64,000 nucleotides of DNA from assembly GCF_024139115.2 (NCBI RefSeq), contig NC_085139.1, positions 67,933,203-67,997,202 of the forward strand, written 5' to 3'. This document shows positions 1 to 64,000 of this stretch, in pieces; the first letter of the stretch is position 1; each line of letters opens with the position of its first letter. The translations under genes and the position numbers were made by a program. The notes under the pieces were generated by a model. The model was not told where the DNA came from, did not search any database, and saw nothing but the letters and a program-made list of their open reading frames with translations. This stretch comes from Armigeres subalbatus. Its lineage: Eukaryota; Arthropoda; Insecta; Diptera; Culicidae.

Positions 1-160
1 CGTCATGGAACGCTTTGAGGAAGCAGAAATGCTCGCGCTTTACTCTTCTCTTTCGATTTTGTTCCGATTGCGCTCTCCTCACCGAATCGCGCATGCGCTG
101 TTTGAAGCATTTGTCGATAGGCACCAAACCGTGCACTGCATGCGAGGAACGCTTTGACTA

Positions 161-874
161 GGGGAACTGGGGGTAGGACGCCCACGTTAAGGAAAATGCC
201 ATTTTTATCAATGAAAACCACCATTTCAGCCAGTTTTCATCAGCGCATACTGAAGAACAGCATATCTGCGACTGACTACCGATAACAGATATCTAATTGT
301 CCATTTTATTGCACAGAAATTTGATTTTTAAAAAGCACCCGAAAAAAATGATTTTGAAACCATGCGGGGTGAGATGCGCCAGTGGATGGGTTAAAACGCG
401 CATGTGCTTATCGTACTGATTTTCATTTTAATTGCCTACATTAAGGCAATTAACCGAATGTTTCAGCTGTTTCGGTCATACGAAATGAGCATGGGCGTAA
501 TGCCCCACACCGACCTCAGAAGTTTGAAGGCCCATAAAATCGTTTTAAAACCATTTTTGACGACGATTTCGTGTGGAACATAAAGAACACGAGTAAGCAG
601 CATGGCTCATGGCTCAATTATTAATTTATCAATGTATAACAGCGACAGAAAGACTAAATTTCACCGAGCTAGAATTGCATCAAAACACGCAAAAATCGTT
701 TTTTCGAGTTTTTCATGTATAACTAGAGAAAAATCATGAAATATATGTATCCAATGGCAATATTTTTCATTGCTTTATCGTATAGACTATTGAAAATAAT
801 CAAAATGGGGATATTTAACCTTATTCAGGGGTGGCGCGTTTTAACCCCTATGGGCGTGCTACCCCCACTTCCCC
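161..874 (+). mobile_element. TA-flanked MITE, family A copy 1
   Basis: About 710 bp with inverted ends of about 24 bp: GGGGAACTGGGGGTAGGACG at the left, and the complement of GGGGAAGTGGGGGTAGCACG at the right. TA lies before the left end. The same element occurs complete at 41720-42429 (opposite orientation) and 48773-49480, where TA flanks both ends, so the target duplication is TA as in Tc1/mariner-type elements. It has no coding capacity and is presumably mobilised in trans. The right end abuts a truncated second copy directly, without a clean TA. Confidence 0.8.
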
Positions 875-1619
875 TTTATCGTACTGATTTTCATTTTAAT
901 TGCCTACATTAAGGCAATTAACCGAATGTTTCAGCTCGATGTGCTTTACTACAGGTGTGGGCCAAACCCCAAAGTAGTATTTGTTTAACGAAAATTCGCT
1001 CTTTTGAGAGAGAAACTCTCAGTTGGGTTGCCGAAGATAGCCGAAGGTGGCCGAATGTGACGTCACGTCTGGCATACTCAGTACAATTTTTATAACAGAC
1101 GTGACGTTTCATTCCGCCCACCCACTGTGGGTGTCAATGTTTACGTTATTTTATCGACTACTACAGACATAGAAGACTTTGGCCCACACCTTTACTGAAG
1201 CACATCGGTTTCAGCTGTTTCGGTCATACGAAATGAGCATGGGCGTACTGCCCCACACCGACCTCAGAAGTTTGAAGGCCCATCAAATCGTTTTAAGACC
1301 AATTTTGACGACGATTTCGTGTGGAACATAAAGAACACGAGTAAGCAGCATGGCTCATGGCTCAATTTTCAATTTACCAATGAATAACAGCGATAGAAAG
1401 ACTAAATTTCACCGAGCTAGAATTGCATCAAAACACGCAAAATCATTTTTCGAGTTTTCATGTGTAACTAGAGAAAAATCATGAAATATATGTATCCAAT
1501 GGCAATATTTTTCATTGATTCATCGTATAGACTATTTAAAATAATCACAATGGGGATATTTAACCTTATTCAGGGGTGGCGCGTTTTAACCCCTATGGGC
1601 GTGTTACCCCCACTTCCCC
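875..1619 (+). mobile_element. 5'-truncated second copy of MITE family A, interrupted
   Basis: This begins with the internal segment found at about 409 of copy 1 (TTATCGTACTGATTTTC) and runs to the normal right end (CACTTCCCC followed by TA). It is split at 937-1207 by a 271-bp element. Copy 1 joins it head to tail, so either one copy landed in the other with loss of sequence, or the pair arose by unequal exchange. Confidence 0.7.
937..1207. mobile_element. 271-bp TIR element nested in MITE family A, 9-bp TSD
   Basis: The left end CGATGTGCTTTACTACAGG and the complement of the right end, CGATGTGCTTCAGTAAAGG, form imperfect inverted repeats of about 30 bp. The duplicated target GTTTCAGCT occurs at 928-936 and 1208-1216; the uninterrupted family-A copies carry it once. 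An 8-9-bp duplication fits hAT, P or Mutator-like elements. The interior contains TGACGTCACGTCTG and no ORF. Confidence 0.75.
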
Positions 1620-1681
1620 TACCTATACATCGCCTATTGCGGTTAGAGCAGATGATCCACACATACAAAATAATGCGTGTA

Positions 1682-2208
1682 GGGGAAGGGGAGGCAATAT
1701 GCCCTAGCTAAGCAAACACTGCTTTATTGTCTTATTTGTAACATTATGCATAGGTATTTTAACATTATGCATCAATTAAACAAGATAGCTAGTTAATACC
1801 ATTCAAAAATTGTCAAAAATCTCAAACAAATTGATAATATTTACATTTAAAAAAAGTGGTGATATTCTGTTGCCAGAAAACTCATGAGGCAAAACGCCTT
1901 TTAGCTGGCAGCTCCTAGGGAACAAAGTACCACGCGTCGGCGAATCAGCATTGATAGTGCGTGGAGACGCAAGTACATTGTAGGTTAGAGCAACTAGGGC
2001 GTTTTGCCTCGCCAAAATGTTAGATGTTTCTTCAAAATGTGGAAATTTTCGGTTTTTCCGAACTTCCCATACACTATTTTGAAACTTTTTTCGCCCAACC
2101 TACATAATTTTAGATCTAGTTTTGTTACGGACATCTTAATGACGCTAAATATGAGGGAAACCACAAAAGGCGTTTTGCCTCGGAGGGGCGTTTTGGGGCC
2201 TCTTCCCC
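1682..2208. mobile_element. TA-flanked MITE related at its ends to family A
   Basis: It starts GGGGAAGGGG after TA (1680-1681) and ends CTTCCCC before TA (2209-2210). Internally the motif AGGCAAAACGCC recurs near 1888, 1999 and 2170 in both orientations. Only the outermost ten bases match family A, so it is probably a different family using the same type of transposase. The short ORFs inside lie in the repeat and are not genes. Confidence 0.6.
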
Positions 2209-2210
2209 TA

Positions 2211-3781
2211 TGATGCATGACAAAACGTTCTCGGCTGGAAGTTCCGTCTCCGTGTTGATACAACATGTGGTGTTGGTGGGTCGGTTCGGTATCGTAGAGA
2301 AAAATATAACGCGTCCCCACCGCAGCATTTGGTTGCCTCACGTCACATGCCGCCTATAAAAAAACATGCATATTTTCCGTTTATGTATCTAATAGTCAAA
2401 TTTGCATGAAACGTCTTTCGAATGCACATAATTCAAATACATGCTTGGATTAGAAAGACAAGAAATCTATCTAGAGTTTGAATGTTGGGAATAAAATTGC
2501 AACATGTGCAGTGCACAGGTTGCACATGCGGACACGACGCCTCTGCTACAAACCTTCCTGCAACAGGGTTTAGCAGCTCACAATCGAAAACTTGGAAAAG
2601 TGAGAAAAGGAACAAGTCCTCAATTAGGCACGATCTCAGCAAACAAGCAGTGGAAACCCACCATTACGCCATTGAGAATATTTGACCTTACGTCAAAACC
2701 TGCCAAAAAATTAATTTCCCTTACCAAAGTTCCTTTTTATATATCTCGTACAGGTGTTCAAAAAATTGTTTATCAATTAATTTTGTTTTTGGTAAAAGTT
2801 TGAGAAGAGTTCCATACAAAAAAAATGTTTTTATCGAAATACTCCAAATGCCATATCGTAGGACCCCAACGGAATCTGGAATGATTCCGGAACCATACGG
2901 ACCATCTGGACACCACTCTTAGTGGAATCAAAACTAGAATAAAAACTGGACCTTGTCTCAAAATTTCACATTTATCGGTTGAAAGCGAACAGAGTTATGA
3001 TTTTTTCAATTTCAAAATTTGCCTTCTGGAAGAGCTTGGCCTTTTGGGTGTTAAACAAACAGTTCCAAATCATCTCCTTGCCAGAAAATCTTTCTTGGAG
3101 AAATTTTATAGTCAATAATGAATTGAAACCACCCAAATTTAAAGAAAAGGAATGATTAATTTATTATAATAGCCATGAGGCGCTGAAAAACTTCAATTCG
3201 TTCCACCTAGCAATGATGATGCCTTTCTCGTGCATTAATGATGCTAATGCAAACAATCACACAAACACGTCTAACGATTTAATAACACTTGAGTTTCGAC
3301 ATTTTACATTTATTTATATACATCACAGTAAAGAAAATTCTTTTAAAAAAATCGTTATTTTCGTAAGGCGACCTAGGGAACAAAACAATAATTTTTCAAT
3401 AACTGCAGAAGGCAATGTCCAATCGGTGCAAATTTTAATAACAAACAATGGAACCAAAACCCCCGTCAAATGCAATGCTTCGTTGAACGGTCAATGCTTG
3501 GTTTAGCTATTTTGCAACGCAATTGAAAAACTGGATGCCCTATTCTGGAAATCTAAACATGATGCCGGGGAAATACAAACAGATGTTTATACAAGTTCAA
3601 TCAGAGAATTTCAGTTGAATACTAGTCCAAAAAAACTTGTTGTCATCTATTTAATTCTGCTTTTCCATTCGTTTCTTGTCATATACGTGCATATCAACCT
3701 CAAATGTATAATCGTTCTTAGTAATTTAACATCGAATAACTATCAGAATCACAATGACTAACAATTATCTTAATTTTACAG
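2211..3781. other. Intron sequence upstream of the first visible elongase exon
   Basis: A+T-rich DNA ending in a 3' splice site (TTAATTTTACAG, AG at 3780-3781). No gene, transposon end or RNA gene was recognised. Small open frames (for example near 2504 and 3213) have no family resemblance. Confidence 0.5.
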
Positions 3782-3918
3782 GTGGCCACAGTACCTTCTT
3801 CGGACTGCTCAACACCTTCGTTCACATTGTGATGTACACGTACTACCTGTTCACGGCCCTCGGACCACAGTTCCAGAGATACCTCTGGTGGAAGAAATAC
3901 CTCACCAGCCTACAGATG
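3782..3918 (+). CDS. Very-long-chain fatty acid elongase (ELOVL), internal exon
   Basis: This exon encodes 45 codons plus two bases of a split glycine codon. It reads GGHSTFFGLLNTFVHIV, then MYTYYL, then a segment ending LTSLQM. This is the membrane segment that follows the HxxHH box in ELO-family 3-keto-acyl-CoA synthases. These enzymes condense malonyl-CoA with long acyl-CoA in the endoplasmic reticulum membrane. The HIVMYTYY motif and the aromatic, basic loop QFQRYLWWKKYL are family hallmarks. The 5' splice site is ATG|GTAAGT. The exon carrying HxxHH and the start codon lie upstream of the window. The pattern resembles the insect ELOVL4/ELOVL7-like group, but a subgroup cannot be assigned from this part. 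Confidence 0.93.
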
Positions 3919-3991
3919 GTAAGTTGATCGGACGTTGACAATAGCGCGGCGCGTGTTCTCATTCTAATCGCCGCTTTTCGCCACATTTTAG

Positions 3992-4144
3992 GTCCAGTTT
4001 GTCGCCATCATGGTGCACGCCTTCCAGCTGCTGTTCATCGACTGCAACTATCCGAGAGCCTTCGTCTGGTGGATCGGAATGCACGCCGTCATGTTCTTCT
4101 TCCTGTTCAACGAGTTCTACCAGACCACGTACAAAGCGAACAAG
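3992..4144 (+). CDS. Very-long-chain fatty acid elongase (ELOVL), penultimate exon
   Basis: This exon has 51 codons in phase 0, joined to the previous exon by a 73-bp intron (3919-3991). It encodes VQFVAIMVHAFQLLFIDCNY followed by a hydrophobic segment (FVWWIGMHAVMFFFLFNEFY), the last two transmembrane helices of an ELO protein. The LQMVQF junction across the splice and the DCNYP loop are conserved in the family. The coding part ends ACKANK-like (TYKANK) at AAG|GTTAGT. The small open frames overlapping it are shadows that run into the intron. Confidence 0.93.
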
Positions 4145-5690
4145 GTTAGTACGGTTCGTTCGGATTCAATGTCGGTTGTTCCGCGGCTCGTGTGGCTTGA
4201 TTTGGATTTCTCGCTCGCAAACCTACCCATAGCTTCGATGCCGCGGGGTTAGATCTTGGTGCAACGTTTTATTTTCAATCTCAGTAATAAACAACCTATC
4301 GCGGGACGACTTCAGCAGCCGTCCAGGCAACGAACCTGTTCTATCGCAATTCGAATCGATCATAGATAAAAGTGCGCCTGCCTGGGTGTGAAAAGCTCAA
4401 AGCGCGTCGTCGTCGCCTCGTGGCGTGGCGTGGCGTTGACCGTGCAAACAAAACCGAACAAAGTGCTTCGATTGGCCCCCTTAAAAATGATGACGGTTGC
4501 ATAAGTTTTCGACTTGCAAAGTGGATCGAGAGCGCGAGCCCGAGCGGGCAGCAGCCAGTTTGCGTTGTTTTCGATAATAGTACTTTCCATCCAGTCCGGG
4601 TAGACAATTTGCTGGTGTGAATGTTTGTTGTTGCTGCTGGTGCAGATGGCCGAAAATTGTGAACCTATGGGTACCGTAATTTATTATTGCAACCGTAATT
4701 AGGCAGAGATGGGGATATTGATGCCGAACGCAGTATTGAGTAGGATCATTTTGATTGCATCGTAGAGCATTAGGCTGATGATTGTAGAATGATAATATTT
4801 ACAGTACTTTCTGGATTCCGGCGCAATTTTTGTCACTACGCAAGTCGTTGGATACGCGATGCTCAGACGATGCAGCATTTAACGTGTTTATGTTTTGGTT
4901 CTTGAGAAAATATTTTGAATATTTCAAAATAAATCTCCAAATTTTCAAAAAATCCCAAAGAAAATCTCCTAAAAGCTTCTTTTTTGTCATTTTTCAGAAC
5001 ATTTCTCTAGCAAATTATTCTTGATTTACTCCTAAAATTGTTTTCGATTTCGTAAAGATTTCAAAATTTGCACGAGAGTTCTTTTGTTTTTTCTCATATT
5101 CTTTTCAATTTCCATAGAGATATGCCGTTTTTGCGTAACATTTTTTCTTTATCTCCCCATATTTTTTTTTCTGATTTTCTCCAGAGAACAGCTACTGATT
5201 TTTTTCCTCCAATTCTCTATGGAAGTTCAATTTTCATTGAATGTTCTAAAAAAATACATCTTCATCATTTCCACGAAAGTTTTTTTTTAATTCCCACGGA
5301 TTTTTTTTTACAAATTTCCAATTATTTTTTTTAAATTCGATAAAAAATTCATTTGTATTTCCACTGATTTCTTTTAAATTAGCATAAGAAATACTTTTTC
5401 AATTTTTGTTGATTTTTTTCCTTTTAAATTTTCAACAGAAAATCAGCTGATTTTCCACAGTTTAAGTTTCAGAATTTCCAAAAGGAATTTTCCGTCCAAA
5501 ATTGTGCGAGCTGACAAAATTACGTCTTTAGTTGAGACCGAGTAACGATGTTGTCGTACACGCACGTTTGAAACTGACCCCTGTCGGCTCGATGATATTT
5601 TCGCTGACTGAGTGAAGTACCAACTGCGGCCGCCATCGGGTAGTGGTCCAAGCTGAGTTCCCGGTGGGTTACCGTAGGACCGTGTCCGTG
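4145..5690. other. A+T-rich intronic stretch with no recognised feature
   Basis: From about 4900 to 5480 the + strand is markedly T-rich, with repeated degenerate TTTTCNATTTCC-like phrases. This may be a decayed minisatellite. No ORF in it resembles a protein. Confidence 0.4.
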
Positions 5691-7411
5691 GGTTTAGGGC
5701 TCAGGATGGTATAATGGACCTATATTTCGTCGGTGCACCATATCACGCCATTTCGATTGGAGCGGAAGCTGCTTCATGGTTGATGTTTGGCCTTGAGGCA
5801 TCCTGCGATGATGAACTGCCTCGGCCGGATGAACTTGACGTTGTCTCTTCTCAGATCATCCGATGTTCCATTGCCGACTTTGGCTTGCGTTGGGCAATAA
5901 GCCACGATTAATGTGTTGATGCCTACGAAGGTGGTAACTTCCACTCTAACGGCTTCGATGGCGCTTGAAGCAGCAAGCAGTAGGTGATATTGTATTTGTA
6001 ATGCGATAGCCACTCCTCCCCCTGGAGTTTGTGGGATCCAACCTTTCCAGCCTGAAATCCGGAATTGTTGCATTTACCTCGGATTTTAGGTGGGTTTCAG
6101 TGATTAACGGCAAGTCTATCTCCTTTTCCCAGAGTGTAGATCTGGTTGAAACAAAATTTGCTGCTGCGTAGACGAGCCGCAAGTTAACCGAAGATCGGAG
6201 CCAGCTGCTCTCCCAATAAACATTGAAGACGGGTAAAGCGCTTGTACATCTAAAAACAGCCTTAAATTGTTTGTTGGGCTGCCATGTAGAGGGGTCTTCA
6301 TCTTCTTCTTATTGGCATTACATTCCTCACTGGGACATTGCCGCCTCGCTGCTCAGTGTTTATTTAGCACTTCCACAGTTATTAACCGCGAGGTTTCTAA
6401 GCGAAGCTACCATTTTTGCATTCGTATATCGTAAGGCTAACACGATGATACTTTTATGCCCAGGGAAGTCGAGACATTTTCCAATCCCAAAAATTGTCTA
6501 GACCACCACTGGGAATCGAACCCAGCCACCCCTCAGCATGGTCTTGCTTTGCACCGCGCATCTTACCATTAGGCTAAGAAGGGCCTCAGTGCAGAGGGGC
6601 GCGGAAGGTCTCTCATCTTGTTGCCGGCGGAATCCAGGGGGAGGAAAAGTTTCCCATTCGCTGGTGGAGAACCAGATGTTTGCTTAATTCGTAACTTCGG
6701 ATGCAATCGAGGCTAAGACAGCTGCTATTTTTCTATGGTTGTGGAAGGACCGGAATCAGCCGCCGGAGATGTAGAATTGACGGAAAGTTTCGATCGTCGA
6801 ACGATGGAGTTTTTACGGTTTCCACACAGAACTCCGCACACTTTGGGTAGGCCTTCGTGGTGACCCGGTGCTTATTCCCACAGTTGACACATTTGGGGTC
6901 CGCTTCTTTCATCTGATCGCATTCTTCTAAACCGCGATCACCGCCGCACCGGGTGTATCGAGCGATCATGAAGTAGTTCAAAGTTCAATGGCCAAACCGG
7001 GGACAGTTACCTTCATCAGATTGAAGATGTTGAACCGTGACCCAGGTAGAATTTGTCATACCGGACGATTTTGAATATGTATAAAGGCTCCAGCCTGCTT
7101 CCTCCAGAGCTTCCTTCAGACCTTTTACATTGACGTCGTCGAAAACCCGCAGCAAAACCTTAAGTAGCTTACAGCCATTCGTGTTATACTGGAATCGCTT
7201 GGCATTCAGGTACTCCAGCAACTTCCCTTGGCCATTTGGTTCACACCTTCGACATAGAACCGAAACGTGCACTTAACGATCCAAGGGATTAGCTTCCGTA
7301 GGTCAGTCGGTCAGGTCCGTTGGTCCACCCTTCACGAAAATTAGTGAAATCTCGGGTGTTTTATCTTGAATCAGCGGTTTCTGTTTCATTCTCTTCTTGG
7401 AGGTGTGCAGC
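5690..7411 (-). pseudogene. Degenerate Jockey-like non-LTR retrotransposon (gag-like ORF1 then endonuclease)
   Basis: On the minus strand, 7272-6733 encodes a gag-like protein with a pre-C2HC region (KLLKVLLRVFDDVNVKGLKE) and a zinc-knuckle remnant (CVNCGNKHRVTTKAYPKC). Then 6182-5690 encodes pieces of an APE-type endonuclease: LITETHLKS, GGGVAIAL, VEVTTFVGINTLIVAYCPTQ, and IIAGCLKAKHQ where intact elements have IIAGDLNAKH. Several frameshifts and stops break it and no reverse transcriptase follows, so it is a dead 5' portion. Gag before endonuclease in the minus direction fits one original insertion. A SINE (6295-6589) interrupts it, and a foldback element at 7417-8887 splits its upstream end. 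Confidence 0.75.
6295..6589 (-). mobile_element. tRNA-derived SINE, Feilai-like, copy 1
   Basis: Minus-oriented: the tRNA-like head (A box near CTTAGCC, B box GGTTCGATTCC type) is at the high-coordinate end and the (GAA)n tail at 6295-6310. The likely target duplication is TGTAGAGGGG / TGCAGAGGGG (6285-6294, 6590-6599). It is inserted in the Jockey-like LINE and so is younger than it. Confidence 0.8.
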
Positions 7412-7416
7412 CGTTC

Positions 7417-8887
7417 CACATTGGAACAACTCAGAAAAAAGACGGTCAAAACCTCATTGTGGCGTTTAATACAGATTTAGATCCATGATTTGTTCATAGA
7501 ATGTGTTCAAAAAGCTGCCCGACAAAATCTAGACCGTGAAATCCACTATTATGGTTCAATGCATACCCGAGCAAAAAAAAATTTTTTCAACATTTTTTTT
7601 TTTGTTCGGGCTTTTGACAATGTTTTAGAATATTGTGTTTTGAGAAGTTTTGCTGAAGATACTGTCTGTTTTTCTACTTATTTTAAGTGTTGAATCGTTG
7701 TTTTTCGATATTGTAGTCTTAAATTATTATAAAAATCGATTTTCAATATTTCGAAACTAAATATACAATGTTTTGACCCGTTTTGTATCACAAAACATTG
7801 AATAACACTGACATACGCTAATCTGAAGATAATCTGGCCTTTTTTATTTACATTTCTATCAAATGGAACACATTTATCGAAAAAATAGGTCAATTTCATG
7901 AAAAAATGTCAACCTTATTGGCACATTTTGGTAGCTAGATTTACGTTATTCAGAAAGCTAATTTTATATAGAAGAAGCCAGTGGCTAAAGCTCAATTGGG
8001 TCTGATGAGGCTCATTAATTTTTGTTCCAATTCTTAAAGTGCTATTTTAGAAAAAAAAGAAGGTTTTGTTTCACCTGTATCCAGTTTGTACTAAAAATAG
8101 TACTAAAAAATGCTATAGCTCCCGCTTACAAAGAGCATTCTTCTGCCCTGAAGATCTGGTACGCTCATCCCTACGCTCACCCTACTTATAGAAATAATAA
8201 ATAGATCCACAATAAGGCTGATGAAATGAGTATATGATGAGAAAGAGAAATATTTATCGAAAACTACACTATAAAAATTAGAACAAAAATCAGTGAGCCT
8301 CATCAGACCCAACTTAGCTTTAGCCATTGGCTTCTTTTATACAAAATCAGCTTTTAGAATAACGGAAATCTAGCTGCCAAAATGTGCCTATAAGGCTGAT
8401 ATTTAATCAAGAAAATCGCTTTTTTTTCAATAAAACCGTTCTATTTGACTGAAATTCCAATCAGCAAGACCATATTACCTGAAAACGATCGTATATTAGT
8501 GCCATTTTTTTTGTGATATAAAACGTGTTGATATGTTGTATATTTATTTTAAAAATACTGAAAATCGTTTTTTATTTGAGTTTTGGGCTGCAGTATCGAA
8601 AAACAACGATTCAACCTTTAAAATTAGGAAGAAAACATACAGTATCTTTAGTAAGGTTTCTCAAAACACAATATTGTGAAACATTGTCAAAACCCCGAAC
8701 AAAAAAAAATTGTGGAAAAGAAATTTTTTTGCTCGGGTGTCGCATTAAAACATAATAGTGGATTTCACGCTCTAGATCTTGACGAACAGCTTTTTGAACA
8801 CATTCTATGAAAAAATCATGGATCTAAATCTGTATTAAACGCCACAGTGAGGTTTTGACCGTCTTTTTTCTGAGTTGTTCCAATGTG
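7417..8887. mobile_element. 1.47-kb foldback element with ~600-bp inverted arms
   Basis: The left arm starts CACATTGGAACAACTCAG and the right arm ends with its complement. Inverted similarity continues for about 600 bp on each side: the left arm near 7981-8030 still matches the complement of 8280-8332. About 240 bp remains between the arms. The 5-bp target CGTTC is duplicated at 7412-7416 and 8888-8892. No transposase ORF is present. The surrounding minus-strand LINE sequence resumes beyond it. Confidence 0.8.
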
Positions 8888-8892
8888 CGTTC

Positions 8893-9090
8893 GTCCGGCG
8901 TCCCCGTCCTTCAGGAAACTTGTGGCTCGAGAGAAGCTTCGCACTTCCCTTGTCGGGAACAATCACTTCCAATAATGTACGCTACCGCGTTCTATTCGGG
9001 ACCGAGCTGGCATCGCGTCTCCCACAGAGGGAACTAATCGACGAATACGCCAATGCGCGAACACGAAACACAAGAAACGAGCGAACGAAT
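8893..9090 (-). pseudogene. Continuation of the Jockey-like LINE 5' part beyond the foldback element
   Basis: The 5-bp duplication shows that this stretch was contiguous with 7411 before the foldback insertion. Read on the minus strand it leads into KRMKQKPLIQDKTPEISLIF-like gag sequence at 7400-7300. The exact 5' end of the LINE is not visible. Confidence 0.45.
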
Positions 9091-10267
9091 GATGCACCCA
9101 CGAGCGAAAAACCCGTTCAAGTATACCACCGGAAAGAAATTCCGGATGAGTGAACCAAATTTCGGATGGATTTCAGACGACTTGTCAAAGCGTCACGTGG
9201 CATGCGTTCAAACGCACAGCCTAATGAAATTTTCCACCGACAATTCTTTGGAAAGTACACTCGTTTCTGTTTTTACACGAATTTTTTTTTACACGGCCGT
9301 GTAAAAAAACCCCTTACAAAATTTTTGCAAAGTTGCTCCATTTTGCATGATTCGTCAAGAAATCATAAAACTTTTTTAACACGGATTTTCAAATTTTGAA
9401 CTGAAAACTTTTTTTACACGGAACGCATTCCCCGTGTTAAACAAGAATCGGATGTACAAGAAAAAATGTTCGGTCTTCCCACTGAAAATTCTTCGGTATT
9501 TCCACTAGATGGTTTCACTTGAACCTGTTGGAACCGGTATTTCAATGTTTAGTTTTGGTGAAATTTGCAAAAAAAAAATTGAGAGACAAAAAAGTTACAG
9601 CAAAAAAAAGGGGAGTTGCTAACGGAAGGGTTAAGCTGGTAGTTCGACCTGTAGCAATGTTTTTTTATGTGTTCCTAATTTAAACTCCAGTTAGCTGACT
9701 GTCAAAAGAGTTTATATTTTTATTGATTTCATTTACTGTCTGTTTTTTAAACGTTCATGATTCAGCAATAGAAGGAATGCTAATTGGTTTCCAGCGATGT
9801 AATCATTCACAAAACTCATGACTTATTCTGTTGTGAGAGATTATTAGTGCATAACTTTTTACTCAGAAAACAAAACGATCCCTTTAGGACCATCGAATAC
9901 ACAAAACGAATCATGCAGAATGAAGATAATTATAAGGAACATTTTTACTAAGATTTAAAGATACACTGGTGTACTGTTTTTCTTGATATTTACGTACAGA
10001 AGCTCTTCAAAATACATTTCAGAATTTACAGCAGTATAGGAGCCAAGGTTCTAAATCGAAAAAAAAGCATTTATAAGTAACCACATTTGAAAATACACAA
10101 GCTTTAAGAGAAATCAATTCACAATTCAAGGACATCTGAGAAAAAGAAACAGATAAATAGAAGAATTCATAATGAATAATAATAATGCCTCGAATCCAAT
10201 AAGCGAAAAGCAGCATCTTCATCCACTCACATTGCTCGGTTTTAGAGACGTTATAGTTACAAGACAT
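9091..10267. other. Intronic DNA with no recognised gene
   Basis: Near 9290 there is a short quasi-palindrome (TTTTTTTTACACGGCCGTGTAAAAAAA in pieces), and ACACGG recurs several times to 9430. This suggests an old hairpin-type MITE. Nothing else was recognised. Confidence 0.35.
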
Positions 10268-10275
10268 TGCTCCCT

Positions 10276-10562
10276 CTTCTTATTGGCATTACATCCCCAC
10301 ACTGGGACAGAGCCGCCTCGCAGCTTAGTGTTCATTAAGCACTTCTACAGTTGTTAACTGCGTGGTTTCTAAGCCAGGTTACCATTTTTGCATTCGTATA
10401 TCATGAGGCTAACACGATGATACTTTCATGCCCAGGGAAGTCGAGATAATTTCCAATCCGAAAATTTTCTATACTGGCATCGGGAATCGAACCCAGCCAC
10501 CCTCAGCATGGTCTTGCTTTGTAGCCGCGCGTCTTACCTCACGGCTAAGGAGGGCCCCTCCC
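10276..10562 (-). mobile_element. tRNA-derived SINE, Feilai-like, copy 2
   Basis: The same sequence as the SINE at 27617-27906, in reverse. The direct repeat TGCTCCCT at 10268-10275 and 10563-10570 is the likely target duplication. It carries the B-box complement GGGAATCGAACCC. Confidence 0.85.
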
Positions 10563-10943
10563 TGCTCCCTACCGGTACGAAAAAAATACTTTATATGGTG
10601 TTTTTGCACCATCTTAAACGATTTCATAGTTAACAACAGTCAAGATGGAACATATTCACCCCAATCCGAGAATTAAGAAGCCATAGAGAGTCTGGTTGAT
10701 CACTGCAATTACAAGCATTAACGCTACATCTCATTTTTAAATGTTTTTTACTACATTTCCATTTCAAGTTTTCAACGCCAAGCAAATGGATGGCACAATC
10801 ACGGATTCCATCAGCTCAATTTCTGCAAACAGTTGAAAAGTAGCAGACAAAAATACGAGTTTGAAAAAAGTAGATAGCCACTTTCCTGCATGGCACACTA
10901 CGACCGATCCAGTATGGGTCAATCGTGTATTGCGTCATAAGTA

Positions 10944-11540
10944 GGGGAGATGCGGTCAATATGATCCCCCTAAGCTAATCACTTAATTTAATGGTGATTT
11001 CCTCTGACAAAATGTATATTCGAAGTGTTTATCAATAATCTAATATATCCGTCATTATGTGGTCCAAAAATTTCCATGTAAAGCCAGCAATATTGCAACA
11101 AAACGATTTTATTCCAAAATTGAAAATTTCAATCCATAATGAACGATGCTGGGCAATATGCGCCACCCAAAAATGCTAATCAAAAGATTCCAATATTTTT
11201 CACCAAAATTTTTCAAATTATTCTGCACAAGATTAGTGTCAACTCTATCCTTTCAGTTAGTCAATGTCTTAGACTCATGGTAATGAGGTGAAAATATTTT
11301 TTGTATCTAAAGAAAATCATTGAAGACAGAAACGCCGAAATTGCGTTGGAATGAGCCAAAATAATGTTTAATTTTTTTAATTTTCAATACATAGTTTTTT
11401 AATGATTTTTTTTCGTTTGACGGCTTACAAATGTTTGTTGACTTCAGCTGCCTATAACTTTGAGACAAAATTTGGGGTATAAACCAAGTAAAAGGGGTGG
11501 CGCATTTTACCCAACCGGCGCATTTTATACATACTTCCCC
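10944..11540. mobile_element. TA-flanked MITE with GGGGAGATGC / ATACTTCCCC ends
   Basis: TA at 10942-10943 and 11541-11542 flanks GGGGAGATGCGG... and ...ATACTTCCCC. Near the right end the phrase GGGGTGGCGCATTTTA parallels GGGGTGGCGCGTTTTA of family A, so the two are related subfamilies. Confidence 0.6.
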
Positions 11541-11659
11541 TACCTACAATTTGATATAACAGCATTCCCTCGTTTTTAGACAATTAGAAAATTAAGTTTT
11601 TTTGTTTTTGAAATGTTATCACTCGGTTTGAGCGCCTCACATGCTCTTGATTGCAGCGT

Positions 11660-13980
11660 TCTGATTGCCAAGAAACCCGAGGCCAGTGGTGATGCAACGA
11701 CTGAAGACACGCTATCCAACTACCACCAATAGTCATTTCACCAGCAGACTCGATAGCTGTTGCCCCAAAGCAGAAACAGGGTCCGTAAAGATCATACGTA
11801 CAGTTTCCCTTTTCATTCCTATTGGAATGACATCCCTATAGGGGTGTTCACCCATTATTCACCCAAATGCGCTCCTACTTCTGCTATGCTTCAGATGTGG
11901 CTTTTCCGAACTCTTTCATCATCCAGGGATCCAAGCGAATAATGTAATGTAGTTCACCAGCTTTCTATACGATCTTTCCGAACTTCCGCACTTGTCTCGC
12001 ACTCGAACGCGATATTCGTATTTGAACAATCGTTCAGCAATATTGTTCATACAAATCGGTTCGCTCTTGGCGGCGATTGACCCGTGGAAGGATGTAGAAT
12101 CTACCGGTTGGTTAGCAAAATGATTGAGATCTCTATGTTGATATCAGATTTCTGGCACTTCATACATTGTGTTTGAAAGTCTGCATGTATCGCTCTGCTG
12201 AACCGATCGGCGAAAGATGATACCGGGCTACCATTTTGTGCGTTACGCCGATCATCGGCGAAATCTCTCGGAACGTCTGTCTACGATATGAATTCTACTT
12301 CATGGTCGCTAAGTAGCACCGATAGAATTTCGATTGTAGCAAATTTTTCTCGACACGTCTTCACCGTACTCTCTGCAGTAGTAGACTTGCACGTCAGACG
12401 TGTCAAACCGGATGAAGAAGTAGGTAGGTAGGTGATACGGTCCTCCAAAACCAACATGGATTCTTTGCAATGGCAACATCGTAGTCTCCCAACAAGGCAT
12501 ACAGGTTTTCTCAGCATCAGTTCTGATATGACCGATTAACATCCAGCACAGTTAGTAACTGTAGTGGTGTTTTGGGACCCGTGTCACCAAGGGCAATTGG
12601 GTTTTTTATTTAGAACAAAAGTTAATTTGTTGTATTTATTCAAAAGAACACCTTTTTCTGAGCCACGACATATTTGAAGTTTAAAATCCATTTTAAAAGT
12701 TTTTGGAAATTTGCCTTCTTGGCAGTTAGCTCACAGGTTGACAGCTCGGCCCATAATAAAATCAAGTTAGGGATGTTCAATACGCGAAATTATTAGGTTT
12801 TTCGAAATTAATTTAAAATAGTTCTTGTGCACCAAAATTCATGAAATTTTGGATTTGGGTTCGGTTTTTATAATAGATTCAAGATATGTAATAATCTCAA
12901 TATCCCTAAAAAAAAAACAATTAACGTGTTGATTAATGTACGGTTGAAACAATAATGATTTAATTAGCTATTCTCAAATACATTTTTACCTACGGGAGAC
13001 AGTCGAAGCCAATGTAATTAGAGAAGGCCATTGGGGCCAGCACAACTTAGTAAGAGGCACTAAAATGTGTGCATTCCAATTTGAGGTCTCGGACTAGAAT
13101 TGGTGAGATCTTCATTGATGTCAACGAACGGCTTTGGGTGTTCGTTGTACATCGATTGAAAGTATGAGAAATTATAAAAGGGTATGATGACATGCGTTAG
13201 ACACATGCCATAAAACTATCTCCTCGATATCGTGATCCATTCCAACGCACCAGCAGTTTACTCTAATTAAGGACATTGTACGTGCCGTACTAAAATAATT
13301 GGAATGTAATTCATCCAGCACTTTTATTCTTAGCACGGGCGGAATTTGTAGTCCGTATACCGCCAGAAAGAAAATTTCCAAAGTAAGAACCCGGTTTGGT
13401 AAACTTGGAATCCTCAGATTTTCCACACATTATCCCTTAGATGAGGTTCCGCTTAGACTTATTTTCAGCTGTGTTTTGGGTAAGTTCGGCAGCGGAGTTC
13501 CAATTAGGTTCAACTTGAAACTGTTCGACTGAACTTGCTTCTTCACGGCCCTGAATGATACTTCGCAACTTCATCAACTTGAACGGCATACAATTTTTCC
13601 GAAGGTTATTCAAAACATAAAGAACCGTACTGCGGTTCTCATCGAATGTTTCGCAGCAGTTAGTCAGACCGACAGACGACTGTACTTCATCCGTATTCTC
13701 GAGAATTGTTGTAACTTTCTCTTGTATCTTATGAATACTCTTTTTATCCATGAGATATCCACAGTAGTCGATCTGCTACACAAAAACAAGTTCTACTTCT
13801 TTTTGTTCCACAAAAACACTTCCACATCTTGGAATGGAATGCTATGATGGTGGAGCCTCCAAAGGACTTCTTCTAATAGTCCAAGACGCACATCATCGTT
13901 GTGTCCCATGACTTTTCTTTCGTCGGAAAATACTCTGACTGCCATGCTGCATTGCTGAAGTAAATATTTCTCTGGCAACC
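11660..13980 (-). pseudogene. Degraded Ty3/gypsy retrotransposon fragment (integrase)
   Basis: Minus strand: 13426-13172 encodes an integrase zinc-binding (H2C2) remnant with IPPVLRIKVLDELHSNYFST and MDHDIEEIV. Next, 12517-12281 encodes part of the integrase core (TVKTCREKFATIEILSVLLS, then D and EF in the position of the usual DNGxxF). From 12120 downward a HPSTGQSP-like phrase resembles the integrase tail. The ORF at 13751-13437 sits where gag or the pol leader might be, but resemblance is weak. No reverse transcriptase or RNase H was found, and about 600 bp of unrelated DNA separates the two integrase parts. It is an internally deleted, long-dead copy. Confidence 0.65.
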
Positions 13981-14490
13981 TGGGCCACTACTAGCTGCAA
14001 ATATGTCTGTACAAGGCCAATTCTGGAAAAAAAATCTGTCCTCCGGCTAACGATGCGAACAGTTTTCCCACCTTAGGCAGTAAATTGCAGTCCATGGATA
14101 GTTCTGATTCACCTTCGTCGCACACATTCTGCTTCAAGCTTGTCCTATTCATCTTCCACCGTCTGCTGTGAGTCGAACGGAATCTTCCTCGTCTTCAGAA
14201 GCACCGACGTGGCATTTTTCTTCGGGAATTAACTGACTTGATCAAAACAGATCTTCCTCATGAAGTTGTCCAACACTTTCGGAGAGAAAGCGAAGAAGGA
14301 GATCGCATTATCCGTAAATGGCGTTTGATCGAAATGGTCGTTTGACCAAATAGTCGAACGGGTCATATGGCGACGGCCACAAAAAAATTTTACTTAACCG
14401 GTTATTTGGCAAATAGGTTATTTGGCAAATAGGTTATTTGGTAAATAATGCCGTTTGACAATACTGAAAGTTGTGGAAAGTATGCAGTGA
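13981..14490. repeat. Unassigned intronic DNA with a short tandem repeat
   Basis: Around 14400-14450 the phrase AGGTTATTTGGCAAAT occurs three times in tandem, within sequence rich in TTTGACCAAAT-like phrases. The upstream part may still belong to the gypsy relic. Confidence 0.4.
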
Positions 14491-14499
14491 TTGATGATA

Positions 14500-17115
14500 A
14501 TTGAGAACTTAAAGAATGGAAATATCTCGAACCGAATCCTTTTGAGCTTCCAAACAGAATTCAAGTGGAATATTAGAAATCTTTTCCTTCTTCTAGAAAG
14601 ATTCCGTTCGGAATACTTAAATCATTCTGTTGGGAAGCCGAGAAGCCCAGAAGGCTCCGTGTGGAAATTCAAACTAATTCCATTCGGGAACCCGAAAGAA
14701 TTCCGTTCAGAAAACCCAAAAGAAAAGAACGAACTTTTTTCAGGCTTACGAAAAGAGATATTTTGGGATTCCAAATAGAAATCTGTTGGATATTCGAACA
14801 GAATACTTTGGTACTTCCGAAGAGAATTCCTAAGCTTAGTCTTAAACGAATTTCGCTCAAAAGCCAAAAAAATCCTTTTTGAAGCCCAAAAGTATCCCAT
14901 AAGAACGGAATGGATTTCTTTTGGGCATACGAAAAGAGTTTTTTTAGGAGTTTCGAATAGAATCGTTTTGAACTTCCGAACGGAATTCTTTTGAGTTTTC
15001 GAACTGAATCCTTTCGGGTTTCCGAATGGAACTTGTTTGGGCTTCTGAATGTTTGTTTGAGGAATACCAGAAGGATTCTGTTCTAAATCCCAAAGAGGAT
15101 TATGCTTGAAAGCCCACAGGATTTTTTTATAAGCCCGACAGGATTCTGTTCGGAAGATCAAAGAAATTCCATTCGGAAGCCCAAAAACATGTTTTGCTCA
15201 AACCCCAAAACCTTTTTGGTCTTTTGAAAGGCATCCCAGAAGGACTCAGTTCAAAAGTCCAGAAGGATTATGTTGAGAAGCTAAAAAAGCTTAGCTTGAA
15301 ACAAACCCGAAATGATTTTGTTCGGAAGTCCAAAAAGCTTTCTTTCAAAAACCCAAAAGATCTCCGTTCATAGACTCAAAAGAAATCCATTTTTCTAAGT
15401 TTTTGGGCTTCTGAATGAACTTCCGTTGAACTTCCTCACAGAGCCCTGTTGGGTACACCTCTTCATGTTTTTTTGCTTCCGAATTCTTTTGGGCTTGCGA
15501 AAGGAATTCTTTTGTGCTTACAAACGAAAATCGTTTGGGTCTTTGAACATTCCTTAAAACTTTTGGGCTTCAGAACGAACTTCCTAACATAACCCAGTCG
15601 GGATCCCGAACAGTACCCAAAGGATAAACTTCTTTTAGGTCTGCAAACAGAGATCTTCTAGGTTGTCGGAACGGAAGCTGTCGGAAGGAATCTTTCGGGT
15701 TTCCAAAAATATTTTTCATGAGCTTCTGAACGGAATCTTTCTTAGCTTCCGAAAGGAATCCCAGAAGGATTTTGTTAAGAATCCCAAACGGATTCTGTTC
15801 AGAATACCAAAGAGATTCTCTTTGGAAGCCCTAAAGGATTCCGTTTAGCAGGCAAAAAGGCCAAAATGGTACCGTTCGGGATCCCGACAGGGTTCTGCTC
15901 GGATGTTCAAAGGAAGTTCGTTCAGAAGCCCAAACGTTTAAAAGTATTTTGGGTCTATGAACGGAGATCTTGTTTGTTTTTGAAAAAAAAAACAAGTTTA
16001 TTGGACTTCCGAACGAAATCATTTCAGGTTTCCGAATGGATTTTTATTTGGGCTTTCGAACGACATCCTTCGTTTCTAGTTGATCTTTTTTAGCTTCTCA
16101 ACATAATCCTTTTGGGATTATGAACTGAGTCCATCAAGGATGTCTTTCAAAAGACCAAAAAGATGTTGGACCTTTGAAACAAAAATGTTTTGGGCTTCCG
16201 AATGAAATTTCTTCAATATTCCAAATACCATCCTGTTGAGCTCCCGAACGGAACCATTTGGCTTTCGAACGGAATCCTTTTTGGGAACGGAGCCTTTTGG
16301 GCTTCATAAGGAATTCCTTTTGGCTTCAAAGCAGAATCCTCTTTGGGATTTAGAACATAAACCTTTTGGTATTTCTGTCGAAGGCCACCTAATGGGTTTT
16401 TGGAGGAAGGGAAGGTCCCAAAAGATTTCCGTTTGTAGGCGCCAAATGAAATCCATTCCGTTCGTATAGGCTTCAAAACGGAATTGTTTGGGCTTGCGAA
16501 AGGAATTCTTTTGTGCTTACGTACGAAAATCGTTTGGGCCTTAGAACAATAAACTTATGGTCTTCTAAACAGGATTCCTTTCATCTTCCATACAAAATCC
16601 TGTCGGGTTTCCATATGGCATCATTGTTAGCTTCCGTGAGGAATCCCTTTGGATTTTCGAACGGAATCGTTCAAGGTTTCTGAACGGAATCCTTTTCGTC
16701 TTCCGAGCTCAATCTTTTTGAGCTTAAACAAACTTTTTAGGATTCTGAACGAAATCCGTATGGGATTTCTTTTGGAACGCCAGAAAGATTCCATTTAGCA
16801 ACCCGACAGAATTCTATTCGGAAGCCCTAAATCATTTTGATCGAAAGTCCAAAAGAATTTCGTTCGAAAACCCTAAAAATCCGGTTGTAAGCCCAAAAGA
16901 TTTTCGTTCGAAATCCGAAAAGAAATCCATTACATTTTTATGGGTTTCCAAACGGAATTATTTGGGTCTCCGAACGAATTCCTTTTGTCTTACGAATCGA
17001 ATTCGTTTGGGCTTTGGAGTTGATTATTTTTAATTTGGACTTCCAAACGGATTCCTTTAAGACTTTCGAAAGGAACCTTTTTGACACCCGAAAATATTTT
17101 ATTCGGGATTTCAAA
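14500..17115. repeat. 2.6-kb degenerate intronic minisatellite with quasi-palindromic units
   Basis: Loosely periodic units (about 23-30 bp) are built from TTCCGAACGGAATCCTTTTG, GGCTTCCGAACGG and their complements. TTCC-G-AAC-GGAA is almost its own reverse complement, and units point in both directions: the complement (CCCAAAAGGATTCCGTTCGG) is frequent at 15,050-15,350 and 15,760-15,850. Copies are heavily diverged. Open frames here, up to 179 aa, exist only because the repeat rarely forms stops. Confidence 0.75.
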
Positions 17116-17812
17116 TGGAATCCTTCTGGATCGAAGTAGGCTTTGCTTGCGCGCAGTCGATTGTGTTGTGTTTTTCAGCAGAGTATTGTTTATTTTTCGT
17201 TTCGCTGATTTTTTTCTTCTTATACTACGCCACCTGGAACCAGGATTTTTCCGGTCTAATGTTTTGGGTCTCTTCGGATTTGAAGCTTAAGATTCTGCAA
17301 AGTGCGGGAGTGTTTGGTAGTTTTGGCCGGAATAGTCTTGGGATGATTTGATTTAGTTCTGATGTGTAAGATACGCAAGTCAGGATTGTAATCGCACATT
17401 ACTTTTTATAATTTAAATCTATTGTTTTTTTCTGTAACAAACAATGTTATGGATTTCATGATACTTTTTATTCGGGTATACTTCGTTTGCGAGTGGGATG
17501 TTTTCAGTATTGTCGGCGTAGCACCAACTTAGAATTCGGAAGTCGGGACTTCCGAACCGAACTTTCTTCCGAAGTTTTATCTGTCAAACTGATTGATGCG
17601 TTGATTAGCGCATCTTTAGGCGAATCTAGCGCACTACTTCCGAAGTTGGGAAAGTTGCCTGTATCTGGAGAAAAATCCAACTTCGGTATAAAAAGCGGTC
17701 TAACTTTATTCCGGATAGAGAATATTATTCGAACAGTCACTTTAAATTTTATTTTCAGTTGAATTCATGACCCTGTTATTAAACCAATTCTATTCATTCT
17801 TCTCGTCCACAG
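17116..17812. other. 3' end of the long intron, no feature recognised
   Basis: Contains a small inverted repeat at 17530-17570 (CGGAAGTCGGGACTTCCG) and a splice acceptor with a pyrimidine tract (TTCTTCTCGTCCACAG). Confidence 0.5.
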
Positions 17813-18094
17813 CGGAGACAAGCGGCAGCCGCCGAAGCCAGGCGACTGGCGGCCGAAAATGCCAAACTGCAGAATGGCAGCAGTAACGGTAGCGCCATCA
17901 CTGCCAACGGGCACCACGGGAAGAACGGTTCGGTGCACCATCACAGTAACGGCAGTGCCACCTCCAACGGCACCTCGTTACTGTCCAACGGTATCGGTAG
18001 TAATAAGGCAGCCGACTATTACGTTCGGGGCGATCTCCCGGCAGAGATCGAGATCACGCAGCGACAACCTAGCAGCCGCAATCAGGCACAATAA
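17813..18094 (+). CDS. Very-long-chain fatty acid elongase (ELOVL), terminal exon
   Basis: This exon has 93 codons plus the TAA stop at 18092-18094, in phase 0 after AG at 17811-17812. It encodes the cytosolic tail. A basic and alanine-rich, probably helical start (RRQAAAAEARRLAAENAKL) is followed by a low-complexity Asn/Gly/Ser/His segment (QNGSSNGSAITANGHHG, then VHHHSNGSATSNGTS). It ends with a charged segment around YYVRGDLPAEIEITQRQ and finishes RNQAQ. The final residues do not form the usual KxKxx ER-retrieval motif. The overlapping 144-aa frame starting at 17859 is out of phase with the rest of the gene and is a shadow. The tail is predicted from the joined frame; no cDNA was available. 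Confidence 0.88.
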   Translation, partial: RRQAAAAEARRLAAENAKLQNGSSNGSAITANGHHGKNGSVHHHSNGSATSNGTSLLSNGIGSNKAADYYVRGDLPAEIEITQRQPSSRNQAQ

Positions 18095-20080
18095 TAGCGA
18101 ATACGACGAAGCAACCCCTTCCGGTACAGGAAGCGATAGGACAACCTCACACACCCACAGCTACACACAGACAATATTAAATCCAAGCTACTTCCTTAGT
18201 TCCCTATTGACTTCTCGTATGAGAAGCTTCCCCTCCTTCCTAGCACTCTCCTACAAGCATACAAAATGCAGTGGTTTCTATTGTTATGATTAATTAATTT
18301 ATTGTAAATCTTCTTTATTATTAATTCATAAACAAACACACACACACACTTACACTCACACAACCAAAAGTCTATGTGCATTCGCTATCATTTTTATTTG
18401 TGTTTCATTGTTTTTGGTACAGTTCTATCAATCACTTACACTGAAACATTTTCATTCAAGTTGGGTTAAATGTCGTCAACATTCGGCAATAAAGTGCAAG
18501 CAAAGTATATTTTAATGCAAATCATGTACACATTAGAAACCGTTATTTACGGTTTGTAATTTGAAAAAGGAAAATGAACGTGTCAAAAAACTAATCAACT
18601 ACTGAGAGAAGCAAGAAAACAATCACAACACAGACAGGAAATTCAAATCTAATGAAATGAAAAAAAAAAGAATAACACACATTCACACACAAAACACAGC
18701 AAACCGTAAGCAAAAGCCAAAACAAACTGAGAGAGAATAAACGAGAGGTGAAAGCTTTTCCGTTTCTACTATTCTCCCGCCGTACAAGGTGATGAGAGAG
18801 AAAGAAGAGACGTGTTACCTTTATTTAGAGTTTTAAATGAAGTGTTAGTAACTTGCGCGGTGATAGTAGCGTCTGTCTATAGCAGGTTCATCTTACACTG
18901 GGGAGAATTCAGGAGAATTTAATCAAAACAAATCGAAGCAAAATGGCGGCAATATTAGGAACGGTTTTGTTTAGCAGTGTAGGGAAATAAACCGTAATTG
19001 TAAAAAAAAAAAAGATGTGAGGAACTACTGCTGGGCGAAGAGCGAGACAGGCAAGCATATGATGTGTAAATAGTTTAGATTATCTAAAAGTGTAGGCGGT
19101 AAGGATGTATAGGTTTAAGGTTATACTACTGCAGTTGGTTGAAGAAGCAAAAATGAACTGAAGGTGAAGGTTCTAAAAAAGAAAACGCCAGACAGTACCA
19201 TTTTGATGCTATTTTACCTACCAGCTAGGATTTTTTTTTTCTAATTTCAATTACTAAAATACAACTGTTGAAACAGGCACACACAGGAAGCTTTATGATT
19301 CGAGACAAAAATGAGTATTTGTTTTAGTGGCTTCTCTGCCATGTAGGCCAATTATTTGGATTTCTTTCTCTGAACCCTCTCGAAAACAAAGGTCGAACAG
19401 TAAGATCAAAACCACAACCATTTCAAGACACATCCAATTACACACACACACATTACATACAGAATCAGGAACAGGAACTACCTATTTTGATAAGGTTACA
19501 ACAATAGATATCAAGTCTTTGATGCATAGAATACAAAACATACGGAACGGTGTTTAGGGGACAGTCAGACAGAGATGCTTCTGTCTGTAAATAGGATTTA
19601 AATCTACAAAAAAAAACATGATAAGAAACGATAAAAAAAAACTCTAATGTGATTTCTTTATTTTTTGTAAGGAAAAGCAAAAGCAAACAAATTGTACTAA
19701 AGAGATGTTGAGTAAACGAAGAAAACACCGCCGCGAACAATTCAGAACAATTGTTAAACACATACACCCACACAAATTGACAAAGCTTTTATCATAGAGT
19801 GCGCTCCGTGTCCATGTTGTATATTTGCTACGTGCACACACACACACACACAAACGTATACAAAAGCCATTTGCTAAATATTTACAAACGCATAGCAAAA
19901 AGTATCAGTTATTATGTGGGCGTATTGCAGTTTTCTTTGAACACTTCAAATGATGATGGTGCATCAGGGTGGAGGGAAAGCGTACAGGCGGTGTTGCTGT
20001 TAATTGTATTATTCAATCAGATTTGTTTACAACAGAAAACAGTTTATGTTTTTCAACTGAACAAACATTTTTTGCTGTGA
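18095..20080 (+). other. Probable long 3' UTR of the elongase and downstream DNA
   Basis: About 2 kb without recognisable transposons, rich in CA and AAAC runs, as is common for long insect 3' UTRs. Candidate poly(A) signals AATAAA lie at 18488, 18736 and 18986. CA repeats lie at about 18338-18352 and 19838-19852. Two perfect Pumilio-type motifs TGTAAATA occur at 19065 and 19586. Where the transcript ends is inference. Confidence 0.4.
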
Positions 20081-21500
20081 ATATAACTAATACATCTCTG
20101 TTTAAGTAGGCAGTTGAATTAATTCGTAGAAAATTTCGCGATTCAATGTGATCAAATGAACACCTAAATATTGCAACGGTAAATTTATTCATTATTAGTT
20201 CGTTTTGTGCAAAGCATAATTCCTTAAATTAATTCAAACTTAATCAAACAATATTCGTTGAAAAAGGTGTACATATTTTGTGTTCTATTTTGCACAATTG
20301 TCTAACATCCGCGTTCAAAACAAAACATTCCTCGTGTGAGAAACACCCAAGAACTCCACAGCCACCAGCATTTTGACAGCACCCGGCTGTGCACCTTGCT
20401 TGCAAGTTATGAGCGATGCAAACTTCAGGAGGAAAACTGCAATAAGTTCCACTGAAATCCAACCGAGTAAATGTAATAAACTGGTTGTACAGACACAGAG
20501 CCATCTGTTGAAGAGCGTTTGAGCGGTGAATCGAATAAAGGTGAAAAATGTTGCAAAAAAAAAGGTTGATGACAAAACAATTACAATCTTCAACAATCCG
20601 AATATCCTTAAAGTTAAGTACAATAGATCATGCTGAAAGTGACTAACACAAAGAGGTGTTTGCTTCTCACAAAACATGTGTCTGCTGCAACACAGATACT
20701 TCTAGACAGACTGTAATTATAACTTCACGGACTGTTTGTCCATATATCTCGAAACACCAGAAACACTCATTACATGTGGTGAAAAGACGTGTTGGACAAG
20801 TATAGGGTGACCATATGATTTTTTTTCCAAAGGAGGACAATAATTCATCCAAATCATTGCGATAAAAAAGAACATTTGGTTTAGAAAGGAGAACATTGGA
20901 AAAAAAAGATACATAACACAAAACTTCATGCAATTGACATAACACTTATTGGTTTTACCTTTTTTATTTGATTTAAAATATATTTATCAGAATTTTGCAC
21001 AATTAAAAGTGCTAAAATGTTATTGTTTGTAGAGGCGAATACGTTGACATCTTTTTCCTTTCTCATTTACTTTATATCTCCAATTTGGACATTGCTGACA
21101 CGCAGCTTTTATTAAGCACTTAGCCGATCATAAACAATGAGTGCCGTCTTCATGATGAAAAGATTCTGTAAAACTTGAATATTTTAATATTAATAGTGCT
21201 AGTAAATAGTGGAAAAATAGAAGAATGGTAATAACCTGACATTATCAACGATTTTCCATAGAATTTAAGAATGTGAAACTTAAATATCATGTTTTCAAGT
21301 GTTGAAAAAATAGAGCCATCGCATTCAATTCTGAACATTATGCAATTGACCGAACATTACACCCATCATGCCCAGTAGATTATCGAAATAATATTGAATA
21401 CCATAAAGTATCACAAACCAAAACATGTGAATAAGAATGGAAACGTTAACTGTATGACCCACGAAGCTCTCAACTGCCGTGGAAAGAAATTAATTTTTTA
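20081..21500. other. Intergenic, no gene recognised
   Basis: A+T-rich. A phrase at 20814-20850 (GGGTGACCATATGATTTTTT, then AGGAGGACA) is the kind of end seen in dispersed MITEs, but no partner end was found. Confidence 0.35.
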
Positions 21501-22083
21501 AATTAATTTTTAATCTTCTTTATACATAAAAATGAATTTCTGTCTGTCTGTCTGTCTGTCTGAACTTCATAGACTAGGAAACCACTGAGCCGATCGGCGT
21601 GAAAATTTGAATTTAGAGGTTTTGGGTGCCGAAGAAGGTTCTTAAGATGGTTTGAAACCCCTCCCCTCTTTGGAAAGGGGGGCTCCCATACAAATGAACC
21701 AGAAATTTCTGCATAACTCGAGAACTAAACAGAGAAAAATTCAAATTTAGGCGAATCGAAGTTCGTTGGGTCTGCTCGTATTAAATATATAGAAATTGTC
21801 TAATCCATTTTGAAAGACGTGACGTCAATCACACGGTTTGAAGAATGCCAAAGATGGCAAACATGGCGGCTGCTATTTCTTCACAAAGTCTATGAAACGT
21901 ACCGTGCAATGCGTTCAGAATGCAGTTCGATGTGTGTGTGTGTCATCCTCTATCCCTCACCTCAATTTCATATCAATGACGGATGCAGAACAAGTGATAA
22001 TAGAACTTTACTAATAACTCGAATTTCATGAAGATAGAGAGTATGTAGGTATGTAGGCGTTCAGAATGCAGTTCGATGTGTGT
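21501..22083. repeat. Dispersed repeat with (TCTG)n start; 27-bp direct repeats
   Basis: A (TCTG)n microsatellite (about 21540-21564) starts a stretch with the phrases ATAAAAATGAATTTCTGTC, CACTGAGCCGATCGGCGTG and CTCCCATACAAATG, typical of high-copy insect repeats; the class is uncertain. A 27-bp direct repeat beginning GCGTTCAGAATGCAGTTCGA lies at 21911-21937 and 22057-22083 around a 119-bp segment. Confidence 0.4.
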
Positions 22084-22383
22084 TTAATCACAGCAAACCT
22101 TGAGAAGCAACTGAACCTTTATTTTTCCAAGTTTGTTTTTCAATATTACGATTTTGTATATTTTTGATACCTGTATCACTGTCAGTTCGTAATGCTCGGT
22201 CAATCTCAGGAGCACGGGATGCTCCCTTAAGAAAACTTTCGGGGAGAAATCGCTTTTCGGGGGAGAAAAACAGTCTGGTGAGTGATAAACATTTTTCGCT
22301 CACTTCGATTACCGCGGGAAGTTGGTTTGCTCGTTTTCTTTCATATCTGAGCCTTTTCGGTGCCATCAGCAATGCAAACGGTA

Positions 22384-22873
22384 GGGTAACGGTACCAATA
22401 GTGGAGGTATTAGTAGATCCACAAAAGAAAATATTTTTAAAAAATTGATAATTATTGAAAATTTACAGCTTTAATATCTTAGCCAATAGATAAACTAATA
22501 AATTTGCTAACAAAAATGAGATTGATGTCATTTAACATCAACAACAACAAAATATTGCTTGCACCACTAATGGGTACACTGTTCCTTTAGTAGAGGTAAA
22601 AAATAATTTTGGTTCCCATAGTGGTGCTATCCATTGATTTCTTATGAGACTCGCCACTATTGGTACAGTTGCACCACTATAGGTGCAAGGGAGTCAATTT
22701 TATTTAAGAAAATCATTGTTTTCAATAGTTTTTCAAGTGAAATCTTAGGATGCATTTAATAGGATATTTAAAGCACGACGCATCATCTGAAATCATCGTA
22801 AAGTGCATAATTATGATAAATTTTACCACTACCTCCACTTTTGGTGCTACTTCCACTAAGGGTACGGTTACCC
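22384..22873. mobile_element. 490-bp MITE, GGGTAACGGTACC ends, TA target
   Basis: The left end GGGTAACGGTACCAATAGTG matches inverted the right end (...GGTACGGTTACCC), with TA on both sides (22382-22383, 22874-22875). Inner phrases such as CCACTATTGGTACAG and ACCACTACCTCCAC repeat in both orientations. Noncoding. Confidence 0.7.
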
Positions 22874-22909
22874 TAGTATCCTTTGTGGTACAAATAATTG
22901 GTTACCAAC

Positions 22910-22990
22910 ATGCAGATAGCGTGGTGGTGTGGCTTGAATGGACGCATCCCTTTGGCTATTATTGTTGATATTCTGGGGTCGAGTCCCGCC
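22910..22990 (+). mobile_element. tRNA-like SINE head (second SINE type)
   Basis: TGGCTTGAATGG fits a pol III A box and GGTCGAGTCCCGC a B box, about 45 bases apart, ending CGCGACC. The 5' half does not pair with the 3' end as a tRNA acceptor would, so this is a SINE or pseudo-tRNA. A similar head is at 47650-47712. Confidence 0.35.
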
Positions 22991-24209
22991 GCGACCATAC
23001 AATTTTTATAATTGTTCTGCGATAATTCTCGCGAAAAGTGAGTGAGAGGTAAAAGTGATAAAACGAAAAAGGATTTCATATCATCTAATAGGCACGATTT
23101 TCGTTTATCTTTCAAGGCTAGCTCCAGAGAAATGATTGGTAGCCCAACTAACAATCCTGGTGCTAAAAGCTTCAACTTCTAGCCATAGACTGTATAATAT
23201 TTGAATAAAAGCAGCCAATGCTGAATAAAAGAAAAGCCTCCGCAAATAATCCCTTAAACTTCAACTCGACTATTACCCAAATATCTATCAGCTAGTCAGT
23301 TTGTGCCGAATATATTTCATCTTTTATCGTTTATGCAGCTTTCATTAAGTCATAAAACATCTTTGTCTGAATTAGCAACCTAGCTAATACTATCGACAGA
23401 CATATGATTTCCGCACAATGATTTTCGTATCACGCTGTACGCGTACAGAGACAAGATGACATACATCTTTTCTTTCCATCGTTGTATCTATTTGACAGCT
23501 TGTTTTGAAACTGATTCTACCGCTTTCCAAAATTTTTTTTTTTTTACATTTTGAAGGATAAAGTCAGCACTGTTCAATTGGGTCATAGATCCTGTAACAG
23601 GTTTATTCGGACACGGAACTCCGGGTTTTTCAAACACTTATTTACTTTGCGCTGACTACCGCTTATTTCTGCACTCCATTTCCACGAGATCCTCCTCTCC
23701 TCTCCTCCCTCTCTCTCCAAACACTATAGATCCAATTTTGAATTTGTCCTTAATCCTAATTTGTCCTTTGTCCTAATCTTAAAAAGAAAATACTGACTAA
23801 TGGCAAACCAAAGATCCCGCATCCTTCCTAATCCCCAGACCTCATTCGAATTAAAACCCATGGGATCCTTGCACAAAATGTTCGAAATCACACGATACAG
23901 AACTCAAACCGTTGAATATCATGTAAAAGTGACGTTAGTTCTTCCCGGAAACAACCCAAGAACTGGTAAAATCTATAGGAAGACATCTTCAGAGCGTAAT
24001 TGTAGCAAATAATGGGCTTACGAATAATTGTTTGCCAATGTTGTGAAAAATATTATCCGGAATTGCAGAAAAACGAATTTCACTCAGTCAGCTTGCAAAT
24101 GTTTGTTTCTATTTCATATGTCAAACGGCGTATTTGACATTTCAAAACAACAAATTATGTTCTGTTTCGTACAATACAACGGTCGAAGGGCAGGGTACGG
24201 AAATCATCG
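22991..24209. other. Intergenic, no feature recognised
   Basis: Small frames at 23800-24012 and 24028-24231 have no recognisable family. A pyrimidine-rich stretch (CTCCTCTCCTCTCCTCCCTC) lies at 23692-23711. Confidence 0.35.
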
Positions 24210-24217
24210 TGCTATCG

Positions 24218-24415
24218 AAAAGATATTTTAGTTACTAGATAAAGATTGTCGCTGTCGTCGCTGTCCGGAACATCTTTTGCTGGCGAGGATAGGGGAGCTA
24301 AATGTAAAAGAAGGAAAATCCATACGATTTGACAGGTATGTACCACACATGTTTCGGACAGCAGAACAAAGGGAACCGAAGCGACAATCGTTATCTAGTA
24401 ACTAAAATATCTTTT
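24218..24415. mobile_element. 198-bp hAT-type MITE, copy 1 (TSD TGCTATCG)
   Basis: The ends AAAAGATATTTTAGTTACTA and the complement form inverted repeats of about 25 bp. The 8-bp duplication TGCTATCG lies at 24210-24217 and 24416-24423. A second copy in inverse internal order sits at 27235-27423. An 8-bp duplication fits hAT transposases. Confidence 0.85.
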
Positions 24416-24423
24416 TGCTATCG

Positions 24424-25100
24424 TGATACCAGCGTGATTCTGGGTGACAGACATATGATTTTATGCTGTACAGTGATATTGGTATCATATATGTGTCACA
24501 AGTATAATCGGTTAAGAGCTCATGTATGCAATTGTGTTGCTTGTTAGCACTGCCCATGATCACATAGTTGACGTATAAGCCAAAATGACCAAAACACACT
24601 TTTTTGCGGATATGGATTCTTCGTACTGTTATACATATGGTCCATGAAAAAATATTCATGTTTTGTTCGGAAACATTCGAGTTATGGCGATAATTGATTT
24701 TGGAAAAATGGTCATTTGATCGCATAAGTTGACGTACCTCCATTACCTGCTGCAATATGGAGCAAAAGCCTGTCTCATATTTTTTTCGACATTCACAATG
24801 TACTAATTAAGCACAATATAGGTTTTCGTTTTACTTTGTCGTATTTCAGGACTACTTTATGATTTGGGCGTAACTGATTTTGTAATCAAAAATTAATATG
24901 CAAGTTCCTGCTAAAGCAAGCATTTCTTGTGAAATCTACGGTATAATCCGACAAAATAAGCTTACAACCATTGAGGTGTAGCTCTGGAGATAAACGTTTA
25001 CATAACATTCTTTTGAATCAATAAAATAATGTTTGTTTGCTAAATATTGTCGAAAAAAGTTTTGATTTAAGACAGTCGCGATCATTCAAAAGGAAGTATA
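24424..25100. other. Intergenic; segment similar to 26,620-26,660 in inverse orientation
   Basis: CCCATGATCACATAGTTGACGT near 24555 matches the complement of a stretch near 26630-26650. This suggests fragments of one dispersed repeat. No gene seen. Confidence 0.35.
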
Positions 25101-25252
25101 AGGGGCAAGCCAGAGTAAACGCGACGAGCGATGCGACGCGACGCGACGTACGTAAAAGAATAACAATCATTATCATCAGGCTGTCAAATTGCACTGTCGC
25201 GTCGCGTCGCGTCGCGTCGCATCGCACGTCGCGTTTACTCTGGCTTGCCCCT
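25101..25252. mobile_element. 152-bp MITE with (GCGTC)n core
   Basis: AGGGGCAAGCCAGAGTAAAC and its complement form the ends. Inside are runs of GCGAC and GTCGC that extend the inverted symmetry, so most of the element can fold on itself. Flanks are AT-rich (TATA / AATATA), leaving the target duplication unclear. Confidence 0.75.
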
Positions 25253-26019
25253 AATATAAAAGAAGAATGAAAATTCATTAATTATGTAACGCAATGATTG
25301 GCCATTTGTGTCACACTTTTTTTAGAAGCATATCTAAATTGTGTTTGGGAAATCACACTTATCTAAATCCCCATTCCTCCTTTGAAGTGTAGTAATTTAT
25401 GGGCATTTACTAAAAGTGCATATCAGAACCAAAATCTAGCTTCATTTTTTGCGTGACAGGAGAGGTCTGCCACTGAGGACTTACCAGATAAGAATTAGTG
25501 CGTGTTAAATGGCTTTTTATTTGTACCTCAGCTTGTATATTTCGAGCACATTTACCGGGAAGGATCCTAATATATTCCAGATCTGTTATTTTAGTTTTTA
25601 CAATTGCAATGCAATTCTTATTCATGTTTTTCATTACCTTACCCGGACAGAACTGAATTATAAAACATGATATGGACTTTGATGTAAGATTCAAAAGAGC
25701 AGGCAAAAATATCAACAAAAAAATGCACCGAAGTGTTATTTAAATATCAAGATGTGTTATGGATAAAAACAAACTAATAGCTCGAGATATTAATCACTTC
25801 TTCCAAATACCATTAACTGATAACCTCAAGATATTTCAGAGCAAATTTGGATATTGTCGTCTGATATTTTGTGCTTTTATATCCTACATATAAATCAGGA
25901 CCATATCTCATTTTGCAATCTAATCACGATTGATTTACTTCTAATCCTCGTCTACTCGGGTATTTTAAAATAGGGATTGGAACCATTTTGCTTCAAATTT
26001 GGTTGGAACGAGAGCTTTG
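25253..26019. other. Intergenic, no feature recognised
   Basis: A+T-rich. The ORFs near 25410-25718 have no family resemblance. Confidence 0.35.
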
Positions 26020-26096
26020 CTGCCGCTAACCGCAAGTCAGACTTATCTGGATATGGCGTCCATATACAGATAAGTCTGACTTGCGGTTAGCGGCAG
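26020..26096. repeat. Near-perfect 77-bp hairpin (37-bp arms, 3-nt loop)
   Basis: The left arm 26020-26056 and right arm 26060-26096 are complementary except for one base, with CGT as the loop. Arm starts: CTGCCGCTAACCGCAAGTCA. Transcribed from either strand it would form a long uninterrupted stem. It could be a tiny foldback element, the tip of a larger MITE, or a small-RNA precursor; the tight loop and perfect stem are less typical of a miRNA. Confidence 0.8.
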
Positions 26097-27226
26097 TTTG
26101 GCCGAAACATGAAAACGGTAACTGCTTGCAGACTTGTTACAGAACCATTCTAATGCTGTAATAGTGCAAAAATCCCCGTACGGTACTGATTAAATTCTTT
26201 GCAATAAGAACTCTTCCCCACATAATTTTATCTTTACCACATAATTTTAATTTTCACGGAAAGAGCTATCCGAAAAACCTTTCCCGGAAACTCGAACTTT
26301 TCAAAAGATTTTCCTTCTTCAATCAATAAATCGTTGGAACTAACACAATTATTCTTTAGCGCTATATAACCACACGTAGTAGCCTGGTTTTTACGCCATG
26401 TTATGGGAGCAAACATTTCACAAAACGTTTGTTTGATCGCATAAACTGTCGTATGCATATTTCGACCACTTCAATCAAAGGAATAATAATTAATTCCTCG
26501 CGGCCTTCAAATAACTACTAATATTGTCCATCTAGACAGATTATTTCATGTATTATGTTGATTAATATGATGATTCGGGTAAAATTAATAAAAATGCGTT
26601 TTCCCAACATCGATGGTGCTGGTTGTTACGTCAACTATGAAATCATGGGCAGAGCAACTTCCCATATTACGATGAGTAGCATTCACACACATTGAAAACG
26701 TTTTCGCTGTTGCTATAGCACTTACAATATAGCGTAATGGCGCTATAAATGAACTAATGAAGCTTTTAGCAAATATTATATATTAACAATATAGCCCACT
26801 CTTGCGAAAAACGGGCGAACAGCGATCTCAGCGCTCTCACGGGTGGCGGTCGAACTATTTCTTTGCTTTGAGCGCTTCAGCGCGCATCCACGCTCGGATC
26901 TTACTCCCTGTGGCGCGGCGCATACCAAACCTCGAGTAAATACAAAAGACATCGAAATGTCAAATTAATGTTCCGGTGAACCATCATTGCTACTCAAATT
27001 CTTACGGATATTCCCACGCTGCTCCAAATGTATAATTATTTTCCTAATCGCTTCCTTGCCCTGACACAAAGTGTAAACCAACAGGATATCGTACTCAATT
27101 AAATAACAATTACAATTGAATTTTCACTCGGATGGAATAGTTCCTCTGGGCATAAGATACTTTGAGCGCATACCTGCAAACCGCATCTTCTCTAGAACCC
27201 ATTTAGCCATCGAGTTGTGAATATTG
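26097..27226. other. Intergenic, no gene recognised
   Basis: Contains a short inverted phrase around 26730-26750 (ATATAGCG...CGCTATA) and C+G-richer DNA at 26800-26930. No protein-coding signal was recognised. Confidence 0.35.
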
Positions 27227-27234
27227 GTTGGAAG

Positions 27235-27423
27235 AAAAGATATTTTAGTTACTAGATAAAGATTGTCGCTTCGGTTCCCTTTGTTCTGCTGTCCGAAACA
27301 TGTGTGGTACATACCTGTCAAATCGTATGGATTTTCCTTCTTTGACATTTAGCTCCCCTATCCTCGCCAGCAAAAGATGTTCCGGACAGCGACAATCTTT
27401 ATCTAGTAACTAAAATATCTTTT
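27235..27423. mobile_element. 189-bp hAT-type MITE, copy 2 (TSD GTTGGAAG)
   Basis: Same family as 24218-24415 in reverse internal order, with AAAAGATATTTTAGTTACTA ends. It has its own 8-bp duplication, GTTGGAAG at 27227-27234 and 27424-27431. Independent duplications show two separate insertions. Confidence 0.85.
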
Positions 27424-27546
27424 GTTGGAAGCCACAGCAATGGAAACCCGAAAAGAAAAACAAATTCAAGAATAATGCTTTTAATTGCTGACCAACAAAG
27501 TATTAAGGAGTTTTATTTATTGATTAAAAATGGATTAATTTTACCT

Positions 27547-28008
27547 TTAAAGGTAGCTTCACATCTCGGGAAAATTTTCCGCCGGATTTTGGTCCCCGTG
27601 CATGTCAAATGGGGCCCTCCTTAGCCGTGCGGTAAGACGCGCGGCTACAAAGCAAGACCATGCTGAGGGTGGCTGGGTTCGATTCCCGGTGCCGGTCTAG
27701 GCAATTTTCGGATTGGAAATTGTCTCGACTTCCCTGGGCATAAAAGTATCATCGTGCTAGCCTCATGATATACGAATGCAAAAATGGTAACTTGGCTTAG
27801 AAACCTCGCAGTTAATAACTGTGGAAGGACTTAATGAACACTAAGCTGCGAGGCGGCTCTGTCCCAGTGTGGGGATGTAATGCCAATAAGAAGATAAGAA
27901 GAAGAAGCATGTCAAATGGGGCCAGAAATCAAAATTCTGGCTCCATTCAAAATGCACGGGGACCAAAATCCAGCGGAAATTTTTCCCGAGATATTAGGTA
28001 GCCTTAAA
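27547..28008. mobile_element. TIR MITE split by a SINE
   Basis: Left TTTAAAGGTAGC...CATCTCGGGAAAATTTTCCG and right TTTCCCGAGATATTAGGTAG...CCTTAAA are inverted repeats of about 55 bp, ending at GTCCCCGTGCAT on each side. Removing the SINE and one copy of its duplication leaves about 155 bp with inner palindromic symmetry. Confidence 0.7.
27617..27906 (+). mobile_element. Full-length tRNA-derived SINE, Feilai-like, copy 3
   Basis: A tRNA-like head (CTTAGCCGTGCGGTAAGACG, B box GGTTCGATTCC) is followed by an unrelated body and an AAGAAGATAAGAAGAAGAA tail. The target duplication starting GCATGTCAAATGGGG lies at 27600-27616 and 27907-27923. This is the best-preserved copy here; the tRNA head, body and triplet tail match the described architecture of Aedes Feilai SINEs. 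Confidence 0.88.
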
Positions 28009-29012
28009 CATGGTGGTGAATTTTCGTTCATCGGGCGTATCCACAAGCCATCTCAATGGTGCAGAAAGAGAGACATCTTATACCAGCTTCTCCATGATTC
28101 TGAAAATGTTGTATGAAAATAGATTAAATTGAGAAAAAACTAAAACAATATTATGATACTGATATTTCCTATGTGAATCGGTGTTGATGGTGCGAAAAGA
28201 TTACTTTTTGTATTGATACTTCAGCTAGCGTTAGCTGAAAGAGGATTCCTCGCCAACTCACTGCAGTAATAAAAACATTTGATATCAGTGACGTTTACTT
28301 AATACTGAAATAATGAAAAAGCAGAGCACACTTGATCAAAAAATGTTCGACTTTGAATCACAAGTTGGCGCTGCTGTCGGAACAGTCTGTTCGCCAAATG
28401 GCGGTATGGGATATTGAAGAGTTGACTATCTTGTACTTAAATATCTTTGCTTTTAGGCAACTTCTGTATCTTTGAAGATTGTACGACGTTTAAATAAACT
28501 TTATACTGCTTCTTTTAATAGCTTATCAGTATGAAACATCTAAACCGCAACCGGTGCTGTATATGAGCTATTGATTTCTGTAATTCAGCTACGAAGGTAT
28601 TCACCTGCTCTTATAGCAACTGACAAAGCGCTGTCATTAATGCTAGCAGATAGTATAAGAAAACAAGCCATTTATAAGCAATATTTCTGTTGACGGTTAC
28701 TGTTAAACGATTAGCAGCGGATGCTACTGTATGCAGGTCGAGAAAATGTTGCCTAAAAACAATTTCAGCGATTGATGATGCATCAAAGTTAGCCAACAGA
28801 ACATGCTGATAGATGTTTGAATAATAGTTGAAATAATGCTGATTTTTAAGCTTATGTGCTAAAAGCAGCATGTAGTCCTCTTTCTAACGTTTATACAGCA
28901 TGAAACTGAAAATAGCGTTAGTAAAACAAACTATGGGATGTGCGAAGAAGCACATCCATAATTTCCTTTGTTATTTACGTATGTCAAAGTGATGGTGATG
29001 ACAGAGCAGCAG
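28009..29012. other. Intergenic DNA before the LTR element, no gene recognised
   Basis: A+T-rich. A small hairpin at 28933-28960 (GGATGTGC, AAGAA, GCACATCC) is the only structure noted. Confidence 0.35.
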
Positions 29013-29017
29013 CCATT

Positions 29018-29205
29018 TGTGAGAGGGTGCTTTATAACCCCATCATATTTTCGTAACGCATAGTATTTATGCACCCCTCCATACGTCCCTGATTTATGCA
29101 CATCGTAGCAGGCATCGACAAAGAGCCGTCCTCTTTCGTATTCGTACTGCCAAGCAAGCAGGTTGTGTGTGCTGGGCGACAGTAGGAGCACAATGTGATT
29201 TCACA
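29018..29205 (+). repeat. 5' LTR
   Basis: 188 bp, TG...CA. It contains CTTTATAACCCC near its start and no clear AATAAA. Same sequence as 37464-37651. Confidence 0.87.
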
Positions 29206-29207
29206 AA

Positions 29208-29225
29208 TGGCGATCCTGCCAGGAG
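29208..29225 (+). promoter_or_regulatory. Primer-binding site, tRNA-Arg type
   Basis: TGGCGATCCTGCCAGGAG lies two bases after the LTR. It is complementary to the CCA-ended 3' terminus of an insect arginine tRNA (ACG anticodon, recalled from memory). Overlapping its end, GCCGCCT / AGGCGGC (29225-29243) forms a 7-bp stem with a 5-nt loop. Confidence 0.82.
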
Positions 29226-29304
29226 CCGCCTTTATTAGGCGGCATTTTCTTCACCGCTTTAAAGTCGCTTTTGCTGTCGCCCATCACACACAAGTACAGT
29301 TCTA

Positions 29305-29463
29305 ATGAAAATGGTGGTTCAACGTGGAAGGAATGTACAATTTTATAAAAAGGTAGGTTCTAATATGCAGAACACAAAACACAACAGAAAACCTAATGAT
29401 ATCTTGCACCTGGCTGAGAGGGATGGCCAGAAGCCTGACAAGAAAGGTAAGTGGCGGGCGTAA
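29305..29463 (+). CDS. Short ORF (52 aa) in the LTR-element leader
   Basis: ATG at 29305 to TAA at 29461-29463. The product is basic and unrecognised, starting MKMVVQRGRNVQFYKK and ending GQKPDKKGKWRA. It lies 80 bp past the primer-binding site, where gag would begin. AAAG|GTAAGT (donor at 29447) sits near its end, so it could be a leader exon or a remnant of a gag start. The ORF is short enough to arise by chance. No homologue is claimed. Confidence 0.25.
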   Translation: MKMVVQRGRNVQFYKKVGSNMQNTKHNRKPNDILHLAERDGQKPDKKGKWRA

Positions 29464-29699
29464 TGTCAGGGTTCCGAGAAATATTAATTGTTATTAACAC
29501 GTACGTCCCCAACCCCCATTTTACGACAAAACTCAAAATTCAAAACCATGCAGCTCAGCCAATTTCTAACGGATTTTCAAGCAATCTTCTGGAATCGATC
29601 ACAAAATTCCTATAGTTTTAGGAACCGAGGTTAATTTTTGTGCAATGGCCATGGTTCCGGAGATATTCCGGGGAGTACTGGGGTTACCTCCCTCCCGGA

Positions 29700-30290
29700 A
29701 AAAATGGTCACTGGCAGATCGGCTTCGAAATCCATCGTGCGACATGTCAAACTTCATGATTTTGCAAAACAAGTACACTAGAGTACACTTCGGCGACTTT
29801 CGATCGAATTGGCCACCCTCCGGGTGCTTCCAGGGCCTGGTTCCCTAGGGGAAGTGGCCAATATCCGTTCAATCTTGGAACCCATCTTGCGGCATGTCAA
29901 ACTTCATGACTTTGCAAAACAAGTACACTGAAGTACATTTCGGCGATTTTCGATCGAATTGGCCACCCTCCGGTTACTTCCAGGGCCTGGTTCCCTTGAG
30001 GAAGTGGCCAATATCCGTTCAACCTTGGAACCCATCTTGCGGCATATCAAACTTCATGATTTTGCAAAACAAGCACACTGGAGTACATTTCGGCGATTTT
30101 CGATTGAATTGGCCACTCTTTGGGTACTTCCAGGGCCTGCTTCTCTTGGGGAAGTGGCCAATATTTGTCCAAGCTTGGAACCCATCTTGCGACATGTCAA
30201 ACTTCATGATTTTGCAAAACAAGTAAACTGGAATCCATTTCGGTAGTTTTCGATCGGATTGGCCACCTTCCGGGTACATCCATGCGCTGA
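29700..30290 (+). repeat. 150-bp satellite, left arm (about 4 units)
   Basis: Units recur every 150 bp (for example ACTTCATGATTTTGCAAAAC at about 29750, 29900 [variant], 30050, 30200). They contain GGCCACCCTCCGGGTGCTTC and CAGGGCCTGGTTCCCT. Since 150 is a multiple of three, frames stay open across units; that does not indicate a protein. Confidence 0.85.
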
Positions 30291-30412
30291 TTGATATTTT
30301 ACTGGTGTTGGCCTGATAGATCATTTGCAGCCAGTGGCGGCGGCGTGGCAGCATCACGCCTTTGGTGATTGGCGGCGGCGTGGTTCGGCGTGAACCAGTT
30401 TCAAGCGCCAAA

Positions 30413-32838
30413 ATTTCTTCAGAAGTATCTCCAGGAATTCTTCCAGAAGTTCCTCTACGAGTTTTTTCAAAAGATCGTCAAGAAATTCCTTTGGACATTC
30501 CTCCAGATATTGCCTCTGGGAAATTCTTCCAGATACTCCTCCCGGATTTCGTCTGGAAGTTCCTTTAGGAAGCTTTTCCAAGAATTCCTCCAGGAATTCC
30601 TACGGAAGTTCCTCCAGGAATTCCTACGGAAGTTCCTCCAGGAATTCCTACGGAAGTTCCTCCAGGAATTCCTACGGAAGTTCCTCCAGGAATTCCTACG
30701 GAAGTTCCTCCAGGAATTCCTACGGAAGTTCCTCCAGGAATTCCTACGGAAGTTCCTCCAGGAATTCCTACGGAAGTTCCTCCAGGAATTCCTTCGGAAG
30801 TTCCTCCAGGAATTCCTTCGGAAGTTCCTCCAGGAATTCCTTCGGAAGTTCCTCCAGGAATTCCTTCGGAAGTTCCTCCAGGAATTCCTATGGAAGTTCC
30901 TCCAGGAATTCCTACGGAAGTTCCTCCAGGAATTCCTACGGAAGTTCCTCCAGGAATTCCTACGGAAGTTCCTCCAGGAATTCCTACGGAAGTTCCTCCA
31001 GGAATTCCTACGGAAGTTCCTCCAGGAATTCCTACGGAAGTTCCTCCAGGAATTCCTACGGAAGTTCCTCCAGGAATTCCTACGGAAGTTCCTCCAGGAA
31101 TTCCTACGGAAGTTCTTCCAGGAATTCCTACGGAAGTTCCTCCAGGAATTCCTACGGAAGTTCCTCCAGGAATTCCTACGGAAGTTCCTCCAGGAATTCC
31201 TACGGAAGTTCCTCCAGGAATTCCTACGGAAGTTCCTCCAGGAATTCCTACGGGGGTTCCTCCAGGAATTCCTACGGGGGTTCCTCCAGGAATTCCTACG
31301 GGGGTTCCTCCAGGAATTCCTACGGGGGTTCCTCCAGGAATTCCTACGGGGGTTCCTCCAGGAATTCCTACGGGGGTTCCTCCAGGAATTCCTACGGGGG
31401 TTCCTCCAGGAATTCCTACGGGGGTTCCTCCAGGAATTCCTACGGGGGTTCCTCCAGGAATTCCTACGGGGGTTCCTCCAGGAATTCCTACGGGGGTTCC
31501 TCCAGGAATTCCTGCAGGAATTCCTACGGAAGTTCCTCCAGGAATTCCTACGGAAGTTCCTCCAGGAATTCCTACGGAAGTTCCTCCAGGAATTCCTACG
31601 GAAGTTCCTCCAGGAATTCCTACGGAAGTTCCTCCAGGAATTCCTACGGAAGTTCCTCCAGCAATTCCTACGGAAGTTCCTCCAGGAATTCCTACGGAAG
31701 TTCCTCCAGGAATTCCTACGGAAGTTCCTCCAGGAATTCCTACGGAAGTTCCTCCAGGAATTCCTACGGAAGTTCCTCCAGGAATTCCTACGGAAGTTCC
31801 TCCAGGAATTCCTCCGGAAGTTCCTCCAGGAACACCTCCGGAAGTTCCTCCAGGAATTCCTCCGGAAGTTTCTCCAGGAACTCCTCCGTAAGTTCCTCCA
31901 GGAATTCCTCCGGAAGTTCCTCCAGGAATTCCCCCGGAAGTTCCTCCAGGAATTCCTCCGGAAGTTCCTCCGGAAGTTCCTCCAGGAATTCTTCCGGAAG
32001 TTCCTCCAGGAATTCTTCCGGAAGTTCCTCCAGGAATTCCTCCGGAAGTTCTTCCAGGAATTCCTCCGGAAATTCCTTCAGGAATTTTTTCCTAAGTTCC
32101 TGCGGAAGTTCCTCCAGGAATTCCCCCGGAAGTTCCTCCAGGAATTCCTCCGGAAGTTCCTCCAGGAATTCCTCCGGAAGTTCTTCCAGGAATTCCTCCG
32201 GAAAATCCTCCAGGAATTCTTTCCAAAGTTCCTCCGGAAGTTCCTCCAGGAATTCATCCGGAAGTTCGTCCATGAGTTCCTCCAGAAGTTCCTCCAGGAA
32301 TTACTCCGGAAGTTTCACCAGGAATTCCTCCGGAATTTCTTCCAGGAATTCCTCCGGAATTTCCTCCAGGAATTCCTCCCGAAGTTCCTCCAGGAATTCC
32401 TCCAGAAGTTCTTTCAGAAATTCCTCCAGGAGTTCTTCAAGGAACTCCTTCGGAAGTTCTTCCAGGAATTCCTCCCGAAGTTCCTCCAGGAGTTCCTCCG
32501 GAAGTTCCTCCAAGAAGTTCCTCCAGTTATTCCTCCGGGAGTTTCTCCAGGAATTCCTCCAGTAATTCCTCTAGAAGTTCCTACATTTATTCCTCCGGAA
32601 GTTCCCCCAGTACTTCCTCCGGAAGTTTTTATAGTAATTCCTCCGGAAGTTCCTTCAGTAATTCCTCCGGATATTCGTACCGGAATTCTTCCGGAAGTTC
32701 CTTCAGGAATTCCTGCCAAAGTTCCTCCGGGAATTCTTCCGGACGTTCCTTCAGGATTTATCCAATATGCTCCACCAGGAATTCCCCCGGAAATTCCTCC
32801 AGGAATTCATCCGGAAAATCCTCCAGAAATTCCTGGAA
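30413..32838 (+). repeat. 24-bp minisatellite array, about 95 units
   Basis: The unit is GGAATTCCTACGGAAGTTCC plus TCCA. Sub-blocks differ at one position set: TACGGAAG units dominate to about 31,240, with a TTCGGAAG run at about 30,790-30,880. A block of eleven TACGGGGG units spans 31,241-31,500, TACGGAAG resumes, then TCCGGAAG and more degenerate units occur from about 31,810. Such homogenised blocks show local amplification. The 905-aa open frame (30369-33086) and its companions in two other frames follow from the stop-free 24-bp unit. Confidence 0.93.
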
Positions 32839-32849
32839 TTCTAGGTGGT

Positions 32850-33200
32850 CAATTCCAGTTTCCAGAGGAAGTCCTGGAGGAACTTCCGGAGCAATTCCTG
32901 GAGGAACTTCTGTTAGTATTCATGGAGAAACCTTCGGAGGAATTCCTGGAGAAACTACCGGAGGAATTCTCGGAGGAACCTCCGGAGGAACTCCTGGAGG
33001 AACTTCCAGATGAATTCCTAGAAGAGCTTCCGGAGGAATTCCTGAAGGAACTTCCAGACGAAATCCAAGAGGAGTTTCTGGAGTAACTTCCCAGAGGCAC
33101 TAACGGAGAAATGTCCAAAGGAATTTCTTGACGATCTTTTTAAAAAAAACTAGTGGAGGAACTTCTGGAAGAATTCCTTGATAAATTTCTGAAGAAATTT
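32850..33200 (-). repeat. Short inverted counterpart of the 24-bp array
   Basis: From about 32,850 the repeat runs in the opposite orientation (GGAGGAACTTCCGGAG, GGAATTCCTGGAG), degenerate, about 14 units. It pairs with the outer part of the left array, so the expansion happened on one arm only. Confidence 0.85.
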
Positions 33201-33319
33201 TGGCGCTTGAACTGGTTTACGCCGATCCACTCCACCGCTGATCACTAACGGCGTGATGCCGCCGCCGCTGCCTGAAAATGATCTATCACGCCACCGCCGG
33301 TAAAGTATCAATCAGCGCA

Positions 33320-34200
33320 CAGGTTTACCTGGAAGTACCCGGAAGGTGGCCAATTCGATCGAAAATCACCGAAATGGACTTCAGTATACTTGTTTTGCAA
33401 AATCATGAAGATTGACATGTCGCAAGATGGGTTCCAAGATTGAACGGATATTGGCCACTTCCCCAAGGGAACCAGGCCCTGGAAGCACCCGGAGGGTGGC
33501 CAATTCGATCGAATGTCGCCGAAATGTACTCCAGTGTACTTGTTTTGCAAAATCATGAAGTTTGATATGTCGCAAAATGGGTTCCAAGATTGGACGGATA
33601 TTGGCCACTTCCCCAAGGGAACCAGGCCCTGGAAGCACCCGAAGGGTGGCCAATTCGATCGAAAGTCGCCGAAATGTACTCCAGTGTACTTGTTTTGCAA
33701 AATCATGAAGTTTGACATACCGCAAAATGGGTTCCAAGATTGAACTGATATTGGCCACTTCCCCAAGGGAACCAGGCCCTGGAAGTAGCCGGAGGGTGGC
33801 CAATTCGATCGAATGTCGCCGAAATGTACTCCAGTGTTCTTGTTTTGCAAAATCATGAAGTTTGATATGTCGCAAGATGGGTTCCAAGATTGGACGGATA
33901 TTGGCCACTTCCCCAAGGGAACCAGGCCCTGGAAGCACCCGGAGGGTGGCCAATTCGACCGAAAGTCGCCGAAATGTACTCCAGTGTACTTGTTTTGCAA
34001 AATCATGAAGTTTGATATGTCGCAAGATGGGTTCCAAGATTGGACGGATATTGGCCACTTCCCCAAGGGAACCAGGCCCTGGAAGCACCCGAAGGGTGGC
34101 CAATTCGATCGAAAGTCGGCGAAATGTACTCCAGTGTGCTTGTTTTGCAAAATCATGAAGTTTGACATGTCGCAAGATGGATTTCGAAGCCGATCTGCCA
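33320..34200 (-). repeat. 150-bp satellite, right arm (about 6 units)
   Basis: Inverse orientation to the left arm. The phrase CGGATATTGGCCACTTCCCC recurs at 33445, 33595, 33745 (variant), 33895 and 34045. The 319-aa and 275-aa antisense frames are products of the 150-bp period. Confidence 0.88.
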
Positions 34201-34452
34201 GTGACCATTTTTTTCGGGAGGGAGGTAACCCCAGTACTCCCCGGAATATCTCCGGAACCATGGCCATTGCAAAAAAAATTGACCTCGGTTCCTACAACTA
34301 TAGGAATTTTGTGATCGATTCCAGAAGATTGCTTGAAAATCCGTTAGAAATTGGCTGAGCAGCGTGGTTTTGAATTTTGAGTTTTGTCGTAAAATGGGGG
34401 TTGGGGACGTACGTGTTAACGGACGGGAGTAATTAATGCTTTTACAATTACT

Positions 34453-36418
34453 AGAGTCAGAGTCACTGGTGTTGGTTTCTCGTAGTTGAAGAAAATCCAA
34501 GTGATCCAGGACTACTGGTTTTGTTTTGCACGGGGAGAGTTCCGGGAGCATCAAATTTTGTTCACTGATTCAATCCGGCAAATGTATCGGAGTCACTGGT
34601 GCTGGCTTCTCACAATTGGAGAAAATGCGAGCGACCCAGGGCTACTGTTTTTGTTTTGCACGGGAAAAATTTCCGGGAGCATTGGAATTTGCTCAATGGT
34701 TTGATCCGGCAAATGTGACGGAGCCACTGGTGCTGGTTTCTCAAATATGAAGAAATGCGAGCACCCAGGGCTACTGTTTTTGTTTTGCACGGGAAAGATT
34801 TCCGGGAGCATTGGAAATTGCTCAATGGTTTTATCCGGCAAATGTGACGGAGCCACTGGTGCTGGTTTCTCATAGATGGAGAAATGCGAGCGACCTAGGG
34901 CTACTGTTTTTGTTTTGCACGGGAAAGATTTCCGGGAGCATTGGAATTTACTCAATGGTTTGATCCGGCAAATGTGACGGAGCCACTGGTTCGGGTTTGC
35001 CTCGTGGAGGGAAAGCGAGCGGCCCACGGCGGCCGCCTTTGTTTTGCACGGGAAAGATTTCCGGGAGCAATGAAATTTGCTCAATGGTTTGATCCGGCAA
35101 ATGTGACGGAGCCACTGGTGCTGGTTTCTCAAAGATGAAGAAATGCGAGCACCCAGGGCTACTGTTTTTGTTTTGCACGGGAAAGATTTCCGGGAGCATT
35201 AGAATTTGCTCAATGGTTTGATCCGGCAAATGTGACGGAGCCACTGGTGCTGGTTTCTCATAGATGGAGAAATGCGAGCGACCCAGGGCTACTGTTTTTG
35301 TTTTGCACGGGAAAGATTTCCGGGAGCATTGGAATTTACTCAATGGTTTGATCCGGCAAATGTGACGGAGCCACTGGTGCTGGTTTCTCATAGATGGAGA
35401 AATGCGAGCGACCCAAGGCTACTGTTTTTGTTTTGCACGGGAAAGATTTCCGGGAGCAATGAAATTCGTTCAATGGTTTGATCCGGCAAATGTGACGGAG
35501 CCACTGGTGCTGGTTTCTCAAATATGAAGAAATGCGAGCACCCAGGGCTACTGTTTTTGTTTTGCACGGGAAAGATTTCCGGGAGCATTGGAAATTGCTC
35601 AATGGTTTTATCCGGCAAATGTGACGGAGCCACTGGTGCTGGTTTCTCATAGATGGAGAAATGCGAGCGACCCAGGGCTACTGTTTTTGTTTTGCACGGG
35701 AAAGATTTCCGGGAGCATTGGAATTTACTCAATGGTTTGATCCGGCAAATGTGACGGAGCCACTGGTGCTGGTTTCTCATAGATGGAGAAATGCGAGCGA
35801 CCCAAGGCTACTGTTTTTGTTTTGCACGGGAAAGATTTCCGGGAGCATTGGAATTTACTCAATGGTTTGATCCGGCAAATGTGACGGAGCCACTGGTGCT
35901 GGTTTCTCATAGATGGAGAAATGCGAGCGACCCAAGGCTACTGTTTTTGTTTTGCACGGGAAAGATTTCCGGGAGCAATGAAATTCGTTCAATGGTTTGA
36001 TCCGGCAAATGTGACGGAGCCACTGGTGCTGGTTTCTCAGTTGGAGAAAAAAGCGAGCGACCTAGGGCTACTGTTTTTGATTTGCACGGGAAATATTTCC
36101 GGGAGCAATGAAGTTTGCTCAATGGTTTGATCCGGCAAATGTGACGGAGCCACTGGTGCTGGTTTCTCAGTTGGGAAAGAGGAAGCGACCTAGGGCTACT
36201 GTTTTTGTTTTGCACGGGAAAGATTTCCGGGAGAAATGAAATTTGCTTAATGGTTTGATCTGGCAAATGTGATGGAACCACTGATTCTGGTTTCTCATAT
36301 GTGGAGAAATGCTAGCGACCCAGGGTTACTATTTTTGTTTTGCACTCGAAAGAGCATTGAAATTCTCTCAATGGTTTGATTCGGCAAATGTGACGGAACC
36401 ACTGGTGCTGGTTTCTCA
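34453..36418 (+). repeat. 130-bp satellite array, about 15 units
   Basis: The unit includes GATCCGGCAAATGTGACGGA, GCCACTGGTGCTGGTTTCTC and TTTGTTTTGCACGGGAAAGA. Period 130 bp is clear at 35661, 35791 and 35921. It starts about 34 bp beyond the TTAA element and is interrupted at 36419 by a hAT-type insertion. Frames up to 179 aa arise because 3 units equal 390 bp. Confidence 0.92.
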
Positions 36419-37141
36419 CTGAGATGAGATAAGACATCTCACTGTTCCTTTTTGAAACCATTTGCCTGTCAGAAAAGGCCAGTTTTGATTGGGAGATTTG
36501 ACAGACGCCGGCAAGCGGAGCGTTGCTTTATTTTGCTGGTGGGTGCTTTGTTATTACTTTCGCGGTGTTGCTAGTAGTCGGGGATTTTCCAACTTCAGTT
36601 TCTAAAGAAACAAGTAAACACGAATAAACGTTTGTTTCATAAATTTCAACGTGAAATAGAATGAATAATAAAAATGTTGTAATCATAGACAGATAAGATA
36701 AGACATCTCACTGTCCCTTTTTGAAACCATTTGCCTGTCAGAAAAGGCCAGTTTTGATTGGGAGATTTGACAGACGCCGGCAAGCGGAGCGTTGCTTTAT
36801 TTTGCTGGTGGGTGCTTTGTTATTACTTTCGCGGTGTTGCTAGTAGTCGGGGATTTTCCAACTTCAGTTTCTAAAGAAACAAGTAAACACGAATAAACGT
36901 TTGTTTCATAAATTTCAACGTGAAATAGAATGAATAATAAAAATGTTGTAATCATAGACAGAACTGCAATCATGAAGTACAAATGAACAGCTCAGCATTC
37001 GGTAATTATTGATTGAACTTTATTCGTCTGGTTAATTTTCGGTTAGTTAAACAATCTGGTCACACTGGAGCTGCCCGTGGCGTGGATTGTTGATAATTTG
37101 TGTGAGGGCATTCAGCTCCGAGATGTCTTATCTCATCTCAG
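36419..37141. mobile_element. 723-bp hAT-type element in the 130-bp satellite (TSD GTTTCTCA)
   Basis: Termini CTGAGATGAGATAAGACATC and complement. The 8-bp duplication GTTTCTCA lies at 36411-36418 and 37142-37149. Inside, a segment of about 269 bp starting AAGACATCTCACTGT is tandemly duplicated (36431 and 36700). No transposase. Confidence 0.9.
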
Positions 37142-37392
37142 GTTTCTCATAGATGGAGAAATGCGAGCGACCCAGGGCTAATGTTTTTGTTTTGCACGGG
37201 AAAGATTTCCGGGAGCATTGAAATTTGCTCAATGGTCTGATCCGAGAATGTGACGGAACCACTGGTGCTGGTTTCTCACAGTTGGAGAAGATGCGAGCGT
37301 CCCAGGGATACTGTTTGTGTTTTGCACCGAGGAGAGTTCCGGGAGCATTGAAGTTTGCTCATTGATTCGATCCGGCAAATGTGCTGGATTCT
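37142..37392 (+). repeat. Remainder of the 130-bp satellite array
   Basis: About two further units resume exactly at the duplicated GTTTCTCA, confirming one array split by the hAT-type element. Confidence 0.88.
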
Positions 37393-37448
37393 CGCTATTG
37401 ATTCCGACGTTTGGTTTTAATTCGTTTTCAACTGAATCAACCTTCTCC

Positions 37449-37463
37449 GGGGAAGTAGAGGGA
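37449..37463 (+). promoter_or_regulatory. Polypurine tract
   Basis: GGGGAAGTAGAGGGA lies immediately before the right LTR, as required for plus-strand priming in LTR retroelements. Confidence 0.75.
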
Positions 37464-37651
37464 TGTGAGAGGGTGCTTTATAACCCCATCATATTTTCGT
37501 AACGCATAGTATTTATGCACCCCTCCATACGTCCCTGATTTATGCACATCGTAGCAGGCATCGACAAAGAGCCGTCCTCTTTCGTATTCGTACTGCCAAG
37601 CAAGCAGGTTGTGTGTGCTGGGCGACAGTAGGAGCACAATGTGATTTCACA
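37464..37651 (+). repeat. 3' LTR
   Basis: 188 bp, no difference seen from the 5' LTR; followed by the CCATT duplication. Confidence 0.87.
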
Positions 37652-37656
37652 CCATT

Positions 37657-40600
37657 AAATAAGGAGACCAGGAGTTCGAATCTAGGTAGCAACAAAATAG
37701 ATATTTCAGTTTTCACAAAAAAATTTAATAAACTCCGAAATTTACTCTCCTCTAAAATATTATTTAATCAAATTGAATACAGTGGCTGTATAAAACTTAT
37801 TTAACAGATTCAAAAAATATGAATAAGCGCCATTAAAGTGAATTATATTACTAAAATGGTTTAGAAAAGATTGAGAAAAAAATATATAACATGCTGTACA
37901 CTGCGGTTTTACGCATGCTTGTACCAAATTCAAAAAACGACAAATGAGAAATTGGCATTTGAAATTAAGGACATAGTTGGAAGAGTACCATAATGGCAGT
38001 CAATATGGCACCGGACCTTCCACGGGTCAATACCGCACCTCCCGCACTCCTCTTCCACTAACATTCGAATGCATCGAACAGCACCGAACAAAAGTTTGAT
38101 ATTCAAATTACTAACCTGCTCACAGCATATTTATTTACTTCCCGTGATAATGAACATGTTTCTTCAAAGAATCCTATGCATTTCGGCACGAATTATAGCA
38201 TAAATCAGCAGTTTCGTGCCAATTTAATAGCCGTTCGCGATTTGTTGGGCTTATCACTGCACTTCACTTCTTCTCAAAGGGCATTGAAAAAATCAAGTTT
38301 TTACTCACTTCTCCGCCCATGAGCAGCCCGAAATGTTGATAGAATGCAAATTAAACGCCACTTTTCAAAATCAGTCACTCGTTTGAATCGAAAACTTGAT
38401 AAAAACTGCTATTTTTGACCGTAAAAAAACACTAAAAACGAATCGCGTAGCGAATGTAAACACAGGGTCCGGCAGCAGCAAACTAATATTTAGGGTGGCT
38501 CAAAAATTATTTTGCTCCGCCACGCTCAGTCGAATATGTTTCATATTCTGCGTGTCTTCCGACGGTTTGGGCTGGTTTGAATAGGGGCTTACCGTGCACA
38601 GGCCTTTTCAGGTTTGTATGAGAATTGATATGGCGAGGTTGAATTTAACATTATTCTGATTGTGGCGCTTCGTCATTGGGCCCTAGCGAGGGGGGGAGAC
38701 CATATGACTGGATGATATACTCAATAGCTTTGACTACATAGACAATGCATATTGAATTGTCGTTCCGATAATTGGGAGTCGATTTTAATCGAGGTTGCGA
38801 ATTCTTAGCATGATAATTAGGCTTTTCAGAAAGCATCAGTGAAACGTGTAATTCAACAAAATAGCCAAAATTTGTCTGTGATATCTATCGCATCATGAGC
38901 AGATACTTCACTAAAAAAGTGTGACATGGGAGTGAGCGGGGTATAAAATGCTATTTTCGCGTTACGTAATCAATGGATCTTTCCCAAGGTGCGGTTTTCA
39001 TTCAGCTATGTGGGTTCTCTTTTAGCCAGCGTTTGAAGGAGAGGTACTGTAGCCAGTGTAATGAAAGGTTTAGTTTCCCATATTAGCTTTCATACAAACT
39101 TTAACCGGCTTGTGCTCAATCAGTTTTTTTTCAAATCGACTTTTGGAGGACACTCGGAGCATGGGACGGAATCGATTGAGCATGGTGGACTGGGTCGTTT
39201 TTTGAATCACCCTACTAATATTCTTTGTTTTTTTCATAACTACGACACCAATACTACTACAGTATATGACAGTTTTTATTGTACCAACACGTTCAAAGCT
39301 TTGTTTTGGTACTCAACCCACCTTCACCTTAAATCCTAATTTTCATTGCAGACGTATAACCTGAATGAAATATAAGATTATTACATCACAGAACCATTCA
39401 GAAGACTTAATTTCATTAAAATCATTTTTATTTTTCTTGTCTTGTCTTGTCTTGTCTTAACACATGCACAGCCAGTATTGAAAAGCATCCTGGAAATGTC
39501 GGTTGTGTTCCCGAGCATTTTCTTGTCTGCATTAATATTTGCAGCATATCATAAATATGACACAAGTATTAAAACGGCCAGGCCCACCGTGCAGGCTTGA
39601 ATTTGGAAGACAATCCATAACTCCCCGGTAATCAGATTATTTAGAAATAAATAACATGATCAACGAAGAGTTTTGAATCTACGAAAGGAAGAAACGGGGA
39701 CAGCCGTACCAACCGTTTCACATTCAGGGGAAAATATGATTGACGAAATCGTTGGGAGTGACTTTGCTAAGAAGATTAATGTACACTCCTTGGGTCCTCG
39801 ACGTCTTGGGATGGGACACAGTTTTTAGTCTAGTGCCCTGGCTTATACATTGATGGACAAAAGTATTCGCATAAATTAAGATAGATTACTATGAAAACAT
39901 GACGAATACTAATGTACATAAGTGTACATATAGGCCTAGGCTCAAGCGCCATTACTCGCTCTCTGGAACGAGAAAAAGAAACAAAAGCGATGAAAATCAA
40001 GCGAAAACTCATTGACGATAAAATTATACCATATTTTTACTTACACTCCATATTTTCCGTCCTTGGAATCGTTTTTTCAACTACTCCCGTCAAAACACCA
40101 TTTATTGAAATTTCTTACCACAAATTTTCGCGAAAAAAGAGTGAGGAGTAAAAATTAAGAAACGAAAGAAATATCATCAAGAAAGCCGATTTTCGTTCAT
40201 TCTAGGTTCCGTTCTCCCAGGTTCATTCTAAAGAAAAGAGGAGTTAGTCAAAGATGTTTTTCACCACAAACATAAATCATAATATTTATATTTATCAGGA
40301 GCAATGCAAACAAATCCTATCCTTAGTATGCGTTTGGCAAAGAAAGATGATTAAACAACAGCAAGGTCTATGATACGTTTGAACCTACGGAACAAACCAT
40401 CTGGATTATTGGAATAATTTGCCCAACTTGGAACTGACCAACGACAGCTCGCCCTAGATTGTAGTTATCCAGGAGATCAACTGTATCTCACTAGCTTCTA
40501 TAAATCGTTGCATTGGGGCAAGAAACCAAATGAGTGTTACTAAAACATGTTTTAAAATAAACCGAAACCAAAGATTCACTCCGAATCTTCTTGTTTTATC

Positions 40601-40880
40601 ATTGTTGTATAAAATAATTGTTGAATTACCTAGCCCACATTTTATAAGTGTTTCAGAGATCTAGTGTATCCCGTAGAAAAAGTACAATTGTAATAAAACA
40701 ATAACGTATTTTGTTTGAGATTGTAGATGATGGATTGTACAATGTTGTGAGTAAGAATATAATTGGAAACGGCTCACCGGATATAACTGTCGAATCAACT
40801 TCAAATTCATGTCCTTCTAGTAAATGTTCCGTACATAAGTTGGTAGAAACATCGAGTTCTTCTCCTCCGGTTGTCCGATG
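37657..40880. other. Intergenic DNA, no gene recognised
   Basis: A+T-rich. A pentanucleotide (CTTGT)n run lies at 39436-39458. Phrases near 39085-39190 (AAATCGACTTTTGGAGGACA) look like a dispersed repeat. The short ORFs have no recognisable family. Confidence 0.35.
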
Positions 40881-40897
40881 CGTCGAAGTCAACTCAC

Positions 40898-41012
40898 AGC
40901 TTTGTTCGACTTGTAGATCAGCCGCCAGTCGTTGATGCGCTCCACATTTCTCGTCCCGTTCAGCGTTAGCACTGTGTTCCGCCATATTTTGCGTCTCACA
41001 ATCAAATTTCTT
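40898..41012 (-). CDS. Candidate minus-strand coding exon (unidentified)
   Basis: Read on the minus strand the frame gives IVRRKIWRNTVLTLNGTRN followed by VERINDWRLIYKSNKA, ending at GCT|GTGAGT, a good 5' splice site at 40897-40892. The segment is G+C-richer than its surroundings and has coding-like composition. The longer 110-aa frame (40985-40653) overlaps in another frame starting MAEHSANAERDEKCG; only one can be right, and the splice-donor frame looks more protein-like. No acceptor or second exon was identified, so it may be a lone relic. Function unknown. Confidence 0.3.
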
Positions 41013-41019
41013 CGTTTAA

Positions 41020-41717
41020 AATACGCTTTCCTTTTCTATATTTTCTTATTTTTTTGACAACGGAACATTTTCACGACTTGTTCATATCCCCGGCACACTG
41101 CGATCCCAACCAAACGTTAGTCCGAATCTTTCCATTAAAATCATTTTTATTTTTTACTCACAAATAGAATTTGCGACAACGATCATGAAAATAGTTTGGC
41201 GAGACAGTTATGCCGAGAAATAGAAACCTTAACATTCGAGATCCAGTTGTGAGGCCACCAGGCCCGAATTAAAAAACGTAGACATCGGTTGATGGATACG
41301 TGAATACTTCCAGTTTCTGGCGTATAACAACACAGAATTCACGTTAGAGTTGAATATTCGAAATTTGTTGCGTTAACTAATCTGATCTAACTGTGCAAAG
41401 TGTACAAACTTGCAGACATAAATACTGAAATACCTATCGTATATGTTCAAGTTTATCATCTGATTTCGTTATTAAGTGTACATTCTTCACAAGTTTGAGT
41501 TATCGTCCAATAGCGTGTATGAAAAGATTTTTTGGCCACCTGGTGCCGAATAGCATAAAACAAAGCTCTAATACTTCTAGTACTGGATTCTAGTACTCCT
41601 CTGTTCATTTGAAGGCTGTGGCTATACAATACTGATTCGGTAGGGTAGAGAACCTTTTGGGCAGCACCCCCTACTGCCATCAGCAACGTTTATTACTAGA
41701 GCGCATTACAACCGAAC
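41020..41717. other. Intergenic, no feature recognised
   Basis: No transposon ends or coding similarity seen. Confidence 0.35.
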
Positions 41718-41719
41718 TA

Positions 41720-42429
41720 GGGGAAGTGGGGGTAGCACGCCCATAGGGGTTAAAACGCGCCACCCCTGAATAAGGTTAAATATCCCCATTTTGATTATTT
41801 TCAATAGTCTATACGATAAAGCAATGAAAAATATTGCCATTGGATACATATATTTCATGATTTTTCTCTAGTTATACATGAAAAACTCGAAAAAACGATT
41901 TTTGCGTGTTTTGATGCAATTCTAGCTCGGTGGAATTTAGTCTTTCTGTCGCTGTTATACATTGATAAATTAATAATTGAGCCATGAGCCATGCTGCTTA
42001 CTCGTGTTCTTTATGTTCCACACGAAATCGTCGTCAAAATGGTTTTAAAACGATTTTATGGGCCTTCAAACTTCTGAGGTCGGTGTGGGGCATTACGCCC
42101 ATGCTCATTTCGTATGACCGAAACAGCTGAAACATTCGGTTAATTGCCTTAATGTAGGCAATTAAAATGAAAATCAGTACGATAAGCACATGCGCGTTTT
42201 AACCCATCCACTGGCGCATCTCACCCCGCATGGTTTCAAAATCATTTTTTTTCGGGTGCTTTTTAAAAATCAAATTTCTGTGCAATAAAATGGACAATTA
42301 GATATCTGTTATCGGTAGTCAGTCGCAGATATGCTGTTCTGATGCGCTGATGAACACTGGCTGAAATGGTAGTTTTCATTGATAAAAATGGCATTTTCCT
42401 TAACGTGGGCGTCCTACCCCCAGTTCCCC
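41720..42429 (-). mobile_element. MITE family A, complete copy
   Basis: 710 bp in the opposite orientation to 161-874, flanked by TA at 41718-41719 and 42430-42431. Ends GGGGAAGTGGGGGTAGCACG and ...CCCCCAGTTCCCC. Very similar to the copies at 161 and 48773, implying recent activity. Confidence 0.88.
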
Positions 42430-42541
42430 TACTTGTTTTTAGTACATGTTTAGTTTCTGTCGATATCTTAGTGATGTGCAAACAATCAAGCCATTTGGTT
42501 GGAACGCGGTCGAGTTATTAACAATGATATGGAAATGCTAA

Positions 42542-44786
42542 GGGGCTGTCCACAAACCACGTAGACCGAAATTTCACATTTTCAAACCCCCCCCCCCCCC
42601 CTTGTAGACTTTCGTAGACTTTTTCGAACCCCCCCCCCCCCCACCCCCTTGAAGTCTACGTAGACTTTTTCAAATTTTCAAAAAACATCATATGTGATTA
42701 GAAAAATATGGAAATCAACCACATTTTCAGCAATTCAGCTATTCAAAGCCATTTCCAAATCCATTGTTAATAACAGTTAACAATTCAAATTTCAAACATA
42801 ACGAAATAAAACATTGTAATTCCTAGATGGTTTAATTCAACCAGAGGAAATATCCTAACTGCCAGAGGCAATTGAAATGTATTAATAATAACTAAAAGGC
42901 AAATAAGGATGATAGTGTAATAAGAAAACACGGAACACTTAGTCTAAGAGATAAATGCATGTATTAGATAATAAGCAAATTAAAATAGTTAAAAAAAACA
43001 TAACGAAATCAAACTGAACAAAATCCAACAAAACAAATATTAATTCAAAACGGAATCAAATTTACTCATCTGTTCATAGCTTCTGAAACCAAATCTCAAA
43101 GCCAATTAATTTAATTTCTGTTGAACTTGCATTGGCGCGCCACTGCTTAAAATCTGTCACGCATCTGACCTATAATTCTACATGTCAGTTCAAATTTTGT
43201 AGAAAACCGAAGAATTTAGGGAATTTCGAAAAATTTAGAGTTGAAATTCCGAGAAAGTAAAGTCTACATTCCAATAAGCTTTTCGTGGAAATTCCGTAGA
43301 ATTTCCCGATTGACAACCTTTAAAGTTTCCAGGTTACACTCTAAAGAACTCTCCGTGATAGGTAATTCCGATGTTTTTCTTGAAAATCCCATGCAATATC
43401 CCGCTAAATAATCATCCGTTGAAACCCCAAGAATTTTTTTTAATTCCAATAGTTTTCCCGTTAAAATGCCGAGTAATTTTCCGTGAAAACTTAAAATTAT
43501 TTCCCGTGGAATTTCAGAATGATTATACCTACCATTTTGGCTCAAATTACGAACACTGGCGTTTTACCGCACTAAAACTAAAGTTCTCATTGGTTTTCCA
43601 TACTGAGAATCAAAATTGCAAAAGAATTCAAGCTTCTGTGGATAAAATTACATGAATAACGCCAAAACGGCCATTTAAAAGCGAGTGTTCGGGATATGAA
43701 CCATGTACGGAATTTGAGCCAAAACGGTACGATATTTTTAAATTTCTCTCGCAAAATAGGAGCGAAATTTGAAAAAAATACTAAGGACATTCCAAAGAGT
43801 TTTCCGAATAATTTTCGGTGGAAATTATGCAGAATTTTCAGTTGAATTTTTGGTGAACTTATCGTAAAAATTTGAATAAATTTTCATGAAAATTACAAAT
43901 GCTTTCTTACAAGAATTGCAATTTCTTTGTGGGAGCTCAAAGAGTTTTTGGTAGGAAATTCAAATAAATGTTGAAGATTTTCTAATAAAAAAAAATCTAA
44001 AGAATTTGCAATAGAACTACCGAAGAAATTCCCAGAATTTCCCATGGACATTTCGAAGAACTTGACTTATATGTTTAAGAATTCCTCGTGAAAATTCCGA
44101 GAACTTACGAAATTAAGAAAAATTTACCGGGAACTTCCCAGAAAATCTTAAGTGGGAATTTTGAAGAAAATTATCGAGCAAATTTCGGAGAATTTCCCTT
44201 ACAAGTTCCAAAGAATGTCTTTTGGAAATTTCAAAGACTTTTCCTTTATAAATTCCAAAATGTTTTCTTTGTAAATTCTAAAGAATTTTTCGTTGAAGTG
44301 CGACATAACTTTCCGTGGAAATTGTAAAGAATCACTTGTAGTTTCTAAAGAAGTTCCTGTCGAAAATCAAAGGATATTTTAGTAGAATCTGTAATATAAT
44401 CCAAGCGGAAATTATGATTTTTTTTGAAAGTTTTTATAGAATTTTCCTGCTTATCACAGAAGAATTTGCTGTTGAAATCATGATATTTTTAAGCCGTAGT
44501 TTAGAATATTACTTCAGTGAAATCCATAAGATTTTTCTGGAGAAACTTGAGAGATTATTTCGGTAAAGTCTTGCAAAAAAAAACGGAAAAATCTAAAAAA
44601 AATCAAACAAGTGAACTTCGCACAAAGCTGCTGTATGAATTGTTTTCAAAAAATAAAAATTAAATACAAATGTCTACGTAGACTTATAGTATACGCCCCC
44701 CCCCCGTCCCCCTTCGTAGACTAACGTAGACTTTTCCGAAACCCCTCCCCCCCCCTCACGAGTCTACGTGGTTTATGGACAGCCCC
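42542..44786. mobile_element. 2.2-kb Harbinger-like element with poly-C tracts
   Basis: GGGGCTGTCCACAAACCACG and the complement of the right end (GTGGTTTATGGACAGCCCC) form the termini. TAA at 42539-42541 and 44787-44789 fits the TWA target of PIF/Harbinger. Subterminal regions repeat GTCTACGTAGAC and long C runs (about 42587-42601, 42630-42642, 44697-44706, 44745-44756). The interior (43200-44560) is a decayed GGAATTTCC-type repeat. No transposase. Confidence 0.75.
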
Positions 44787-44789
44787 TAA

Positions 44790-45265
44790 TATCTTCTTCC
44801 AAACTTGGACGTACATGTTCATGATAGAATTAGAGGCGAAAGTATAGAATTGATAGTTCCGTTAGGATACGGCAGGCATGAAGAATGTTTTTATAGAAGT
44901 CGATTTGAAAGCAAGCGGAGGGCAATATTTGTGATGGCACATATCACACGACCTTCCTTCTGCCAAGCTCCCGTATGAAGAGGGAGGGAAGAATATCAGT
45001 GTGGAAGCTGATATAACTCCACTGGCAAAAGGAAGGTGGTTTGACTTGCTCATATGCCATCGCGTGCGGAAGGATTTGCTATCGACGAGTACTGTCTCCA
45101 AATTTCTAATATGACATCAGCATTTAGTCGAATAGGATTTTTATTGCACGCAATGAGAAAACAGAACTCCTTATTTTTTTAGCATTTATTTTTAAACACT
45201 CTAATTGTTAGAATTCAAGAGAATATTCCTTCAAATTTTCACGACTAAAGGCTGCCTTACACATC
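44790..45265. other. Intergenic, no feature recognised
   Basis: A+T-rich with short chance frames. Confidence 0.35.
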
Positions 45266-46370
45266 GGAAAAATTTCAAGATTTTCGGAAGAAATTTCTGG
45301 AAGAATTTGTGAAGAAACTTCAGGATAAACTCATGATGGATTTTTCGGAAGATTTCCTAAATAAACTTCTAAAAGGTACGGAGGAATTGCTGTTGGAACA
45401 TCTAAAGGATTTTCTGAAGAAACTTCCAGATAAACTTCTAAAGGAACTTCCGGATGATATGCTAGTTCCATTAGCATGGAACTTGCGGAGGAATTGCAGG
45501 AGAAATTTCAGGAGGAATTCCGGAGAATTTTTCTGGAGGAATTATTCTTCTTCTTATTGGCATTACATTCCCACACTGGGACACAGACAGGTTACCATTT
45601 TTGCATTCGTATATCATGAGGCTAGCACGATTATACTTTTCATGCCAAGGGAAGTCGAGACAATTTCCAGTCCGAAAATTGCCTAGACCGGCACCGGGAA
45701 TCGAACCCAGCCACCCTCAGCATGGTCTTGCTTTGTATCCGGATGAATTACTGAAGGATTTTCCCGAAGAATTCGTGAAGGATTTTTCTGAGGAATTCCT
45801 GAAGGATTTGCCTGAGCAATTACTGAAAGGGTTTGCAGTGGAGCTCCTGAAGAAATTTTTGAAGAAACTTCCGGAGGATCTTCTGCACAACTTTTTGGAG
45901 GAACTTTCTGAGGTACTGTTGCAGGAATTTCCGAAAGAATTTCTGGAGGAAATAACAGATAAATTGCGGAATATAATTTCATAGGTATTAATGGAGAATC
46001 TTTCGGAAACATTCTTGGAGAATCATCAAGATCATCATCATCCTGAAGAAACTTCCGAGGGGATTTTTGGAAGAATTTCCGAACCAATGTCTTCAAACGC
46101 TTCGAGAAGCATTTCTGGAAGAACTGGTGGAGGAAGTCGTGAAAGAAACAATTTGTATAGGAACGACTGGAGAAACGACTGGAGGTGTTTCCGACGGAAT
46201 TCTTCGAGGATCCTTCGGATAAATTTCTGAACGAACTTATGGAGGAGCTCCTAGAAATATTTCTAAACGAATTTCTGGGGAAATTTTCTGAAAAATCTCT
46301 GAAGGAATTTGCGGACGAATTCCTGGAGGAACTTATCCATGTCGATTTCTGGCCAGTCTGATAGATATCC
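45266..46370. repeat. Degenerate GGAA/TTCC minisatellite, about 1.1 kb
   Basis: Loose 24-bp-like units (GGAAGAATTTCCGGAGGAAC, CTGAAGGATTTTCCCGAAG) resemble a decayed version of the array at 30413-32838. A SINE interrupts it. The Asp/Glu/Leu-rich frames here (for example 45601-45984) come from the repeat. Confidence 0.65.
45546..45737 (-). mobile_element. SINE, Feilai-like, copy 4, internally deleted and 5'-truncated
   Basis: Contains CTTCTTATTGGCATTACATT and the B-box complement GGGAATCGAACCC, but lacks the tRNA A-box end and part of the body. Inserted in the degenerate minisatellite. Confidence 0.8.
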
Positions 46371-46957
46371 GGATGAACTTGACAAATATTTGTCATCATG
46401 ACAAACAGTGTACTGAGGGCTTAAGAATTTTTGATATTGGAAACAAAAGAAAATTTACTGAAAAAATTGAAAATAATTTCCTGTTGAAATTTAGAACTTT
46501 CTGTAAAAATGTGATATATGGAAAATCCGAAGAGACATCACTAAAATTTCTAATACAAATCCGGAGTACATCCCACGAAAATTAAGACATATTTCTTGTG
46601 GAAATGAAAAATAATTCATTCTGGGAGTTCAGATGATTTCCCCGCAAGAACTTAGTCAAAATCTTGTGGAAATTGAGATGAATCTCCGGTTTAAATTTTG
46701 GAGTAATTCCTTTATTTGCCCGTACGAAAATTATTATAAATTTCCAAGATAATTTGAAAAGAATTTTCAATTTCAATTCTCTTGAATTTTTTACGAGAAA
46801 TTCCCCAGAATTTTTATGCGAAATTCTCCTTATTTCACGGGAAATTATTTATTAAAACGAATTTTAACTAAAAATTATTTCTAAAACTCACAGAAAATTC
46901 AAAGAGTTCTTCAAAATCTATTCTCATTTTCGACGGGTATTCTGAAAATACCGATTA
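46371..46957. other. Intergenic, A+T-rich, possible further decayed repeat
   Basis: Scattered GAAATTCC and GAATTTTC phrases continue the pattern of 43200-44560. No gene. Confidence 0.35.
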
Positions 46958-47205
46958 CACAGAGAAACAGACGTCTTACTCATCGTTCCATCGTTCACCT
47001 TTTTAACGGTTGATTTTTTTTTTGTTGGTGGTTAATCGGCCCCCTATGACGCTTCGATGGATGTTGCTAGTGTTTGACTTTTGCGCACCACCGCCATTTG
47101 GTTGTGGCTTGGCCACACTCAGTGGTTTTAGCATTGGAAGGCAATGCTTCCGTGACGATGATTTTGAATGCATTTTGTTCTAAGTGAGACGTCTGTTTCT
47201 CTGTG
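46958..47205. mobile_element. 248-bp MITE with CACAGAGAAACAGACGTCT ends
   Basis: The left end CACAGAGAAACAGACGTCTT is matched by the complement of the right end (AGACGTCTGTTTCTCTGTG). Flanking CCGATTA / CCGAAAA gives only a partial duplication. Confidence 0.75.
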
Positions 47206-47639
47206 CCGAAAAGATCAGATGATTTAGAATCTAGCCCTACAGTTGAATTCTGTCTTTTTGCCGTTTAGATTATATTAGATTGGTCATTGCGTTCTGATGC
47301 CGAAATACCATTTTAAGAGACACGTCGAAAATGCCACCGCTACCTAGAAGAATTTAAACGAATGCTGCAATCGCAAATTTTTGAACCAGCACCAGGGTTC
47401 GGATTTCTCACTCACTCACGCGACAACAGATCACTACACCATGCAATTTATCCGGATAAATTACAGTGCGATAAACTCCGGCACAAGCGATGGTGCGAAA
47501 AATTGTTATCCTTCTTCCTATGTTTCGCGAAAATCAAATGCTGCTTACTTTGCCTCTCCAAACTGATTGAATCTGACGATACGCCATGATAAGCAGAAGG
47601 TTAAATACAGCAGTTTTCCCCTCGCTCTCAATCAATTCA

Positions 47640-47720
47640 TGTGGTGATGTGGTTTTAGTGGGCGCTCTGAACATTTTAAAATTGTTTTGGGTTCGAATCC
47701 CGTTGCGGTCCTAAATTTTT
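47640..47720 (+). mobile_element. tRNA-like SINE head (second SINE type)
   Basis: A box TGGTTTTAGTGGG and B box GGTTCGAATCC, followed by CGTTGCGGTCC. The 5' end does not pair as an acceptor stem. Comparable to 22910-22990. Confidence 0.35.
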
Positions 47721-48590
47721 GTAAATATGCTTGTAAAATTTATCTGATGAGGCGACGAGAAGGAAAATTTGTGGATTAAAATTAAATTATCCGGCGATCC
47801 GGCGCTCACGAGTTTATCACCCGCCATTCTATCCGGATAAAAATATTGTGTGAGAATACTTCCTCACAGGGGGACCATGAAAAATCACACTCCGCTAAAT
47901 GGATTAATCGCAGGTTTTTATTCATATGAGTGAGAATTCCGAAGCCTGACCAGCACACAAGAAAAAAAAGCACGCTTGACGTTTAAAATGTGTTGCAGTT
48001 ATCAAAATTATCAACCGGCTAGTGTAAATCTGTTTTGGCGTTTTGAGATTTTTATCCCGGGACATTAGTTTATTATGTATAACTTTTGTAATATTTATAT
48101 TCTCTGCATATAGAAGTCGCAGAATTTATAAGCTAGTAATCAAATTATATTTTCTATTCACTGGCTTATTTATTGTTTTTTGCTCCTTTATTTAAGTGAT
48201 TTTAAAATTTTAAAATTAAGTTCATCTCTAGCTCATTGATTGTCTTCAAGTACCTTTAAATAGAAAGATAAGTCTTCAAATATTTTGAAAAGTCTTCAAA
48301 ATGTCTTCATGAAATAAAAGTCTTCACAGGGATTCAATTGTCTTCAAATTGAAGACATGTCTTCAAATCTGGCATCCCTGCACAAAACTGAAGCTGACTC
48401 CGCTCATCTGTCACTCACACATCTGGCACTCGTGTCCAATGTATATGCCCTCTTATTCTGTTTATATTTATACTATCAATACCCGTCTCAATCCCTACAA
48501 TGGATTGGGGAACACCAGAACGTTCCAGAAAACGTGACTGTGTACACGAATTCGACGAATTCATGAACGCTTTTCTTGCGTTTTCCAGTA
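47721..48590. repeat. Intergenic; cluster of GTCTTCAAAT-like phrases
   Basis: Between 48240 and 48370 GTCTTCAA or its complement occurs about eight times, ending AATTGAAGACATGTCTTCAA. Probably a small noncoding repeat. No gene. Confidence 0.4.
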
Positions 48591-48772
48591 TGTACTGCAA
48601 AACCTCTTTTTGCGCCCAAAACGGGGGAGCGTAAATTGAATCATAGCGTAAAAAGAGGGAGCGTTATTTCGAATTTAGGGCGTAAAAAGAGGGAGCGTTA
48701 TTTAGATTTTGAGCGTAAAAAGAGGGAGCGCTATTTGGAATTTGGAGCGTAAAAAAAGTTTGCAATCTTTTA

Positions 48773-49480
48773 GGGGAACTGGGGGTAGGACGCCCACGTT
48801 AAGGAAAATGCCATTTTTATCAATGAAAACCACCATTTCAGCCAGTTTTCATCAGCGCATACTGAAGAACAGCATATCTCCGACTGACTACCGATAACAG
48901 ATATCTAATTGTCCATTTTATTGCACAGAAATTTGATTTTTAAAAAGCACCCGAAAAAAAATGATTTTGAAACCATGCGGGGTGAGATGCGCCAGTGGAT
49001 GGGTTAAAACGCGCATGTGCTTATCGTACTGATTTTCATTTTAATTGCCTACATTAAGGCAATTAACCGAATGTTTCAGCTGTTTCGGTCATACGAAATG
49101 AGCATGGGCGTAATGCCCCACACCGACCTCAGAAGTTTGAAGGCCCATAAAATCGTTTTAAAACCATTGTTGACGACGATTTCGTGTGGAACATAAAGAA
49201 CACGAGTAAGCAGCATGGCTCATGGCTCAATTATTAATTTATCAATGTATAACAGCGACAGAAAGACTAAGAGCTAGAATTGCATCAAAACACGCAAAAA
49301 TCGTTTTTTTCGAGTTTTTCATGTATAACTAGAGAAAAATCATGAAATATATGTATCCAATGGCAATATTTTTCATTGCTTAATCGTATAGACTATTGAA
49401 AATAATCAAAATGGGGATATTTAACCTTATTCAGGGGTGGCGCGTTTTAACCCCTATGGGCGTGCTACCCCCACTTCCCC
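48773..49480 (+). mobile_element. MITE family A, complete copy
   Basis: 708 bp with TA on both sides (48771-48772, 49481-49482); same orientation as copy 1. Inserted next to the subterminal GCGTAAAAAGAGGGAGCG repeats. Confidence 0.88.
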
Positions 49481-49482
49481 TA

Positions 49483-50137
49483 AGTAAGCAAAATTTGATA
49501 TTTAACTCACTTTTAGTCTTAAGATGTGTCTTTTACCAATTTTGGTATTAGGGTCGTCCAAATTGTTTCCGTTATCATGGTCGTCAAATTGTTTGTATGC
49601 TGAAGCCTTAAGATGTTCTTGGTACGCCAAGAAATCAACAAGTCATGAGTAGTGCAGATCCTTGATAACGAACTAAGACGTTCATCATCGTTTTCAAGTA
49701 TTAAAAGTTTCACAAGAACCTCCCGGAGTTTGGACCTGTGTTTTGTGATACATTGGATAGAACGCAACCATTGCATAGGTTCAGGGTCATCCAAGAAATC
49801 CTGGAATAGGCCTTAAGATCTACACGCGTAACCAGAAATCTTTCGCCTTGTCGAATTTTACGGGGTACCCTTCAGGATTTTGCCTTTGTGTAAGAAAATC
49901 ATTCTCTGATAACTTCAGCTTGATCGGTTATTGCATAAGCTGGCGCCATTGATTTGAAGTTAATATGAGGATTTCAGCCGAAATATATGGGAAAATACAC
50001 CTCTATTACTATTTCGTTCAGAAAATTGGATGGAAGAGCCCGATTGAGCCCAGATTCGCAGGAAATGAAGTTAACATGCCACTGAACAGTTCCACATAAA
50101 ATTCTACTATGATTAAATAAACTTTAAATTAGCTTTA
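49483..50137. other. Unassigned DNA within the composite
   Basis: A minus frame at 49794-49519 (MDDPEPMQWLRSIQCI...) has the look of a dispersed repeat rather than a gene; no family recognised. Confidence 0.3.
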
Positions 50138-50339
50138 AGCTGATTTATTTGGAGTTGGGTTGAGCACTTTGAATTTCTTTAATTGCCATGAAAACATACG
50201 CATACAATCAAAGGTGTCTGCGATGCGTGGTTTCGCGCACACAGAAACATAAGTAATAGCTACCTTCGATTACATGCGCTTGTTTTCATGGTAATTAATG
50301 AATTTCAAAGTGCTCAACCCAACTCCAAATAAATCAGCT
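50138..50339. mobile_element. 202-bp MITE with AGCTGATTTATTTGGAGTTG ends
   Basis: About 40 bp at each end are inverted repeats (AGCTGATTTATTTGGAGTTG and complement), continuing through GAGCACTTTGAA. No clear target duplication. Confidence 0.75.
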
Positions 50340-50379
50340 CAAAACCAAAAAGTGTTCAATGCTCAATAACTGCGTTCAT

Positions 50380-50785
50380 TACGGAGCCCACGACAACAAA
50401 AAGAATTACTTTAAAGACAAACATAGACCAAGAAGGGGTCACACAACTTGTTAATTTTCAAATAACTGCCTCCATTAGGGAGGTTGATTCATCGACCTTG
50501 ATTCTATGGAGTTCGTAGACTACCTGGAACTCACGACAACAACAAGAACTACTTGAAATACAAAAATATACCAAGAAGATGTCACACGACTTGTGCACTC
50601 TTCGATATCTGTCTCCATTATCGAGGTTGATCCACAGACCATGACTCTTGGAGTTTGTAGACTACCTGGATCCCACAGTAGCAAAAAGAACTACTTGGAA
50701 TACAAACATATACCAAAAAGGGGTCACACAACTTGTTTATTCTTCAATAACTGTTTCCATTACGAAGGTTGAACAACAGACCTTG
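50380..50785 (+). repeat. 142-bp satellite, first part (about 3 units)
   Basis: Unit phrases: TATGGAGTTCGTAGACTACC, GGGGTCACACAACTTGTTTA, AACTGTCTCCATTACGAAGG. Interrupted at 50786 by a LINE. Confidence 0.85.
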
Positions 50786-51002
50786 GGGGGCAGCAGGGAC
50801 TTTGTCCAAGAGCTTGACGACCCCTCCCCATGGCCACTGCGAGTTAGACCGGGACCATCTTCCCTAACCCCTAATCCCAAGGCGTCAAGCGACCCGTGCC
50901 GAGGGGATGCATGGCCAGGGGGGGTGAAATAATAAGCTAGGCCTTTAACGGAGCCTGTGGAGTACCTGGGCATCCTCCACAGTAATTGTCCCTTACCGCG
51001 TC

Positions 51003-52590
51003 ATGCTGGGCTCTGGCGTGGTGGACCTCTTTTCCCGAGCAACTCGTGGGACCAAAATGGAAAACCAAGGCAATTCTTCAACTAGTGGTAGTAGTGTAGG
51101 TGACAACCCCTTCGCAAGAGGTGGGTTGTTCAAGTCTCCGCCTAGGAGGCCAGAGGCAATAGTCGGCAGCTCAGTGCGCAGCGCCAGCGTGGGTCACTCA
51201 ACCTTCTTCTCGGCTAAAAAAACGCCGGTAGGGGTTATTGACGGCCCATGGCTTGTGGAGGCGATGAACCGCAAACGCGATGGGCTTTCGGCCTTCGAGG
51301 TGGCGACGAAACAGCTGGACGCCATCATCGACTTTGCGTCATCGAAGCATAATATCAGCAAGGACCTCAAGAGGAGCTTGCAGAAACTTCGAAAGTCGAT
51401 GCTGGACGCCAAGCTGGAGAGGGCGGTCGGGACGGCCAAGTGTAAACCCGTGAAATCGGTGGAGTCGAGGTCTACCCAGACTGAGGCCCAAGGATTCGCG
51501 GACTCGGGCAAGGTCGAATCGACCGAGGGCGTGCCAGCGAAGACGGTGGTACCAAAGTCTACCCAGACTGAGGCTCAAGTATTTGCGGGTACGTCGGGGG
51601 TGACTGCTCCAACGGAGCAGACACAAAAACGAGGGAGACAGTCTCCAGGGGATGAGCTCCCTGGGGGCCGCTCCAAAACGCGGAGGGTTACTACCCCGAA
51701 CAAGGGTAGTGGGGCTGGGAAGCTGAACCCCAGCCAGGTACCTCCAAAACTGGGGGAGGAAGGACCTGGAAAGGTCCGTCCACTCAGGAAAGACGGTGGT
51801 AAGGGCAGGCTGTAAGTTCTCAACCGAACCAGACCAGGGAAATAGAGGGGGATGACGCCTCCTGGACCCTGGTCAAGAACAAGAGGAATCCGAAGACGTC
51901 AAGGGCCGAAAAGAAGGCCCAGGCGAATGAAGGTAGCAAGACGTCTAGGGTAGGCGCCAATCGCTCCAGGGGGACGAGGCTAAGTACTCGGACGTTTTGA
52001 AGGCGATGAGGAGTGACGTCAAGCTCGGTGAACTCGGCGCCGACGTACGTCGAATAAGACGTACCCGGATGGGCGAGATGATCCTCGAGCTGAAGCGGGG
52101 CGTCTCGCAAAAGGGCGCCGCCTACAAGAAGTTGGCGGAGGAAGTTCTAGGCGAGACGGTCAAGCTGAGGGCACTCACGACGGAGGTGAATCTAAGGGTT
52201 AAAGACCTGGACGGGATCACCGAAGTCGAAGAGCTCGTCACGGCACTGCGGCGATAGTGTGAAGTGGAGACGCCCACCGCTGCCGTTCGGCTACGGAAAG
52301 GTCCGGCAGGGACGCATGTAGCATTGGTTCGGCTATCTGCAGCGGACGCCTAGCGGTAGTCAAGTTAGGGAGCGTCAAGGTGGGATGGTCGGTATGCCCT
52401 GTGCGCATATACGAGCAACCCGAAGTTTGCTTCAAGTGCCTGGAACCGGGGCACAAGCAATAAGACTGCAAAGGCCCTGACAGAAGCAATCTCTGCCGAC
52501 GCTGCGGATTGGAGGGACATAAGGCACAATGCTGCACGAACCCTCCCAATTGTTTGATTTGTTCCAGCAAAGCTCGATGTGCCCGGAGTT
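51003..52590 (+). pseudogene. ORF1 (gag-like, three zinc knuckles) of the R1-type LINE
   Basis: Starts at 51003 or more likely at MENQGNSSTS (51057). A Ser/Thr/Lys-rich N-terminal region continues through frameshifts near 51,810 and 51,970 into LGELGADVRRIRRTRMGEM and VKDLDGITEVEELVTALRR. A stop at 52255 and a further shift precede WSVCPVRIYE and the knuckles CFKCLEPGHK, CRRCGLEGHKAQC and CLICSSK. An internal stop interrupts the first knuckle. This arrangement (coiled or basic N-terminus, then CCHC knuckles) is typical of R1-clade ORF1 proteins that package the RNA. The copy cannot make a full protein. Confidence 0.75.
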
Positions 52591-52611
52591 TAAGCGTGCT
52601 GCAAAATCACA

Positions 52612-52900
52612 GTGCAGGCAACGCAGCTGGCTTGCTCGGCCTCGCCCGAGTGTTTGGTGTGCGCAGGTTTAGAGGAAACGGCGGAACACGTGTTGTTCGT
52701 GTGCTCACGTTTTCGCGCAATGCGTGACCACATGCTTGCCACATGTGGTCTGGACACTACCCCGGACAACCTAGTTCGGAGGATGTGTAAAGATGAAGTT
52801 GGCTGGAACGCCGTTTTATCGGCTATCGCCCAAATCGTCTCGGAGCTACACAGAAGGTGGCGCGTGGACTCAAGGATGGCTAGTTCAGGCGCAAATAAGA
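52612..52900 (+). pseudogene. C-terminal remnant of LINE ORF2
   Basis: Encodes SPECLVCAGLEETAEHVLFV followed by CSRFRAMRDHMLATCG and VSELHRRW. The C..C...H....C pattern is the zinc-finger-like tail after the reverse transcriptase domain in R1-type elements. It is fused directly to ORF1 by deletion. The open frame to 53187 is probably mostly 3' UTR. Confidence 0.7.
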
Positions 52901-53567
52901 GGTGGTCCAAGGGATCCGAGTCGGCTTCATGCGTCACACCGGTGGTCATGCTCTGTGGTCGAACTCGATCCTTTTATCGAACAAGTGGCCGCGCGAAGAA
53001 TAACATGGTATCGTCGCTTTCGCGACGTTGGTCAACCGGGCGGGTTCCGAGCCCGAGGACGGAAAGGGGTCCTCGTCAAGACTGGGGTAGGCGTAGGCAC
53101 CGCGTCGGCAAGTCCCTCTGTGTGCTGGCGAATAGACCCTACCGCAGAAAGGTCAATTTGGGGTGCACGCGGCATCATCATTCTTGATACCAGTCGTGCA
53201 GAGGGAAGCAGGCGCGAAGTCGACCCTTCCCACCTTCCGAGGACATAGGGCGTGGTAAGGCCACCTGGAAAGCCGGCAACGCGCTGGCACGATACCATGG
53301 TGTTCTTCTAAAAAAGCGAGTTACGATGTTCGGTGCTGCAAGGACACGCAGCTAACCTCGAGGGTGCGTTGTGCACTGGCCCCCCTTTGAAGCATTACTT
53401 TCTGGTTGTACCGAAGGGACTATGGGCTTGGCGGCAATGGAAACGGTTTAGCGGGTCGGGGATGTAGTCCTGCCTCCCTCGGTGATCCCTAACCCCGCAC
53501 TTCCTGGTCAACCAAGGACGTCTGTTGAGCAGATTCCCTTCCATTGCTTAGGAAGAAAAAAAAAAGA

Positions 53568-55380
53568 AGACCTTGACTTATGGAGTTCGTAGACTACCTG
53601 GCATCAATGACACCATCATGATCTACTTGGAATACAAGTATATACCTAGAAGGGGTCACACAATTTGTTTATTCTTCAATAACTGTTTCCATTACGCAGG
53701 TTGAACAACAGACCTTTACTTATGGAGTTCGTAGACTATCTGAAGCCCACGACAACAACAAGAACTACTTGGAATACAAATATATACCAAGAAGGGGTTA
53801 CACAACTTGTTTATTTACCAATAACTGTCTCTATTACGAAGGTTGATCAACAGACCTTGACTCTATGGAGTTCGTTGACTATCTGGCATCAATGACAACA
53901 TCAAGAACTACGAGGAATACAAACATATACCCAGAAGGGGTCATACAACTTGTTTATTCCTCAGTAACTGCCTCCATTACGGAGGTTGATGCACAGACTT
54001 TAACTTCATGGAATCCTGGTGCCCAAGACAACAACAAGAAGTACTTGGAATATGAATATATAGCAAGAAGGGGTTACATAACTTGTTAATTCTCAAATAA
54101 CTGTCTTCATTACTAGGGTTGATCAACAGACCTTGACTCTATGGAGTTCGTAGACTACCTGACATCAATAACAACATCAAAAACTACAACGAATACAAAC
54201 ATATACCAAAAAGGGGTCACACAACTTGTTTATTTTCAAATAACTCCATCTATTACGGAGGTTGATCCACAGACCGTGACTATATGGAGTTCGTAGACTA
54301 CCTGGCATCAATGACAACATTGAGATCTACTTGGAATACAAATATATACCCAGAAGGGATCACACAACTTGTTTATTTTCAAATAACTGCATCTATTACG
54401 GAGGTTGATCCACAGACCGTGACTCTATGGAGTTCGTAGACTATCTGGACCCCACGACAACAACAAGAACTACTTGGAATACAAATATATGCCAAGAAGG
54501 GGTTACACAGCTTGTTTATTCTCCAATAACTGTCTTTATTACAAAGGTTGATCAACAGACCTTGACTTTATGGAGTTCGTAGACTACCTGGCATCAATGA
54601 CAACATCAAGAACTACAAGGAATACAAACATATACCCAGAAGGGGTCATACAACTTGTTTATTCTTCAATAACTGCCTCAATTACTGAGATTAATCCACA
54701 GACCTTGACTCTATGGAGTTCGTAGACTACCTGAAGCCCACGACAATAACAAGAACTACTAGGAATACAAACATATACCTTGTCTTTATGGAGTTCGTGG
54801 ACTACCTGGAGCCCACGAGAACACAAGAACTACTTGGAATACAAATATATACCAAGAAGGGGTTACACAACTTGTTTTTTCTCCAATAACTGTCTCCATT
54901 GCGAAAATTGATCAACAGGCCTTGACCCTATGGAGTTCGTAGACTACCTGACATAAATAACAATATCAAGAAGAACAAGGAATACAAACATATACCTAGA
55001 AGGGGTCACATAATTTGTTTATTCTTCAATATCTACCTCCATTACGGAGGTTGATCCACAGACCTTGACTCTATGGAGTTCGTAGACTACCTGGAGCCTA
55101 CGACAACAACAAGAACTACTTGGAATACAAACATATACCAAGAAGGGGTTACACAACTTGTTTATTCTCCAATAACTGCCTCCGTTACGAAGGTCAATTA
55201 TCAGACCTTGACTCTGTGAAATTCGTAGACTTCCTGGAGCCCACAACAACAACAAGAACTACTTGGAATACAAACATATACCAAAAAGGGGTCACACAAC
55301 TTGTTTATTCTTCAATAACTGTCTCCATTACGAAGGATGATCAACAGACCTTGACTGTGTGGAGTTCGTAGATCATGACA
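53568..55380 (+). repeat. 142-bp satellite, second part (about 12 units)
   Basis: Period 141-143 bp (GGAGTTCGTAGACTA at 53582, 53724, 53866 and so on), with one shortened unit near 54,780. Frames such as 53701-53895 and 55120-55371 are repeat artefacts. Continuous with 50380-50785 before the LINE insertion. Confidence 0.88.
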
Positions 55381-55593
55381 ATAGCTAATACCTTAGATCA
55401 TCTAAAAACAACCTCCGAAACTAATCCAAATTTGCCTCATATAAACGCTTGAAACTTTTTTTACGCATAGGGCGTAAAAAGAGGGAGCGTTATTTCGAAT
55501 TTGGAGCGTAAAAGAAGGAAGCGTTTTTCGGAATTTGGAGCGTAAAAGAAGGGGCGCAAAAAGAGGGAGCGTAAAAAGAGGTTTTACAGTATA

Positions 55594-56166
55594 CCTAAAT
55601 CTGGGAATGCAGCATGATGGCTGCAGGCATCGTTGCATTCATCTTCGCCCCGTTTAAGCGTCGTGAGATATCGTAGAGGAGGCGAATCTCCCCGGTTGCT
55701 GCGGCTCTCTCTCCTTCGTCGGCCAGAGAGTCCGCACACGCTCGCTTATCCCGTCGACATTAGCGTTTTACTTTCTTCTCAAGAGCCGAGTATCGTTGAC
55801 GGGCTATAAGACTTATAAGACTCTAGTTCTTCTGGTTTTTGATCGCTCTATCGCGGCTTTGGCTTCTCTTCGCTCCTCTATCTTCCTCCAGGTCTCATCG
55901 GTGATCCATTGTTTTCTCTGGGTGCGCAGTTCGCCCAGATTGTTCTCGCCGGTGGCGATGAAGGCATTCTTGATGGTGGTCCATTGGTCTTCCACGCTGC
56001 CACCTTCCGGAATATCTGCAGCACGCGTCTCCAGTTCTTCAACGCTGGAACGTTTCACCGTGACATCTTCCAGTTGGCATGTGTTGAACCATTGTCCAAC
56101 TCGCTCCTCCTGCCGACGAATCCGTGCAATGCGCAGGCGTATTCCGCCGATGAGGAGGTGATGATC
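55594..56166 (-). pseudogene. RTE-type LINE fragment (endonuclease/RT linker)
   Basis: Minus strand: HHLLIGGIRLRIARIRRQEE leads to SVEELETRAADIPEGGSVED, LGELRTQRKQWITDETWRKI and, at the far end, IRLLYDISRRLNGAKMNATM. This is the linker between endonuclease and reverse transcriptase in insect RTE-like elements often annotated as craniofacial-development-protein-2-like. A frame change near 56,060 and missing ends make it a fragment. It abuts the right end of the 7-kb composite. Confidence 0.6.
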
Positions 56167-56567
56167 TTAGAAGGATTCTTACATCCTTCTTCCGTAATTG
56201 TTCCAGCACTTTATCATTTTTTTCACAGCACACAGCGAGACGCGTGTTGGATAGCTTACTCAAATTCTGAAAATAATGGCGTAAAAAATGATAGTAACAT
56301 TACTGAACTTCGCCAGTTGATTATTCGTATACCGAAATCTCGGTAAACGTACTTGCTGATATCGGTGACATTTAGATTCACTGAAAAGCCGGACAAAAAT
56401 ATTACCAAATGATGTTATATTACGATTAATTACTGATTTTTCGGTATATTTGTTTGGGTAATTTCGGTAAAACCAATTTGATTTCCGAAATTTCAGCAAA
56501 ATTTCATACTACCTTTTCAAATCTGTATTTTTTTCTGTCGAGCTCGAGAATATTTTTTAAGTGTGTA
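56167..56567. other. Intergenic, no feature recognised
   Basis: A+T-rich; several TTTCGGTAAA-like phrases in both orientations suggest a decayed MITE. Confidence 0.3.
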
Positions 56568-56576
56568 CCGTTCTCA

Positions 56577-56795
56577 GGATCCCTCCTCAGCCGTGTGGTA
56601 AGATGCGCGGATACAAACCAAGACCATCCTGAGGGTGGCTGGTTTCTCGACTTCCCTTCCCTTCATGATATACGAATCCATAAATAGTAACTTGGCTTAA
56701 AAACCTCGCGGTTAAGAACTGTGGAAGTACTAAGCTACGAGGCGGCAATGTCTCAGTGGGGGATGTAATGCCAATAAAGAAGAAAAAGGAGAGTG
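56577..56795 (+). mobile_element. SINE, Feilai-like, copy 5, with internal deletion
   Basis: Begins CCCTCCTCAGCCGTGTGGTA and ends AATAAAGAAGAAAAAGG. The B box and adjoining body are missing (GGCTGG joins TTTCTCGACTTCC). The direct repeat CCGTTCTCA lies at 56568-56576 and 56796-56804. Confidence 0.8.
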
Positions 56796-56804
56796 CCGTT
56801 CTCA

Positions 56805-57293
56805 AAGTTCTTGCAAAGTTATCCTAGCCCGGATTCAAGAGAAGATCGATGTGACTCTCCGGCAACAGCAAGCTGGATTCAGTGTCGAAAGATCCTGTAT
56901 AATCAGTTTTTTGCTTTATTTTAGAACTGGTCATTTTGACGATGGTTTGAGTTGCGGGTATATAAGGATTTGTTCATTCATCGTTAAAACAATCTCACAT
57001 AATTTATAGAAATTATTATTCACGGATAGAACAATGAATGTCACATGTCATAGAAACATTGAAGAGTTTAGTAATAATTCTTTATTACAACTGAATCTTA
57101 AGAATTCTAATAAAATTTCTAGATGACGGCAATAGCTTTCTGCACTGAAATTCTTCGCCTAAAATTTTGCTAATAAATTAAATTGTAATTAATATAATTA
57201 CAAGTAGTACACTAACATAAAATTATAAAACATAAGATCACAGGTGTCGAATTAATAAATAGTATCTGAATTTAAAACTGTACGCTTCTTAGG
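56805..57293 (-). other. 3' flank of the CLIP protease gene
   Basis: A+T-rich sequence downstream of the stop codon. An AATAAA on the minus strand at 57086-57081, about 210 bases past the stop, is a plausible poly(A) signal. Confidence 0.4.
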
Positions 57294-58300
57294 TCAAACA
57301 TCCATATGATCCAATATCCAGTTCAAGTGATAACCGACCATCACTCCCACTCCAGGCTGTTTCATTTCAACAGTACAAACACCCGAACCACCAGAAATCA
57401 CCGCAAACAGAACGTACCGGTAGCCCTTTCCAATGGGTACCACTGCCTGCATCGGTCCTCCCGAATCCCCTCGACAATGCCCCTCCGCATGGTTGCCTCT
57501 CACGCAGCACGTTGACTCGCCTTCACAGAAGCTGGTCCTCCGCACAATGCTCAAATCCGCTTCCAGTAAAACGTTCGATGGCTCTTGGTGCTCGGTCATA
57601 CCCCATCCCGTCACAGTCATTTTGGTGGGCTTCAGCATTAGCAGGCTCTCGGTCAGCGGAAGGCATATTGGATAGATCTCCCCTTCGCTCAGAGTCGCTT
57701 CCTGTTGCAGTTCCACTAACGCAATGTCATAATCAGAGTCTCGTCCGTTGAAGTTCTCGTTCGGAATAAGTTGGGCGATTCCGTAGTCCCTAGTTTGGGC
57801 CGCACAGCCATTTGAATCGCAATCAGGATTGCTGCTGGTGTCATATTCCCCGAGTCGTACGGCAATGGGCTTCAAAGAGCCCTGCATGCAATGCGCAGAG
57901 GTGAGGACGTACCTTGGATGAATCAAAGACCCACTGCACAGGCTCACCATCCTGCCGCGCTTCTGATAGAGCAGATTGGCCATCCATGGATTTTGTCCCA
58001 AGCCGGCTTCGTTTCCTTTCAGTATGCGATTGGTGAAGGGAATTCGGCCGCACCGGGACAGTCCCAGTTTGGCAGCTTTTTGATTCCGGATGAAGATGTG
58101 CTTCTTGGTGGTTGGTTTGGCGCAACAAATTGAATTACCATTCGAGGCATCCGATTTGCAGCGGCTGGCGTGCACAAAATCAGCCAGTTTGCGATCGTGC
58201 GTGATCCGTTGGTCGAGGAATGCTGAGTGAATGTGGTCGCAGTGCCGGACAGGGACGCAGAAACCGGGTTCGTCGTTTGGGTCATGGCACGGCGGGAAAG
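57294..58300 (-). CDS. CLIP protease exon 4 (CLIP3 and protease domain)
   Basis: Acceptor TTTGCCCACAG|CT; stop at 57294. Begins FPPCHDPNDEPGFC (CLIP3) and carries the whole catalytic domain. The open frame extending upstream to 58385 (MFHKSQKSFEV...) is intron read-through. Confidence 0.92.
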
Positions 58301-59129
58301 CTGTGGGCAAAGAGTAAAACGATTGATGCAAAATTAAGTTGAAGAAGTGAAACACTTCGAAGGATTTTTGTGATTTGTGAAACATGTCGAAAATGCGTCT
58401 CGAAATGGCAACAACTAGTGAATATACTATAAAAATGCATGAAAAAGTGACAAATCTCAGATTGATTTTAAAATAAATTCGACTGATTCAAGAAAAAGTG
58501 TTCACCTACCGTTTTTTACTCTCAAAACTCGATCTTCATCTTTTTTAGGAGTCTCTGATTTCTGAGGTTCGTTAACGTAGACATCAGGGCAGCAGTAAAA
58601 ATTCTACAAAAGAAAAATAAAAGTTGACCTTCAGATTCCCAACAGAGTATTAAAGTAACTTACCTTTCCATCGTTCACATTTTGGAAGCACACATTCTCC
58701 GCCAGTTCTTTGTCATAGACGGCATTGCGTCGTCGTCTTAGTCCGAGGTACCGCTTGATCGGAGTGCAGTGTTCCGGGGCGACACACTTCCCCTCCAACG
58801 GTTGCTGTGATGTAGTGAAACAACGCTTTCCCAAACTGGTTCTCTCTGGTTCACAGCAAACCCGCGCTTCCTGACCGGGTTCATGACAAGTCCTGGACCA
58901 AACGTACTCGTACAGCGAATTGTTACGATAGACGCTTCCCGTTTCGATGGCGTCCTGAATATGCGGACAATAGCGCACCGGAACGCATTGCTCCTTCGTC
59001 ACGGCACACTTGTTGGCGGAAACTACAAAAAGGAATTCGAATTTTGGTTACTTTAAAATCTGTTTCTAAACTAATCTACTTACCCAACAGTACCAGCGAC
59101 GAAAGTAAAACTATTTTGAATGCGAACAT
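57294..59129 (-). CDS. Secreted serine protease with three CLIP domains (complete gene, 4 exons)
   Basis: Joining 59129-59084, 59022-58664, 58603-58510 and 58300-57294 gives 501 residues, with GT-AG at every intron. Residues 1-17 are a signal peptide. Three CLIP domains follow, each with six cysteines: 21/28/34/61/71/72, 83/95/101/127/139/140 and 171/181/187/214/225/226. A linker Cys250 precedes the cleavage site NR|ILKGNEAG (258/259). The chymotrypsin-fold domain has His303 (TSAHC), Asp358 (YDIAL) and Ser446 (CRGDSGGP), so it should be active. At the position that determines trypsin specificity (chymotrypsin 189) it has Gly440, not Asp. CLIP proteases act as zymogens in haemolymph cascades (melanisation, Toll, clotting). 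Three CLIPs is uncommon. Exact orthologue unknown. Confidence 0.93.
58510..58603 (-). CDS. CLIP protease exon 3 (end of CLIP2 and linker)
   Basis: 94 bp, TTTTGTAG|AAT to AACG|GTAGGT. Encodes NFYCCPDVYVNEPQ (the closing CC pair of CLIP2) and a Lys/Glu/Asp-rich linker. It has no internal Met, so it is easy to miss. Confidence 0.9.
58664..59022 (-). CDS. CLIP protease exon 2 (CLIP1 and most of CLIP2)
   Basis: Acceptor TTTTGTAG|TT, donor AAG|GTAAGT; 359 bp. Encodes CLIP1 and CLIP2 up to ENVCFQNVNDGK. The frame continuing past 58664 to a stop is intronic. Confidence 0.9.
59084..59129 (-). CDS. CLIP protease exon 1 (signal peptide)
   Basis: ATG at 59129; MFAFKIVLLSSLVLL plus one base of a split Val codon, then G|GTAAGT. 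This start is chosen because it gives a signal peptide and joins in phase to Cys21. Confidence 0.88.
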
Positions 59130-59231
59130 CTCAATTTCAATAATCGAACAAATCAATGAAGTTCATTCGCAGCGAACTACGTCGAGTCGCCTTTCTCTCG
59201 AAACTGGTTCCTTCGCTCAGAGAGCGCATCT

Positions 59232-59239
59232 CTTTTATA
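59232..59239 (-). promoter_or_regulatory. TATA box of the CLIP protease gene
   Basis: TATAAAAG on the minus strand. A CCAGTT initiator-like site about 34 bases further (start near 59205) would give a 5' UTR of about 76 nt before the ATG at 59129. Confidence 0.65.
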
Positions 59240-59332
59240 AAAAGATCGTTTCATTCATAAAAGCTTAGACCAGCATCAGCGTGCGCTGGAAATGTGTTGC
59301 TTACAGACGAGGGCACGCGCGATCCAATAATT

Positions 59333-59343
59333 GGAGAATCCCC
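59333..59343 (-). promoter_or_regulatory. kB-like (Rel/NF-kB) site upstream of the CLIP protease
   Basis: GGGGATTCTCC on the minus strand, about 130 bases before the inferred start site. It fits the GGG(G)RNNYYCC consensus bound by Dif, Dorsal, Rel1 and Rel2. Function is inferred from sequence and from the immune role of the family. Confidence 0.5.
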
Positions 59344-59344
59344 T

Positions 59345-62124
59345 TCGGGAGGCGTGCACTAACTACGTATGAGTTTAACTGATTTTGATTGTTTAGTAGC
59401 CATATACGTATACTTGAATTGTTGGAAAATATCTTATGATGACGGGATAGAAATGAGAAATCCAAACGAGGAATCGTTACGTCATTAGTGAAGCACCCTT
59501 TGCGCAGATCGGCCCAAGCAAAGAGCGTTCGCGGTGTAATTCCCCGTGTTACTTTTTTCGCATGACAATTAATCAACTATGCGGGTGAACGTAGGGATCC
59601 TTATTTATTCAATTTAATTAAAGAGGTTGATTCATTCACCGTTCAGCTGATCGGAAGAAAGAAGTATTTTATTGCGCTTTTTGCACTTTATAAGAGTTCT
59701 GCGAGATTTTTTTCTCACAGTGATCTTTTTCTCACAGTCCATACAATCAAAGAAATTTGACAGTTGTGTCCGATACAAGCTTTTCTCTCACGCATATTTC
59801 CAACACGATTTTTTTGTTTATGAAGTACGTTCGAAGAGCGACGGCGAACTGTTTTGAATCTGCAAGTACAAAAATTGCTTTGGAACTTAATATCTTTTGG
59901 ACCTGGAATCATCGGCAGTGCGGCATAAAATGGACAGGAACTAGGAGCTGGGAGGTGCACGGGATCCGGAGTTAATCTGTTATGTTGCTGGTTTATCTAC
60001 AAGCCACAGGTAAAACCTTGTATTTCACTTCAAATTTTCAGTTTTGTGCATCTCAAAAATGCAACAGCTAGCTGTGAAAATAAACAGTTTCGTTCTCGCA
60101 GGTTCGGATGTCTACAGTAAAACAAAAACGATCAACTCTTGGTTTTCGGAAATATAAATGTAATGGCTAGAGACATGCAGGGTGGAGTGAAAGTCGCTCT
60201 TCAACAAAATGCTACACCAGAATCTCACAAGTCCAGGAGGAGGAGGCCATGGAAGAGGTCACAAACGACAAATATTCAAGGAATCGTGAAAAGTTATTCT
60301 CGATGTACTTGAAAACCGGAATAGTCTGCTAGAGAAAAGAAGAATATTCATATAATTCGTATGATATACCTGACTTCAAAAGTAGAGCACTGTTTAAATT
60401 GGCGAAGGACTACACAGCTATACTTTGAAAATTAGTTTTTTCATAAGGATTCTATGACAATTTACCAACTTCGCGAAATGACTATTCCTGTATTCAACTA
60501 TTAATATAAATATAATGGAATTCGGAATACATGGTAATATTGTTATAACAATAAAAAGCGAATAGACATGTCGACAATATATGTAACTAAATAAAAGCTA
60601 GCTAATGTTTACGATGTTTCATGAACCAGGTTTACAGCATCTTCTTTAAACTGCAGTGTTGGGTCAAATCTTCCTCCTCTGATGTAGCCGCATTTTCGTA
60701 ATAGGTTTATCATACAAAACCTTGAGAACGATTCCATTGCTTCTGCACGACAAACTGGATATCCCGATGACCACCTTCTTTTGACGTAAACTACTTCTAA
60801 TGGGAAGCATTTCTTTCCAAACCGGATAAAAAATTCAATCCCGTTCATAAATCCCCTAGCGGGCAACCGCTAGGAACTGGAAAATTCTTCGGTGAAATTT
60901 TCTAGCGTAATTCGGAGTTATATGATTTTAGTGATTGAGAATGTTGATATTAGACGAACTTTCTTCATAGAATAGAAGAAACAACGGGTCTGTTGACAAT
61001 TAGCTGATATTAGTTAATATTAATGTTTGAATGAAAATTCTGTGTTTATTATCGTTTGAGTACAAAATTTGAGAAGTTGTCGCCGGTGACAACTCGCCTA
61101 CTATTTTCACGTGAAAAGTTTTCACATGAAAATTAAAATCATTATCGTCTGATAATGATTCAGCACAACACTGCATAGAACAAAGCATAATTGTTTGGCA
61201 TCGGTAGCGGAATCATAGCATTAGTGCCGGTCCAAGCATAGGCTGTCAACAAAAGATTGCTACAGCAATTTATTCACTAATGTGACGTTTGCAACGATTA
61301 GAATTTTGTCGGCACAACATGAAATTTTCCCGCGAGACACTAACTTTGTATTTTTCCTGTTGATGATTAAAAAGGGAAATCGGTTCCGAGATGAACTTTA
61401 TTCAAAGCGCAACGCTAACGTCGGTAGTTGAATCCCAAGCAAGTATCGGAAGGAGACCATGCAAACAATTGATTCGCATTATGACTGAAGAAAGTTGTAT
61501 GGCGTCAGTATTGATTATCATTGAATGCTTATTTTTTTTTCGGGCGCTGCTGATGTTGATGACGACGACCGCACGACTCACACCATCAGGGAGAATAAGA
61601 TTTCCGGTAGGAGCTCCGCCGATGCCGATGGTGGGACTACGATCTTCTTTTCGCGACATCTCGAACGAAATGGCCCGCGCGCGCGGAAGTGCTGCTTTCT
61701 TGTAATCAATGTTAAACCTGCACAGGAAAAAATATGAAAAGTAAATAGCGCGTAAAATTTGCCATGCGGTAATTTACGCCATTCTTCGCTGAAATGGTCC
61801 TCTTCCTAAAAAGATTGCTTACAACTGGCATGCAATGTAGACTATTCACGGTAAATATTGTATACATTTAGGCTATATCCCGTGTGAAATTACGCTAATA
61901 ATGACGTTCCATTTATGTGCATGATTTTTGGCGTAAATTTCAGTGGATTTTTCTATCTGTGTGTAGCCACGCCCCTTTAGTGAATGTGTGACGGGTACAC
62001 AATATTTGCAGTCTTACCAGACAACAAAGAGGCGGGACTAATGGGCCATCTTTATTGATTATAAGAAAACTGCTTTCCCCCGCGCGCGTGGCATTTCATT
62101 TGAAATATCGCGGAGAGCGGTCCC
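59345..62124. other. Intergenic DNA, no gene recognised
   Basis: The minus frame at 60866-60609 (85 aa, FIRFGKKCFPLEVVYVKRRW...) has coding-like composition but no recognised family. A hairpin (CCTAGCGG, GCAA, CCGCTAGG) lies at 60856-60875. Frames at 61391-61737 overlap on both strands and look fortuitous. Confidence 0.35.
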
Positions 62125-62132
62125 AGCATCGG

Positions 62133-62463
62133 TAGAGATGTCGCAAATTAATCGATTACTTCGATTAATCGACTATTTGTTGTGATAATCGATTAATTTT
62201 GAATCGATTACTTTCCAACGATTAATTGATTCAATAATCGACAAGAATTAAGAGTAATCGATTAGTTACTAATCGATTAATCGTGATTTTACGACAACTT
62301 TTAGATGTTGATTACTTAGATTAATCGATTCATCGTTATGATAATCGATTAATTGTGATTCGATTACTAACGATTACTTACTCAACGATGAATCGATTCA
62401 ATAATCGTCAAGAATCGGGAGTAATCGTTTAGTTACTAATCGATTTATTTTACGACATCTCTA
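62133..62463. mobile_element. 331-bp hAT-type MITE full of ATCGATTA motifs (TSD AGCATCGG)
   Basis: TAGAGATGTCG ends in inverted orientation, with 8-bp duplication AGCATCGG at 62125-62132 and 62464-62471. The interior is an imperfect tandem duplication (about 160 bp) carrying a dozen or so copies of ATCGATTA or TAATCGATT. Confidence 0.88.
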
Positions 62464-62522
62464 AGCATCGGCGGAGTTGCTGAGCAAATTTTATTCCAAA
62501 TACATATGGGATATTGGAAAAA

Positions 62523-63024
62523 TCGGTTCTTCTCAGGGCCTCCATTCTATACAAAGGAAGATTGAGGCGAGTGAATTTTTTTCAAAGTGCAAATTAACTG
62601 CTTGGAGACGCCATAAAGTTGCCTGGCGTCCGTAGCAGAATCACGAGCGCGCGTCGAAGGGAGATGCTACAAATATGTATTCACATGGATGGCTTTAGTG
62701 GCAGTCAAGTTTAATTCTTTCAAGATTCTTATTTGGTTTTGTTATTCCAGCCTATGGCGTGGGTCGTGTGGTCGTTAGTGATTCGAAATATGCATTATTA
62801 AGAATTAGTCGATTCTTCTCAGGGCCACCATTTTAAACATAGGAAGATTGAGGCGAGACGAATTTGTTCAAAGTACGACGTCGTAGCAGAATTACGTTGC
62901 CGTTCGTAGCAGAATAACGAGCGCGTATTTTAGAGAGCTGCTGCAAATATGTATTCTTGCACTGGCACTAGTTTCTTCATTTCACCAAACTGTTTTACGT
63001 AGTTTACGTCGGGCGGTCGTGTCT
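62523..63024 (+). repeat. Diverged direct duplication, about 260 and 215 bp
   Basis: Units start TCGGTTCTTCTCAGGGCC (62523) and TCGATTCTTCTCAGGGCC (62809) and share AGGAAGATTGAGGCGAG, CGTAGCAGAAT and ACAAATATGTATTC. No coding signal. Confidence 0.6.
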
Positions 63025-63036
63025 TGTACACAACCC

Positions 63037-63935
63037 TTATGTTTTTTTATTGTCTTTATTAATGAGGTTTTCGGCACCGCCTTCTTGATAGATGCGTTTC
63101 AGACGTTGTTTAGCAAGGCCAAACACAATTTCAATTGGATTGTACATGGGACAGTAAGGGGGCAGGAAAATCGGGATTATTCCAAGAGAGCGTAGGTAAT
63201 AAACTATCATTGGGTCGCAATGAATACGAGCACCATCCAAAATCCACAAAGAGTGCATTCCTGGATGGCGTTCCACTTCACTCGAATTGGTTACATACTT
63301 GCGACAGCACTCAAAAAATTTGGTGCGATTGAATGTGCCTTCTGTACTGAATACTTCCTGCATTCCGTTTTGTCCAACGAAGCACAACAAGGACATTCTA
63401 GGCTTTCTGATGAACTCTCCGATGCACAGGAGAAGAAGATTATGATACTCCCATTGGAGTCCATTTAGTTCCTCCCAGAATCGAAGAATATCATCAGAAC
63501 GAATCTGCATTGCCCGCCTTTCAAGTGTTTTCCTTGTGAATCCTGCATGATGCAGAATCCGACAAACTGATGCTGCTGAAATAGTTATATTGAATGTCTG
63601 CTGGAACAATTGCTTTGCTTCATCCAAATAAAGCGTTGGATGCTTCCGGTATAATTCCACGACCCAATTAACCTTTTCAGTACCGAACTTTTTTTTCATC
63701 GCGCAAGTACTGCTTTCGGGAGAAAAAATCATTTTTTTGTATATTTTGAGATCCAATTCGAAATTGTAGAAATATGTTTGTGATAAATTGAACTTAGTTT
63801 TGCTTTTGAGAATCCAAGAAAGAAATATCCGTAAAGTGCGTGATACACAGTATTAACTGAAGCTCGACGCCTCGTTACTTCCTGAATAATAATATCACCC
63901 ATTTTAATTAAAATCCTCGTTAAAATCAGTAACAC
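63037..63935 (-). pseudogene. IS630/Tc1/mariner-type transposase, frameshifted and deleted
   Basis: The N-terminal part (63935-63729, better start MGDIII at 63902) contains a helix-turn-helix (GFSKAKLSSIYHKHISTISN). A run of seven A (63738-63732) shifts the frame; the 239-aa frame 63756-63037 then continues with a second HTH-like region (ITISAASVCRILHHAGFTRK) and the catalytic core. The second acidic residue is in WILDGARIHCD and the third in PMYNPIEIVFGLAKQRL (DDE_3 type). The segment with the first Asp is missing: LLLLCI runs straight into GEFIRKPR where relatives have an Asp-Glu motif and about 25 more residues. The enzyme should be inactive. Inverted ends were not located; the element may extend past the window. 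Confidence 0.8.
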
Positions 63936-64000
63936 AAATACTTGTCAGACAGTTTAGAAGTGGACAAGATACGGATATTGCGCAATATCCAACCTCTGGC

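Follow-up and report, generated by a model that had tools for sequence, protein, structure and literature searches.

Repeat-bearing LTR elements without coding capacity have been described from Culex quinquefasciatus, in which 38 such families (cqUNK) were reported by Marsano et al. (2012; PMC3286476). An arginine primer-binding site (PBS) is given for 11 of these 38 families, with LTRs of 170–200 bp in 7 of the 11, and the spread of tandem repeats by LTR elements was proposed by the authors as a possibility (PMC3286476). The first-pass annotation of a locus in Armigeres subalbatus had regarded an element of this sort as unusual in a mosquito, a view at odds with the 38 families known since 2012. 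The kind of element is already known from Culex; measured against the description of those families, what is newer here is the shuffling of array middles between close copies and a cluster of A-to-G changes in the leader (PMC3286476).

The stretch analyzed (the window) comprises 64,000 nt of Armigeres subalbatus contig NC_085139.1 (GCF_024139115.2; 67,933,203–67,997,202, forward strand), and all coordinates are positions within it. The window copy is best explained as a codeless LTR retroelement that spreads its own tandem array and into which a foldback transposon landed later; as an account of the whole locus, this reading is assigned a probability of roughly 0.88.

Structure and relatives of the element

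The 5′ LTR (29018–29205, + strand) and 3′ LTR (37464–37651, + strand) run from TG to CA over 188 bp, and their alignment, a check that the first-pass annotation had called for, confirms its claim of identical repeats: 188 of 188 positions agree and the match ends exactly at both edges. The reported CCATT target-site duplication (TSD; 29013–29017 and 37652–37656) is present on both flanks, and the reported purine tract, GGGGAAGTAGAGGGA (37449–37463, + strand), adjoins the 3′ LTR at the end of a tail common to family members (37384–37463, + strand). The PBS TGGCGATCCTGCCAGGAG (29208–29225, + strand), also seen in relatives, begins 2 nt past the 5′ LTR and probably matches the 3′ end of tRNA-Arg. 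This LTR structure is not a product of chance, because relatives that share its ends are found elsewhere in the genome, flanked by exact 5-bp TSDs of their own.

Between the LTRs, a foldback, three tandem-repeat families (150, 24, and 130 bp, called with Tandem Repeats Finder) and a hAT-type insert are all present as first described. They do not, however, form the single 8.6-kb element that had been proposed: 3,712 bp are retroelement, hAT-type insert included, 4,918 bp are foldback, and one additional TTAA makes up the rest. The foldback, an unrelated later mobile element, makes up more than half of the window copy, which without it measures 3.7 kb, not 8.6. A 905-codon open frame (30369–33086) runs mostly through the 24-bp array.

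An LTR search of the genome gave 136 candidate places, 40 of which were scored, and 13 two-LTR copies (the window copy W and 12 relatives) were examined, a sample of fetched copies rather than of the whole genome. The members examined have ends, PBS, leader start, array, and tail in common and carry 5-bp TSDs, which are exact in 10 of the 12 relatives (in L013 and L023 once the LTR edge is shifted by 2 and 1 bases, respectively); the TSD of L027 matches at four of five bases, and that of L012 has no match because its left LTR is incomplete. L021, L022, and L026 have an LTR, PBS, and leader with no match to another LTR over the sequence retrieved, and L019, L020, L024, and L025 are solo LTRs with exact TSDs. 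LTR divergence is 0/188 in the window copy and 1–2 of 198 in L014–L016; five of the six changes between the LTRs of L009 fall on one side, and these differences make the description "young" fit L009 less well.

None of the 13 two-LTR copies contains a gag-pol of its own, judged by the longest open frame on both strands: apart from a nested copia in L017 and from 24-bp arrays in W and L010, frames reach at most 196 codons. Pfam scans of sense frames, the longest in each of L010, L012, L013, and L018, found no retroelement domain; L010 also has an antisense frame of 260 codons. The nested copia is the one case of pol among the examined copies, and it was rejected as the autonomous partner on account of its own 269-bp LTRs, its TSD CGACC, and a different PBS. 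The initial description of the LTR element as recent, structurally complete, and lacking gag-pol is upheld.

The leader (29206–29493, + strand) has no conserved open frame among members. Beside the PBS it forms a hairpin, GCCGCC-TTTATTA-GGCGGC (29225–29243, + strand), represented in other members by GCCACC/GGTGGC or GCCGCC/GGTGGC, with L027 and L052 each breaking one pair. A stretch of U5 (29163–29182, + strand), alike among members, is complementary at 19 of 20 positions to leader positions 29274–29293. A conserved leader protein was considered and rejected, since L052 and L053 do not retain the leader's open frames.

The 130-bp array and the leader changes

The element's own ∼130-bp array (34460–37383, + strand; Tandem Repeats Finder span 34460–36418) contains 18 monomer matches and is split by a hAT-type MITE of 723 bp with a 22-bp perfect TIR (36419–37141, + strand). 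The insert is flanked by the 8-bp duplication GTTTCTCA (36411–36418 and 37142–37149), and its hAT class rests on this 8-bp TSD and the short TIR. It measures 453 bp in sister copies, the excess in the window copy being an internal tandem duplication of ∼269 bp. In all three copies of the closest subfamily, located on chromosomes C1, C2, and C3, the MITE interrupts a common monomer and is flanked by an identical 8-bp TSD, whereas these copies have three different element TSDs and differing immediate flanks. One shared insertion on three chromosomes, in copies with three different TSDs, indicates that the array and its passenger were spread by retrotransposition. The ∼130-bp array is part of the LTR family and travels with the flanking element. 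Monomer matches, 2 to 20 each, occur in 13 of 13 two-LTR copies; comparison of the interiors, as earlier recommended, thus reveals this satellite in every one, and a same-LTR copy with gag-pol and no satellites, the finding named beforehand as damaging, is absent among them. The suggestion that the element could move satellite DNA around the genome accordingly stands for the ∼130-bp array, given its presence in all 13 copies and the MITE at three sites, and falls for the 150- and 24-bp satellites.

Monomer order among close copies is fixed at the ends of the array and shuffled in the middle. Template jumps between like monomers would lengthen, shorten, and shuffle the array, but the shuffling could equally reflect unequal exchange in DNA; close copies with differing arrays are material for testing the mechanism. 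Among the array clusters listed, 11 of 37 have no listed LTR or leader match within 3.6 kb (one of the 11 has a leader match 4.0 kb away), and some arrays may stand free of LTRs. A conserved RNA structure for the monomer was rejected as unsupported: a consensus fold computed from 31 monomers is more stable than 100 column shuffles (z −6.1), yet nearly the same stability is seen on the reverse strand, and in covariation analysis of 53 monomers (tree-based null, 60 simulations) the best pair reached E about 3.

Comparison with relatives identifies 11 leader changes private to the window copy, of which 10, at 29313–29471 (+ strand), are A-to-G; one further A-to-G change lies at 34429, past the foldback, so that such changes occur on both sides of it, at minimum distances of 23 bp on the left and 14 bp on the right. 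Against these 11 changes in the leader, ∼1,400 other aligned bases of the window copy contain 4 private changes, the array middle being left out because no one-to-one alignment exists there. At the 10 A-to-G sites the outgroup base is A in 10 of 10 (L053) and 9 of 10 (L052). The cluster suggests an ADAR-edited template, a signature that comes from one copy, and is a possible sign of ADAR acting on mosquito retrotransposon RNA. The fuller proposal, to which about even odds are given, is that the leader may be a fossil of a sense-strand, A-to-I hyper-edited RNA that was reverse transcribed and integrated, while the array would be a template-switching cassette taking satellites and a DNA transposon to new chromosomes.

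A recombination event with a diverged subfamily could instead have delivered the A-to-G block, without RNA editing. Arrays of this family are reshuffled between copies and one of the private leader changes is T-to-G, both in keeping with recombination, but the A-to-G share of private changes is 0/18 in the 5′ parts of L014–L018 and 5/27 in the 3′ block of L009, and the chance of at least 10 of 11 is ∼1e-6, 8e-6, or 1e-4 at an A-to-G share of 0.2, 0.25, or 0.33. Recombination is considered possible but doubtful.

The foldback transposon and alternative readings

The foldback (29498–34415) is a nested, later DNA transposon insertion bounded by a TTAA duplication (29494–29497 and 34416–34419). 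Repeats of 150 bp occupy its left arm (29732–30282, + strand) and right arm (33328–34180, − strand), with the 24-bp array between them (30537–32834, + strand; weaker inverted tail 32860–33073); the two arms are 92.9% identical across 790 aligned bp. The TTAA site is empty in both sisters, L009 and L010, in which the leader-array junction (34420–34459, + strand) is continuous with the leader. A search with the foldback end found 1,042 candidate places in the genome, 40 of which were scored; at all 39 scored places besides the window the end is 98–100% identical, and 23 of the 40 matches start exactly at TTAA, the remainder up to 6 bases earlier. The empty sites and the recurrence of the end elsewhere at 98–100% identity indicate that the foldback and its 150- and 24-bp families are foreign to the retroelement. 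TTAA target duplication is a piggyBac-type feature, but by itself it does not place the foldback in piggyBac.

The first-pass idea of inverted satellites as retroelement cargo was consequently rejected. It would require the foldback and satellites to have been in the element RNA already, making the 8.6-kb unit one mobile carrier, as might be supposed from their position between identical LTRs and from the A-to-G changes flanking the foldback. In addition to the foldback's absence from both sisters, its end matches another genomic copy at 100% (rounded) over 240 bp, and its arms have no clear A-to-G bias (22 versus 17) though the adjoining leader does; this counts against a carrier because arms paired in a folded RNA should be edited more readily than the leader. 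Such a carrier is very improbable. Still less plausible are separate later insertions of the repeats into a decayed ordinary gag-pol element: the closest-subfamily leader does retain small open frames and splice-donor-like motifs, but those frames are lost in L052 and L053 and the same monomer family lies between leader and tail in all 13 two-LTR members. Although tandem arrays are difficult for assemblers, an assembly artefact fusing unrelated repeats can practically be dismissed, the order LTR, leader, array, MITE, tail being repeated in two sisters on other chromosomes with other TSDs.

For the codeless element with its own array, the following course is envisaged. Pol II would transcribe the element from its LTR, tRNA-Arg would prime synthesis, and a putative autonomous element, which a limited search did not bring to light, would supply Gag, RT, and integrase. 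The MITE would have inserted into the array of an ancestor, whose copies then spread; one RNA, A-to-I edited in the leader, may then have been reverse transcribed and integrated at CCATT; and a young TTAA-targeting foldback transposon would last have hit the leader/array junction.

Comparison with known systems

With two TG..CA LTRs and a short TSD (in the window copy, and exact in 10 of 12 relatives), PBS and purine tract in place, and no gag-pol among 13 two-LTR copies, the family belongs to the nonautonomous LTR retrotransposons of the TRIM/LARD class. It is not a strict TRIM (<1 kb), as one of the 13 copies is below 1 kb (L027, 830 bp). The 5-bp TSD by itself does not decide membership in BEL/Pao, copia, or gypsy. 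A retrozyme was rejected: the LTRs have no Rfam match (E up to 1), no hammerhead ribozyme is found inside L009, L011, L014, L017, and L027 at curated Rfam scores, and all 20 Rfam matches in the window score below the curated cutoffs and map to the 24-bp array or its immediate surroundings.

As described for PbTRIM of ants (PMC3532108) and by Kojima (2024; PMC10886601), TRIMs likewise have two LTRs, a PBS, and a PPT and are geneless, the smallest member here reaching 830 bp; in contrast, 12 of the 13 members here exceed 1 kb, and the TSD is 5 bp rather than the 4 bp of PbTRIM (PMC3532108). Plant Retand elements resemble this family in having tandem arrays inside an LTR element close to the 3′ LTR, but those arrays lie between pol and the 3′ LTR and gag-pol is present as a rule, some members being nonautonomous (PMC11963269). 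The nested foldback resembles, by description, Tetris of Drosophila virilis, which has long inverted repeats with internal tandem repeats; those of Tetris are ∼220 bp, whereas the foldback here has 150-bp repeats and a TTAA target duplication (PMC4079207).

The closest likeness in kind is to cqUNK, LTR-bracketed tandem repeats with no coding potential, with the lack of a known master copy provisionally shared. The passenger common to copies with different target duplications shows an LTR element spreading a tandem-repeat array, as the Culex authors proposed. Compared by description rather than by sequence, the cqUNK families likewise lack coding sequence and a known master copy; their LTRs are nearly identical and enclose tandem repeats, PBS and PPT are clearly recognizable, and the TSDs, where listed, are mostly of 5 bp (PMC3286476). 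They differ in their Culex host and in that their repeats are, according to the authors, not family-specific (PMC3286476), whereas here one monomer family occupies all 13 two-LTR copies.

The window copy and its relatives

The window is part of contig C1 in the 1.336-Gb genome of Armigeres subalbatus (Culicidae, Aedini). The landmarks that the first-pass annotation had assigned to an LTR retroelement at 29018..37651 were all found in place: its two LTRs, described there as looking identical, align with 188 of 188 bases identical, CCATT stands on either flank of the pair, an 18-nt primer-binding site (PBS), which we take to be a match to tRNA-Arg, lies two bases inside the LTR, and a purine tract adjoins the 3' LTR. 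ARAGORN found no tRNA genes in the window.

The genome was searched with the LTR, the best 40 of 136 candidates were scored, and 20 stretches were taken for reading. Two LTR matches are present in 13 copies (the window copy, L009-L018, L023 and L027), some of the LTRs being incomplete and one LTR of L010 interrupted. Three further stretches (L021, L022, L026) have an LTR, PBS, leader and monomers with no second LTR match within the stretch. Another four hold a solo LTR bounded by an exact 5-bp target-site duplication or TSD (L019, GCACT; L020, ACTTC; L024, AGATT; L025, GTAGA), and L028 was left unclassified in these counts. Exact 5-bp TSDs flank 10 of the 12 two-LTR relatives, with the LTR edge shifted by two bases in L013 and one base in L023; four of five bases agree in L027, and comparison of the flanks of L012, whose left LTR is incomplete, gave no TSD match.

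Between the leader (29206..29493 in the window copy) and the tail (37384..37463), every two-LTR copy carries monomers of ~130 bp, numbering from 2 to 20 (34460..37383 in the window copy). An 89-bp form without an internal stretch is in the majority in L014, L015, L017 and L018 and occurs three times in L016; L014 to L018 contain 15, 14, 3, 9 and 16 monomers, respectively, despite near-identical LTRs. From the matches listed by a repeat search, 37 array clusters were taken, 26 of them with an LTR or leader match within 3.6 kb and 11 with none listed at that distance, the sequence of these 11 not being among the loci read. Searching with the leader added 17 loci (L052-L068); monomers lie within the stretch in 15, six of which are copies counted already, and none were found in the stretches of L052 and L068.

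In the two-LTR copies, the longest frame is 196 codons outside the 24-bp arrays, a nested element in L017 and an antisense 260-codon frame in L010, which the domain scan left out. The nested element (L017:2406-7171) is a Ty1/copia with gag/pol domains, LTRs 98% identical and the TSD CGACC. An antisense frame in L052 matches DUF5641, a BEL/Pao element domain, and is probably a nested piece. Outside the LTR element, a match in L014:3994-4111 (minus strand) exceeds the curated score for the self-cleaving ribozyme family drz-agam-1. The window also holds a separate ~143-bp tandem array (53568-55372 and 50383-50782), a minus-strand frame for a CLIP-domain trypsin-like serine protease with a second CLIP piece (57294-59047), and a minus-strand DDE_3 frame with a sub-threshold winged-helix match (63037-63852), perhaps a Tc1/mariner-like transposase remnant.

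Nested inserts and array order

The foldback (29498..34415, 4,918 bp) lies between two TTAA in the window copy, at a site where TTATTAACGGACGG is uninterrupted in the sister copies L009 and L010. Its end has 1,042 candidate places in the genome; among the best 40 scored, identity is 98-100% for the 39 other than that of the window, and in 23 of the 40 the matching part begins exactly at TTAA. The empty site in the sisters and the many near-identical ends indicate that the foldback, with its 150- and 24-bp repeats, is a young, common transposon that became nested at this site later. Minus the foldback and one TTAA, the window copy measures 3,712 bp, and L009 3,555 bp. More arrays of the 24-bp type occur at 45.5-46.3 kb of the window and in the flanks of several relatives. 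The 5' LTR of L010 is broken by a ~3.15-kb insert, whose long 24-bp-type array resembles that of the window foldback and is the one shared feature in the listed part of the comparison.

The hAT-type insert, a MITE (36419..37141), also interrupts the arrays of L009 (chromosome C2) and L010 (C3), in the identical monomer and with the identical GTTTCTCA duplication. It measures 453 bp in both sisters and 723 bp in the window copy, where a tandem duplication (~269 bp) inside the insert accounts for the difference. The outer TSDs all differ (CCATT, window; GGGTC, L009; ATTCC, L010). Three separate insertions at one base do not explain the shared monomer and duplication; a single MITE insertion followed by retrotransposition explains the three copies.

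With monomers labelled at 96.5% identity, the array of the window copy reads A B C D E C D F C D D F G H I J (MITE) K L, that of L010 A B C D M C D F N O S H I J (MITE) K L, and that of L009 A C D M D F C F C F N O P Q H I J (MITE) K R. The array ends are constant save for the last monomer of L009, and the middles vary by whole monomers. Template switching during reverse transcription is the favoured source of this shuffling; unequal exchange may account for it instead.

Leader signals and an A-to-G cluster

U5, the PBS, a PBS-side hairpin and a U5-complementary stretch are alike across members. The hairpin arms mostly vary jointly (GCCGCC/GGCGGC to GCCACC/GGTGGC, with a wobble form GCCGCC/GGTGGC); a pair is broken in each of L027 and L052, and the U5-complementary stretch is partly or wholly missing in L012, L027 and L053. 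Conservation of these signals would fit reverse-transcription machinery that is supplied in trans and selects for them. Two splice-donor-like motifs at 29350-29455 (AGGTAGGTT, AAGGTAAGTGG) are kept in L009, L010, L052 and L053, unlike the small leader frames, which shift among these four.

Relative to L009 and L010, the window copy has 11 private changes in the 288 bases of its leader, 10 of them A-to-G and spanning 29313-29471. A further private A-to-G lies at 34429, immediately beyond the foldback, and is included in the 4 private changes in ~1,400 bases of the remaining compared segments (LTR, array start, monomers H-J and the 3' block from MITE to tail, the shuffled array middle being left out). 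The outgroups L053 and L052 have A at 10 and 9 of the 10 sites, respectively. None of the changed As is preceded by G, which is weak alone, as 15 of 100 As have that context. In L014-L018, the 5' parts have 18 private changes, none of them A-to-G; the 27 in the 3' block of L009 include 5 A-to-G and 10 G-to-A. The leader cluster resembles an ADAR-edited template and is a possible editing scar. No A-to-G effect is visible in the foldback, which fits its later arrival. As partner of the leader in a double-stranded editing substrate, the window offers on its other strand no match but the 20-nt U5 stretch in both LTRs.

Comparison with known codeless elements

Among the open-access papers listed by searches on such elements and on editing, no title or beginning of an abstract names the LTR family of the window or a scar of ADAR editing in LTR elements of insects, and the available portion of the Armigeres genome paper treats LTR elements in bulk (PMC12333114). 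In Culex, 38 LTR families without coding sequence and with repeats are listed by Marsano et al. (PMC3286476), who suggest that passive retrotransposition may spread repeats. The window family and the Culex families are alike in being repeat-bearing LTR elements without genes, and we file the window element as a new member of this already known kind.
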